The notes beneath the pieces are model-generated. The model searched no databases, was not told the origin of the DNA, and saw nothing but the letters and a program-made list of their open reading frames with translations. Below are positions 1 to 42,276 of a stretch of 42,276 bases of DNA, in pieces; position 1 is the stretch's first letter; each line of letters begins with the position of its first letter. A program made the position numbers and the translations under genes. This DNA comes from a virus. The DNA is taken from positions 1 to 42,276 of IMG/VR virus record IMGVR_UViG_3300042475_003318; one strand, given 5' to 3'.

Positions 1-206
1 AAAATCTCAAATACTCTGTGTGGGACGCAATGAAGAGTGGCCAATTCAGCCCACACAAGGACCTTATGGGTTCTATCATTGGTGGTGACCCATTCCAAGA
101 AAAGTTTACCTTTGATATGGTCACACCTGAGAATAGACCCTACTTGGAACAGTTGGCCAAGATGTTTGGTTGGGATGGCCCTGAAGACATCTTAGACGAG
201 GAATGA
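1..206 (+). CDS. C-terminal end of a phage protein, paralogue of the product at 1347-1796 (5' partial)
   Basis: The reading frame is open to the left edge, so the true start lies outside the window. The visible end resembles the C-terminus of the protein at 1347-1796: both carry a DPF...(D/E)MTP..(R/K)PY(L/I)...A(K/R)(M/V)F stretch followed by an acidic tail. The two are probably paralogues made by duplication. Since the 1347 protein begins with a candidate head-targeting peptide, this one may be an internal-head protein too, but its N-terminus cannot be seen. It overlaps the next gene by 4 nt (ATGA), so the two are likely translationally coupled. Function unknown. Confidence 0.7.
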   Translation, partial: NLKYSVWDAMKSGQFSPHKDLMGSIIGGDPFQEKFTFDMVTPENRPYLEQLAKMFGWDGPEDILDEE

Positions 207-904
207 AACGACTAGTATACACCGTTGCGTATGGCGATTTGCACCAGAAGATGGGCGAGATCACTCACCCTCTTATGGCCCTGTATGCAGCCCGACATGG
301 GGCTGACTTCAAGGTGGTTGGCACCCAGGATCGGATCCATCCACACGCCCACCCATCCTATGAGGATTTCCAGATACCCAGTTGGTTGGACACCTATGAT
401 GAGATCGTCCACTTGGACACTGACCTGGTAATCGCCAATGACACACCGTGGCTACTAACACAGTCAGGCGGCATGATGTGCGCCACTGATGAGTCCTTCT
501 TTGGTGGCATATCTGATACCAGGACCCCATACCTGATCAACTACGCAGTTCATAGTGGAAAACCCATATCCACAGATGCAGAGGGACGCATGGGTTTTCC
601 AGTGCGTTACTTCAACCTGGGTGTGTTTGGTGTCACGGCCAAAGACAAGGCCCTGTGGACCGACCCTGAGGGATTTTGGAATGATGGCATGGGCCACCAG
701 ACTTTTATCAACTACCGGATTATAGCTGGCAAGCATCCCGTCAGAGATCTGGGCCAAGATTTCAACGCGCTGGTCTACTCTTGGAACAGGTATCCCAATC
801 ATCAGTCAGCCTACATCATCCATTATGCAGGAATGAGAGAACAGGCCTGGTTGTTAGACAGGGCAAGGAATGACATCAAGAAACTGGAGGAATATGGCCG
901 CTAA
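203..904 (+). CDS. Glycosyltransferase, GT-A fold, DxD type
   Basis: A 233-residue protein with the layout of small GT-A enzymes: an N-terminal beta strand (MKRLVYTVAYG), then HLDTDLVI near residue 74. This DxD motif binds the metal and nucleotide-sugar diphosphate. Later motifs include FNLGVFG and a Gly-His-Gln segment typical of GT8-like folds. It probably transfers a sugar from a nucleotide donor, but donor and acceptor cannot be read from sequence. It overlaps both neighbours and opens a run of sugar-related genes. The first ~40 residues resemble the broken gene at 11658-11825 and, less closely, the minus-strand GT at 34061-35095, pointing to a lineage expanded within this genome. Confidence 0.7.
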   Translation: MKRLVYTVAYGDLHQKMGEITHPLMALYAARHGADFKVVGTQDRIHPHAHPSYEDFQIPSWLDTYDEIVHLDTDLVIANDTPWLLTQSGGMMCATDESFFGGISDTRTPYLINYAVHSGKPISTDAEGRMGFPVRYFNLGVFGVTAKDKALWTDPEGFWNDGMGHQTFINYRIIAGKHPVRDLGQDFNALVYSWNRYPNHQSAYIIHYAGMREQAWLLDRARNDIKKLEEYGR

Positions 905-1343
905 TACCACTAGCAGAATCCTTGGTGAGGCCAAACGTAACGTAAGGCCTCCCGCAGACTCGGAGCGTACGAACACATGGCCTGCTCTCCACTATGCCAC
1001 AAATGTGATCAAAGGCCGATTCCCAGAAGGTGAGGACGCCATCGCCGAGAACCCTATAGCCTCCCACAACTACGCCACAGAGGTGATCAAAGGCCGATTC
1101 CCAGAAGGTGAGGACGCCATTGCGACAAGTCCAGCCCATGCCTGGTATGCTGTCAACTATGCCCTGAATGTTATCAAGGGCCGTTGGCCAGAGGCGGAGA
1201 AGGCCATTGCTCGCTCTCTGAAGGATGCCTTAGAGGATGACCGTGATGCTGCGATCGAAGTGGTCTATGCATACCTCAAAGCTTTTCCAGAGGCCAAACT
1301 CGAATGGATCATGAACGGCTGGCTTGACTGGCTCGATACTTAG
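894..1343 (+). CDS. Repeat protein with candidate capsid-targeting peptide
   Basis: I chose ATG 894 over the in-frame ATG 870 because it gives the N-terminus MAANTTSRILGE|A. That matches the short leader with an (I/L)xE cleavage site found on four other proteins here and on T4 internal-head proteins. The body has three copies of a ~26-residue unit, consensus YA..VIKGR(F/W)PE.E.AIA; two are almost identical in DNA. The unit looks helical and is familiar from phage and bacterial repeat proteins of unknown role. The acidic C-terminus is Trp-rich. It overlaps the upstream GT gene by 11 nt. My inference is an internal-head protein; without the leader it would be just a repeat protein. Confidence 0.65.
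   Translation: MAANTTSRILGEAKRNVRPPADSERTNTWPALHYATNVIKGRFPEGEDAIAENPIASHNYATEVIKGRFPEGEDAIATSPAHAWYAVNYALNVIKGRWPEAEKAIARSLKDALEDDRDAAIEVVYAYLKAFPEAKLEWIMNGWLDWLDT
1005..1120 (+). repeat. Two exact 38-bp direct repeats, 78-bp period
   Basis: Positions 1005-1042 and 1083-1120 are identical. Each begins GTGATCAAAGGCCGATTCCC and the period is 26 codons. They encode the repeat unit of the protein at 894-1343. A third, diverged copy follows near 1168. Identity at the DNA level suggests a recent duplication or gene conversion. Confidence 0.9.
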
Positions 1344-1346
1344 TCC

Positions 1347-1796
1347 ATGAACTCTGTTGACAGAATACTGGGTGAGTCCACATCCAAGGCCTTTAATGAC
1401 CTCATGGAGCTGTGCTCGAAGGTTCTTGCTGGTGAACCGGACAGTGGCAAGATACAGGACCTTTTCATGAACTACAAGAACGTTCATGGAGCCAGTCGAG
1501 CACTGTCAAACAACTTTGAGGGTCTGATATTCTCAGCCAGTGACATCGAGGACGAGGACAGATACAGAGTATACCTCAGGGATCTTTTCTACTCGGTGAT
1601 TGAGACCGTGCAGTCTGGTGAAATAGCCATGGGTGATTTGACTGACCTCATAATGCAAAGTGACCCATTTGGTGAGGGCCCTGATCTAAGAGAGATGACA
1701 CCCAAGTCCAAGCCATACATTGATGCCATTGCCCGTGTCTTCAATGCCACACCTGATGAGGTGATGTCTGTGGCCAAATACTCGCCACAGATTTAG
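1347..1796 (+). CDS. Candidate internal-head protein with T4-like capsid-targeting peptide
   Basis: A 149-residue acidic, mostly helical protein. Its start, MNSVDRILGE|S, matches the N-terminal pattern of the products at 894, 20115 and 29900. The LGE tripeptide fits the (L/I)xE rule of the T4 prohead protease, so the first ten residues may be a removable targeting leader. The C-terminal third is paralogous to the gene fragment at the left edge of the window. No enzymatic motif is visible. The start follows the previous stop by 3 nt and lacks a Shine-Dalgarno sequence. Function is inferred only from the leader. Confidence 0.65.
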   Translation: MNSVDRILGESTSKAFNDLMELCSKVLAGEPDSGKIQDLFMNYKNVHGASRALSNNFEGLIFSASDIEDEDRYRVYLRDLFYSVIETVQSGEIAMGDLTDLIMQSDPFGEGPDLREMTPKSKPYIDAIARVFNATPDEVMSVAKYSPQI

Positions 1797-1801
1797 ACTT
1801 T

Positions 1802-1990
1802 ATGTCAGATAGCACCCATAAAGCACCACGCAGCACATTTAGAGTCGCCACAGACTCCAACGAATTCTACATCCCGTATGGCACGGACAAGATGATCAAC
1901 GAGAAGTACAAGGAGTGGAAGAAGAGACGTGAGGGCCTCAGCTCGTCCACCACCCACATCAAGTTTTACCCCAGATCCCACAAGATATGA
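1802..1990 (+). CDS. Small hypothetical protein
   Basis: A 62-residue polar, basic protein with no recognised motif. It is tightly placed: 5 nt after the previous stop, with its own stop overlapping the next start (ATGA at 1987). That spacing, more than sequence, supports it as a gene. Confidence 0.5.
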   Translation: MSDSTHKAPRSTFRVATDSNEFYIPYGTDKMINEKYKEWKKRREGLSSSTTHIKFYPRSHKI

Positions 1991-2205
1991 GGTGCTGCTG
2001 TAGGAACCCAGACTGTACAACACGCCGCCACATCTCCAAGCAGACAGTGGAGATACTGGCCCTGAAGGCTCACATTGAGGCCCTGACCAAGACAGTGGTG
2101 GCCCTTCAGACCAAGCTCAAGGAGAGTGAACCTGCCACACCTAAGTGGACTGGTCAGAAACTCCCATGGGACTGGTCAAAAACCCCAGATGAAACAGTCG
2201 AATGA
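1987..2205 (+). CDS. Small Cys-rich, coiled-coil hypothetical protein
   Basis: A 72-residue protein. The N-terminus has four cysteines in a tight cluster (MRCCCRNPDC), possibly metal-binding. A leucine/valine heptad segment around residues 20-45 is likely a short coiled coil, and the tail is Trp/Pro-rich. It overlaps the upstream stop by 4 nt and the downstream start by 17 nt. Function unknown. Confidence 0.5.
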   Translation: MRCCCRNPDCTTRRHISKQTVEILALKAHIEALTKTVVALQTKLKESEPATPKWTGQKLPWDWSKTPDETVE

Positions 2206-2344
2206 CCTCAGTTTTAGAATCCTGATCAAGACTCAGTTCTGTTCGATCAGTCGGAATTACTACGTGTGGTGGGGTAACAAGTTCTACCAGTCCAACATCT
2301 CACGTGATGACCTGGTCAGAAAGGTCATTGCAGCCTCAAAATGA
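2189..2344 (+). CDS. Small hypothetical protein
   Basis: A 51-residue basic protein. I chose the internal ATG at 2189, since the longer in-frame form would lie mostly inside the upstream gene. It overlaps the next gene by ATGA at 2341, fitting a translationally coupled chain. The pattern NYYVWWGNKFYQS...LV.KVI resembles short phage proteins that read like a modified single-domain fold, but I cannot name the family. Confidence 0.45.
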   Translation: MKQSNDLSFRILIKTQFCSISRNYYVWWGNKFYQSNISRDDLVRKVIAASK

Positions 2345-3201
2345 TACTAATACTTGGTGGAACTGGCTATGTTGGCCAGAAATTTGGCAGAGCCTGCAGC
2401 AAGCTGGGCCTCGACTACTTTTCAATCTCTCGTGGCAGCTTTGACTACCATGACGAGAGTGTGCTTGAATCCGTCATAAAGGCCTACAAGCCACGCATGG
2501 TCATCAATGCTGCTGGTTTCACTGGCAAGCCTAACGTGGAGGCCTGTGAGTACCAGAAGGACGAGACCATACTTGGCAACATCATCCTGCCCATCACCGT
2601 GGCCAAGGTCTGTGCACGCAATGGAGTCACCCTGGGCCATGTCTCATCAGGCTGCATCTACGACTCAAGGACTGAGCATTTCAGGGAGGATGATGCGCCC
2701 AATTTCTGTTTTAAGACGCCTCAACATTCCTTTTACAGTGGAACCAAGGCCCAAGCTGAGGAGCTGATCAGAGGCATTTCTGGGCTCAAGCACTATACCT
2801 GGAGATTGCGCATTCCATTCGACCAGTACCACGGTCCCAGAAACTACATCACAAAGATGCTGACCTACCCCAAGCTGGTCAGTGTGCCCAACAGCCTCTC
2901 ACACCTGGATGACTTTACTGAGTCCTGCCTGCAATGCTTTATCCGTGGTGTGGAGTATGGTACCTACAACATGACCAACCCAGGTTGGATCACAGCTGAG
3001 GACTTTACCAAGATGTGGTGTGAGGTGCACGGACCTCGTAGCTTTGACTTCTGGCCATCACTGGATGAGTTCAACAAGGTGGCCAAGACTCCCAGGTCCA
3101 ACTGTGTCCTGTCCACACAGAAAGCCACCGATGCTGGTGTTGGCATGCGTCCCATCAAGGAAGCCATGATGGAGGCCATCATCAAGTATCAGAACGGATA
3201 G
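2341..3201 (+). CDS. NAD(P)-dependent sugar epimerase/reductase, RmlD-like SDR
   Basis: A 286-residue extended short-chain dehydrogenase. GGTGYVG at residues 6-12 is the dinucleotide-binding loop; NAAG near 57 and Y132-SGT-K136 give the catalytic Tyr and Lys. Overall layout and length match dTDP-4-dehydrorhamnose reductase and related sugar reductases. It likely reduces or epimerises a nucleotide-bound 4-keto sugar in the host cytoplasm. A dehydratase-type SDR at 9185 could make such a keto sugar, and glycosyltransferases surround it. The exact substrate is not determinable. It is translationally coupled to the small gene upstream and converges with the TIG protein gene. Confidence 0.75.
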   Translation: MILILGGTGYVGQKFGRACSKLGLDYFSISRGSFDYHDESVLESVIKAYKPRMVINAAGFTGKPNVEACEYQKDETILGNIILPITVAKVCARNGVTLGHVSSGCIYDSRTEHFREDDAPNFCFKTPQHSFYSGTKAQAEELIRGISGLKHYTWRLRIPFDQYHGPRNYITKMLTYPKLVSVPNSLSHLDDFTESCLQCFIRGVEYGTYNMTNPGWITAEDFTKMWCEVHGPRSFDFWPSLDEFNKVAKTPRSNCVLSTQKATDAGVGMRPIKEAMMEAIIKYQNG

Positions 3202-3202
3202 C

Positions 3203-3222
3203 CAGTTTTAACGTTAAAAACG
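3203..3222. terminator. Palindrome between convergent genes, possible bidirectional terminator
   Basis: TTTTAACGTTAAAA is a perfect 14-bp palindrome, flanked by GCC and GGC that extend the stem. It lies exactly between the stops of convergent genes at 3201 and 3226. The stem is AT-rich, so it would be a weak terminator; it could instead be a protein-binding site. Confidence 0.4.
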
Positions 3223-3225
3223 GCC

Positions 3226-3660
3226 TTATTGGTTGTAGGTAACGCTACCTATTGGAGTAACTAGCGTAAACTGAGTGGGTGGAGTTGGCAGGATCACAGC
3301 ACACTCCTGAGGTGTCATCACATAGGGAGTGTACTCGATGCCACCCACCATGATGGTGGTGTCACCCGCATAGAACTGATCACCCAGGATGTTGTACCAG
3401 TTGTCAGCGCCTGGTACATAGTAGCTGATACTAGGCGTGGCATCTGGATAGGCCACGGTGAATGAGCTAACATTCTGGCCCTCAACTGCGATGTCATAGA
3501 CACCGAGTGCAATGGATGGAACCAAGAAGATAAGGCAGTCAGGCTCATTGACTGAAACCGTCACCGGCACACCATTAAAGGTCACAGTCTTGTCAAGCAT
3601 TCCCTCGCCAGTGATTACGACGGCGGTGGTGGGTGGTCCCCAAGTAGTTTTAATCTCCAT
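3226..3660 (-). CDS. Two-domain IPT/TIG (Ig-like) protein, likely virion surface
   Basis: A 144-residue minus-strand protein made of two IPT/TIG-like beta-sandwich repeats. The first shows VVITGEGM...VTFNGVPV...VPSIALGVYDIAVEG; the second shows GDQFYAGDTTIMVGG...TP...ILP...LVTPIG. In phages such domains decorate tail, fibre or capsid proteins and bind carbohydrates or act as spacers. It is a short stand-alone unit, so it could be a decoration protein. It runs opposite to its neighbours, converging with the RmlD-like gene and diverging from the gene at 3690 across 29 bp. Confidence 0.65.
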   Translation of the reverse strand: MEIKTTWGPPTTAVVITGEGMLDKTVTFNGVPVTVSVNEPDCLIFLVPSIALGVYDIAVEGQNVSSFTVAYPDATPSISYYVPGADNWYNILGDQFYAGDTTIMVGGIEYTPYVMTPQECAVILPTPPTQFTLVTPIGSVTYNQ

Positions 3661-3689
3661 GTTCTAACTACCAACCACATCCTTGAGTT

Positions 3690-3986
3690 ATGAGTCAATC
3701 TGTACAAGAAACCATAGAGGCCATCGATGAGGATGGTCACCACGTGAGAGTGCTTCTTAGCCAACGCCACAGAGTCACAAACAAAGACATGCTGAGACTC
3801 ACCCAGTGGTTGGAAGCTGAGGGATACCTGAATGAGGGGTCTCGCAAGTTGACAGTCATCTACAGAAAAGATTCCAAGTTTACATTAGACACCCAGACGC
3901 ACAAGGTCAAGCTGTTGTTAATAGGCAATCTAGTTGCGTGGCCCATTATTTTCGCAATTGTTGCAAATTTGTTGTTCTCTAGATAG
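3690..3986 (+). CDS. Small protein with C-terminal membrane anchor
   Basis: A 98-residue protein with a polar, charged N-terminal domain of ~70 residues and one C-terminal transmembrane helix (LLLIGNLVAWPIIFAIVANLL) ending in a short basic tail. This is a tail-anchored layout with the soluble part in the host cytoplasm. It could be an inner-membrane host-takeover or lysis-control protein; no family recognised. It is the first gene right of a divergent 29-bp gap. Confidence 0.55.
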   Translation: MSQSVQETIEAIDEDGHHVRVLLSQRHRVTNKDMLRLTQWLEAEGYLNEGSRKLTVIYRKDSKFTLDTQTHKVKLLLIGNLVAWPIIFAIVANLLFSR

Positions 3987-3991
3987 AAGTT

Positions 3992-4231
3992 ATGAGTGAA
4001 AACACTGAAACCACCAAGTCAACTCAGCCCTACTACTCGCCTAAGTTCTTCAAAGGCTCGGTCGTTCGTAAGCTGATCAAGGAATCCGGTCGTCGCGTAT
4101 CGCCGGAGTTCCTCCAACTGCTGGACAAGCACATTGAGGCCAAGGTCAAGAAAGCCTGTGAGACCCACAATGGTGCGAAGAAGACCCTTGATGCCGCTGT
4201 TGCTGGCGTTGCGGGCATCAACGCTGACTGA
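3992..4231 (+). CDS. Probable histone-fold protein
   Basis: A 79-residue basic protein. After a disordered Thr/Ser N-terminus it reads as a histone fold: helix 1 SVVRKLIKES, loop 1 GRRVS, long helix 2 starting PEFLQLLDKHIEAKVKKA, loop 2 AKKT, short helix 3 LDAAVAGV. The RVS in loop 1 and KT in loop 2 sit where archaeal and single-domain bacterial/phage histones have their DNA-contacting R...T pair. Helix 3 is short. It may bind or bend phage or host DNA. It is followed by a strong terminator, so it ends a transcription unit. Confidence 0.55.
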   Translation: MSENTETTKSTQPYYSPKFFKGSVVRKLIKESGRRVSPEFLQLLDKHIEAKVKKACETHNGAKKTLDAAVAGVAGINAD

Positions 4232-4249
4232 TCCACACAACCATAGGCG

Positions 4250-4280
4250 TGATAAAGGCCCCTCACGGGGCCTTTATCAT
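4250..4280 (+). terminator. Strong hairpin terminator
   Basis: TGATAAAGGCCCC (4250-4262) and GGGGCCTTTATCA (4267-4279) form a perfect 13-bp stem with a 4-nt loop. The ends of the stem supply the A and T runs, so it could work in both directions. It follows the histone-fold gene and precedes the SDR at 4293. Confidence 0.75.
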
Positions 4281-4292
4281 GTTCTCTTACGC

Positions 4293-5168
4293 ATGAGCAA
4301 GATCTATGTTTTCGGCAGTTCTGGTTTTATCGGTCGAAGCCTGTGTGAATCCCTTAGAAAGGCCGGCCACAAGCCAATTGAGGTTGAACTTGACTCCACC
4401 CTCTCTGAGCTCAGCCCATACTCGTTGGTGATCTATTTGGCCTCATCGTCACAGCATAGTCGTACCACCTCTTCAGCCATAGCTGATCTCAGCCACTTGG
4501 ACAGTGTCTTTCAGATGGCCAGCAGGTCCAAGTCCACCGTCTGGGTGGCCTCATCCTCATCCGTCTCTGGTGGCAACACACCCCATGCCTGCTATGCCAA
4601 GTGGGCCGAGATCCTAGCTGCCCACTACAGAGCCACAGTCAGGTCAAGCTTTCTCCGAATCTACAGCGTCTATGGCCTGGGTCAGCATGACAACCTCATC
4701 CACAGATCCTTGAACGCTGGTATCAAGGGCCAGACACTTACCATCCAGAGTGGCCAGTCAATCCGTGACTGGATCCATGTGTCTGACGTGGTGGACTACA
4801 TCCAGGTCCTGGTTGAGATGTTTTTCAGCCGCAAGTCAACACCACCCGTTATGCACATCGGAACTGGTCGTGGCTTGCCTGTGAATGTGGCAGTGGACAT
4901 CATCGAAGACATGATCGACTGCAAGATCCACAGGGTGCAAGGCCATCCCATTGCTAATGAACCCCTGGTTTCCGTGGCCCAGAAAATCATTCCGGGTTGG
5001 GTTCCTAAGGTAACATTCGAACACGGAATCAGAGATACATATTTATCCTATGTCAAACAACACCACAGCGAAGAGCAACCTGGAGGAACTGAAGAGACTG
5101 GTTCAGAAGTTCGCTGTCAGGGGAATGATCAAGAGACCCAAGCCCCAAACGGCTGTGGATCCCTCTGA
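4293..5168 (+). CDS. Nucleotide-sugar SDR with altered catalytic motif
   Basis: A 291-residue extended SDR starting at ATG 4293, just after the terminator. GSSGFIG near residue 8 is the NAD(P) loop. RIYSVYG, DWIHVSDVVDYI and HIGTGRGL are typical of UDP-/dTDP-sugar epimerases and dehydratases. Unusually, the usual YxxxK reads CYAKWAE: there is no Tyr four residues before the Lys, and the serine region is a run SSSSVS. Either the active site is rearranged or the protein is no longer a standard epimerase. The last 40 residues are polar, unlike the family, and are coded in another frame of the HTH gene at 5050 (119-nt overlap). Confidence 0.65.
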   Translation: MSKIYVFGSSGFIGRSLCESLRKAGHKPIEVELDSTLSELSPYSLVIYLASSSQHSRTTSSAIADLSHLDSVFQMASRSKSTVWVASSSSVSGGNTPHACYAKWAEILAAHYRATVRSSFLRIYSVYGLGQHDNLIHRSLNAGIKGQTLTIQSGQSIRDWIHVSDVVDYIQVLVEMFFSRKSTPPVMHIGTGRGLPVNVAVDIIEDMIDCKIHRVQGHPIANEPLVSVAQKIIPGWVPKVTFEHGIRDTYLSYVKQHHSEEQPGGTEETGSEVRCQGNDQETQAPNGCGSL

Positions 5169-5286
5169 CTACCACTTCATACGTGATCTTAAACGCAGAG
5201 GCGAGTCGAACTGCCGCATTGCTGAGATCCTCAATGTAACTGAGGAGGCGCTAAAACAAACACTGGACAGCATGAATCTGTCCTAG
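5050..5286 (+). CDS. Small helix-turn-helix protein
   Basis: A 78-residue basic protein with a C-terminal segment FIRDLKRRGESNCRIAEIL followed by NVTEEALKQTL. This has the spacing of a helix-turn-helix of the sigma-factor region 4/transposase-HTH type (AEILNVTEEAL is the turn and recognition helix). It probably binds DNA and could regulate phage transcription. Its 5' half overlaps the SDR end in a different frame, and its stop overlaps the stop of the minus-strand gene at 5283. Confidence 0.5.
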   Translation: MSNNTTAKSNLEELKRLVQKFAVRGMIKRPKPQTAVDPSDYHFIRDLKRRGESNCRIAEILNVTEEALKQTLDSMNLS

Positions 5287-6026
5287 TCTATCTTGGTGGT
5301 GAGACACGATATGAACACCGCGTTGTCTCTTTGCACTATGCTGTCTGGTGACATGTCTATGGTCTCCTGCGTAAGTGGGTGACCCATAGCCATGGCTATC
5401 CAACATGGGCATGATTGGTTGCCAATGAAGTGTTGTGAGGCCGCAATGGCCACTGCAACCTCCAAGAAGTTTGCAGTGGGAAAGAAGTCCACCTTGGTGC
5501 CAAACTCCCTCTCGAAGATTTCTCTCTCGTGTTGCAGACCGATGAAGACACACTCATACTGAGACAGGAAGTGGGCCCATGGGAAATCCCAAGTGAGGTG
5601 CCTGTTGGTTCTGGAGACAGCAACCTTGCCGGACATCTTGTTTTTGGCCACCTCTGACTGATAGCCACTCACATCGATCCAAGGTGATAGGTCCACACTG
5701 TCCAGGCCAAGGTGCATGGCATGGGCCAACGCCAGAGATCGGGTGGGCAGGTACATTCGCCTGAAATCTCTGAAGTCATGGGTGAAATCCGTGGGGTTGT
5801 CCTGCCATTCCACATCTGTGATGTAGGGCAGGCTGAGCAGCAGAGGCCTCAGTGCCTCATAGGCTGATGGGATTTCAAACCACTGGCCTCTCATGGGTCT
5901 CCAGGCATGCGGTGCCAAGTGATGGTTGGTGATGATAAGCTTGCCACCACCCGACTCTCTGATGGTTGGTAATGCCGAGATGATGTCACCACAGTGACCG
6001 CTGTGTACGAATGTTCTTGTGCTCAT
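5283..6026 (-). CDS. GT-B-like (heptosyltransferase/GT9-type) glycosyltransferase
   Basis: I placed the start at the minus-strand ATG at 6026, giving 247 residues beginning MSTRTFVHSGHCGDIISALP. The GDIISALPTIRE signature is the N-terminal loop of GT9-like enzymes (HSGxxGDxxxaLP). The C-terminal half has QHEREIFEREFG and a segment FIGNQSCPCWIAMAMGHPL that matches the donor-site region where these enzymes have G.xS..x.lA.A.g.P. It likely transfers a sugar onto a glycan. It is convergent with the HTH gene (4-nt stop overlap) and its start codon overlaps that of the divergent gene at 6025. A longer frame up to 6215 exists but would run antisense through that gene. Confidence 0.65.
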   Translation of the reverse strand: MSTRTFVHSGHCGDIISALPTIRESGGGKLIITNHHLAPHAWRPMRGQWFEIPSAYEALRPLLLSLPYITDVEWQDNPTDFTHDFRDFRRMYLPTRSLALAHAMHLGLDSVDLSPWIDVSGYQSEVAKNKMSGKVAVSRTNRHLTWDFPWAHFLSQYECVFIGLQHEREIFEREFGTKVDFFPTANFLEVAVAIAASQHFIGNQSCPCWIAMAMGHPLTQETIDMSPDSIVQRDNAVFISCLTTKID

Positions 6027-6660
6027 GCGACTGCTTGTCAAGTATCCAACTAAATGGCGATGGGAGAGATTCCAACAGAATTTGTCCAGATACATAGAAC
6101 TGTCTAGGGACCCAGCCACCACTTTTCTGGTAACAGTTGACAGTGATGATCCGTGGCCCAACAACCTACCACGGCCAAAGGGTGTGCATGTTACAGTCAC
6201 ACCACCTGGAGGCAAGGTTGCAGCCGTGAATCATGGCATTCCAAGCAGTGGTTGGGACCTGCTGATGGTGGCCTCTGATGACATGACTCCACTTCAGGAG
6301 GGTTGGGACGTCACTATAAAGCGGGATTTCAAGTGCAATCCACATGCCTGGATGGTAAACTATCGCACTGAGCCACGTCTTCGTGAGTCCTGGAGAGACC
6401 TCATAACTCTGCCCATCATGAGCAAGGAGTGCTATGACCACTTTGGCTACGTCTACAACCCAGTGTACAAGTCAGAGTTTTGTGATAACGAACAGACGGA
6501 GATTGTTAGTTCTCTTGGTAGACTTGTTCATATAGACTCCACTCCCATTGTCCATGAGTGGGTCAAGTTCCAAGTGGGCGAGTTGACGAGAGTAAACATA
6601 GAGGCTGGGAAGGCTGACAGGTTTACTTATGAGTGTAGGAAGGCCAATAATTTCAAATGA
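6025..6660 (+). CDS. Glycosyltransferase, GT2-like
   Basis: A 211-residue protein starting at ATG 6025 (MRLLVKYPTKWRWERF). VTVDSDDP near residue 38 and LLMVASDDMTPLQEGWD near 85 provide acidic metal-binding motifs of GT-A family 2-type enzymes. The C-terminal His-Glu-Trp (HEWVKF) may be the catalytic-site loop. It is short for GT2, so probably a single soluble domain. Its ATG shares two bases with the divergent minus-strand start. It is coupled by ATGA to the GT15-like gene at 6657, so these enzymes may act in sequence on one glycan. Confidence 0.65.
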   Translation: MRLLVKYPTKWRWERFQQNLSRYIELSRDPATTFLVTVDSDDPWPNNLPRPKGVHVTVTPPGGKVAAVNHGIPSSGWDLLMVASDDMTPLQEGWDVTIKRDFKCNPHAWMVNYRTEPRLRESWRDLITLPIMSKECYDHFGYVYNPVYKSEFCDNEQTEIVSSLGRLVHIDSTPIVHEWVKFQVGELTRVNIEAGKADRFTYECRKANNFK

Positions 6661-7421
6661 AAGCGTGCATTGTTTACCTAGTGGATACCAGTGATGTTGA
6701 GAATTTCAAGAAAAGCCTGGAGTCTCTGTCAAGATCAAAAGCCCTGTCCAAGTATCCAATCTACGCATTCTACGAGGATACTCTTAGCAAGGAGATTCGC
6801 CAGCAGATCTCAGAGGTCTATGACGTGAGGTTCTCATTGGTTGAGTTCGTGCTTCCAAAGTATCCGCCTGAGATTCAATGCCAGATCAAGGAGGACTTCT
6901 ATGTGGATGTCACACCCTATCCATTCACCATGGGCTACCGACACATGTGTCGCTTCTTCTCTGGCGAGATCTTCAAACGTTGGGAACTGGCTGACTACGA
7001 CTATGCCTTGAGACTGGACACCGATTCATTCTTGCTTGAACCCATCAATGATGTGTTTGAAGCCATGGCTGATGAGAAAGCTGTGTACGGCTACAGGATG
7101 GAGAACGGCGATCACCCCACCTGCTATGCTGGGTTCTATGACACTTTCAAGGAGGCCGTTGAGTCACTGGGTTTTGTCTACCACCCACCTGACGAGATCG
7201 GCAAGGTCTACTACAGCAACTGGGAGGTGTTCGACCTGAGATTTTTCCGCAGTGAGTTGCACACCAGGGTGTACAAACACATTGACATGAGCGGTGGCAT
7301 CTTTATTCACCGATGGGGTGATCACATCTTTCGGTACACCTTTCTGAGACAGTTTGACTGCCGCGTCAAACAATTCCTGTTCAACTATGGTCACGGTCAC
7401 GACACTTTTCTGAAGCCATGA
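6657..7421 (+). CDS. GT15-like (KRE2/MNT1-type) alpha-mannosyltransferase homologue
   Basis: A 254-residue protein with the landmarks of glycosyltransferase family 15: MGYRHMCRFFSGEIFKRWEL leading to the metal-binding YALRLDTDSFLL, then YYSNWEVFDLRFFRS and MSGGIFIHRWGDHIFR. In fungi GT15 enzymes are Golgi alpha-1,2-mannosyltransferases. Here there is no membrane anchor, so a soluble cytoplasmic enzyme using GDP-mannose or a related donor is the best guess. It is coupled by ATGA to both the GT2-like gene before and the radical SAM gene after. I am confident in the fold and moderately so in the family. Confidence 0.7.
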   Translation: MKACIVYLVDTSDVENFKKSLESLSRSKALSKYPIYAFYEDTLSKEIRQQISEVYDVRFSLVEFVLPKYPPEIQCQIKEDFYVDVTPYPFTMGYRHMCRFFSGEIFKRWELADYDYALRLDTDSFLLEPINDVFEAMADEKAVYGYRMENGDHPTCYAGFYDTFKEAVESLGFVYHPPDEIGKVYYSNWEVFDLRFFRSELHTRVYKHIDMSGGIFIHRWGDHIFRYTFLRQFDCRVKQFLFNYGHGHDTFLKP

Positions 7422-8869
7422 CATTTATCATTCCTCCATCACCCTTTCTCCTTGACGAGAGGGTCTTCATGTCACTTGGCATCCTCAAGGTTGCTGCAGT
7501 GGCCAAGCAGCTTGGCTACACTCCACACGTGTTGGACCTCTCTGGCGTAAGGAACTACATGGACGTCATCGATGACGTTCTCAAGTCCACCAAGCCCAAC
7601 AGCATCTTTGCCATTACTGCCACCACACCTCAGTTCCCCTCTGTCTTTGAGATTTGTGGCAAGCTAAGAGCCCATGGCCACAGAGTCATACTGGGTGGGC
7701 CACATCCCACCATGGTGATGAGTGCAGACAAGAGAGGTCTGGCAAGAGCCCGGATGCATGCCCAGCGTGTTTTGGCTTGCGCAGACACAGTAGTGACCGG
7801 CGATGGTGAATTGGCCTTCAAACAGTCACTGGAGATGACTGAGAGAGGTGGTGGCTGGTTGGACGCTGATGATCCCAAGACTGGTCTCTTCATGACCCAT
7901 GACCAGTTCAATGACAGTCCATGGCCTGCCAGAGACCTGGTTGACGTAAGCTCCTATCACTATGATATCAGTGGCAAGAGGTCACTCTCAGTGATTGGTC
8001 AGCTGGGTTGTCCCATGGCCTGTGCATTCTGCAGTGGCCGTAACTCTCCCACATTCAGACGCATTCGCCTTCGCAGTGCCACGAATGTGGTTGCTGAGAT
8101 CGAACACCTTGTCAAGGAGTATGGCATTGAGGGTGTGATGTTCTATGATGATGAGCTCAACATCAACAATGCCTTTACTGAGCTCATGACCTCCCTTATC
8201 GACATGCAAGACAGGTTGGGCAAGGGTCTGGCATTTCGTGGCTTTGTCAAGAGTGAGCTCTTCACTGATGCCCATGCCAAGCTTATGGCACAGGCTGGAT
8301 TCAAGACCCTGCTCTCTGGCTTTGAGAGTGGCTCACCAAGAATTCTCGAGAACATCAACAAGAAGGCCACTGTGGACGACAACACCAGGTGCTTGGACGT
8401 GGCCAGAAAGTACGGCATCCACATGAAGGCCCTTATGTCCATCGGTCATGCTGGTGAGACTGAGGAAACTGTGGACGCCACGCGCCAGTGGATTCTCAAG
8501 GTCCAACCCGAGGACTTCGATGTGACCATCATCACAGTCCTGCCTGGTTCACCTTACTTTGACGCTTCTGTCCAGGTTCCACACCCACTCGGTGAGTCTC
8601 ACTGGGTTTACACGGCCAAGAATGGAGACAAGCTCTACTCAGTCGACATCGATTACTCCAAGACCATGGACTACTACAAGGGTGTTCCAGGCGAGTATGT
8701 GTCATTTGTCTACACCGACGACCTCAGTCCCAAGCAGTTGGTCTCGCTTCGCGACGCCATGGAGAATGAGGTCAGGCCAAAGCTTGGTTTGAAGCCACTG
8801 CAACTGGTCTCGGCCAAGAACTACGACCACTCGATGGGTGCTATCCCGGCTCACATCATGAAGGCGTGA
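7418..8869 (+). CDS. Radical SAM protein with N-terminal B12-binding-like domain
   Basis: A 483-residue protein of the RimO/HpnJ-like superfamily layout. Residues 1-130 form a Rossmann-like domain with VILGGPHPT and TGDGE; the cobalamin motif DxHxxG is not evident, so binding of B12 is uncertain. The 4Fe-4S cluster motif is GCPMACAFC (Cys198, Cys202, Cys205). VMFYDDELNIN, LLSGFESGS and HAGETEET are later radical SAM barrel landmarks. It should generate a 5'-deoxyadenosyl radical and modify a sugar, lipid or cofactor. Sitting inside a run of glycosyltransferases with ATGA coupling, it may modify a glycan or lipid carrier. Confidence 0.8.
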   Translation: MTFIIPPSPFLLDERVFMSLGILKVAAVAKQLGYTPHVLDLSGVRNYMDVIDDVLKSTKPNSIFAITATTPQFPSVFEICGKLRAHGHRVILGGPHPTMVMSADKRGLARARMHAQRVLACADTVVTGDGELAFKQSLEMTERGGGWLDADDPKTGLFMTHDQFNDSPWPARDLVDVSSYHYDISGKRSLSVIGQLGCPMACAFCSGRNSPTFRRIRLRSATNVVAEIEHLVKEYGIEGVMFYDDELNINNAFTELMTSLIDMQDRLGKGLAFRGFVKSELFTDAHAKLMAQAGFKTLLSGFESGSPRILENINKKATVDDNTRCLDVARKYGIHMKALMSIGHAGETEETVDATRQWILKVQPEDFDVTIITVLPGSPYFDASVQVPHPLGESHWVYTAKNGDKLYSVDIDYSKTMDYYKGVPGEYVSFVYTDDLSPKQLVSLRDAMENEVRPKLGLKPLQLVSAKNYDHSMGAIPAHIMKA

Positions 8870-8894
8870 TCCTTAGAAGGAGTGTAAATAAGGC

Positions 8895-9164
8895 ATGGGT
8901 AATGCCGCTAAGACACGCCGCGCTGATAGAAAAGAGGCGAGACAAACCAAGAAAGCTGACATCCAGAGTGGCGACTCCAGAAAGGAGGCCAGAGATGCAA
9001 AGCATGCCCTTAAGTCCACTGACAGAGCCCAGTGGAAGGCAGAAGGCAAGAGCATTGGCCAGTCGATAGCTTCTGATTCAGATGCTGTTGGCCAGGCCAT
9101 TTCTGATGCTACCACTGATGTGGCCAAGGACATTGCTGATAACCCAGAGGATCTTGTGGGTTAA
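8895..9164 (+). CDS. Small charged Ala-rich hypothetical protein
   Basis: An 89-residue protein with a strongly basic N-terminal half (many Lys/Arg/Ala, helical) and an acidic, Ser/Asp-rich C-terminal half. It is one of the few genes here with a good Shine-Dalgarno sequence (AGAAGGAG at 8875-8882). That could mean high expression, as for a structural or DNA-associated protein. No family recognised. Confidence 0.55.
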   Translation: MGNAAKTRRADRKEARQTKKADIQSGDSRKEARDAKHALKSTDRAQWKAEGKSIGQSIASDSDAVGQAISDATTDVAKDIADNPEDLVG

Positions 9165-9184
9165 ATTGCCGTGTTCTTACATCC

Positions 9185-10177
9185 ATGCGAGTACTACTGA
9201 CTGGTGGGGCTGGCTTTATAGGCCACCATCTTCTTGAGCACCTGTGGAAAAACACTGACTGGGAGATAGTCGTGTTGGACCGGCTGGATTCAGCTGGCAA
9301 TCTCAACAGGATCACTGACATCGAGTGCTTTGATGCAAACAAGCATCGGCTCAAGGTGGTCTACCACAACCTCCGTGCCAGTATCAACCAGTCAGTGGCA
9401 CGCAACATCGGCCCGATTGACATCATCCTTCACCTGGCTGCAGCATCCCACGTGAATCGGTCAATCAGTGACCCCATGTCCTTTGTTGAGGACAACGTGG
9501 TGGGTACAGTCAATCTCCTTCAGTATGCTCGTGGGTTGAAAAACCTCAAGACTTTTGTCAACTTCTCCACTGATGAGGTCTTTGGTCCAGCACCAGACGG
9601 CGTCTCATTCAAGGAGGACGACCGCTACAACAGCGGCAATCCCTATGCTGCGTCCAAGGCCGCAGCTGAGGAATTCTGTGTGGCCTTTCACAACACCTAT
9701 GGGTTGCCAGTCATCAACACTCACACCATGAATGTGTTTGGTGAGAGACAGGATCCTGAAAAGTTTGTGCCCATGACCATACGCAAGGTCATGGCCGGTG
9801 AGACAGTCTTCATTCACTCTGACCAAACTTGTACCAGAAGCTCCAGCCGATTCTACATCCATGCTCGCAACGTGGCTGCTGCTGTCCTTCACATCCTGAA
9901 GCATGGATCAAGAGCTGGCGAGAAGTACAACATCGCTGGTGAGATGGAACTGACCAACCTTGAAGTTGCCTTTATCATTGCTGATACTCTTGGCCAGAAG
10001 TTGAACTATGTGATGGTAAGCCCAGATAAGAGTGATCGCCCTGGTGTGGACATGCGCTACGCGTTGGACGATTCTAAGATGAAGTCGTTGGGTTGGAAGA
10101 TACCAATGCCACTCAGTGAGTCGCTGAAGTCAACAATCCTTTGGACAAAAAATAACGCCGATAAGTGGCTTATCTAG
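9185..10177 (+). CDS. dTDP-glucose 4,6-dehydratase-like SDR (RmlB-type)
   Basis: A 330-residue extended SDR of the length and motif set of RmlB-like dehydratases. LLTGGAGFIG is the NAD loop; HLAAASHVNRSI and NFSTDEVFG carry the Thr-Asp-Glu dehydratase triad; NPYAASKAAAE holds the catalytic Tyr and Lys. RFYIHARNVAAAV, YNIAGEMELTN and DRPGVDMRYALD complete the family pattern. It probably removes water from a nucleotide-bound hexose to give a 4-keto-6-deoxy sugar, which the RmlD-like SDR at 2341 could reduce. The intact Asp-Glu pair argues for dehydratase activity rather than simple epimerase. It ends a transcription unit (terminator at 10233). Confidence 0.8.
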   Translation: MRVLLTGGAGFIGHHLLEHLWKNTDWEIVVLDRLDSAGNLNRITDIECFDANKHRLKVVYHNLRASINQSVARNIGPIDIILHLAAASHVNRSISDPMSFVEDNVVGTVNLLQYARGLKNLKTFVNFSTDEVFGPAPDGVSFKEDDRYNSGNPYAASKAAAEEFCVAFHNTYGLPVINTHTMNVFGERQDPEKFVPMTIRKVMAGETVFIHSDQTCTRSSSRFYIHARNVAAAVLHILKHGSRAGEKYNIAGEMELTNLEVAFIIADTLGQKLNYVMVSPDKSDRPGVDMRYALDDSKMKSLGWKIPMPLSESLKSTILWTKNNADKWLI

Positions 10178-10188
10178 TTCTTTAGAAC

Positions 10189-10211
10189 AGATGCACGCGT
10201 CCTGCATCTGG
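10189..10211 (+). other. Perfect 8-bp stem-loop after the RmlB-like gene
   Basis: CAGATGCA and TGCATCTG flank a 7-nt loop. A smaller GTTC/GAAC hairpin precedes it. There is no T-run, so on its own it is not a terminator; it may protect the 3' end of the mRNA or add to the terminator at 10233. Confidence 0.4.
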
Positions 10212-10232
10212 GTAGTTAGTCATCTGCAGTTA

Positions 10233-10268
10233 GTGGGTGTCAGGCTGAGTGGCCTGACACCCACTTTT
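10233..10268 (+). terminator. Strong rho-independent terminator
   Basis: GTGGGTGTCAGGC (10233-10245) pairs perfectly with GCCTGACACCCAC (10252-10264) across a 6-nt loop, followed by TTTT. The next gene starts 12 nt later, so it must be transcribed by readthrough or from a promoter overlapping this hairpin. Confidence 0.85.
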
Positions 10269-10279
10269 GGTATCTAGTT

Positions 10280-11152
10280 GTGGACATCAACGACTGGATT
10301 AGGACTAAACTTGAGTCATCAGAACCTTTCTCCTTGGTTCGTATAGGCAACACAGAGGGATATGTGTTGGAGTCACTTCACAACAGGATTGTGGATCCAT
10401 GGCCACACATAAATGATGGTTGGTTGGCCTATGGTGGTGTTTATCCAACCACACCTGAGTATGTGTTGACCACATGGAAGTCCACCATGATAGGTGCCAT
10501 ACAGGCGGCTGATGTTGTGGGTTGGGTGGACATATCAGGCAACGTGTCCAGAAACGTGGCTTTTCAAGAGGAATGTGGTTGTGTGAACAAGCCCCAGTTC
10601 AGTGGGTTGGAAGGTATCAGCATACTTGACCCTGGTACCTTGTTGAAGTATGACAGACCCTGGACCACGGCGTTGGCCAACAAGCGTGTGTTGGTGGTCT
10701 CGTCCCACTACCACAGCATAAGGAAGCAATGGCCAAACATGGACCAGATATGGGGCCAACACAGGGACATCATAGCGCCGTTCAATCTGGCGGATGTGAT
10801 TCGATCACCTTACAATCCATCTATCGACGACAGGCAGTACCAACCCACATGGCATGGCACAGTGGAGCACCTTTGTGAGTTGATGTCTGAGGTGGACTAC
10901 GATGTGGCCTTGATAGGTGCAGGATCCATGGCCCCTGCACTTGCTCAACATGCCAAACTTTCTGGCAAGGTTGGCATCACACTATGTGGAACCACTCAGC
11001 TGTTCTTTGGCCTTATGGGTTCAAGGTGGGCCAAACAGCCTGAACACACCGACTGTAGGAAATACTTCAACGGGGCCTGGTGTTACCCAGACCCCGTTGA
11101 TCGTCCTCAAAAAGTTGAGGTTATGGATCGATTGGAGTTAGCCTACTGGTAG
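10280..11152 (+). CDS. GT-D-fold glycosyltransferase
   Basis: A 290-residue protein with a GTG start right after the terminator. SLVRIGNTEGYVLES near residue 18 corresponds to the R-x-G-(D/N)-x-E nucleotide-sugar loop of GT-D enzymes (DUF1792-type). VLVVSSHYHSIRKQW and DVALIGAGSMAPALAQHA match the later donor-binding and Gly-rich segments, where these enzymes have a conserved cytosine/uracil-site loop. It probably adds a sugar to a glycan chain. The family assignment rests on motif order only. Two Cys-containing segments are phage-specific. Confidence 0.6.
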   Translation: MDINDWIRTKLESSEPFSLVRIGNTEGYVLESLHNRIVDPWPHINDGWLAYGGVYPTTPEYVLTTWKSTMIGAIQAADVVGWVDISGNVSRNVAFQEECGCVNKPQFSGLEGISILDPGTLLKYDRPWTTALANKRVLVVSSHYHSIRKQWPNMDQIWGQHRDIIAPFNLADVIRSPYNPSIDDRQYQPTWHGTVEHLCELMSEVDYDVALIGAGSMAPALAQHAKLSGKVGITLCGTTQLFFGLMGSRWAKQPEHTDCRKYFNGAWCYPDPVDRPQKVEVMDRLELAYW

Positions 11153-11189
11153 ATAAAATCAGGTTTACCTGGTCAACTCAAGTCTTACC

Positions 11190-11666
11190 ATGGCTAGCAT
11201 GTCAGACATCCTCCGTGATTTCACGCCGAATGAGCTCAAGGTTTTCAAGTGCTTTGTCAATCCAAAGTACCCGTCGGCCATCAGATCACTTCCTGCTGTG
11301 GTCAAAGAGTCTGGTCTTGAAGAGAGCGAGGTCCTCAAGATCTATGCGACCTATGACCAGATCCTCTTCAGCCCAGTCGATGACACTGAGAACAAGTGGT
11401 GCTTCAACGTCACCCTCTTTGCCAAGAAGTTTGCAGAGAAGTATCCTGACATCTTCGAGAAGTTCGAAGTCTCCAACACTGCCCTTGGCGTGATTATTGT
11501 GCCCAAGAATGTTGGGCCTGAGGTTCTTGGCCAGATCATCAGCCAGATCTCTGAGACTGACCAGACAGCACCTGGAATCAGTGAGCTGCTTACCACACTA
11601 AACAACTTGCTCAGTTCCAAGCGTGGTGACAGCACCAACAAGGGTATCATCTCCTTCTCAGCCTAG
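11190..11666 (+). CDS. Hypothetical protein, possible winged-helix N-terminus
   Basis: A 158-residue protein. The N-terminal 85 residues read as a helical domain with LTPNEL-like start (FTPNELKVFKCF...LPAVVKESGLEESEVLKIY), which resembles a winged-helix DNA-binding domain. The C-terminal half is Ile/Leu/Ser-rich with no clear motif. It could be a regulator, but no family is recognised. Its end overlaps by 9 nt the minus-strand glycosyltransferase remnant. Confidence 0.55.
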   Translation: MASMSDILRDFTPNELKVFKCFVNPKYPSAIRSLPAVVKESGLEESEVLKIYATYDQILFSPVDDTENKWCFNVTLFAKKFAEKYPDIFEKFEVSNTALGVIIVPKNVGPEVLGQIISQISETDQTAPGISELLTTLNNLLSSKRGDSTNKGIISFSA

Positions 11667-11825
11667 TCGGCCCAAGGATCTCAGTCTGTCACTGTCCACA
11701 GCAATCTGCTGGAAGAGCCAGTTGTAGTTGTGTCTCTCTGCATACTTCCTGATGTGTGGATGGGTCAGCTTGGCCATGTCGTGGAAGACTGAACCGAATG
11801 TGACCGTGTAGACTAGTCTCTTCAC
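11658..11825 (-). pseudogene. Truncated glycosyltransferase remnant
   Basis: Read from GTG 11825 leftwards this frame codes 55 residues: VKRLVYTVTFGSVFHDMAKL, then THPHIRKYAERHNYNW, then a stop. This aligns with the first ~40 residues of the intact GT at 203-904 (MKRLVYTVAYG...THP...YAARHG). The DxD motif and the whole catalytic core are missing. It looks like the 5' end of a paralogous GT gene left after deletion. A short peptide may still be made, but enzymatic function is excluded. Confidence 0.65.
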
Positions 11826-11853
11826 TCTGACAAGAACCTCTTGTAATTAGGGT

Positions 11854-12183
11854 GTGGCTTCTATAGACGAATTGGACTTCGCTAACGGCCTTGTATTTCA
11901 AATACGGAACAAAGGCTCTCTGGTCCCTGTGCTTCTTAAGATTGAGTCACCTCGAATAGCCACACAGATCAACACAGCTCCCTCTTTCTACGAGGACCTA
12001 GGCATAGACAAGGTGGCGATTGTCCACTATGACGAGTCTGAGACCACCTATCAGATACAGCGAATCACTGACGTGGTTATGTTTAAGGATGGTGACAGCA
12101 CCACTGCCAAGAAAGCTTTAGACACCATTGTCAGTGAGGGTCGTCTGCTGCACTTCATAACGGCTTCTCTAGACTTGCGTTAG
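11854..12183 (+). CDS. Hypothetical protein
   Basis: A 109-residue protein starting with GTG in the context TAATTAGGGTGTG, shared with the genes at 35138 and 39733. It is mixed alpha/beta and acidic, with no motif I recognise. Its stop is followed by the 333-bp non-coding regulatory block. Confidence 0.55.
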   Translation: MASIDELDFANGLVFQIRNKGSLVPVLLKIESPRIATQINTAPSFYEDLGIDKVAIVHYDESETTYQIQRITDVVMFKDGDSTTAKKALDTIVSEGRLLHFITASLDLR

Positions 12184-12209
12184 TCCATAAGTCCATTGCC
12201 AGATTTTTT

Positions 12210-12248
12210 CAATGCAGAGCGCCATTCCATGTTAGTATCTACCCCGCG
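12210..12248 (+). repeat. Bipartite direct repeat, copy 1
   Basis: CAATGCAGAGCGC, 13 unrelated bases, then TATCTACCCCGCG. Copy 2 has the same halves and the same spacer length with different spacer sequence, so the halves, not the spacer, are conserved. That is what a two-part protein-binding site would look like. Confidence 0.8.
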
Positions 12249-12304
12249 AATTATAAGACACAACCAAGTCACGCGGGGTATAAGCACTAGGTACCACAAA
12301 TAAG

Positions 12305-12318
12305 ATGAACCGGTTCAT
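12305..12318. promoter_or_regulatory. 14-bp palindrome, candidate operator
   Basis: ATGAACCGGTTCAT is a perfect palindrome in the non-coding block between the two direct repeats. Symmetry and position suggest a binding site for a dimeric regulator; there is no direct evidence. Confidence 0.45.
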
Positions 12319-12408
12319 TATTTTTGTCTCTTTTAGCTAGATAGATTAGACTATTAAGACAGTTTAAGACTATAAAACGAACATAAGCGGCACACAAGGT
12401 TTTCCATT

Positions 12409-12447
12409 CAATGCAGAGCGCTGTTTTATAACACTATCTACCCCGCG
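12409..12447 (+). repeat. Bipartite direct repeat, copy 2
   Basis: Second copy of CAATGCAGAGCGC-N13-TATCTACCCCGCG, 199 bp after the first. It lies 36 bp upstream of the promoter for the gene at 12518. Confidence 0.8.
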
Positions 12448-12482
12448 TGTATTGTCAATAAAAACGAAATAGCCTTTTTAGT

Positions 12483-12511
12483 TTGTACACCGATTTTTTG
12501 CTGGATAGACT
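12483..12511 (+). promoter_or_regulatory. Weak promoter, leaderless position
   Basis: TTGTAC, 17 bp, TAGACT. The GTG start at 12518 begins 7 nt after the -10 box, so transcription would start on the start codon. The boxes are weaker than in the related promoters at 14212, 26233 and 33058. Confidence 0.4.
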
Positions 12512-12517
12512 TCAGCC

Positions 12518-12739
12518 GTGAAAATAAACCTGGAGTTTAATCTTCCTGAAGAAACCAACGAATGCAAAAGAGCTGTGCAAGGTCTAAACTTGTGCTCCGT
12601 TCTGAGTGAGGTGGACAACCAGTTGAGAGACTGGCTGAAACACGGCCACAACTTTGCCACAGCCACCGAGGCCTTGGAGGCCACAAGAAACTACTTGACT
12701 CAGGCTCTTGTTGACAGAGACATAAATATCCACGAATAA
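12518..12739 (+). CDS. Small conserved phage protein
   Basis: A 73-residue protein from GTG 12518 with the pattern F.LPEE..E...AV.G......L.E.D..LR.W.KHG, seen in a widespread family of small phage proteins of unknown role. Charged and probably helical. It is the first gene after the regulatory block and likely an early gene. The start codon coincides with the predicted transcription start. Confidence 0.65.
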   Translation: MKINLEFNLPEETNECKRAVQGLNLCSVLSEVDNQLRDWLKHGHNFATATEALEATRNYLTQALVDRDINIHE

Positions 12740-12741
12740 TG

Positions 12742-12770
12742 TTTACAATTTCCTAGGGTCCAAGTAAGGT
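12742..12770 (+). promoter_or_regulatory. Sigma70-like promoter upstream of uvsE
   Basis: TTTACA, 17 bp, TAAGGT. The -35 box and the GGGTCCAAG just before the -10 match the other early-type promoters of the window. The -10 is degenerate. The ATG at 12781 lies 10 nt downstream of the -10, leaving almost no leader. Confidence 0.55.
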
Positions 12771-12780
12771 TCTCGTCCTG

Positions 12781-13659
12781 ATGACTGGACGCCTTGGCCT
12801 CTGCTGCATGTGGGACAACGATCGCACCTTCCCACTTCGAACCATGACCCTCGCCAGCTACAAGAAAGCTGGCTCTGACGGTCCTCAGAAACTCGCAGAG
12901 GTTGTCTTGCACAATGTCAGTCAGATCCGTGCAATGATCAACCTCTGCGAGCAGCGTGGCTGGAACTACCGCATTCCTCAGACGGTGTTCCCTCTCATGG
13001 GCATGCCAGGTTTTGAGCTCAAGCCACACGAACTTCCGCTGTGGCCACTTATCCAAAAGGTGTTTGCTGGTATCGCGAATGAACGTGGCCGTGTTCGTCT
13101 GTCCATGCACCCCACGGCCTTCTGCATCCCTGGCTCTGACAACCCCAAGACAGTCACAGCAGCTCTCTCAGAGTTGGAGTTGTCCTCTCAAATTCTTGAC
13201 CTCTGTGGTGCTCCACGTGGCCACGAATCGCCCATCAACATTCACATGGGCTGTTCCACCGGCGGCCTGGAAGCCACCATGGATCGTTTCAAGGCCAGTC
13301 TCGATCGTATGTCTGGCCCAGTTCGCCACCGGTTGGTTCTGGAGAATGACGACAAGGGCGAGTGGAATACGTACACTCTCTTTCAGCTCGGTTGGAAGGG
13401 CCCTATCACATTCGACTACCACCATCACATGTGCAATCCTGGACAATGGTCAGAATACCAGGCTTTCTCACTGGCCCTGTCCTCGTGGGGTGCGGTTCGT
13501 CCACTCTTTCATTACTCCGAACCTGACCCCACCAATTCTAACCATCGTGCCCACTGCGAGATGCCCACTCGCCGTGCCAACGACTATGGTGCCTTGTTCG
13601 ACCTTGACATCGAGCTCAAGGGCAAGAGCAAAGCCATCGAAGCCTACGAATCCTTGTGA
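12781..13659 (+). CDS. uvsE: UV DNA damage endonuclease (UvsE/UVDE family)
   Basis: A 292-residue TIM-barrel repair enzyme. Family motifs visible in order: RLGLCCMW at the N-terminus, RLSMHPTAFCIPG near 102, INIHMGCSTGG near 153, RLVLENDDKGEW near 182, and FDYHHHMCNPGQ near 210, which supply the His, Glu and Asp ligands for the metal cluster. The enzyme nicks DNA 5' of UV photoproducts and abasic sites, starting alternative excision repair. Length matches the bacterial family. A promoter lies immediately upstream with almost no untranslated leader. Likely function: protects phage DNA from UV, suggesting a sunlit habitat. Confidence 0.85.
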   Translation: MTGRLGLCCMWDNDRTFPLRTMTLASYKKAGSDGPQKLAEVVLHNVSQIRAMINLCEQRGWNYRIPQTVFPLMGMPGFELKPHELPLWPLIQKVFAGIANERGRVRLSMHPTAFCIPGSDNPKTVTAALSELELSSQILDLCGAPRGHESPINIHMGCSTGGLEATMDRFKASLDRMSGPVRHRLVLENDDKGEWNTYTLFQLGWKGPITFDYHHHMCNPGQWSEYQAFSLALSSWGAVRPLFHYSEPDPTNSNHRAHCEMPTRRANDYGALFDLDIELKGKSKAIEAYESL

Positions 13660-13663
13660 ATTT

Positions 13664-13909
13664 ATGGCAGACAACTACTATTCAAATGACTTCAGTTACC
13701 TTCGCACCAAGCAAGGTGATGACGCCTACTGGGACGAGCGGACCAAAAGACAGAGGCTTGAAAACATGACGCCTCAGCAACGGGCCAACAACCCAAATGC
13801 TGAGCCCACGGGCCACTTCACTGGCCGATGCAGCAAGTGTGGCAGCAATGATCTCTGGGATGACAACATGCACTATGGATGCAATACTTGTGGGGCCTTC
13901 CTGCTCTAA
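13664..13909 (+). CDS. Small zinc-ribbon protein
   Basis: An 81-residue protein: a polar, charged N-terminus (residues 1-50) followed by a C-terminal zinc ribbon CSKCGSNDLW...YGCNTCGAFLL with two CxxC knuckles. It starts 4 nt after uvsE and probably shares its message. Zinc ribbons of this kind occur in small phage nucleic-acid-binding proteins; function unknown. Confidence 0.65.
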   Translation: MADNYYSNDFSYLRTKQGDDAYWDERTKRQRLENMTPQQRANNPNAEPTGHFTGRCSKCGSNDLWDDNMHYGCNTCGAFLL

Positions 13910-14198
13910 CGAACCACGGCCAAATCTGGTCGTCAGAGTACAGACTAGTTTCTACTCGCCACGTTCAGGAACTCTTGTACGTCAGACCACAGTCAGGGTC
14001 ATGAGACGCCTGAGCAGAGGCCACGACTTCCTGTTTGAGGATGTTTCAATGGTTGGTGCTGACGAGGTCATGCCACGAATCGTCAACCTCGACGAAGTTG
14101 AGGATGGCCTGTACAGAGTGATCACAATCAATGAACGTCTGAACTGGGAGACTGGCTACGTCGACAGCTACGACTACAGGTTGGTGCCCATCGAATAA
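13890..14198 (+). CDS. Conserved phage hypothetical protein
   Basis: From GTG 13890 this frame codes about 102 residues containing FEDVSMVGADEVMPRIVNLD, then EDGLYRVITINERLNWETGY and VDSYDYRLVPIE. This pattern (..VGADEVLPRI.dL....DGLY.V.......WEtG..DdYDY.L.P) is shared by many small phage proteins of unknown function. It overlaps the zinc-ribbon gene by 20 nt; a start at ATG 13875 is an alternative. It precedes the promoter at 14212. Confidence 0.6.
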   Translation: MGPSCSNEPRPNLVVRVQTSFYSPRSGTLVRQTTVRVMRRLSRGHDFLFEDVSMVGADEVMPRIVNLDEVEDGLYRVITINERLNWETGYVDSYDYRLVPIE

Positions 14199-14211
14199 GT
14201 CTAGAATTTTG

Positions 14212-14240
14212 TTTACAAGTGCCTGAGGTCCAGGTATACT
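14212..14240 (+). promoter_or_regulatory. Strong sigma70-like promoter, leaderless
   Basis: TTTACA, 17 bp, TATACT, with GTTTACA and GTATACTC contexts identical to the promoters at 17899, 26233 and 33058. The GTG at 14248 starts 8 nt after the -10, at the expected +1. Confidence 0.8.
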
Positions 14241-14247
14241 CCAACCC

Positions 14248-14454
14248 GTGAATGCTAATTTTTCAAAGGGAACCATCGTCAAGTACAAGACCGGCTGGAT
14301 GCAAGTTCGTGCCGTGTTCAAAAACACCGTGAATCTTGGCCCGATCTTCGGCGGCAAGACCACGGTCAAGAAGGTCAGCCAGTCAGAGGTCTATCCTGAC
14401 TATGACGCCTGGAGTTCTGCCTGGTCGAAGTCAGAAACCTACCAATCGATGTAA
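14248..14454 (+). CDS. Small conserved phage protein, leaderless
   Basis: A 68-residue protein with an SH3-like beta pattern (KGTIVKYKTGWMQVRAVFKNTVNLGPIFG) then a Tyr/Trp-rich tail (YDAWSSAWSKSETYQSM). This type is common in phages, function unknown. The GTG start lies at the predicted transcription start, so the mRNA would have no leader. Confidence 0.65.
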   Translation: MNANFSKGTIVKYKTGWMQVRAVFKNTVNLGPIFGGKTTVKKVSQSEVYPDYDAWSSAWSKSETYQSM

Positions 14455-14462
14455 GCACCCAC

Positions 14463-14894
14463 ATGAGTAGTGCTACTGTTGACGAAAAACAAGCTTACCG
14501 TAAGGCCTGGCTTAAGGCCTATCGTGAGGCCAACAAGGAAAAAATCTCAGCTAGGGAAAAGGCCTGGCGTGAGGCCAACAAGGAGAAAACATCGGCAAAG
14601 AATAGGACCTATCGTGAGGCCAACAAGGAGAAGATATTGGCAAGAGAAAAGGCCTATCGTGAGGCCAACAAGGAAAAAATCTCAGCTAGCCAGAAGGCCT
14701 ATCGTGAGGCCAACAAGGAAAAAATCAGAGATAAAAATAGAGTTCATCTGAAGACCTACTATGAGGCCAACAAAGATAAACTTAGAGCTAGACAAAGGAC
14801 GAGATCTATGGACTTGTGGAATGGTTGCAAAAGAGCAAAAAATCTCATGAGAATGATGGCCCTTTCTGAATTTTGTTTATATAGCAAAACTTAA
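14463..14894 (+). CDS. Lys-rich YREANKEK-repeat protein, copy 1
   Basis: A 143-residue, strongly basic protein built of about six imperfect 14-residue units of the type KAYREANKEKISAR. The period suggests a long charged helix. The tail KRAKNLMRMMALSEFCLYSK is nearly identical in copy 2 at 14918. Similar repeats occur in phage proteins attached to HNH nucleases, but no HNH motif is present here. A DNA- or RNA-coating role is possible because of the charge; unproven. Confidence 0.65.
   Translation: MSSATVDEKQAYRKAWLKAYREANKEKISAREKAWREANKEKTSAKNRTYREANKEKILAREKAYREANKEKISASQKAYREANKEKIRDKNRVHLKTYYEANKDKLRARQRTRSMDLWNGCKRAKNLMRMMALSEFCLYSKT
14826..14890 (+). repeat. ~60-bp direct repeat shared by the two YREANKEK genes
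   Basis: The 3' ends of the two repeat-protein genes (14826-14890 and about 15437-15500) are almost identical in DNA, with a run of about 39 identical bases around the codons for LMRMMALSEFCL. This marks a recent tandem duplication or ongoing recombination between the genes. Confidence 0.75.
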
Positions 14895-14917
14895 GACAGA
14901 AAGTGTCCACCTGACTT

Positions 14918-15511
14918 ATGCCTATTAAATGTCCTGAAAAACGTAAGGCCTACCATAAGGCCTATCGTGAGGCCAATAAGGAGAAGCTACGCATAAAGGA
15001 CAGTGCCTTCCGTAAGATCTACTATGCGGCCAACAAAGAGAGGATTTCGGCCCAGCAAAAGGCCTATCGTGAGTCCAACAAGGAGAAAGTACGATCTCAA
15101 CGTAAAGCCAATTATAGGGCCAATAAGGAGAAGCTCTTAGTGAAGAGGCGGGCCAACAAAGATAAGAGGAGATCCTATGCTAAAGCCCATTATAGGGCCA
15201 ACAAGGAGAAGATATCAGCAAAGAATAGGGCCTATCGTGAGGCCAACAAGGAAAAAGTCAGAGCAAGTAAAAAGGTCTATCATAAGGTCTACAAGGACAA
15301 GATCATAGCACGGGTAAAAACCTGGCGTGAGGCCAACATGGATAAGATCAGGGCGCGGTCACGAGTGAGGTACATGATCGACGTGGAGAAGAGCCGGGAG
15401 AAGAGCCGTAAGTGGACCTATGCCTGGTACCATGCGCGCAAAAGAGCGAAAAATCTCATGAGAATGATGGCCCTTTCTGAATTTTGTTTACACAGCAAAC
15501 CCGTCGCTTGA
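14918..15511 (+). CDS. Lys-rich YREANKEK-repeat protein, copy 2
   Basis: A 197-residue paralogue of the protein at 14463, with about ten more varied 12-14-residue units (YREANKEK, YRANKEK, YYAANKER). It keeps the same conserved tail RKRAKNLMRMMALSEFCL. It is more diverged within the repeat region than in the tail. The composition (over a third Lys/Arg) is that of a nucleic-acid-binding or charged-helix protein. Function unknown. Confidence 0.65.
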   Translation: MPIKCPEKRKAYHKAYREANKEKLRIKDSAFRKIYYAANKERISAQQKAYRESNKEKVRSQRKANYRANKEKLLVKRRANKDKRRSYAKAHYRANKEKISAKNRAYREANKEKVRASKKVYHKVYKDKIIARVKTWREANMDKIRARSRVRYMIDVEKSREKSRKWTYAWYHARKRAKNLMRMMALSEFCLHSKPVA

Positions 15512-15524
15512 AAGTACTCAAGAC

Positions 15525-16163
15525 ATGAATACGACTCTTATCAAACTGTCAGAAGAAAAAATTACTAATGGTGGCCTAGATCAATCTACGATTGATTCTG
15601 CTCGGGCTTTCACAGATGCCTTTAACAAAGGGATTGGACTGTTCCTCCAAGCAGCCCGCATTGTGGCTGAAGCCGTGGCAAAAAATCCAAAATTCCCCGA
15701 CGTGGTTGATGAACTCACTGATGGCAGATGTCCAGCAGTTCTTGTTCGACGTTTTGCACGATTGGGCCGTGGTGAGATTTATCACAGCTTCATGCACTAT
15801 TGGGAAAATCCAGGAGTTCGTAAGCTTATCCACTTGCCATTTTCCGTCCAAGAGTTGTGTGCAAAAGAAAGAATCAAACTACTTGTTGACAAAGGAGACA
15901 CACTTTTGGTGGATCCTACTAAAATGACAAAGGCCCAAGAGGACCAGGTTTTTACAAAGGAAGGTGATATCCGCACGCTCGAAGAACAACGAATCTGGAT
16001 TGAGGATAAAAACCGTAAGTTTCTTGAAAAGGAGCTCCTTAGAAATGCCACAAAAGTCGAATCTATTTACACGTTTTCTAACTCTAATAAAACCATCGTC
16101 TTCAATGGATCTTGTCGATTTGATGTGGACGAATTGATGAAGATCTTGGTCAACCGCAAATAA
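15525..16163 (+). CDS. Hypothetical protein
   Basis: A 212-residue mixed alpha/beta protein, more AT-rich in base use than its neighbours. The first 60 residues are helical (TIDSARAFTDAFNKGIGLFL...EAVAKN); the middle has an ARLGRGEIYHSFMHYW segment and a run of charged helices follows. No family recognised. The different base composition hints at separate acquisition. Confidence 0.6.
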   Translation: MNTTLIKLSEEKITNGGLDQSTIDSARAFTDAFNKGIGLFLQAARIVAEAVAKNPKFPDVVDELTDGRCPAVLVRRFARLGRGEIYHSFMHYWENPGVRKLIHLPFSVQELCAKERIKLLVDKGDTLLVDPTKMTKAQEDQVFTKEGDIRTLEEQRIWIEDKNRKFLEKELLRNATKVESIYTFSNSNKTIVFNGSCRFDVDELMKILVNRK

Positions 16164-16168
16164 GAACT

Positions 16169-16531
16169 GTGAGCAAACTCACCTGCATCCTTATCGCTGG
16201 CAATCGCCAGATGGACTGGATCATGCATGCAGCTGATCTCTTTGAAAGCTTCAAAGCCTATGCGACCATCAACAAGATTGAGCTGACCCTCAAGCCTGAC
16301 ACCACCGACCAGAAAGGTATCGAGGATCTTATCAGGATCAGCGAGGCTGGTGGTGACAGAGTGGTCGCTGCATTCATTCCTGGTCGACCTGATGGTGCAT
16401 ACGTTGACAAGACTGTGAGGGTCATCAGCGATGGTAAGAAGTGGTGCCTGCTTGACAAAGTCTTGGAGGCTTACAGCTTTACCCACTATGAATTTTTGGC
16501 CAAAATTGCTAAGCGAGATTATGATGTCTAA
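16169..16531 (+). CDS. Hypothetical protein
   Basis: A 120-residue protein from GTG 16169, 5 nt after the previous stop. It begins with a beta strand (KLTCILIAGNRQMDWIMHAA) and alternates strands and helices, as in a Rossmann-like or Toprim-like domain, but without a nucleotide-binding motif. It overlaps the PcfJ-like gene by 11 nt. Confidence 0.55.
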   Translation: MSKLTCILIAGNRQMDWIMHAADLFESFKAYATINKIELTLKPDTTDQKGIEDLIRISEAGGDRVVAAFIPGRPDGAYVDKTVRVISDGKKWCLLDKVLEAYSFTHYEFLAKIAKRDYDV

Positions 16532-17006
16532 ACACCCAAGGTTCCAAACGCCCATGCCGCTCTTTGAGAAGATCAAGCGAGCGATCTTCCGTCACGGCCA
16601 CTACTTCATCATGGAGATGCCGGCTGATCCTGAGTTTCTCTATCATGAAGGCGTGGCCATGCAACATTGCCTGGAGTACTGCTATCGTGAGTATGCTGAG
16701 AGGATGAAGACTGGGGCTCAGCGACAGTTCTCACTGATCGACCTTCGCGATGGCCTTCCTAAGGTGGACATGGAGCTGTCACTGACACAGAGTTCCTACA
16801 GTGGCAAGGTCGATAAGCCTGTCATCACCCAGATTCGTGGCATTCGAAACCAGTGTCCTCCTGACGATCGATATCTGCCTGCCATCATTGCTTTCCTTCA
16901 ACAGGAGAGTTTTGACTACGTGAGTCACGGTGTCAAGAATTTCGATGGTCAGTGTGATGGCCAGTTGGTGTTTGACCGTTGGCTTGAGATTCAAGAATCC
17001 AATTGA
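16521..17006 (+). CDS. PcfJ-like domain protein
   Basis: A 161-residue protein; I used the tandem ATGATG at 16521 as the start because the upstream part of the frame lies inside the previous gene. The segment GVAMQHCLEYCYREYAERM, a charged strand FSLIDLRDGLP, then ITQIRGIRNQCPPDDR follows the PcfJ-like pattern (MxHCVxxY......I.xxR......QxRGxxN). PcfJ-like proteins occur in plasmids and phages; their biochemical role is unclear. It overlaps the gene before it by 11 nt. Confidence 0.55.
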   Translation: MMSKHPRFQTPMPLFEKIKRAIFRHGHYFIMEMPADPEFLYHEGVAMQHCLEYCYREYAERMKTGAQRQFSLIDLRDGLPKVDMELSLTQSSYSGKVDKPVITQIRGIRNQCPPDDRYLPAIIAFLQQESFDYVSHGVKNFDGQCDGQLVFDRWLEIQESN

Positions 17007-17036
17007 ATCCGAGTCCATAAGGTGCTGTTCTGATTT

Positions 17037-17465
17037 ATGGGAACAATCAGATTCCTGTCATTGAAAAACACTTCAATGACCACAGATAGTACAGCACACA
17101 GTATGGATACCACCCATAAACACACATTCTTTATCAAGAATGGATACAACCTCCCTTGGCAACCTGCACGAGAGATTAAGGTGAATGGCAGACCTCGAAT
17201 GGTAGAGAATTATCTCTTCAAGGGCCACGAGAAGAACCAGGAAAACTTGATCTTCTTCTGCAAGTCCCACATGGAAAAGTTGAAGGATCTCTCCTACACA
17301 TTCAGCGAGCCAACAAACCCAAATAACCTGGGATTCTACAGGATTTCGCACTACTATGATCCTGAGACCAAAGTCCATATTACCAAGGCCGAATTGCAAA
17401 GCCTCCTTCACAACTTGTTGCTTACAACTCACCAGTTGTCTACTATGATTAGCAAGATGCAATAG
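17037..17465 (+). CDS. Hypothetical protein
   Basis: A 142-residue protein, Thr/His-rich at the N-terminus, with HKHTFFIKNGYNLPW and a basic, Asn-rich middle. No motif recognised. An internal ATG at 17076 could be the true start. Confidence 0.5.
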   Translation: MGTIRFLSLKNTSMTTDSTAHSMDTTHKHTFFIKNGYNLPWQPAREIKVNGRPRMVENYLFKGHEKNQENLIFFCKSHMEKLKDLSYTFSEPTNPNNLGFYRISHYYDPETKVHITKAELQSLLHNLLLTTHQLSTMISKMQ

Positions 17466-17496
17466 GCCATTTGAGGAATTTAGTTGCTGACAACTA

Positions 17497-17847
17497 ATGA
17501 AAATCCTTCTGGAACATTCCTACAAAGTTCCTGTGACTGTTAAAATGGTCACTACAGCTGGTGGCAACAAAGAGGCCGGAAAGCGAGTTGAGATTGCCAA
17601 CATGCTGAAATCGTTGATCGGCCGTGGTATAGGCGATGACCTGCAACCACGAGACCTTATCACGGGAATTGTTGGAGAAAACAAACGTGAATTTCAATTC
17701 ATTGTTCAACGGACTACACCTTACTCGATCACGGCCATTACTCTGAAAGGCCAAGACTTTCAGGAAATGCCCACGCCCAAAGTGGGACACCCAGTTAACT
17801 GGCAATGGTATTCAATCAAGATCATGAGACTGCCTAGCGAAGCTTGA
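17497..17847 (+). CDS. Hypothetical protein
   Basis: A 116-residue mostly beta protein with no recognised motif. It is followed by the terminator at 17868, so it ends the transcription unit that begins near 14212 or earlier. Confidence 0.55.
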   Translation: MKILLEHSYKVPVTVKMVTTAGGNKEAGKRVEIANMLKSLIGRGIGDDLQPRDLITGIVGENKREFQFIVQRTTPYSITAITLKGQDFQEMPTPKVGHPVNWQWYSIKIMRLPSEA

Positions 17848-17867
17848 GTAAGTTAACACACCCAAGC

Positions 17868-17897
17868 AAAGCCCACGGAGAGATCCGTGGGCTTTTT
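17868..17897 (+). terminator. Rho-independent terminator overlapping a promoter
   Basis: AAAGCCCACGGA and TCCGTGGGCTTT form a 12-bp stem with a GAGA loop, ending in TTTTT. The T-run abuts the -35 box of the promoter at 17899, so one unit ends where the next begins. Confidence 0.85.
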
Positions 17898-17898
17898 G

Positions 17899-17927
17899 TT
17901 TACATTGACCTTCAAGTCAAGTATACT
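17899..17927 (+). promoter_or_regulatory. Strong sigma70-like promoter
   Basis: TTTACA, 17 bp, TATACT. It directly follows a terminator. Here the ATG (17953) lies 25 nt after the -10 box, so this member of the family has a short leader. Confidence 0.8.
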
Positions 17928-17952
17928 CACGCCTGTAATCAGACACCAACTT

Positions 17953-18573
17953 ATGAAAATTCGCTGGACAGAATCAGAGATTAAGCAAGTTGAGCAACGA
18001 CTCGTGGAGTTGGCCGTTGCCAAAACACACCCAAGGAGTGATTGGACCACCCTTCTCTTTTTGGCCCAAAGGGTCTTGAGCCCAGAACGTCGTAGAGCCA
18101 AGACCAGTCTTACCCCAAACATCTGGGTATCAGAGCCATACGGTTTGCTCAGGAACAACACCACCTACAGCATCGTGGTGAATGTCGTGTCAAGCCTGAA
18201 ACTTCGTGACTGGCCGAACTCTGGTCGACCACACTACAATCTGCCATTGTACTCGTGGGTTGTTGCCAATGTTCGGCACCAAGCAAGTCAGGAGAAAACG
18301 ACTGAGGTTCAAGGCTCATTGCCACTGGAAACTGCCGTCGTACTTGAGCCAAGCAAGCCAAAGCCAAGCCAGTCTAACTTGGAGTTGATGCCAAAGCCTG
18401 ACTTGGATCGCCGTCTCAAAGACTTGGAGATTAGTTTTCAGGCTCAGGCTCTGGAGAATAAAACCCTTCACTTGGGTTTGGCCCATGTGGCTGACAGGCT
18501 CAAGGAACTTAACGCTCAGGTCAACGACATTCTGGCCTTTGTGACAAGCCACGGCTACAACCCCAATAAGTAA
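17953..18573 (+). CDS. Hypothetical protein, helical with a C-terminal coiled coil
   Basis: I chose ATG 17953 because longer forms would start upstream of the promoter. The 206-residue protein starts MKIRWTESEIKQVEQRLVEL, similar to a Myb-like or SANT-type helix, and ends with a coiled coil (residues ~155-195, RRLKDLEISFQAQALENKTL onward). The centre is Pro/Ser-rich. DNA binding is plausible but unproven. The next gene starts directly after its stop. Confidence 0.6.
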   Translation: MKIRWTESEIKQVEQRLVELAVAKTHPRSDWTTLLFLAQRVLSPERRRAKTSLTPNIWVSEPYGLLRNNTTYSIVVNVVSSLKLRDWPNSGRPHYNLPLYSWVVANVRHQASQEKTTEVQGSLPLETAVVLEPSKPKPSQSNLELMPKPDLDRRLKDLEISFQAQALENKTLHLGLAHVADRLKELNAQVNDILAFVTSHGYNPNK

Positions 18574-18972
18574 GTGACCTACAAGCTTTTTGTCTATGGC
18601 ACCCTTCGTCGTGGCTTTCATAACCATGACTTGATGAGGAATGCCAAGCACATCTGTGATGGTCGAACCATCGACAACATGCGGTTGATGGTTCACCGCA
18701 GCCATGGCATTCCATTCACGTGGAAGGACGAGGGCGGCAAGCCACTGCGTGGCGAGCTCTATCAGATCGACGAGGAGGACCTTATGCCCATCCATTCCAT
18801 GGAGGTTTATGCTGGCTATGAAGCTAAGTGGTTGCCAATTGTCCTGGACAACGGTGAGACCGATCGTGCCCTTGTCTATCTCTACCCTCCGCAAGAAAGC
18901 TTATTCTGCATGGATGTAGAAAACTGTGATTACTCCATCTTTCGCTCTCGAAAAGCATGGGGCTGGTCGTAG
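18574..18972 (+). CDS. Gamma-glutamylcyclotransferase-like (GGCT) protein
   Basis: A 132-residue protein from GTG 18574. YKLFVYGTLRRG near the N-terminus is the signature loop of the GGCT/AIG2-like fold. LRGELYQIDEEDLMPIHSMEVYAGY contains the catalytic Glu (here in SMEVYAGY). These enzymes cyclise gamma-glutamyl amines to 5-oxoproline. Phages encode them commonly, with unknown role. The length is typical. Confidence 0.75.
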   Translation: MTYKLFVYGTLRRGFHNHDLMRNAKHICDGRTIDNMRLMVHRSHGIPFTWKDEGGKPLRGELYQIDEEDLMPIHSMEVYAGYEAKWLPIVLDNGETDRALVYLYPPQESLFCMDVENCDYSIFRSRKAWGWS

Positions 18973-18984
18973 TTACCATATCCA

Positions 18985-19416
18985 ATGATCATCTGGTTTA
19001 CAGGCCAACCAAAGTCAGGGAAAACTACACTAGCTCGAATGCTTAGCACCGAGCTCAAGTGTCCTTGGATTGATGGCGACGTGGTGCGCAAGCTTGTGGG
19101 CAACAATGATTACTCAGAGTTAGGCCGCCGCGAGAACATAGATCTCATTCAGGAAATGGCAGTGGTCTCCCACAGGCATAACAAGTACTGCGTGGTGTCG
19201 GCTGTGGCTCCATTTAGAGACCAACGTGACAGGTTCAAGACAGAGCATGATGTGCTTGAGGTCTACTTGCCCACGCCGCCCAATCACAAGACAGCCCACC
19301 ATGTGACTTACTACGAACCGCCCGTCCAGTACTTTCTTGAGGTAAACACATTTTTGTTTACACCCGATGTCTGTCTTGCCAAGATCATGGACAGTCTAAC
19401 CCCCATTCATGCATGA
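18985..19416 (+). CDS. P-loop kinase, APS-kinase-like (CysC family)
   Basis: A 143-residue protein. FTGQPKSGKTTLARML is a Walker A motif. WIDGDVVRKLVG matches the substrate loop of adenylylsulfate kinase (IDGDxVR), and VSAVAPFRDQRD corresponds to the later ISPyRxxRd region. It may phosphorylate adenylylsulfate to PAPS or act on another small substrate. It is a little shorter than bacterial CysC. It overlaps the lysozyme gene by 4 nt. Confidence 0.7.
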   Translation: MIIWFTGQPKSGKTTLARMLSTELKCPWIDGDVVRKLVGNNDYSELGRRENIDLIQEMAVVSHRHNKYCVVSAVAPFRDQRDRFKTEHDVLEVYLPTPPNHKTAHHVTYYEPPVQYFLEVNTFLFTPDVCLAKIMDSLTPIHA

Positions 19417-19814
19417 AAACTACCCTTGCAATCTTGGTGTTGGCACTCGCCCTCAAGTCAGAGGCCAAGGACTTCCATACCTTTGTTCAAGTTTTGAACA
19501 AGGTCGAAGCCAGAGGCCAGAAGAAAGGCGTGAAGCCAGGTGATAATGGCCGAGCAATTGGGCCCTTGCAGATCCATTACAAGTACTGGCTCGATGCGCT
19601 GGAGGCAGATCCCAGCATCGGTGGCAAATACTCAGATTGCAACAAGTGGGGTTACTCAGTGAAGGTTGTGAGGGCATACCTCAGTCGCCATGTGCCAGAT
19701 GCTCTGAGAAGCATGGACTACAAGAAGATGGCAAGAGTTCATAACGGTGGACCAAGTGGCCATCAGACAGTGGCTACCCTTTCGTACTGGGAGGATTTCA
19801 AGAAAAACCTATGA
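19413..19814 (+). CDS. Secreted lysozyme-like protein
   Basis: A 133-residue protein with a signal peptide (MKTTLAILVLALALKSEA) and then a muramidase-like domain. RAIGPLQIHYKYWLDAL places a catalytic-region loop, and VRAYLSRHVP...MARVHNGGPSG matches the conserved RIHNGGP segment of transglycosylase/i-type lysozyme-like domains. It should act on peptidoglycan after export, for entry or lysis. It is coupled by ATGA to both the kinase gene and the next gene. Confidence 0.7.
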   Translation: MKTTLAILVLALALKSEAKDFHTFVQVLNKVEARGQKKGVKPGDNGRAIGPLQIHYKYWLDALEADPSIGGKYSDCNKWGYSVKVVRAYLSRHVPDALRSMDYKKMARVHNGGPSGHQTVATLSYWEDFKKNL

Positions 19815-20107
19815 ACAGAAGCAGCCCATTTCTTCTAGAGTACGGAAATTATGGCCATGGCTCAATAGGTGCTCTGAGTCTGGGTGACTTGCGTCCTGGC
19901 AGGAATAAAAAGAAGAGCCTCGAGGAGGAACTCGAAGACAAAGCCGCTGAAGCCAAGAGAGATCAGCTTTTGTCCCGTAAAAAAGCCCACTGTCAAAAAG
20001 TTGGACACCAATTTGATTTGACCTTGTTTGACGGACGAAAGGTGTGTGTTCACTGTCGACTTTTAAGGAACTATCAGTTTGTGCCTAAATCTAGAGTAAA
20101 GGCGTAA
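19811..20107 (+). CDS. Hypothetical protein with putative metal site
   Basis: A 98-residue protein. The centre is a Glu/Lys-rich helix; the C-terminus has HCQKVGHQFDLTLFDGRKVC followed by VHCRLL, giving Cys/His spacings that could bind zinc. Function unknown. It overlaps the lysozyme-like gene by 4 nt. Confidence 0.55.
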   Translation: MNRSSPFLLEYGNYGHGSIGALSLGDLRPGRNKKKSLEEELEDKAAEAKRDQLLSRKKAHCQKVGHQFDLTLFDGRKVCVHCRLLRNYQFVPKSRVKA

Positions 20108-20114
20108 TTACCTC

Positions 20115-20567
20115 ATGAACAGAGTCGATCGAATAATCACAGAGGTACAGGACCAAGAAGCAATGGACATTGCAACCATTGCTGAGATGGTTATCGTGGG
20201 CCCGCTCTCATCCAAGGCCAATCTGTTGGCCATGAAAAATCGCCTGGATCAGATGCTAAGCCACGAAACATGGGTCCATAATCTCTTGGGCGGTTGTCCA
20301 TTTGTTACGTCTGATCACATCCAAAAATTGTCCAAAGGCCTCGATCAACTCATCGCTATGCACCACACCCAACAAGGTGGCCATAGCAATGACAGAGAGT
20401 GGAACAGATCCGCGGCGGTTAGGTTCCCAGCTATTGATGCTGCTCTCGTTATCTTGGACGCCTGTGACAAACTTACGGATGAGCTCAGGGAGATAGCCTT
20501 TTACGATGTTAGCCCATGGGATCGTTTTGAAGGTTTTACAGTTGGAGGTTTCGAAGACTTCGAATAA
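20115..20567 (+). CDS. Candidate internal-head protein with T4-like targeting peptide
   Basis: A 150-residue, mostly helical acidic protein. MNRVDRIITE|V at the start matches the leader of the protein at 1347 (MNSVDRILGE) and obeys the (L/I)xE cleavage rule. The body has no known motif. It lies 7 nt after the previous gene and is followed by the promoter of the RNA locus. The leader is the only evidence for packaging in the head. Confidence 0.6.
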   Translation: MNRVDRIITEVQDQEAMDIATIAEMVIVGPLSSKANLLAMKNRLDQMLSHETWVHNLLGGCPFVTSDHIQKLSKGLDQLIAMHHTQQGGHSNDREWNRSAAVRFPAIDAALVILDACDKLTDELREIAFYDVSPWDRFEGFTVGGFEDFE

Positions 20568-20571
20568 GTAG

Positions 20572-20599
20572 TTTACACCTCATCTCAGGGTGTTAAACT
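20572..20599 (+). promoter_or_regulatory. Promoter of the tmRNA locus
   Basis: TTTACA, 16 bp, TAAACT, directly after the stop of the previous gene. The GTTTACA start matches the other promoters of the window. The transcript would begin near 20606 and meet a hairpin at 20656 before the tmRNA. Confidence 0.65.
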
Positions 20600-20655
20600 A
20601 AGAATGTCGCTGCTAACCACAGCGCTGGTGGAGGGTTAACCTGTAGTTATCCCCC

Positions 20656-20700
20656 GCTGGCCAGTTGTTTTCTTCATTGCCAACTGGCCAGCTTTAATTT
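20656..20700 (+). terminator. 12-bp hairpin between promoter and tmRNA (attenuator or processing stem)
   Basis: GCTGGCCAGTTG and CAACTGGCCAGC pair perfectly over a 13-nt loop and are followed by TTTAATTT. It could terminate a short RNA (about 90 nt, with a 5-bp hairpin CGCTG/CAGCG near its start), or serve as a processing signal for the tmRNA precursor. Confidence 0.5.
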
Positions 20701-20721
20701 CAGTTCGTTCTTTCAAATTTT

Positions 20722-21181
20722 GGGCCTGTACTGGTTTCGATTGGCAGATGCCGATTGTAGACCACATGCCGAGGATGATGGTTGGCCTCGTTAAAACTAC
20801 CCATTAAAACATCAACTGCCAATACTGCTGTTGACGCGGAAGTCGATGCTAGCGTGGAGAGCCTCCTCGCCCAGGCGGACTACATCATCAATAATGCTGA
20901 TGAGTTCCTCACTGAGGGCGGCGCTCTGGTTGCTGAGACCGAAGCTGCTGTGGCTTAAGCCACACCGTCCACCCCTGGATGCTCGCTAAGGGGTGTGGGC
21001 GAAAATTGCGAGACACGATCAATCAGGCGTGCTGGTTGACTTGATCACTGGGCTCAGTGGTAAAAGCACAGCCTAGCGGACATCGGCTAAGCTGTGCTAA
21101 TTCACAGATGTCTAAAGCATGTGATTCACGTCTCTTTTAGTCCCTGCCAAGACGAGAGTTCGATTCTCTCCAGGTCCACCA
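20722..21181 (+). ncRNA. ssrA: tmRNA with an unusually long (46-residue) tag
   Basis: The 5' end GGGCCTG pairs with 3' CAGGTCC, giving the G3-U70 wobble that alanyl-tRNA synthetase recognises; encoded CCA ends at 21181. The 3' T-arm GAGAG-TTCGATT-CTCTC is intact. ATGCCGAGG...GGCCTCGTTAAAAC matches the first pseudoknot region of bacterial tmRNA. The tag frame would resume at GCC 20818 (Ala-Asn) and run 46 codons to TAA 20956, ending ETEAAVA. The stop sits in a GTGGC-TTAA-GCCAC hairpin, as in helix 5. The tag has ten acidic residues and no Lys or Arg. It should rescue stalled ribosomes and mark the product for proteolysis. Confidence 0.9.
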
Positions 21182-21185
21182 TTTA

Positions 21186-21283
21186 GTTGAGTGTGGCGGA
21201 AACGACAGACGCTAAGGATGCAGGAATGCACCGAGGAGACCCTTAAGTGGTATCCATGCTAGGTAAAAATCCCACCACTCGAC
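21186..21283 (+). ncRNA. tRNA-like element, Leu-type D-arm, aberrant anticodon region
   Basis: Right after the tmRNA. GTTGAGTG and CACTCGAC pair over 8 bp as an acceptor stem, and TGGCGGAAACGACAGACGC is close to a tRNA-Leu D-arm. But the anticodon stem TAAGG/CCTTA encloses 23 nt instead of 7, the T-loop reads GGTAAAAATCC rather than GGTTCNANNCC, and no CCA follows. It is not a functional tRNA by these criteria. It may be a degraded tRNA or a separate structured RNA. Confidence 0.45.
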
Positions 21284-21286
21284 TTT

Positions 21287-21314
21287 GGCCCACCTCGAGG
21301 TGGGCCTTCTTTTT
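21287..21314 (+). terminator. Strong rho-independent terminator
   Basis: GGCCCACC-TCGA-GGTGGGCC followed by TTCTTTTT. It closes the tmRNA/tRNA-like transcription unit. Confidence 0.9.
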
Positions 21315-21325
21315 GTAGTTAAACC

Positions 21326-21730
21326 ATGTCAGAGGACTACTACGACAAGACCCGAAGAGAAATGGCCGAGGTGCTTATTGGCCTGAGGGACTTGGCTGAG
21401 AATTACACCGAGGCAGACGATCTAGTTGGCCGAATCATACGAGGCAGCCCATTTTCAGATGTGGATGAACAACGCCTTGAAGTTTATGGCCAAGTTCAAA
21501 AGCTTAGAGAAAAGCTCTGGGAGTTGCTCATGCTTTCAGCAGTGTGGACCTACGCTGAAAGCATGAGACTCCAGAAAATTTCAGAGTACTCATTCTGGTG
21601 GATTGAAAGTCTGGAATTCGACAGCGGAGATTGGGAAATACAGAAATACAGAAAAGATCTTGTTGATTGTATCAACGATACCTTGAGTGCTACAGAGAAC
21701 CTAACCAAGACAAAACTCAGATTTGAATAA
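21326..21730 (+). CDS. Helical paralogue pair, member 1
   Basis: A 134-residue helical acidic protein. L...L..L.......DDLVGRIIRGSPF and a following helical segment with LREKLWELL align with the gene at 21933 (DLVGDIIHG..., VRNRLRDLF). The two are tandem paralogues separated by one small gene. There is no enzymatic motif and no visible targeting leader. Function unknown. Confidence 0.6.
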   Translation: MSEDYYDKTRREMAEVLIGLRDLAENYTEADDLVGRIIRGSPFSDVDEQRLEVYGQVQKLREKLWELLMLSAVWTYAESMRLQKISEYSFWWIESLEFDSGDWEIQKYRKDLVDCINDTLSATENLTKTKLRFE

Positions 21731-21731
21731 G

Positions 21732-21929
21732 ATGCAACCAGCCAGAACCGGTCATGTGCCACAGAAGAAGGCCAAGCTTAACAACCACCAGAAGCCACTG
21801 AAGATCACATCATCAGAGCTCAAGACAGTCAGCCAACTGACGGCTGACCTCCGAAGGGAAGCCCCAGAGATCTTTGCCAGAGCCATTGCCAGAGGTGACA
21901 TCGTGAAGCCGTACAAGATGCGTAATTAG
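21732..21929 (+). CDS. Small basic hypothetical protein
   Basis: A 65-residue basic protein from ATG 21732, one nt after the previous stop. HQKPLKITSSELKTVSQLTA followed by an acidic/basic helix and KPYKMRN. No family recognised. It sits between two paralogous genes. Confidence 0.5.
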   Translation: MQPARTGHVPQKKAKLNNHQKPLKITSSELKTVSQLTADLRREAPEIFARAIARGDIVKPYKMRN

Positions 21930-21932
21930 ATC

Positions 21933-22385
21933 ATGAATGGCGAAGAAACCGCAGACAATTGGTCACCTTACAGGGAAGAGTTGACCCAAGAACTCAAGTC
22001 ACTGCTTCGCCACATGCTTGATGTCGAGAGGGCCGGCAACGACCTGGTTGGTGACATCATACACGGCCGAGCTTTGCAAGACCTCAAAGACACACGTTAT
22101 GAGTTGCTACAGCCCGTAGGAGGAGTAAGAAATAGGTTAAGAGATTTGTTTAACCGAAACAGAGAATACAGACTGTCGTATCTGACCCGCGAGATACACA
22201 GCTATATCTTTGATATGGTAAGTCTAGAGGACGAGCCGTTAAATGCGTATGTAATTCGGACTCGTGATGGCCTAGTGAATCTTATTGTTGAGTTGCTGGA
22301 ACAACTGGGCTCCTATGACTCTGAGGCCAAAGCCTTGGTGGGCCAGTTCACACCATCTGAACCTTGGCAGCCACACACGGAGTAA
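21933..22385 (+). CDS. Helical paralogue pair, member 2
   Basis: A 150-residue helical protein, paralogue of 21326. Shared landmarks are NDLVGDIIHG and GVRNRLRDLF, followed by a Tyr-rich helix. It ends in a Pro/Trp-rich tail (TPSEPWQPHTE). Function unknown; the duplication and the tail may mean a structural or binding role. Confidence 0.6.
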   Translation: MNGEETADNWSPYREELTQELKSLLRHMLDVERAGNDLVGDIIHGRALQDLKDTRYELLQPVGGVRNRLRDLFNRNREYRLSYLTREIHSYIFDMVSLEDEPLNAYVIRTRDGLVNLIVELLEQLGSYDSEAKALVGQFTPSEPWQPHTE

Positions 22386-22415
22386 GTGTTTACAAATCTT
22401 ACCTCTCTGCTCAAG

Positions 22416-22553
22416 ATGCACCCTGTGCTTTACGTTGTACTATTCACCTGTGTCTTCATGTTTGGTTTTTGGTCTGGCTACCGCTGGTGCATGAGCGATG
22501 AGGCTGAGATTCAGAAGCGCCGGCTGGAGGACACCGACTTCGACCCCAGATAG
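22416..22553 (+). CDS. Small single-pass membrane protein
   Basis: A 45-residue protein with one N-terminal transmembrane helix (PVLYVVLFTCVFMFGFWSGY) and a charged tail ending DFDPR. Position and length fit a small host-membrane or lysis-related peptide. A TTTACA box at 22389 lacks a good -10 partner, so no promoter is claimed. Confidence 0.45.
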   Translation: MHPVLYVVLFTCVFMFGFWSGYRWCMSDEAEIQKRRLEDTDFDPR

Positions 22554-22560
22554 CCAGTGG

Positions 22561-22680
22561 ATGCCTTGTTCTTATAGGTGGACAGACAGACGAGCGATGT
22601 GGTACACGGACTGGGAGAACCCGGTCGACTCATTGACACACATTGACAGCTGGAAAGACAGCTTAGCTCTGTACTCTTGA
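22561..22680 (+). CDS. Possible small peptide gene (39 aa)
   Basis: ATG 22561 opens a Trp-rich, acidic 39-codon frame (MPCSYRWTDRRAMWYTDWEN) ending at TGA 22678. Tight spacing after the membrane peptide supports it, but no homology is known to me. It may be spurious. Confidence 0.25.
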   Translation: MPCSYRWTDRRAMWYTDWENPVDSLTHIDSWKDSLALYS

Positions 22681-22694
22681 CTCGTGTAACGTAA

Positions 22695-22740
22695 GTGCTT
22701 GTTGAGCTGAGGGTGACCATAGAGGCTGTGACGCAAGCAC
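22695..22740 (+). other. Possible structured RNA or leader
   Basis: GTGCTTG (22695) and CAAGCAC (to 22740) form a 7-bp outer stem around about 32 nt containing GGTGACC. About 40 nt later GGTCATGACC is a 10-bp palindrome. The stretch lies between the small peptide genes and the protease gene and could be a leader regulating it. I recognise no known riboswitch. Confidence 0.3.
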
Positions 22741-22805
22741 ACGGAAAAGGAGCAGTTAAATTGTAGTTGGGGTCATGACCAACCCATCTATCTGTCCAAT
22801 CTTTT

Positions 22806-24032
22806 ATGGCCCAACTAGACTTCAACCAAATGCTAGACCTGTGCTGGAAAACAGCGCTTGGTATCACCAAACAAGCCAAATTCTACCAGGCTTCATCGCC
22901 AAAGGGCCTTAGCTTTATCCATTGCATCTTCAGAGGTAATGAGCAGTACGACACCATCATGGTGAACTGCACCAGCCGAGGCAAGATCAGTATCACCACG
23001 ATTGATTCACCTTACATGGACGATTGTGTGATTCACCCGCCAATCAAGATGTCCCAGGTTGAGTCTGAGCAGTACCTGACTGCTGCTGGCTATGACAAGT
23101 GGACGGTCGTTCTGCTCAGAGAGCCGCTGTACTCTGTCAAGTATCCGCCTCTCTACATCTACACAGTACCCAACGCGGGCTACATCGCGGTGGATTCCAC
23201 CAATGGCAGTGTTTTCCCACTGATGGGTGCCACGAAGCTACCAACACCACCAGCTCAAGTTGACCTGATTGACCAAATCACTGGCACTTTCAACGCTCTG
23301 GTTAGTGGCACAAACAGGGAGAAGCCTCTCTTCTCTGGCTATGTTCACCCACTCAAGTGGACTCGCAACCTCAACTGCTGGGCCACATCTGTGGACATGA
23401 CTGGGGCTGTGGTGTCCATCCTTGGCCTGGGCGGTGTGGGTGGTGGCACTCTTATTACCAAGAAGCACTTGCTTCTGGCCAATCACGTTCCATATCCCGC
23501 AGTTCCATTCAAAGTCTACTTTGTTGACAAGGCAAACAACGCCTATGAGTACAGTGTGATCAAGACAACTCAGGTTGCTGGATCCGACATCATGATCGGC
23601 GAGCTAAGTTCGACCGTGTCTGATGCCTTGAAGGTCTACTCCGTCTTGCCGGCCAACTTCAGCAAGTACTTGAGCTGGAACGCGGGCTCACCCAAAGTTC
23701 CCATGCTTTGCTCTGATCAAGAGAAGAAAGCCCTGATTGGTGTCTTTGACACTCTTCAAAACTCAGATGGTGCAGTCTACGCTCAGATTTCAGCACCAAC
23801 CCAATCCAATTTGTCTCCATTCTATGAGCCATGCATTGGGGGTGATTCTGGAAACCCAGTCATGACGATCATCAATGGTGAGCCAGTGCTTATGGGTGCC
23901 TGGTATCGCCTGTGGTCCTCCTCGTGTCTCTGCTCTCACATCCCATCCAACATCCCAGCAATTAACCAGGTGTTGGCTACCTCAGGTATGAAGCTGAAGG
24001 AGGCCAACATGAGTAACTTCAAGCAATACTAA
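22806..24032 (+). CDS. Trypsin-like serine protease with N-terminal extension
   Basis: A 408-residue protein. Residues ~195-390 form a chymotrypsin fold with an apparent triad: His227 in LLLANHVPY, Asp261 in VAGSDIMIGEL, Ser348 in CIGGDSGNPVM (GDSGN active-site loop). The N-terminal ~170 residues are a separate alpha/beta domain (TTIDSPYMDDCVIHPP, YIAVDSTNGSVFP) of unknown type. No signal peptide is seen, so action in the cytoplasm or in the virion is more likely than export. The prohead protease is normally a different fold, so this is an additional protease. It precedes a small SH3-like gene and the tRNA cluster. Confidence 0.75.
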   Translation: MAQLDFNQMLDLCWKTALGITKQAKFYQASSPKGLSFIHCIFRGNEQYDTIMVNCTSRGKISITTIDSPYMDDCVIHPPIKMSQVESEQYLTAAGYDKWTVVLLREPLYSVKYPPLYIYTVPNAGYIAVDSTNGSVFPLMGATKLPTPPAQVDLIDQITGTFNALVSGTNREKPLFSGYVHPLKWTRNLNCWATSVDMTGAVVSILGLGGVGGGTLITKKHLLLANHVPYPAVPFKVYFVDKANNAYEYSVIKTTQVAGSDIMIGELSSTVSDALKVYSVLPANFSKYLSWNAGSPKVPMLCSDQEKKALIGVFDTLQNSDGAVYAQISAPTQSNLSPFYEPCIGGDSGNPVMTIINGEPVLMGAWYRLWSSSCLCSHIPSNIPAINQVLATSGMKLKEANMSNFKQY

Positions 24033-24033
24033 C

Positions 24034-24225
24034 ATGGACGCTAAATTCAATATTGGTGACAAGGTTTCAAAGGTTGGTGGTGACTACACCTTTGAAGGAA
24101 CTGTCGTGGCTGTCTTTACCAAGCTGTCAGGAGCCATTCGACTGGTGGTCGAGGACAACAGAGGAGTGCTTCATGTCTACAGCGAGAAAAATCTGAAAGC
24201 AGATGAAATAGTTTCACTAAACTGA
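24034..24225 (+). CDS. Small SH3/KOW-like protein
   Basis: A 63-residue beta protein: NIGDKVSKVGGDYTFEGTVV, then AVFTKLSGAIRLVVEDNRGV. This GD.V.K..GDY.F.G.V pattern is shared by a common family of small phage and bacterial proteins of unknown function. It starts 1 nt after the protease gene and may be expressed with it. Confidence 0.65.
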   Translation: MDAKFNIGDKVSKVGGDYTFEGTVVAVFTKLSGAIRLVVEDNRGVLHVYSEKNLKADEIVSLN

Positions 24226-24263
24226 CTTGAGGTTGTACCTTAAGAGTGTTCTTTCAATGAGAA

Positions 24264-24340
24264 CGGAATGTAGCTCAGCCCGGTAGAGCACTTGCTTTGG
24301 GAGCAAGACGTCGCAGGTTCAAATCCTGTCATTCCGACCA
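24264..24340 (+). tRNA. tRNA-Pro (TGG)
   Basis: Acceptor CGGAATG/CATTCCG, canonical D-arm, anticodon stem CTTGC/GCAAG with loop TTTGGGA (anticodon 24298-24300), T-arm GCAGGTTCAAATCCTGT, encoded CCA. CCA is a very common Pro codon in this genome. Confidence 0.95.
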
Positions 24341-24345
24341 CTTTT

Positions 24346-24470
24346 GCGGGGCTGGTGTAATTAGCACGCTGGTTCGTTAAACCGTTTCGTGAGTTGGTAC
24401 CTAGCTCACGTTAAGCTCATCCTGATCAGATGGGTTGTAGTCCTGGTAACCAATCCAGGGCCCCGCTCCA
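24346..24470 (+). ncRNA. tRNA-like element of 125 nt, aberrant core
   Basis: Between two normal tRNAs. The acceptor GCGGGGC pairs perfectly with GCCCCGC, a T discriminator and CCA follow, and GTGTAATTAGCAC is a plausible short D-arm. The middle does not fit a tRNA: one arm GGT-TCGTTAA-ACC has C at position 33, a second arm TCATC-CTGATCA-GATGG would read GAT, and a 6-bp hairpin CGTGAG/CTCACG lies between. The T-loop is TAACCAAT instead of TTCRANY. It may be a tRNA with an insertion, a fused pair of tRNA parts, or a tRNA-like decoy. Confidence 0.5.
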
Positions 24471-24476
24471 CCTTCC

Positions 24477-24551
24477 AGGGACTTAGCTCAGTGGTAGAGC
24501 TGCACCTTTACACGGTGATGGTCACAGGTTCGAGTCCTGTAGTCCCTACCA
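24477..24551 (+). tRNA. tRNA-Val (TAC)
   Basis: Acceptor AGGGACT/AGTCCCT, D-arm GCTCAGTGGTAGAGC, anticodon loop TTTACAC (TAC at 24509-24511), T-arm ACAGG-TTCGAGT-CCTGT, encoded CCA. The base pair at the foot of the anticodon stem is G-A. Confidence 0.95.
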
Positions 24552-24558
24552 ATTTCAC

Positions 24559-24870
24559 ATGAATCACATGACCCGCAAAAGTGGTGAGAGCGTCTGGAGC
24601 ATCTACATGATTGAATGCGCAGATGACACCATCTACACTGGTGTCTCAATCAACATTGAGCGTAGACTCAAGAAGCACATCTCTGGCAAGGGGGCCAAAT
24701 ACCTGAGACCAGCCTGTCGCCAGCCATTCAAGTTTGTCGTTTCAGTCACATGCGACAGCAAGTCCACGGCCCTTAAGACAGAGATTAAAGTCAAGGATTT
24801 GACGCATGACCAAAAGCGTGAGCTTATGACTGTGTGGAAGTCCAATCCGGTTCATATCATAGCTCAGTGA
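24559..24870 (+). CDS. GIY-YIG nuclease-like protein (YhbQ/UPF0213 type)
   Basis: A 103-residue single-domain protein. WSIYMIECADDTIYTGVSIN holds the two half-motifs (..IY.. and ..IYTG), followed by IERRLKKHISGKGAKYLR with the conserved Arg and the GKGAKYxR signature. These are small GIY-YIG nucleases involved in DNA repair or restriction. It starts 7 nt after tRNA-Val and ends 1 nt before a glycosyltransferase. Confidence 0.8.
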   Translation: MNHMTRKSGESVWSIYMIECADDTIYTGVSINIERRLKKHISGKGAKYLRPACRQPFKFVVSVTCDSKSTALKTEIKVKDLTHDQKRELMTVWKSNPVHIIAQ

Positions 24871-24871
24871 C

Positions 24872-25762
24872 ATGCACATCACAGCCATTGTTCCCATCTA
24901 CAATGAGGAGCCCATGCTCCCATTCTTTCTGGACTATTACACTCGCATCTGCGATTACATTGTCTTCTTCGACGGCAAGTCCACAGACCGTTCCAGAGAG
25001 ATCATTCTCAATTACATGGGCACAACGTCGTGCCACATTGAGCTAAGAGTCAATCCATCTGTTGGCACTGTCGACATCTACAATCCGTCTTTCTCCCAGT
25101 GTCCCAACCAGTCACTGCACTACATTCGTACACATGGCTGGCGTAGTCTCTTTCAAGAGATTGAGGGTCTGCCAGAGTGGGTTTTCGTTGTGGACTGCGA
25201 TGAGTTTGTTTGGCACCCCATGGGTGTCAGGACCAAGCTACAGAGGTACGATTCTCAAGGCATCTCGTTCCCATCACCCACCAACATTCAGATGCTGTCA
25301 CGTGAGTTTCCAAAGCACGACTCGTCTGCCATGCTCCATCGCTTGGTGCCACAGGGTTACATTGACCCCTCCATTGAAGGCGTCAAGCGACTGGCCTTCA
25401 ACACCAAATACAAGAAGGATTTCCACTTCAAGGAGTTTGGCTATCGTGTCCCTGGTGAGAACACCTTTGACCACGAGCCCATCATTGACAGACTTAAAGT
25501 CCTGCATTATCCTAAATTGGGTTTCAACTTTTTCAAGAGGCGTGTTTCACAGAAAGGTGATAGAGTCTCAGACGCCAACAAACAGTTTGGCCTGAGCTAC
25601 CACTATGCTGATCAGGCCGGAATGACTGAGGAACAGTTTGAGGCGCTTTATAGGCACCCTGGTTTTGTGTCTGATATCCACAACCCTCACGCATACCCAA
25701 ACTTCTGTGTTCTTCCACATGAAGTAAGAGATCGCTCGCCAAACTCACCATTTATCCAATAG
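24872..25762 (+). CDS. Glycosyltransferase, GT2/GT92-like
   Basis: A 296-residue protein. ITAIVPIYNEEPMLPFFLDY is a classical GT2-type N-terminus, and WVFVVDCDEFVWHP carries the DxDEF metal motif of GT92/GT2-type enzymes. RLAFNTKYKKDFHFKEFGYR and FFKRRVSQKGDR give the acceptor-side region. It probably adds a sugar to a glycan. Two nt separate it from the DUF3310 gene. Confidence 0.75.
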   Translation: MHITAIVPIYNEEPMLPFFLDYYTRICDYIVFFDGKSTDRSREIILNYMGTTSCHIELRVNPSVGTVDIYNPSFSQCPNQSLHYIRTHGWRSLFQEIEGLPEWVFVVDCDEFVWHPMGVRTKLQRYDSQGISFPSPTNIQMLSREFPKHDSSAMLHRLVPQGYIDPSIEGVKRLAFNTKYKKDFHFKEFGYRVPGENTFDHEPIIDRLKVLHYPKLGFNFFKRRVSQKGDRVSDANKQFGLSYHYADQAGMTEEQFEALYRHPGFVSDIHNPHAYPNFCVLPHEVRDRSPNSPFIQ

Positions 25763-25763
25763 T

Positions 25764-26003
25764 ATGCCAGTCACTAAAGAAGGAAACACGCCAGTAGATC
25801 ACCCAGTCCATTACAACAGTCATCCATCTGGTGTGGAGTGCATTGACATTGTGGAGCACATGAACTTCAACTTGGGCAATGCTATGAAGTACATCTGGCG
25901 GGCTGATCTCAAGGCTGATGCCATTGAAGATCTTCAGAAGGCTGCCTTTTACATCAAGCGTGAACTTAAACGTCGTGGTGTACATGAAGACACCAAGTCG
26001 TAG
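25764..26003 (+). CDS. DUF3310 family protein
   Basis: A 79-residue protein with the family signature: DHPVHYNSHPSGVECIDIVE and HMNFNLGNAMKYIWRAD. DUF3310 members are widespread in phages, sometimes called nucleotide kinase-like, but their activity is not established. It is followed directly by tRNA-Arg. Confidence 0.85.
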   Translation: MPVTKEGNTPVDHPVHYNSHPSGVECIDIVEHMNFNLGNAMKYIWRADLKADAIEDLQKAAFYIKRELKRRGVHEDTKS

Positions 26004-26014
26004 GGTGGTTTCAC

Positions 26015-26089
26015 GGGCTCATAGTTAAATGGACATAACACGGACCTTCTAAGTCCGCTTTCCAGGTTCGATTCCTGGTGAGCCTGCCA
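26015..26089 (+). tRNA. tRNA-Arg (TCT)
   Basis: Acceptor GGGCTCA/TGAGCCT (one G-T pair), anticodon stem CGGAC/GTCCG with loop CTTCTAA (TCT at 26048-26050), T-arm CCAGGTTCGATTCCTGG, encoded CCA. AGA and AGG are frequent Arg codons in this window. Confidence 0.95.
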
Positions 26090-26097
26090 TTCATTTA

Positions 26098-26172
26098 GCC
26101 AGCTTAGCTCAGCGGCAGAGCGCTCGCTTTGTAAGCGAAGGGTCGTCGGTTCAATCCCGACAGCTGGCTCCA
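26098..26172 (+). tRNA. tRNA-Thr (TGT)
   Basis: Acceptor GCCAGCT/AGCTGGC, D-arm GCTCAGCGGCAGAGC, anticodon loop TTTGTAA (TGT at 26130-26132), T-arm GTCGGTTCAATCCCGAC, encoded CCA. Confidence 0.95.
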
Positions 26173-26232
26173 CTTTCCATGAGAATCGTACAAATCGGCT
26201 GCAACAAGCAGTACGCTCCTTAAAAAAACTTG

Positions 26233-26261
26233 TTTACAAATTTCTTGGGTCCGGGTATACT
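26233..26261 (+). promoter_or_regulatory. Strong sigma70-like promoter, leaderless
   Basis: TTTACA, 17 bp, TATACT. The ATG at 26268 begins 7 nt after the -10, where transcription should start. Confidence 0.85.
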
Positions 26262-26267
26262 CGGCCC

Positions 26268-26831
26268 ATGACTAAGCAAGCAATTCTCCCTGGCCTCTCA
26301 ATGCCCATGTTTCCCATGCGGCCAAAGAGTGGCCGTCAAATCACCTCTAAGACAGACGTCAAGGACATTTTCACTCGCATCAAAGGTGGGTGGACAGTCC
26401 AGCTCAAGATCAACGGGGACCGTGCTCAGGTGGGTGTCAACGAGAATGGTATCCATGTGGCTAATCGCCACGGTGGGTGGTATGGCCTGACGGTGGACCT
26501 CACTGAGTGGAAGCAGTTGCCAGCTGGCACACTGCTGGATGGCGAGGTCTTCAAGAAGAAATTCTACCCATTTGAGGTGGTGGCCTACGAAGGTCAGAGT
26601 CTGGACCGAAGCACTCCCGCTGAGCGTGAAGCCAAAGCCAAGTGGCTCTGCGATCAAGTGGGTGTTGACTGGCTGTATGAGCCCACACAATCAGTCCTGT
26701 CAAAAATGAGGGCCAACATGCCCACCATCGAGGGTGTGGTTCTCAAAATGGCCAACACACCCTACATTCCATTGTCCACGGCCACCCGTGAGAGTGATAC
26801 CTGGATCAAGTGGAAGTGGCAAGGAGCCTGA
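26268..26831 (+). CDS. Minimal ATP-dependent DNA/RNA ligase-like adenylation domain
   Basis: A 187-residue protein with the nucleotidyltransferase motifs of covalent ligases: motif I LKINGDR (candidate nucleophile Lys47), motif III-like LLDGEVF near 88, motif IV EGVVLKMANTPY near 156, and a motif V-like WIKWKW near the C-terminus. The usual C-terminal OB domain is missing, so it is smaller than most ATP-dependent DNA ligases. It may seal nicks in DNA or RNA, or only transfer AMP. It is predicted to be leaderless from the promoter at 26233. Confidence 0.75.
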   Translation: MTKQAILPGLSMPMFPMRPKSGRQITSKTDVKDIFTRIKGGWTVQLKINGDRAQVGVNENGIHVANRHGGWYGLTVDLTEWKQLPAGTLLDGEVFKKKFYPFEVVAYEGQSLDRSTPAEREAKAKWLCDQVGVDWLYEPTQSVLSKMRANMPTIEGVVLKMANTPYIPLSTATRESDTWIKWKWQGA

Positions 26832-26858
26832 TACAAAACCTATTTTGTTCTTAGATCC

Positions 26859-27797
26859 ATGAAGATTTTCGTGGCTGGGCACAAAGGTCTCGTGGGGTCA
26901 GCGATAATTCGCGGCCTAAATCGCACTTGGGCCAACAGAAAAAATCTGGGTGTCCTTACCTGTGATCGTCGCAATGTAGACTTGAGGGACCAAGCCTCTG
27001 TGATGGCTTGGTTCAAGGAACACTCCCCAGACGTGGTGTATCTTGCGGCTGCCACTGTGGGTGGCATTGTGGCCAACTCAACACGTCCAGGTGATTTCAT
27101 ACTGGACAATCTTCAGATTCAAAACAACGTCATACATGCCTCCTTGTTTTGTGACGTAAAACGTCTTGTCTTTTTTGGCTCATCCTGCATCTACCCAAAG
27201 ATGGCCAAGCAACCCATCAAGGAGTCAGAGCTCCTGTCTGGGCCATTGGAACCCACCAACCAAGCCTATTCTGTGGCTAAGATTGCAGGCTACATGATGT
27301 GTGAGGCCTTTAGGGTTCAACATGGGTTCAACTATGTGGCATTAATGCCCACAAATCTGTATGGACCCAATGACAATTACTCCCCCACAGCGTCCCACGT
27401 CATTCCAGGTCTTATCGCCAAGTTGCATGCAGCCAAGATCAAAGGTGATCCCACCTATTCTTGCTGGGGAACAGGGTCAGCTCTTAGAGAGTTTCTCTAC
27501 TCAGATGACCTGGCTGATGCGGCTATTAGTCTCGCAGAGATGAGTGAGGTCAGTGGCTTGGTCAATGTTGGCTATGGTTCTGACATCTCAATCAGAGACT
27601 TGGTCTACAAAGTTGCCAAGGTTGTGGGCTACAAGGGCGAAATTGTGTGGGATCCATCTAAACCAGATGGCACACCTCGCAAGATTCTCGATTCCAGCCG
27701 CCTTAGAAACATCACCTCATGGACCCCAAAGGTGGACCTGGACAAGGGTCTGCCAATCGCCTACAGCGACTTTTTAACAAACTCAGTCCGTATTTAA
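26859..27797 (+). CDS. fcl: GDP-L-fucose synthase (GDP-4-keto-6-deoxymannose epimerase/reductase)
   Basis: A 312-residue SDR with the full GDP-fucose synthase motif set: VAGHKGLVGSAI (NADP loop), GSSCIYPK near 106, QAYSVAKIAGYMM near 134 with catalytic Tyr and Lys, NLYGPNDN, LREFLYSDDLADA, VNVGYGSDISI, and WDPSKPDGTPRK. It converts GDP-4-keto-6-deoxymannose to GDP-L-fucose in the cytoplasm. The dehydratase gmd that makes its substrate is not in the window, so the phage may use host GDP-keto sugar. This is the most confidently assigned sugar enzyme here. Confidence 0.9.
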   Translation: MKIFVAGHKGLVGSAIIRGLNRTWANRKNLGVLTCDRRNVDLRDQASVMAWFKEHSPDVVYLAAATVGGIVANSTRPGDFILDNLQIQNNVIHASLFCDVKRLVFFGSSCIYPKMAKQPIKESELLSGPLEPTNQAYSVAKIAGYMMCEAFRVQHGFNYVALMPTNLYGPNDNYSPTASHVIPGLIAKLHAAKIKGDPTYSCWGTGSALREFLYSDDLADAAISLAEMSEVSGLVNVGYGSDISIRDLVYKVAKVVGYKGEIVWDPSKPDGTPRKILDSSRLRNITSWTPKVDLDKGLPIAYSDFLTNSVRI

Positions 27798-27800
27798 GCC

Positions 27801-28637
27801 ATGAAGTTTTCTAAGATGCTGATTGAGGTTGAGGTTGGTGGTGACAACTCTGTCATCACTGATCTTCAAAACCAAGGTTTTACGGTTGAGCCGAATGACG
27901 AGGGTTCCAATCAGTATACCGTTTCAAAAAATGGTCAAACTGCTCTTTTGGATTTGTCCACTGAGGAGAGCATGGCTGACTCGTTGAAAACGATTCGGGC
28001 TGCTTTTGACACGGAGACAGAGGTGGACACTGACGTGTACAGTGGTCAAAACTACCCGATCATGAGCCAAAAGAGCTCTGACCACAAGTTGGCCCAACGG
28101 GTTGCGGCGATTGGTGAAGCCGACAATCGCAACAAGATCAAACTTCCAGTGCAGGCCACATCTGCAGCGGGTGGCAAGACTTACCACCATGACGTGTATC
28201 TGATACACCCAGATGTTGCTACTAAGCAGATGCAAATGATGGTGGGCAAATCACCTGAGCCCATTGTCCAGATTGACAAGACACCCGGAAGCTGGTATGC
28301 CAGTGACTTCATGAAGGGAAGTGGTCCTCTTGCCATTGACTTTGGGTCTGGCTGGGTATTGGTCAATGCTGACGAGATTCGAGACGCTGTTGCTGAGTAC
28401 CAAACCAATGATTGGGAGGCCAGTGGCAAGCCGGATGAGCTTTGGAAAAAGATCCAGGCAAAGTTGAATGACTTGAAGTCCAAGAGAGATGATGAGCAGT
28501 CATTCTCTGAGTCCAACAAGGGACTCTGGCACAATATCCACCAGAAGAGAAAGCGTATGGGTAAGAACTACCGACCTGCCAAGCCTGGTGAGAAAGGTCG
28601 TCCAGAGTCTAAAGCTTGGAAAAATGCACAAAAATAA
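27801..28637 (+). CDS. Candidate head-associated phage protein with targeting-type N-terminus
   Basis: A 278-residue protein beginning MKFSKMLIE|V, which follows the (L/I)xE leader pattern but is a weaker match. The middle is a beta-rich domain. The C-terminus GLWHNIHQKRKRMGKNYRPA then KPGEKGRP is a basic tail of the type LWxNIHxKRKR...KPGxKG, which recurs at the end of many phage proteins. It probably is a structural or DNA-associated protein. It overlaps the membrane peptide at 28624 by 14 nt. Confidence 0.6.
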   Translation: MKFSKMLIEVEVGGDNSVITDLQNQGFTVEPNDEGSNQYTVSKNGQTALLDLSTEESMADSLKTIRAAFDTETEVDTDVYSGQNYPIMSQKSSDHKLAQRVAAIGEADNRNKIKLPVQATSAAGGKTYHHDVYLIHPDVATKQMQMMVGKSPEPIVQIDKTPGSWYASDFMKGSGPLAIDFGSGWVLVNADEIRDAVAEYQTNDWEASGKPDELWKKIQAKLNDLKSKRDDEQSFSESNKGLWHNIHQKRKRMGKNYRPAKPGEKGRPESKAWKNAQK

Positions 28638-28722
28638 TACCAAGATTCAGCTAGCCATGGCATTTTTGGCCCTGCTGTGGTTGGCTTTGGTCATTGAAGG
28701 TCTTCAGAAGTTGTGGGGCTAG
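28624..28722 (+). CDS. Small single-TM peptide
   Basis: A 32-residue peptide starting inside the previous gene's 3' end (ATG 28624). MHKNNTKIQLAMAFLALLWL begins a transmembrane helix, with a short charged tail ending KLWG. It precedes the FtsZ-like gene by 47 nt. It may be a small membrane regulator; only size and hydrophobicity support it. Confidence 0.45.
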   Translation: MHKNNTKIQLAMAFLALLWLALVIEGLQKLWG

Positions 28723-28769
28723 TCTGCCTCACTCCTCTACCTCAACCCTATTGGCAGTAGTTAGGTTGT

Positions 28770-29903
28770 ATGTCAGACAACTTTGATGTTGAGGTACCCG
28801 ATATCCCCTTACCCGAGGAGGAGAAGACCATAGAGATTGAAGATACCTTTCAAGGTGCCTTCAAGTTTGCCGTTGTAGGCGCTGGTCAAGGTGGTGGTCG
28901 TCTGGCCCAAACTTTCTGGAAGATGGGGTACAAGCGTACCGCCGTCATAAACACCTCTGAGCAGGATCTGGCCACCATTGACATGCCAGCTGACAGAAAA
29001 CTGTTGATTGGCACTGGCGGCGCTGGCAAGAATCCGGCTGTGGCGGCCTCACTCATCAAGGACAAAAAGGAAGACGTCTTGGATTTCATGCGTCGTTCCT
29101 TTGGTCCAGGCTTTGACCGCATATTCTGCTGTGCATCGGCTGCTGGCGGCACTGGATCCGGCACCTTGTTGCACCTGGTGGATGTAGCCATTGAGCTGCA
29201 ACAGTCATTGAAAACCAGCAGCCAAAAAGTTGGCGTGGTACTGGCTCTGCCAAAGATCTCTGAGGGCCAGAAGCTGAATGCTAATGCCTACAACGTTCTT
29301 CGTGATGTATTTGCTTTGGTCGAGAAGGGCATCGTTTCTCCTCTGATCCTTGTAGACAATGAGAAGATTTCTACCCTCTATCCAAAACTCGCTGTGGACC
29401 CATTCTGGGACACTGCCAATCGTAGTCTTCTCTCCCTATTCCACCTCTTCAACCTCACGGCCATTCGTGAGAGTCGTTACACATCATTCGACCCATCAGA
29501 CCTTAAGACGATTCTCGATTCTGGACTGATCACCTTCGGTGCAACTCCAGTGGAGAATTGGAAGGATGCCACGGGCATCTCGTTTGCCATTAGAAACTCA
29601 CTGAAGAAGAACATCCTCAGTGGTGGTGTCTCAATTGAGACTGGCAACACAGCTGGTGCAATGATCATTGGGTCAGAGGATGTCTTGAATGAGGTTCCGC
29701 AGGTCAATCTTGACACCGCATTTGAGCAGTTGACCAGAATTCTTAAGCCTGGAAACACTGTTCATCGTGGCATCTATCGTGGCAATAAACCTGGCTTGGT
29801 GGTCTACACCATCATTGGTGGTTTGGGACGACCGACTGACAAGTTGGCTGAACTTAGAAAGTTTGGCAATGTGATTGACTCAGCTGAACCCTGGCCAAAA
29901 TGA
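28770..29903 (+). CDS. FtsZ/tubulin-like GTPase
   Basis: A 377-residue protein. VVGAGQGGGRLAQ near residue 35 is the first nucleotide loop. AAGGTGSGT (residues 124-132) is the tubulin/FtsZ signature. SFDPSDLKTIL (Asp241, Asp244) matches the catalytic T7 loop of FtsZ, so GTP hydrolysis on polymerisation should work. It has a ~30-residue acidic N-terminal extension and lacks the FtsA/ZipA-binding tail of bacterial FtsZ, so it is not simply a host division protein. It may form filaments that position or move phage DNA or capsids, or interfere with host division. The next gene starts at its stop (ATGA). Confidence 0.85.
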   Translation: MSDNFDVEVPDIPLPEEEKTIEIEDTFQGAFKFAVVGAGQGGGRLAQTFWKMGYKRTAVINTSEQDLATIDMPADRKLLIGTGGAGKNPAVAASLIKDKKEDVLDFMRRSFGPGFDRIFCCASAAGGTGSGTLLHLVDVAIELQQSLKTSSQKVGVVLALPKISEGQKLNANAYNVLRDVFALVEKGIVSPLILVDNEKISTLYPKLAVDPFWDTANRSLLSLFHLFNLTAIRESRYTSFDPSDLKTILDSGLITFGATPVENWKDATGISFAIRNSLKKNILSGGVSIETGNTAGAMIIGSEDVLNEVPQVNLDTAFEQLTRILKPGNTVHRGIYRGNKPGLVVYTIIGGLGRPTDKLAELRKFGNVIDSAEPWPK

Positions 29904-30343
29904 AAGCGTCTGTCAGCCGGATCTTGCAAGAGCAAGAATCACAGTATTCCACTAGAGTTGAACGTGGAGCCGTAGATTTCTACGGCCACGAGCAGTGGGT
30001 TCGTCTTCAAGCCCAACTAAAGGGTCTTTGGCTTGCTGACTTGTCCCATATTGAGACTGAGTGGGCTGTGGTTGACGTAAAGTGGAATGCCCAACTTGAC
30101 GAGAGACCCTGGGGCATCAAAGACATAGACGTGAGTGTGGTGAATGTGGCTGTCCATGCCACATTCACTGTGCTTGACGAGAATGACGAAAGTGTAGAGT
30201 TAGACTTAGAATTTGACACTGCCACACAGCTCCGCGGTGAAAAGTGGGAGATTGAGATCGAAGAGGGACCCAAAGCTGTGCCATTGGCTCCAAACACTGT
30301 CGACATCCACTTAAAAGAGAAAAGAATTGTAGTGAACTTCTAG
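29900..30343 (+). CDS. Candidate internal-head protein coupled to the FtsZ-like gene
   Basis: A 147-residue acidic beta-rich protein. MKASVSRILQE|Q at the start is the fourth clear example of the ...RILxE leader. VSVVNVAVHATFTVLDENDE and ELDLEFDTATQLRGEKWEIE are strand-rich segments with no known motif. Its ATG overlaps the FtsZ-like stop, so the two are translated together. If it is packaged in the head, it could link filament and capsid; this is inference. Confidence 0.65.
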   Translation: MKASVSRILQEQESQYSTRVERGAVDFYGHEQWVRLQAQLKGLWLADLSHIETEWAVVDVKWNAQLDERPWGIKDIDVSVVNVAVHATFTVLDENDESVELDLEFDTATQLRGEKWEIEIEEGPKAVPLAPNTVDIHLKEKRIVVNF

Positions 30344-30361
30344 TAATCTGTTCTAAGTGTC

Positions 30362-31348
30362 ATGAGTGTGCTAGGCTTCCTCAAAAACATGACACTTCTG
30401 GCCCGTAAGGTTCCGGGCTATCATTCACTGTGGACTCAACCCATGGCCAAGGTTGAGATGCAGGACTACGAGCTTATCTCGCTTATAGCGAGCGTTCTCT
30501 ACTACAAATCGCACTCAGGTCCGATGTACCTCGTAGCTGATAGACGAGGCATTGAGTACCTGAACTCTCTTCGCCTCACTGCCTTGTATGACAAAGTGGT
30601 TGAGATGAAGGTGGACACCTCCATCAACCCAAAAGTTTTCTGGGCCGCTGGCAAGATATTCGCCCACGCTCAGATGCCATGCCCATCTGTGTCAGTGGAC
30701 ATGGACGCAATTGTGTGGAAGCCAGTCTACAAGACTTTGGATGCTTCAGCTGCAGTGGCACTACACCCTGAACCGTCTGATTGGACACCCTACACAAACA
30801 AGTGGCCTTCAATCATGGGTCCCTGGTCTGATATAGACACCAATCAGGTTAGTCCAGTCAACACAGGAATTCTGGCTTTCTTGAATGATAAGTTCAAGGA
30901 GGATTACACTCAAGCATGCTTCAGTTTCATGCGTGATTTTTCTAATTCAAAGCTTTCTAGCCAGAAAGTGGATTGGACTCACAGCCCAAGCTACATCGAT
31001 GAGATGGTGTTTGCTGAGCAGATGATTCTGGCCTTGATGGCCAAGAAAACTGGCAAGAAGATAAAGACTGTCACGTCTTACGATCGATTCTCAGACCACA
31101 TGGCTGAGAACTCCATGGTAACCCACCTCTGGAATTCGAAGAGAGGGTACAGAGACCATTCAAGAGCTAGAGATGCATTCATTCATGACATGATTGACAT
31201 GCTTCTTCACGATTTTCCTGACTCGAGAAAATTCATTGCCAGCTCTGGTGTGGCCACCATGGCCGTGAGAGACTCCAATACTGGAGTTGTTCGCTATTCC
31301 AAGCAGGGGGAATGGGTTCTTCCAGGTGAGGAAATCGAACATTTGTGA
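30362..31348 (+). CDS. Glycosyltransferase-like protein (DUF6734-type GT-A)
   Basis: A 328-residue protein. SVSVDMDAIVWKP near residue 112 is a DxD-type motif, and VNTGILAF near 165 is the acceptor-side Asn-Thr-Gly segment seen in GT-A capsular-type transferases. DEMVFAEQMILALMAKKTGK follows in a helical region. It likely uses a nucleotide sugar. The stop overlaps the next start (GTGA). Confidence 0.65.
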   Translation: MSVLGFLKNMTLLARKVPGYHSLWTQPMAKVEMQDYELISLIASVLYYKSHSGPMYLVADRRGIEYLNSLRLTALYDKVVEMKVDTSINPKVFWAAGKIFAHAQMPCPSVSVDMDAIVWKPVYKTLDASAAVALHPEPSDWTPYTNKWPSIMGPWSDIDTNQVSPVNTGILAFLNDKFKEDYTQACFSFMRDFSNSKLSSQKVDWTHSPSYIDEMVFAEQMILALMAKKTGKKIKTVTSYDRFSDHMAENSMVTHLWNSKRGYRDHSRARDAFIHDMIDMLLHDFPDSRKFIASSGVATMAVRDSNTGVVRYSKQGEWVLPGEEIEHL

Positions 31349-32289
31349 AAGGCATAATCCTTCTTGGTGGTTTTGACGACCATCAGAGGTCAAAACTAGC
31401 TGAAGCCTTCAAAGAGGCTGGCGCGACAGTGATTCGTGCTCATGGACGAAAGTCCATGTACAGCAAACCTTTCGTACACTTCACCGCAGCCCTGAGGTTA
31501 GCCTCACGCTTAAGCAAGACCAAGCTGGTGGTAGTAACCTCCAGTTGGGTCGACATTCTCAGTAGAGTTCTGGGCGCTTCTAGCATCATGGAGATGGGTA
31601 CTTCCAAGCACAAGTACCAAACCAAGATGCTTAACTCTTGGATCGTGACCAGCCGAATCTTGGATCGAGTGGCCCTGAGGTATGGTGCGTTGTATTTCTT
31701 GACACAAGGAGCCACCGAACTTTCTGACGCTGCATTCAGAGGTTTTTCAAAAAGACCTGGCGTCTTGACCTGGGATCGAAATATCGCCAGCGTTGAGGAC
31801 ATTATCCTCACTCTCTCCATCAATCGTTGCGTCCAGCCCGACGGTCTGGACTCTATGAACCTCAATGGCAATATCGCGGACGCTGACTACTTACTCGTCG
31901 GCGACCAGATAAATCCGAAATTTAGTCATTTCAACCACTGGCCTTTCCATGATGATAGTGCCTCGGCTTTTTTCATCACCTCGATCTTGCAAGAATTGGG
32001 TGTGCCTGAGGAGAAAATCGCCTGGTCAAACGCAAACCACGAGAAAGATTCGTCAGTCATCAAAAAATTCCTGGGACGCAGAAACGCCCAAGTCATTGCC
32101 CTTGGAAGGGAAGCCACCAAGGGATTGCAATCCCTTGGCATAACTCCAGAGTTCTCTATACCGCACCCTTCCTGGGCCAAGAGATTTAATAAACGCGATG
32201 AGTATCTCCAATCATTATCGGCAATTTTCCAGAAAGACAATTCATTCCGCATACAGCTATCTCCTAAAGAGTGTACTCTATCACCCTGA
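31345..32289 (+). CDS. Two-domain protein with C-terminal uracil-DNA-glycosylase-like domain
   Basis: A 314-residue protein from GTG 31345. Residues ~175-300 read as a UDG-superfamily fold: YLLVGDQINPK near the N-terminal strand, SNANHEKDSSVIKKFL in the middle, AQVIALGREATKGL, then IPHPSWAKRF, equivalent to the His-Pro-Ser loop that inserts into DNA. The N-terminal ~170 residues form an alpha/beta domain (ILLGGFDDHQRSKLAEAF) I cannot assign. It may remove uracil or a modified base. It overlaps the next gene by 92 nt in another frame. Confidence 0.5.
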   Translation: MKGIILLGGFDDHQRSKLAEAFKEAGATVIRAHGRKSMYSKPFVHFTAALRLASRLSKTKLVVVTSSWVDILSRVLGASSIMEMGTSKHKYQTKMLNSWIVTSRILDRVALRYGALYFLTQGATELSDAAFRGFSKRPGVLTWDRNIASVEDIILTLSINRCVQPDGLDSMNLNGNIADADYLLVGDQINPKFSHFNHWPFHDDSASAFFITSILQELGVPEEKIAWSNANHEKDSSVIKKFLGRRNAQVIALGREATKGLQSLGITPEFSIPHPSWAKRFNKRDEYLQSLSAIFQKDNSFRIQLSPKECTLSP

Positions 32290-32992
32290 GTACAAAGTTG
32301 CCACGAGAGGCAAGACGGTCTATGAGATCACTGACGTCTCATTCCGTGTGGACCATCCCATCTCAGAGTCGATCATCACCTCAGACCCTGAGAGAAACAA
32401 GGTCTTGGCTGACTACTTCTCAAAGGAGAAAGTTGTCTATGACTCGATGACGAATGACGCCAAAGAGTTTGGCAAAGCCAGCAAGTTCTGGCTTAACCTG
32501 GCCAATCCAGATGGAACAGTCAACTCAGCCTATGGCCACTTGATCTGGCAGGTTCCTTCACTTGGTCACCCAGAATTTGAGACAGAGGTAACGGGCAGTG
32601 CGACCTTGAGAAGCCCATGGGAGTGGGTGATTCACTCACTCAAGAAAGACATCAACAGTCGCCAAGCTGTGATGCCATTCGCCATGCCTCACCACTACTG
32701 GGACGGCAACAAAGACCAAGTCTGCACTCTTCACGGCGTATTTCAAATTCGCAACAACCAGCTGAATCTCAGCATGGTGATGCGATCCAATGATCTTGTT
32801 CGTGGTCTGGCATATGACATGCCATGGTTTGTCCACATTCAAGACAGAATGGTCGAGGCTCTGAAGCCTGTCTACCCATCACTGACTAAAGGCCACTACA
32901 CGCACACAGCTCACAGTGCCCACATCTATGAAGATGACGTGGAAAAGGTGCTGCGCATGCTTGGCACTTCGTCAGCAGCTGACCAAGAGTAA
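32198..32992 (+). CDS. Thymidylate-synthase-fold protein with altered active site
   Basis: A 264-residue protein starting inside the previous gene (ATG 32198). YGHLIWQVPS, then NSRQAVMPF (phosphate-binding region), QVCTLHGVFQIRNNQLNL, MRSNDLVRGLAYDMPWFV and KGHYTHTAHSAHIYE follow the thymidylate synthase / dCMP hydroxymethylase order. The usual catalytic PCH reads TLH: the catalytic Cys position is Leu, though a Cys lies two residues before. It may act on a pyrimidine nucleotide by a different mechanism, or be a non-catalytic homologue. The N-terminal 30 residues share DNA with the upstream C-terminus. Confidence 0.6.
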   Translation: MSISNHYRQFSRKTIHSAYSYLLKSVLYHPEYKVATRGKTVYEITDVSFRVDHPISESIITSDPERNKVLADYFSKEKVVYDSMTNDAKEFGKASKFWLNLANPDGTVNSAYGHLIWQVPSLGHPEFETEVTGSATLRSPWEWVIHSLKKDINSRQAVMPFAMPHHYWDGNKDQVCTLHGVFQIRNNQLNLSMVMRSNDLVRGLAYDMPWFVHIQDRMVEALKPVYPSLTKGHYTHTAHSAHIYEDDVEKVLRMLGTSSAADQE

Positions 32993-32994
32993 GG

Positions 32995-33010
32995 TGTTCC
33001 ACGTGGAACA
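32995..33010. promoter_or_regulatory. parS-like 16-bp palindrome
   Basis: TGTTCCACGTGGAACA is a perfect palindrome in the short gap before the operator and promoter at 33017-33085. It is the parS form known from Pseudomonas-type chromosomes and is close to the general ParB consensus TGTTNCACGTGAAACA. No ParB gene is visible in the window. A host or phage ParB could bind it. Confidence 0.55.
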
Positions 33011-33016
33011 TCGATT

Positions 33017-33041
33017 TTTTCAATGCCAGGCGCATTGAAAA
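33017..33041. promoter_or_regulatory. Operator-like inverted repeat
   Basis: TTTTCAATGC-CAGGC-GCATTGAAAA, 10-bp arms, just upstream of the promoter for the amidoligase gene. The half-site TCAATGC plus GCGC is shared with the direct repeats at 12210 and 12409, suggesting one regulator for both regions. Confidence 0.65.
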
Positions 33042-33057
33042 TAATTTTCAAAAATTG

Positions 33058-33085
33058 TTTACAAACTCCTCGCACGGAGTATACT
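33058..33085 (+). promoter_or_regulatory. Strong sigma70-like promoter, leaderless
   Basis: TTTACA, 16 bp, TATACT. The ATG at 33093 begins 8 nt after the -10, so the mRNA should start on the start codon. The operator lies 17 bp upstream of the -35. Confidence 0.8.
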
Positions 33086-33092
33086 CCTCCCC

Positions 33093-34064
33093 ATGCAAAC
33101 GCTGCTCCGCAAGATTGGTTTCGAAGTTGAGTTTACCTGCCCAGTCAATCCTCTTCGTGAGATTGAACGTGTGCTTCGACGTATGAACTGGGAAGTCGTG
33201 CATGCTGGCCACTATCGCCACAGCACTGGATCCCACTGGGACCTTAAACTTGACAGTTCATGTGGATTTGAGATTGCCTCACCTGTCATTGAGTCCTACG
33301 AAGGTCTGGTGAAAGCTGTTAAGATTGTTGACATCATCAAGCGTGCTGGTGGCAGTGTCAACAACAAGTGTGGTCTTCATGTCCATGTTGACATGAATGG
33401 CGTCACCCCTGAGAAGTTTGAACGTGTCATGCGTTTCATGTCCAGGTACGAAAACGCTTTCTTTCTGTTGGCTGATGAGTGCCGCCAGAACAACCAGTAC
33501 TGTAAGAAACTTGATGGCCAAGCCAAGGCCATCCAAACGGATCCTGCAAATTTCCGTAGAGCTTGGAACTACAAGCACTATTGGCTCAATGGCACTCACT
33601 TGGCAGGCCAAGGCACATTGGAGTTTCGCCTTATGGCATCTCACCTGGAATCTGAGTACCTCGTGGGTTGGGTGCTCTTCCTCCTCCATGCAGTTGACTA
33701 CCTTCTCAATGGCAAGCACGTCAGCTGGGGCCAAGCCAAGTGCGCTAGTGACAGGGATTTGCTTCAGACCATGCTCGGCCAAGCTGGTTTCTATGGGCCG
33801 TTCAATCAGAGGGACAAGCCCACTATTGTGGCTGCACGTAAGTGGGCCCTGTCAACCTACACAGCCAAAATTGGTCAGTCTGACCGTAGAATCAAGGCCC
33901 CAAGTATCCAGCAACTTGAAGCCCTAGCTGAGCAACCTGTGGCCCAGGCCATTTCACTGGATGAGGCTTTTGGCCCTGCTCCAGCTGCGGATGCAGGGTC
34001 ACTCTTTCCTCAACCCACTCCTCGTCCTCGAGTCCGTCGTCCACGGGTCCACACCCTTCGCTAA
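33093..34064 (+). CDS. Amidoligase-family protein
   Basis: A 323-residue protein. IGFEVEFTCP at the N-terminus (GxExE), KCGLHVHVDMNGV near 94 and GTLEFRLMASHLES near 178 are the three motif blocks of the ATP-grasp-like/glutamine-synthetase-fold amidoligases (amidoligase_2 type). The C-terminal ~60 residues are Pro/Arg-rich and probably disordered. Such enzymes form amide or isopeptide bonds on peptides or cell wall material; substrate unknown. It is leaderless and under the operator at 33017. Confidence 0.75.
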   Translation: MQTLLRKIGFEVEFTCPVNPLREIERVLRRMNWEVVHAGHYRHSTGSHWDLKLDSSCGFEIASPVIESYEGLVKAVKIVDIIKRAGGSVNNKCGLHVHVDMNGVTPEKFERVMRFMSRYENAFFLLADECRQNNQYCKKLDGQAKAIQTDPANFRRAWNYKHYWLNGTHLAGQGTLEFRLMASHLESEYLVGWVLFLLHAVDYLLNGKHVSWGQAKCASDRDLLQTMLGQAGFYGPFNQRDKPTIVAARKWALSTYTAKIGQSDRRIKAPSIQQLEALAEQPVAQAISLDEAFGPAPAADAGSLFPQPTPRPRVRRPRVHTLR

Positions 34065-35095
34065 ACCACACAGGCCACAAAAGCTTGGAGTCCAAAGAAG
34101 GACGCAAGCTTTTTGTATTTCCAACCCTTACTGGTGATATAGCTCTCATTTTCTGGAGTGTCTGAAGCCACAATCATAGCTTCAGAGGCCCACGGAACAT
34201 TAGGAAGAGTACTCAGGTCGTCTACAAAAGCAAAGTCTAACAATGGGCCTACATTTTCCAGTATGCCTGGAGTACACGGAAAAATTTTAGCATTCATGTA
34301 GTGGCTAACAAATTGGCCAAATGGGCCCTCATTCCATTTTGTGTGGATCACTCCCACATGATAACCCATCTGATCAATGAGACGAAACACACATAGCAGC
34401 GAACCCAGCTCATCCATACGTTTAAGAAAACGTGCCTGGTATTGACGACTAACTTGGCCCAGTACTAGTTCCTTTCCATGGGCTGTCTCAATGCCATGAG
34501 CATGATGGAAATTAGCTGGTTCCAAAAATAGATTCATTGGTCCAGGTTTTCCTGGAATTGGTGTGTTCCACGTGGATGGTATAGTCTTGAAATCTGGCCA
34601 CGTGCAGTACACTGCTGCATTCTCGTGGTGTTGATCAGCTGTGTAGAATGGTCCATTGATTCTTGGAAGCTCCAACCATGGCTTCAAAGCCTGTAATGAA
34701 GGCCTGTCCATTAGCATGACTCCACCATTGAAATGAGTCTTATTATCAAAATTTCCCCACGTTTTTAGCCACAGATTGAATTTGTCGTGGTCTTCCCACG
34801 TTATTACTTGGTCCTCCGCAGCATGAAATCCAACAGGGAATTCATCAAATATGGATGGTGCATCTGGGCTTACAAAAATATCAATGTCCATCATCAGCAA
34901 CTGGTCCCACCTTGAGTCATTCAATGCCCTTTTTAGGATATTAAGACGTTCCCAATTTGGCGGGTCTTCCTGTGTGCTGGTTGTGATACAGATATCAGCC
35001 TTGCATTTTACTCCATAAGCCACAATGGACTGTAGCGTGTGGTGAGAATACTGCAGTGCATCACCCATGGCAATTAAGTGTATCACTCTTTTCAT
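34061..35095 (-). CDS. Glycosyltransferase, GT-A fold, minus strand
   Basis: I chose the minus-strand ATG at 35095 (MKRVIHLIAMGDALQYSHHT), giving 344 residues. LLMMDIDIFVSPDAPSIFDE near residue 75 is the DxD metal motif and THFNGGVMLMDRPSLQ is the following NGG acceptor-side element. The start resembles the GT at 203. Its stop overlaps the amidoligase stop by two bases, so it converges with it, and the amidoligase terminator lies in its coding sequence. Confidence 0.7.
   Translation of the reverse strand: MKRVIHLIAMGDALQYSHHTLQSIVAYGVKCKADICITTSTQEDPPNWERLNILKRALNDSRWDQLLMMDIDIFVSPDAPSIFDEFPVGFHAAEDQVITWEDHDKFNLWLKTWGNFDNKTHFNGGVMLMDRPSLQALKPWLELPRINGPFYTADQHHENAAVYCTWPDFKTIPSTWNTPIPGKPGPMNLFLEPANFHHAHGIETAHGKELVLGQVSRQYQARFLKRMDELGSLLCVFRLIDQMGYHVGVIHTKWNEGPFGQFVSHYMNAKIFPCTPGILENVGPLLDFAFVDDLSTLPNVPWASEAMIVASDTPENESYITSKGWKYKKLASFFGLQAFVACVV
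34079..34114 (+). terminator. Terminator for the amidoligase gene, inside the convergent GT gene
   Basis: AAAAGCTTG and CAAGCTTTT pair over 9 bp with a second inner stem GTCC/GGAC, followed by TTTTTG on the plus strand. Because of its A and T arms it may work in both directions. Confidence 0.7.
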
Positions 35096-35137
35096 GTCAT
35101 GAAGAACTGGCAGGTTTCCCAAGAAGGTAGTTAGGGT

Positions 35138-36835
35138 GTGAATGAGATCATCATTAAGGGCCCACGTTCGTCTAGTGATACGAACCTGTCAGCCATGCGG
35201 TTCCATGAGCTGGCTGTACAGTATTGGCTGAACAAGGTCTTCCAGGTTCAAGATGGCTACCCAGTTCCCGTTATCTTTGCGCCTGTGATGGATGCATTCT
35301 CACAGTTTCAAAATCTGTGGAAAGACCCCAACAATCCATTCGCCTACCTGTTGGACCTGAAAGACTTTAATGGTCAGCCCCTGTATGAACCATACCCTGC
35401 CAACATAAGATACCCCCTGTTGTCAGTTCAGCGCAAGGACTGGTCATTCCGCAACTCTCAGAATTACACATTGCATCCGGCCAGAATCTATGGCTGGGCC
35501 ACTGATGTGGACAACCCCACAAAGAATGACCTGGCCTATGTCATACAACGTCAGAGGCCCATGGCTTGGGACTTCAAATATCAGATAGACTTTCTCTGCT
35601 TGAGGCCAGACACTCAAGCCTACTTTGTTGAGTGCCTCATGGGTGAGTTTTGGCGTTCTGGCGGACCTGAGCCTCAGACATGGATTGATGTTCCATACCC
35701 TGAATGGTTTGGCACTCGATATGTCCGTCTACGGCTGGTGGGCCAACCACAAAACATGACTATGGAGGCTCCACAAGCCAACAGCATAACAGAGTTTCGT
35801 ACCTCCATAACAGTTGTGGTTGAGGGCTACAAGCTTGATGCTGACTACGACCTTGTACCAGCTTTCTGGAAGTTGCGAGTCAACAGCACTGCACCCATGG
35901 CTCCACAAGATTTGGCCTGGATATTCGGTGGTACAGCTTTGGACTTGAGAAGCACCGAGGACAATGAGGTGCTCAACACCAGAAGCCCTCTGCCTCCACC
36001 TGGCCCTGTCATTGCTATACCCACTTTCACCACAGCCTATGATGACTTCTCCCAGTATGAGAAAGGCTTGGCCAAAAACATGTCGAATGGTGTCTTTCTG
36101 AAGGATGAGTGGGTTATCACTCAAACTGATGGATCCACCATTCAACCATCAATTGTTGAGATCAGCGGGAGAAAGTCATTGGCACTCTACAACTCCTCCA
36201 TCGTTCGTAAACTGTCTTTGGGGTCATTCACAAAAGTTAGGGTAGCCATGCTGTGCACTATTAACTATGCCCAAAATCTTAACTCTGCTGAGCTATTCTT
36301 GGGAATGTGTGATAGTTCAGGATTGCCAGTGGGTGAGAGCCTTGCCACAAAGCTTTTCATGGGCTTTTCATGCACACAGGGTTTGACGTTCAATAACGAT
36401 TACAACCCACCTATTTTTGTTTCCACCGATTCAGCACAACCGTATGCTCTGGTTGGCGTTTGGACGGGTGGAGGTGATACTGAAAATCCCACATCTCAAA
36501 AGCCCTGCCTGGCCCCATTGTCGGGAGCATATCGGCGTTCTGTTGTTGTGGCAGACATCACGGTTGTAAACTCAACAACGTTCCAAATTCAAGCCTGGTT
36601 TCTTGACATGGATTTAGCCCGGGTGGACATTACTGATTCTAAATTTAGCTCGTTGGTGCAACAAGCCGATGCGCTCTCCCTTGACGGAGTTTTGCTTCAA
36701 AATGGCGGTTCTGTAAATATCACTAGCGGCACACCCTATGGTACGTTGGATGCAATCAACATTTGTTGGAATGACCAGAATCAAGGGTCGTCCTCATTGT
36801 TGTTGCACTCCGTCGCCGCTGTAAAACTTCAGTAA
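35138..36835 (+). CDS. Large virion-type protein
   Basis: A 565-residue protein from GTG 35138 in the TAGTTAGGGT-GTG context. The N-terminal 270 residues contain aromatic-rich strands (AVQYWLNKVF, FAYLLDLKDF, YPEWFGTRYVRL). The C-terminal half is a Ser/Thr/Asn-rich beta domain (SLGSFTKVRVAMLCTINY, VWTGGGDTENP) that could be a jelly-roll or lectin-like unit. This fits a tail, fibre-adaptor or neck protein. The family is not recognised. Confidence 0.6.
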   Translation: MNEIIIKGPRSSSDTNLSAMRFHELAVQYWLNKVFQVQDGYPVPVIFAPVMDAFSQFQNLWKDPNNPFAYLLDLKDFNGQPLYEPYPANIRYPLLSVQRKDWSFRNSQNYTLHPARIYGWATDVDNPTKNDLAYVIQRQRPMAWDFKYQIDFLCLRPDTQAYFVECLMGEFWRSGGPEPQTWIDVPYPEWFGTRYVRLRLVGQPQNMTMEAPQANSITEFRTSITVVVEGYKLDADYDLVPAFWKLRVNSTAPMAPQDLAWIFGGTALDLRSTEDNEVLNTRSPLPPPGPVIAIPTFTTAYDDFSQYEKGLAKNMSNGVFLKDEWVITQTDGSTIQPSIVEISGRKSLALYNSSIVRKLSLGSFTKVRVAMLCTINYAQNLNSAELFLGMCDSSGLPVGESLATKLFMGFSCTQGLTFNNDYNPPIFVSTDSAQPYALVGVWTGGGDTENPTSQKPCLAPLSGAYRRSVVVADITVVNSTTFQIQAWFLDMDLARVDITDSKFSSLVQQADALSLDGVLLQNGGSVNITSGTPYGTLDAINICWNDQNQGSSSLLLHSVAAVKLQ

Positions 36836-36857
36836 TCCCCCGTCAATTCTTTCACCT

Positions 36858-39725
36858 ATGTCTACGCTGGCTATTGACCGTGTATTCTCAAACGCAACCA
36901 CAAGCCCATATGATGAGATCCCTTGGAGTAAACGAACTGTTGTAATCAACGATGATAGTGGCAAGCCACTCTTCGAGCAGAAGGATGTTGAGGCCCCAGC
37001 TTCTTGGTCTGATCTCGCGGTCAAGATCGTGGCTAGCAAGTACTTCTATGGTACGCATGGAACGTCTGAACGTGAGAATTCTGTTCGTAAACTCATCCAT
37101 CGCGTAGCTAGAACGATTGCTGATTGGGGTATTGATTCTGGCTATTTCAATGCGGAAGACGGTGAGGTTTTCTATCAGGAACTTTCTGCTCTGTGCCTCA
37201 ACCAGTACGGCGTTTTCAACTCGCCAGTGTGGTTCAACGTTGGCCTGTGGCACCAATACAAGGCCGGCATCAACGGAACTTCAGGAGGTTGGGCCTACAA
37301 CTACGAGACAGGCCAAGTTGAAAAGCAGACTCTGCCATATCTTCGTCCTCAAGGTTCAGCCTGTTTCATCCAAAGTGTGGATGACAACATGGACTCGCTG
37401 ATGGCTCTGGCTGCGTCTGAGGCGATGCTCTTTAAGTTTGGCTCTGGTACTGGCACTGACCTGAGCACTATTCGTTCCTCTAAGGAGCGTCTCTCTGGCG
37501 GTGGTCGTCCATCTGGTCCGATGTCGTTCCTGAAAGTGTATGACCAAGTGGCCAACACCATCAAGTCCGGTGGCAAGACACGTCGTGCTGCGAAGATGAA
37601 CACACTTCGTGATTGGCACCCTGACATCGAGGAGTTTATTGTGGCCAAGATGAAGGAGGAGAAGAAAGCCCACGCTCTTATCGATGCTGGCTATGATGGC
37701 TCCTTCAACGGTGAGGCTTACGGCACGGTGGCTTACCAGAACGAGAACCTCTCAGTTCGTGTCAGTGACGAGTTCATGAACGCGGCCATCAACGGTGAGA
37801 AGTGGCCGACACGAGCGGTGACAACTGGTAGTGTGGTTGAGGAGAAAGACGCCTCCAAACTTCTCGACCAGATCGCTGAAGGAACTTGGGTTTGTGGTGA
37901 CCCTGGTTTGCAGTACGACGGAGCCATTCAACGTTGGCACACTTGCAAGGGAACAGAGCCAATCCACTCCACCAACCCATGCTCAGAGTATATCTTCCTC
38001 AACAACACAGCCTGCAACCTGGCCTCGTTGAACCTGATGAAGTTCCGCACTGAGGACGGTCAGTTTGACATTACTAAGTTCAAGGCTGCGGCTCGTATCT
38101 TCATTATTGCCCAAGAGATTCTGGTTGATTCGGCCTCCTATCCAACCAAGCTTATCGCTGAGAACTCTCACATCTTCCGTACACTGGGTCTTGGCTACGC
38201 AAATCTTGGCTCACTCATCATGAGCTATGGTCTGCCTTACGATTCTAAAGAAGGCAACACAATGGCTGGTTCGTTGGCGGCCCTTATGACTGGTGTGGCT
38301 TACACCACGTCAGCTGAGATCGCCTCAGTCAAGGGACCATTCTCTGGGTACAACGATGCCCGTTGCTCTCACATTCAGAAACCTCTGGCTCCCTCCAACA
38401 AGGAGTCAATGCTTGAAGTGATTCGTGCTCACAGCGCAGCCGCTGATAAGCTCGACTCGTCACTGAAACTTCCGGCTAATCTTAGCGATGTCATTGCAGA
38501 GGCCAAGTCTTCATGGAAGTCTGCCTATCAGGAGGGTCTGAATCACGGCTATCGTAATGCTCAAGTTACTGTGGTTGCTCCCACAGGCACCATTGCCTTC
38601 ATGATGGACTGTGACACCACAGGCATTGAACCGGACATCGCCCTGGTGAAGTACAAGACACTTGCCGGTGGCGGTCACTTGAAGATTGTCAACAACACAG
38701 TGCCGACTGCTTTGAAGCAGTTGGGTTACTCCAGTGCTGACATTGCCCGTATCACTGATTACATCTTCAAGCACGATACTATTGAAGATGTTGAAGGTGA
38801 GACAAGCGGCTTGCTGGCTTACCACCTTCCTGTGTTTGACTGTGCTTTCAAGGCAGCCAAAGGCCAACGCTCCATTCCTTGGATGGCCCACCTCAATGTG
38901 ATGGCCGCTGTTCAACCGTTCATCTCTGGAGCCATCTCCAAGACAGTCAACATGCCAGGCAATGCCACGGCAAATGACATTCGCAACGCGTACATTGAGG
39001 CCTGGAAACTTGGTCTGAAGTGTGTGGCTATCTATCGCGATGGCTCCAAGCGTTCTCAGCCTCTTAACACATCGTCAAACGCAGACACGGCTGATACCTC
39101 TGCTTTGAAAGCGCTGGAGGCCAAAGTGGCTCAGTTGGAGTCAGCCCTGCACCAGGTCACAACCAAGGGCGGACCATATCGTGAGCGTCTGCAAGACACT
39201 CGTGAGGCCCTTACCCACAAGTTCAACATCAGTGGCCAAGAGGGTTATGCCACTGTGGGTCTCTACGATGACGGACGCCCCGGTGAACTCTTCATCCAAA
39301 TGGCCAAGGAGGGTTCTACTATGGGTGGCCTGATGGACGCCATTGGAACCTTGACTTCAATCTCCTTGCAGTATGGAGTGCCTCTTCAGACGTTGGTTGA
39401 CAAGTTCTCACACCAACGTTTTGAACCTCATGGTTACACTAGTAATCCGAAGATCAGAACTGCAAGTTCAATCATCGACTACATCTTCCGTTGGATGGAA
39501 AGCGAATTTCCGGACAATGGAAAACATGAGAAAACCTTTGATGTCAGCTCGGGTTCTGCCCAGAAACCCGCGCCTGTTACAATGGTTGAAGGCGCAACCA
39601 AATCCGCCAGCACTTCCACATACAAGAGCGGCCAGTGCTGCACGACGTGCGGCAGCTCCAATGTTCAAATCAGTGGCACATGTGCAACATGCACTAACTG
39701 TGGCACCAGCCTGGGTTGCTCATAG
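36858..39725 (+). CDS. nrdJ: Vitamin B12-dependent (class II) ribonucleoside-diphosphate reductase
   Basis: A 955-residue NrdJ. SACFIQSV holds the first redox Cys (169), STNPCSEYIFLNNTACNLAS (from residue 371) holds the active-site Cys and Glu, and VVAPTGTIAFMMDCDTTGIE near 573 is the substrate-binding loop. PFISGAISKTVNMP is another strongly conserved block. The ~200-residue C-terminus ends with CCTTCG...CATCTNCG, a zinc-ribbon/redox tail. The enzyme reduces ribonucleotides with adenosylcobalamin and needs no oxygen, giving the phage its own dNTP supply. It does not need NrdB. The start lacks an SD sequence. Confidence 0.95.
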   Translation: MSTLAIDRVFSNATTSPYDEIPWSKRTVVINDDSGKPLFEQKDVEAPASWSDLAVKIVASKYFYGTHGTSERENSVRKLIHRVARTIADWGIDSGYFNAEDGEVFYQELSALCLNQYGVFNSPVWFNVGLWHQYKAGINGTSGGWAYNYETGQVEKQTLPYLRPQGSACFIQSVDDNMDSLMALAASEAMLFKFGSGTGTDLSTIRSSKERLSGGGRPSGPMSFLKVYDQVANTIKSGGKTRRAAKMNTLRDWHPDIEEFIVAKMKEEKKAHALIDAGYDGSFNGEAYGTVAYQNENLSVRVSDEFMNAAINGEKWPTRAVTTGSVVEEKDASKLLDQIAEGTWVCGDPGLQYDGAIQRWHTCKGTEPIHSTNPCSEYIFLNNTACNLASLNLMKFRTEDGQFDITKFKAAARIFIIAQEILVDSASYPTKLIAENSHIFRTLGLGYANLGSLIMSYGLPYDSKEGNTMAGSLAALMTGVAYTTSAEIASVKGPFSGYNDARCSHIQKPLAPSNKESMLEVIRAHSAAADKLDSSLKLPANLSDVIAEAKSSWKSAYQEGLNHGYRNAQVTVVAPTGTIAFMMDCDTTGIEPDIALVKYKTLAGGGHLKIVNNTVPTALKQLGYSSADIARITDYIFKHDTIEDVEGETSGLLAYHLPVFDCAFKAAKGQRSIPWMAHLNVMAAVQPFISGAISKTVNMPGNATANDIRNAYIEAWKLGLKCVAIYRDGSKRSQPLNTSSNADTADTSALKALEAKVAQLESALHQVTTKGGPYRERLQDTREALTHKFNISGQEGYATVGLYDDGRPGELFIQMAKEGSTMGGLMDAIGTLTSISLQYGVPLQTLVDKFSHQRFEPHGYTSNPKIRTASSIIDYIFRWMESEFPDNGKHEKTFDVSSGSAQKPAPVTMVEGATKSASTSTYKSGQCCTTCGSSNVQISGTCATCTNCGTSLGCS

Positions 39726-39732
39726 TTAGTCT

Positions 39733-40065
39733 GTGCTTATTGGTATCATAATTCAGGCCACACTTCTGTGTGAACTGGTATTCATGGCCATTACTAGTTT
39801 CCGGATAATTCTGGACACTAGTAATGTGCCATGGCTTCGTTTTGTAAAGCCACTTGTGTTTCTACACCTCCTGGTTTGCTGGTGTCAAACTGCGTTGGTG
39901 TCGCTCATCTACTGGACAACTCCCGTCAAGTGGCCATTCCTTGTGGCAGTGGGTGTGCTTGTTTTGACAGATGTGCTGTTATTATGGCTGTATAGCTTCA
40001 TAAAGAAGACCTATGGGCGAGCCAAGACAAGAAAAGCTTCAACACTTTTTAAGCACCTACGGTGA
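39733..40065 (+). CDS. Small multi-pass membrane protein
   Basis: A 110-residue protein with GTG start in the TAGTTAG-TC-TGTG context. Four hydrophobic segments (LIGIIIQATLLCELVFMAI, a weaker FVKPLVFLHLLVCW region, LVSLIYW and VAVGVLVLTDVLLLWLYSF), then a basic tail. It could be a holin or another small inner-membrane protein. It overlaps the next, coiled-coil gene by 53 nt. Confidence 0.55.
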   Translation: MLIGIIIQATLLCELVFMAITSFRIILDTSNVPWLRFVKPLVFLHLLVCWCQTALVSLIYWTTPVKWPFLVAVGVLVLTDVLLLWLYSFIKKTYGRAKTRKASTLFKHLR

Positions 40066-40339
40066 GTGGGTCTACCGGTTCGCAGTCATACTGGGATTTG
40101 TGGCAGTACTGTGGTTGAACCAAAACTACGTTACAAAGTCAGACTTCTCCAATGAGATCAAGTCATTGAGACAAGACATCACACAAGGCCAGCAGCAAAT
40201 AAACAGCCGCATTGACGCCCTTGTCAATAGCGTCAATGCGGCTAATACAGCCATCGCAGTTACTCAGCAGCGTCAGTCTGAGCTGGATGATCTGAAGCAG
40301 CGGATTCGAGATCTTGAGCGGGAGAATCGGCAGAAGTAG
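40013..40339 (+). CDS. Membrane-anchored coiled-coil protein
   Basis: A 108-residue protein: short polar start, one TM helix (FAVILGFVAVLWLNQNYV), then a ~65-residue Gln/Asp/Leu coiled coil (EIKSLRQDITQGQQQINSRI). An anchor plus periplasmic coiled coil is the layout of inner-membrane spanins; a lysis role next to the membrane protein at 39733 is plausible but unproven. It overlaps its neighbour by 53 nt, and its 3' end overlaps the minus-strand gene at 40260 by 80 nt. Confidence 0.55.
   Translation: MGEPRQEKLQHFLSTYGEWVYRFAVILGFVAVLWLNQNYVTKSDFSNEIKSLRQDITQGQQQINSRIDALVNSVNAANTAIAVTQQRQSELDDLKQRIRDLERENRQK
40206..40242 (-). terminator. 12-bp inverted repeat inside the coiled-coil gene
   Basis: GCCGCATTGACG and CGTCAATGCGGC, 13-nt loop. 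Read leftwards it is followed by TGTTTATTTG, and it begins just beyond the stop of the minus-strand gene at 40260. It probably terminates that gene while lying in the opposite gene's coding sequence. Confidence 0.5.
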
Positions 40340-40850
40340 TCCTGGCCAAAACTTCGGCCGATCGATAGACAGAGATAGCATTCCATGTCTCTCGTGTAAA
40401 GAATGAGTGGCCAGAAAGCCTCTTTCTGTTGGGCAATGTGCACCACTCAAACGCATTGGCCAGACGCCAAATGATGGACCTCAGTTGAGTTTCAGAGATT
40501 GAGTTTGGCAGAACTTCATTGCGTAAAATCACCTCCACACTTCTGTCTTCTGGAGGTGGAATCCTTATACGATTGTGAGACAACACATTTCGATATTCCG
40601 CGCCATAGTGATAAGGATTTCTTGGCACGTGCTCATTGGGGAAGACAAACTTCCATGACTTGTTCAGCACAGCACAGAAATTCTTGATGATCTCCTCTGA
40701 GACATCAAGTGGAGGTTGAGACTGACAGTGGTCCAGAACGAATTTCAACACCAAGTGTGGATTCTCTGGAATCACCATGTTTTCCTGGCCTTGGACTGTA
40801 TTTTCGATGTGTTGGCTAACACCGATTCCACTAACCAAAAAGAATTTCAC
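40260..40850 (-). CDS. Hypothetical protein
   Basis: A 196-residue minus-strand protein from GTG 40850. The centre is mixed (YGAEYRNVLSHNRIRIPPPE), followed by a helical segment RSIIWRLANAFEW and a disordered Ala/Ser tail. No family is recognised. The tail overlaps the coiled-coil gene in the other direction. An ATG start 24 residues downstream is an alternative. Confidence 0.55.
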   Translation of the reverse strand: MKFFLVSGIGVSQHIENTVQGQENMVIPENPHLVLKFVLDHCQSQPPLDVSEEIIKNFCAVLNKSWKFVFPNEHVPRNPYHYGAEYRNVLSHNRIRIPPPEDRSVEVILRNEVLPNSISETQLRSIIWRLANAFEWCTLPNRKRLSGHSFFTRETWNAISVYRSAEVLARTTSADSPAQDLESAASDHPAQTDAAE

Positions 40851-40889
40851 GGTCTGACCCTACCCAACCCAGAGAAAGATGTAAACAAC

Positions 40890-41171
40890 TTACTCAGACT
40901 TACCGAGCCCGTTCCTTATGGTCAGGAGATCTCCCTGCAACTTCTTGATCTTCTCAATTTGCTCTGCCAAGTTGGTGTTCGAACTGTCCATAAAGACGTA
41001 CTGGCCTGAAAGCTTGGTATTTTCTGGGTCTATCTGCTTTCTCAAGACCAAGTCTCCTCTGGCCCTGGCTAGGAGATAGTGGACAGTCTCCAGGGTGTTT
41101 ACTGCAGCTTTGATTCCCTGCGCTGCAGACTTAACACTGAGGTCTAGCAACAATTTCTCGTTCTCTGTCAT
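40890..41171 (-). CDS. Helical hypothetical protein
   Basis: A 93-residue charged helical protein, likely a coiled coil (MTENEKLLLDLSVKSAAQGI and EQIEKIKKLQGDLLTIRNGL). About 20-25 nt upstream (higher coordinates) the minus strand reads AATAAATAC, similar to the T4 late-promoter box TATAAATA; this is tentative. Function unknown. Confidence 0.55.
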   Translation of the reverse strand: MTENEKLLLDLSVKSAAQGIKAAVNTLETVHYLLARARGDLVLRKQIDPENTKLSGQYVFMDSSNTNLAEQIEKIKKLQGDLLTIRNGLGKSE

Positions 41172-41197
41172 GCTGTAAAGAACAGCGTATTTATTCT

Positions 41198-42276
41198 GTG
41201 AACGAAGACACGCTACGGTACGTCCAACTGGATTACTCTGCTAACAGGGATGCCCTGATTCAGCGGATAAGATCTCGTTGGCCAGGTGAGTGGAATGATT
41301 TCATGGCCAGTAACATTGGCATGACCCTGGTCGACCTGATGGCTTGGAACCTTACAACAAGCTCATTTCTCATTAACCGCCAGGTGTCAGAGATGTTTGT
41401 GTCCACGATGACTCTGCGTGAGTCAGCCATTCGCATTGGCAGTCTAGTGGGATACAATCTGGCCAGTGCCAAGCCAGCAACTGTGCTGTGTGAGGCTTCT
41501 ATTGAGTCTGCCATTGCCAATAATGTGACCATTCCAAATGGTTCACTGATTCGAACTGTTACCAACCTACCCTTTGAGGTGGTTGGTGATTACACCATCG
41601 AAGCTGGCAACACGACTCCAGTTCAGACTGTGGCGATCTTTAGCGTGACAGCCACAGGCAATACTGTGGTTCCAAGCCAAGTCACAGCCCAAGGAGGTTC
41701 ATACTACATCGACCTTGTTGACACATCTATCAACTTGCTTGAGTACCTCACAGTGGGTCAAACCATCCAGTTGATCTCTAACAGCACCCTTGTTGATACG
41801 ACTCCACACGTCATCCAACAAATATCATCGTCTGAGGGAGCCATCAGCAACAATCGTATCATTCTTGCCTCGCCCTTGACTGGCACATTTGCTCTTACAA
41901 CCTTTGATGCTCAAGCATACGAGAGTCGCATCCAGTTGGTTCAAGGCCAAACAGTAGTGGAGAAGTTCGTATCACCTGCTGCCATACAGGAGGGTTTCAT
42001 TCTTCGTCTCAACTATCCACAAGTCATCGACGGGTCTGTTAAAGTGGTGGTCAACGACCAGACTTGGACTCAGTTTACATCCATCTATCTGGCTTCGAGT
42101 CAAGACCCAGCGTATGTTGTAAAGACTCTTCCAGATGAAGTTACCATCATTCAGTTTGGCAATGGAAAGTTTGGCCAGATAATCCCAGTGGATGCCACGA
42201 TTGTTGTGACATACCGTGTGGGCGGTGGCACCATTGGCAACATTCCTACTGGAGCGATTGGTTCGTCTTTGAATGG
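41198..42276 (+). CDS. Baseplate wedge protein, gp6/baseplate J-like (3' partial)
   Basis: The frame opens at GTG 41198 and runs off the right edge; at least 359 residues are visible. FMASNIGMTLVDLMAWNLTT near residue 35, LRESAIRIGSLVGY, a beta-rich middle and FGNGKFGQIIPVDATI leading into TYRVGGGTIGN match the baseplate J/gp6 wedge family (FGdGxxGxxPxxga.I.V.YRvGgG..GN). In T4-like phages gp6 dimers form the ring of the baseplate around the hub. It shows that virion-structure genes continue to the right. It diverges from the minus-strand gene at 40890 over 26 bp. Confidence 0.85.
   Translation, partial: MNEDTLRYVQLDYSANRDALIQRIRSRWPGEWNDFMASNIGMTLVDLMAWNLTTSSFLINRQVSEMFVSTMTLRESAIRIGSLVGYNLASAKPATVLCEASIESAIANNVTIPNGSLIRTVTNLPFEVVGDYTIEAGNTTPVQTVAIFSVTATGNTVVPSQVTAQGGSYYIDLVDTSINLLEYLTVGQTIQLISNSTLVDTTPHVIQQISSSEGAISNNRIILASPLTGTFALTTFDAQAYESRIQLVQGQTVVEKFVSPAAIQEGFILRLNYPQVIDGSVKVVVNDQTWTQFTSIYLASSQDPAYVVKTLPDEVTIIQFGNGKFGQIIPVDATIVVTYRVGGGTIGNIPTGAIGSSLN

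Follow-up and report, generated by a model that had tools for sequence, protein, structure and literature searches.

The tmRNA gene and its tag reading frame

The DNA analyzed here (the window) is a linear virus fragment of 42,276 bases from IMG/VR. A tmRNA (ssrA) gene of 460 nt was located on the plus strand, where the Rfam model RF00023 (curated cut-off, 47 bits) is matched over its full length (model positions 1–374) with an E value of 1.9e-33. An RNA of this kind releases ribosomes that have stalled and marks the incomplete proteins they carry. The features of the gene, each with its basis, are as follows.

20722–21181 (+): tmRNA (ssrA); RF00023, 89.1 bits; fold z-score, -4.0; ARAGORN negative
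20722–20728 (+): 5' strand of the acceptor stem, GGGCCTG, with the G3-U70 pair; sequence
20765–20806 (+): PK1, with stem 1 CCGAGG/CCTCG and stem 2 TGATGG/CCATTA; complementarity of stem 2 in relatives
20818–20958 (+): tag reading frame with resume codon GCC, 46 codons, and stop codon TAA; Rfam alignment, frame, and a context common to phage L004
20836–20838 (+): alternative resume codon GCG, which would give a 40-residue tag; the family starts mostly with A(E/D) 7–8 residues before LLA
20863–20907 (+): conserved tag core LLAQADYIINNADEF; core in 30 distinct tags, with synonymous variation far above non-synonymous
20944–20955 (+): C-terminal AAVA, a putative ClpX-type degron; position and hydrophobicity, with relatives ending mostly in LAA
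20949–20964 (+): helix 5 hairpin TGTGGC/GCCACA, with the stop codon in the loop; Rfam alignment
21153–21181 (+): T-arm, 3' acceptor strand, discriminator A, and encoded CCA; sequence and Rfam
21287–21306 (+): intrinsic terminator-like hairpin followed by a T-run; scan

The acceptor stem is formed by GGGCCTG and CAGGTCC with the G3-U70 pair, the T-arm and the encoded CCA are present, and PK1 precedes the resume codon. An earlier note on this DNA had described a real phage tmRNA with intact tRNA-like ends, and both descriptions were borne out. Of the two programs that it proposed, the tmRNA covariance model gave the complete match at 20722–21181. ARAGORN reported only four tRNAs in the window and missed the tmRNA, which Rfam confirms; the miss was traced to a limit on tag length that is described below.

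The tag frame encodes ANTAVDAEVDASVESLLAQADYIINNADEFLTEGGALVAETEAAVA, a peptide of 46 residues with 10 Asp/Glu and no Lys or Arg. The stop codon TAA (20956–20958) is found within the loop of helix 5, as in ordinary tmRNAs, and the tag has a hydrophobic end. The frame of 46 codons from GCC 20818 to TAA 20956, the ten acidic and absent basic residues, and the hydrophobic AAVA end had all been given correctly in the earlier note. The one doubt on the window tag concerns the exact resume codon. Codon 7 of the frame reads GCG GAA and matches the usual A(E/D) start of the family described below; the tag would have 15 residues ahead of LLA from GCC and 9 from GCG, relative to 7–8 in the family. GCC 20818 is preferred over GCG 20836 for two reasons: its spacing of 11 nt after PK1 agrees with that in ordinary tmRNAs, and its context, ACATCAACTGCCAA(C/T)ACT, recurs in phage L004. 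A model fit that moved the resume codon or the stop to give a tag of ordinary length had been named as grounds for abandoning the claim of an exceptionally long tag; the stop was confirmed, and the GCG alternative would still give 40 residues. At either length (46 or 40), this tag is the longest seen here. An origin of the extra length by tandem duplication of EGGALVA/ETEAAVA was considered and rejected (shuffle p 0.5).

Directly 3' of the tmRNA is a tRNA-Leu-like sequence (21186–21284, plus strand; GAGTGTGGCGGAAACGACAGACGC...) that was accepted as a tRNA by neither ARAGORN nor Rfam and is possibly a decayed tRNA ahead of the terminator. The stretch from 21182 to 21290 is 2.8% different from that in viral contig L003. 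For the terminator-like site at 21287–21306, approximately one such site would be expected by chance in the stretch scanned. Elsewhere the window encodes sugar-modifying enzymes, a B12-binding radical SAM protein (7418–8869), a UvdE-like UV endonuclease (12781–13659), a thymidylate synthase-like protein (32198–32992), and an amidoligase (33093–34064). Adjoining genes at 14463–15511 (plus strand) contain internal and mutual DNA repeats that are 70–92% alike.

A family of related tags in viral tmRNA genes

The same tag is encoded by two other viral contigs, L002 (identical to the window over 12 kb) and L003 (a mosaic, mostly 93–98% alike). More phage contigs, with tags of 30–36 residues, were obtained by scanning for a pattern taken from the 5' region of the tmRNA; in two of them, L037 and L087, the middle of the tag aligns with that of the window at scores (76 and 70, respectively) far above those of shuffled sequences. 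Using the three related tags (window, L037, and L087), a protein-level profile search of IMG/VR returned 48 viral loci/contigs. Among the 45 further loci scanned, 44 exceed the Rfam cut-off for tmRNAs; at the remaining one, L488, the contig stops some 120 bases past the match. The tag reading frame is confirmed because a search with the peptide only landed in tmRNA genes essentially every time. At the level of sequence, this confirms that the window tag is not a chance frame, since about 47 other viral contigs have tmRNAs whose tags belong to the same peptide family. The search for the tag in related phage contigs that the earlier note had recommended was thus positive, with identical tags in L002 and L003 and the family in 48 contigs.

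The family comprises 30 distinct tags of 32–46 residues, encoded by contigs as large as 225 kb; the window and its near-relatives have 46 residues, and the remaining members have 32–35. In the general layout, A(E/D/N) at the start is followed by a few residues, most of them acidic, and then by the core LLA(E/Q)AEYIFNNADEF, an acidic linker, and an end of small hydrophobic residues. The A(E/D) start is located 7–8 residues ahead of LLA in most tags, and the length of the linker between the core and the end varies among the relatives. Asp and Glu make up 300 of the 1,022 residues in total, and Lys and Arg are absent throughout. The tags end in Ala in 26 of 30 cases and in LAA in 16. The window tag contains the core motif as LLAQADYIINNADEF in the tmRNA tag frame, lacks Lys and Arg, and with 10 Asp/Glu exceeds the 8 by which the family was defined.

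The values of pS and pN for the core were determined to be 0.69 and 0.12, respectively, and those for the core outside the main search pattern were 0.69 and 0.09 (pN/pS 0.13). These figures are somewhat flattered, since the search demanded part of the core, whose conservation is thus partly ascertained, and the tblastn filter favours close relatives. For 425 of the 435 pairs of family tags, pS is greater than pN. The mean identity of the RNA bodies is 62% in the 5' part and 52% in the 3' part. The comparison indicates that selection acts on the tag peptide rather than on the RNA sequence, because the core varies mainly synonymously while the RNA bodies are only 52–62% identical. The lack of any tag difference between the window and L003 was rejected as proof of selection, because other genes there are equally alike in these mosaic genomes. 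Between the window and L003 (17863–23223) there is strong mosaicism, with adjacent genes alternating between ~99% and 80–87% identity.

The modest Rfam score and the failure of ARAGORN to find the gene might be taken to mean that the window tmRNA is degenerate, or a decoy that is unused for tagging. However, the structural elements are all intact, the tag peptide is under strong selection, and stem 2 of PK1 is complementary across the relatives, both phage and bacterial, where it has been swapped for different complementary pairs. We consider a degenerate or decoy tmRNA to be scarcely tenable.

ARAGORN was calibrated with a bacterial tmRNA (L312, from Omnitrophota) whose tag was lengthened by codon insertion. 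The full tag was reported for lengths of up to 33 residues, a truncated tag at 34–39 residues, and nothing at 43 residues or more. The window tmRNA is missed because full tags are reported only up to 33 residues. With the 48 viral tmRNAs that have such tags, ARAGORN returned the full tag for 4, a wrong or shortened tag for 9, and nothing for 35. Surveys based on ARAGORN are largely blind to this long-tag class, and their figures for tag length and for the frequency of phage tmRNAs are probably biased low. The statement in the earlier note that most bacterial tags have about 8–35 residues therefore holds only in part: the range is in part a software artefact, and Omnitrophota tags have 20–38 residues.

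Phage tmRNAs are already known, including those of huge phages (PMC7162821, PMC9004378, PMC4131195), and in one survey 402 of the 18,146 phage genomes had a tmRNA (PMC9004378). When INPHARED was searched at the DNA level, neither the tmRNA nor half of the window gave a match, and at the protein level two tags used as queries retrieved no family member; a PDB search gave nothing meaningful. The open-licence literature searched was found to contain no account of the tag family, the ARAGORN ceiling, or the long tags in Omnitrophota. The tag family is common to dozens of viruses and was previously unnoticed.

The phage, its probable host, and other tags

L087, a 211-kb phage that has the core, has a tubulin in common with the window (61% identity over 368 aa) and other proteins as well. 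The window is therefore very probably part of a large phage that encodes a tubulin. The tubulin/FtsZ-family protein of the window (28770–29903, plus strand) has relatives of 56–64% on the large viral contigs L480, L482, and L087, and no match in INPHARED. A ribonucleotide reductase is encoded at 36858–39725 (plus strand). Its closest annotated phage relatives are B12-dependent, and it is 46% identical to that of a 485-kb uncultured phage. At the DNA level, the gene matches one from Verrucomicrobiota with 68% identity over 1.2 kb, and the score is 408 bits for Verrucomicrobiota versus 189 bits for Omnitrophota; this likeness is a hint of either the host or gene transfer.

In bacterial genomes the 5' tmRNA pattern is found mainly in Verrucomicrobiota, at about four fifths among the matches listed. 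In a tree of tmRNA bodies, the window groups with L003, L004, and L087 (support 0.87), and the other long-tag phages are placed near Verrucomicrobiota on long branches. From the 5' pattern, the reductase DNA, and this tree, we infer that the host is probably a member of Verrucomicrobiota or of a neighbouring phylum. An Omnitrophota host had also been considered from tag similarity, which is weak after multiple testing. When part of the window was compared with Omnitrophota genomes at the DNA level, the matches listed included tRNA and ribonucleotide reductase homology and no clear spacer match.

Like the window tmRNA, the one-piece tmRNAs of bacteria (RF00023) have a tRNA-like domain with G3-U70, PK1 with the resume codon about 11 nt behind it, a small-hydrophobic tag end, and the stop codon in helix 5. 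They differ in tag length, which is 46 residues in the window, 9–20 in the Verrucomicrobiota tags read here, and up to 38 in the Omnitrophota genomes read here (L303, L309–L396; mostly 20–33, range 20–38). Tag length alone is not phage-specific, because Omnitrophota tags reach 38 residues. The Omnitrophota tags are of several unrelated-looking types, such as ADKLSWSNRSFGPVALPLAA and ANTQVSRLGTFVAPSLAARPMFVPAFGLN, and some lack an AA end.

These tags raise the question of whether the long acidic tag is a habit of the host lineage, with the phage copying the tag style of its host and nothing about it being specific to phages. Apart from their length class, some Omnitrophota tags share a (L/I)(L/I)AxAxxI start with the window tag, and some are core-like, e.g., GEDSILAQANEIVEPIFSGQPVLA and ADKLIAQANEIVEPIFAGEPVLA. 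However, these tags are chromosomal, many contain Lys or Arg, and they lack the NNADEF half. Their similarity to the window tag is weak, with a best shuffled p of ~0.006 that is uncorrected for ~50 comparisons. The type of tmRNA body and the ribonucleotide reductase fit Verrucomicrobiota better, with their shorter tags, and the core pattern, in its strict form without mismatches, is absent from 388 Verrucomicrobiota genomes. On balance, a host-lineage origin of the tag style appears rather unlikely.

Acidic tags are also encoded by other phages. The tags of Mycobacterium phage Asterius (ATDTDATVTDAEIEAFFAEEAAALV) and Gordonia phage GodonK (AEADVVVSDSDIAEIEAYANEAALV) have 25 residues, of which seven are acidic and none basic. 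The cluster C mycobacteriophage Asterius and GodonK are therefore like the window in having phage-encoded acidic tags without Lys or Arg, but these tags lack the LLAxAEYIFNNADEF core and end in ALV, and the hosts are actinobacterial. In GodonK (MK620899, 85159–84631, minus strand) the tmRNA is an unannotated gene of 529 nt above the Rfam cut-off, and its tag resembles that of cluster C mycobacteriophages. The suggestion in the earlier note of a phage trend agrees with these two tags and with the family of 30 related tags; judged from the tags compared, length combined with acidity is a recurring phage theme.

Proposed function of the tag

Phage infection is expected to yield broken mRNAs and stalled ribosomes. 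We favour, by a modest degree, a working one-piece phage tmRNA whose conserved acidic core helix would serve as a docking site for a partner and whose hydrophobic end would lead to a ClpXP-type host protease. During infection, the tmRNA would be charged with alanine by the host alanyl-tRNA synthetase and would use host EF-Tu and host SmpB, the latter being presumed because no SmpB was found on the 29 phage records searched (mostly fragments, gathered before the later tag-family contigs). It would free ribosomes that had stalled on broken mRNAs and would append its own tag of 46 (perhaps 40) residues. This tag may be divided into four parts: a short variable acidic N-terminus, the amphipathic helix LLA(E/Q)AEYIFNNADEF, an acidic linker, and the small-hydrophobic end.

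The family core is amphipathic (p 0.04) and was modelled as a helix both with and without relatives, with a pLDDT of 93 in residues 11–20, although AlphaFold is over-confident by default for short Ala-rich helices. Because these 15 residues are conserved away from the terminus across divergent phages, the core is probably a binding site for a partner, which may be a protease adaptor, a chaperone, or a phage protein. The proposed logic resembles that of the E. coli ssrA tag with SspB, where an inner docking site is combined with a terminal ClpX signal; that tag is used modularly by SspB and ClpXP (PMC8512704). The E. coli tag differs in having 11 residues, in being unstructured, and in sharing no homology with the window tag, for which the adaptor is hypothetical.

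Core conservation might instead reflect an action of the nascent chain, such as pausing or folding in the exit tunnel, that tunes trans-translation. The tags are similar in length to the ribosomal exit tunnel and selection is at the peptide level, but the linker from the core to the end varies in length among the relatives, and we regard an action in the tunnel as very improbable.

The AAVA end, which is LAA in most relatives, would send tagged proteins to a ClpXP-type host protease. It had been proposed in the earlier note that the tag steers proteins to a different protease or fate, and a tag this long and strongly acidic is indeed unlike the 9–11 residue tags usual in Verrucomicrobiota. The family does not support diversion, whether for protection or for another fate, since nearly all relatives have the usual small hydrophobic C-terminus, with Ala at the end of 26 of the 30 tags and LAA at the end of 16, as fits a ClpX-type signal. 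Nor was a protease candidate found on the phage records searched (mostly fragments, again from before the later family contigs): the single ClpP-like gene is located on a prophage-like contig outside the family. Diversion from the usual protease is accordingly judged to be improbable, and, from the records searched, a phage-encoded SmpB or ClpP was rejected as the partner.

Returning to the core as a docking site, we tentatively propose that large phages of one lineage may have adapted trans-translation as a phage-specific means of labelling in which the core helix recruits a dedicated phage or host partner. If so, this partner would control the timing and location of the degradation of rescued, incomplete proteins in the course of infection. 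The tag peptide is conserved across divergent phage tmRNAs and does not occur among the bacterial tags read here, and its core offers a concrete handle on why phages carry tmRNAs, namely what binds it.
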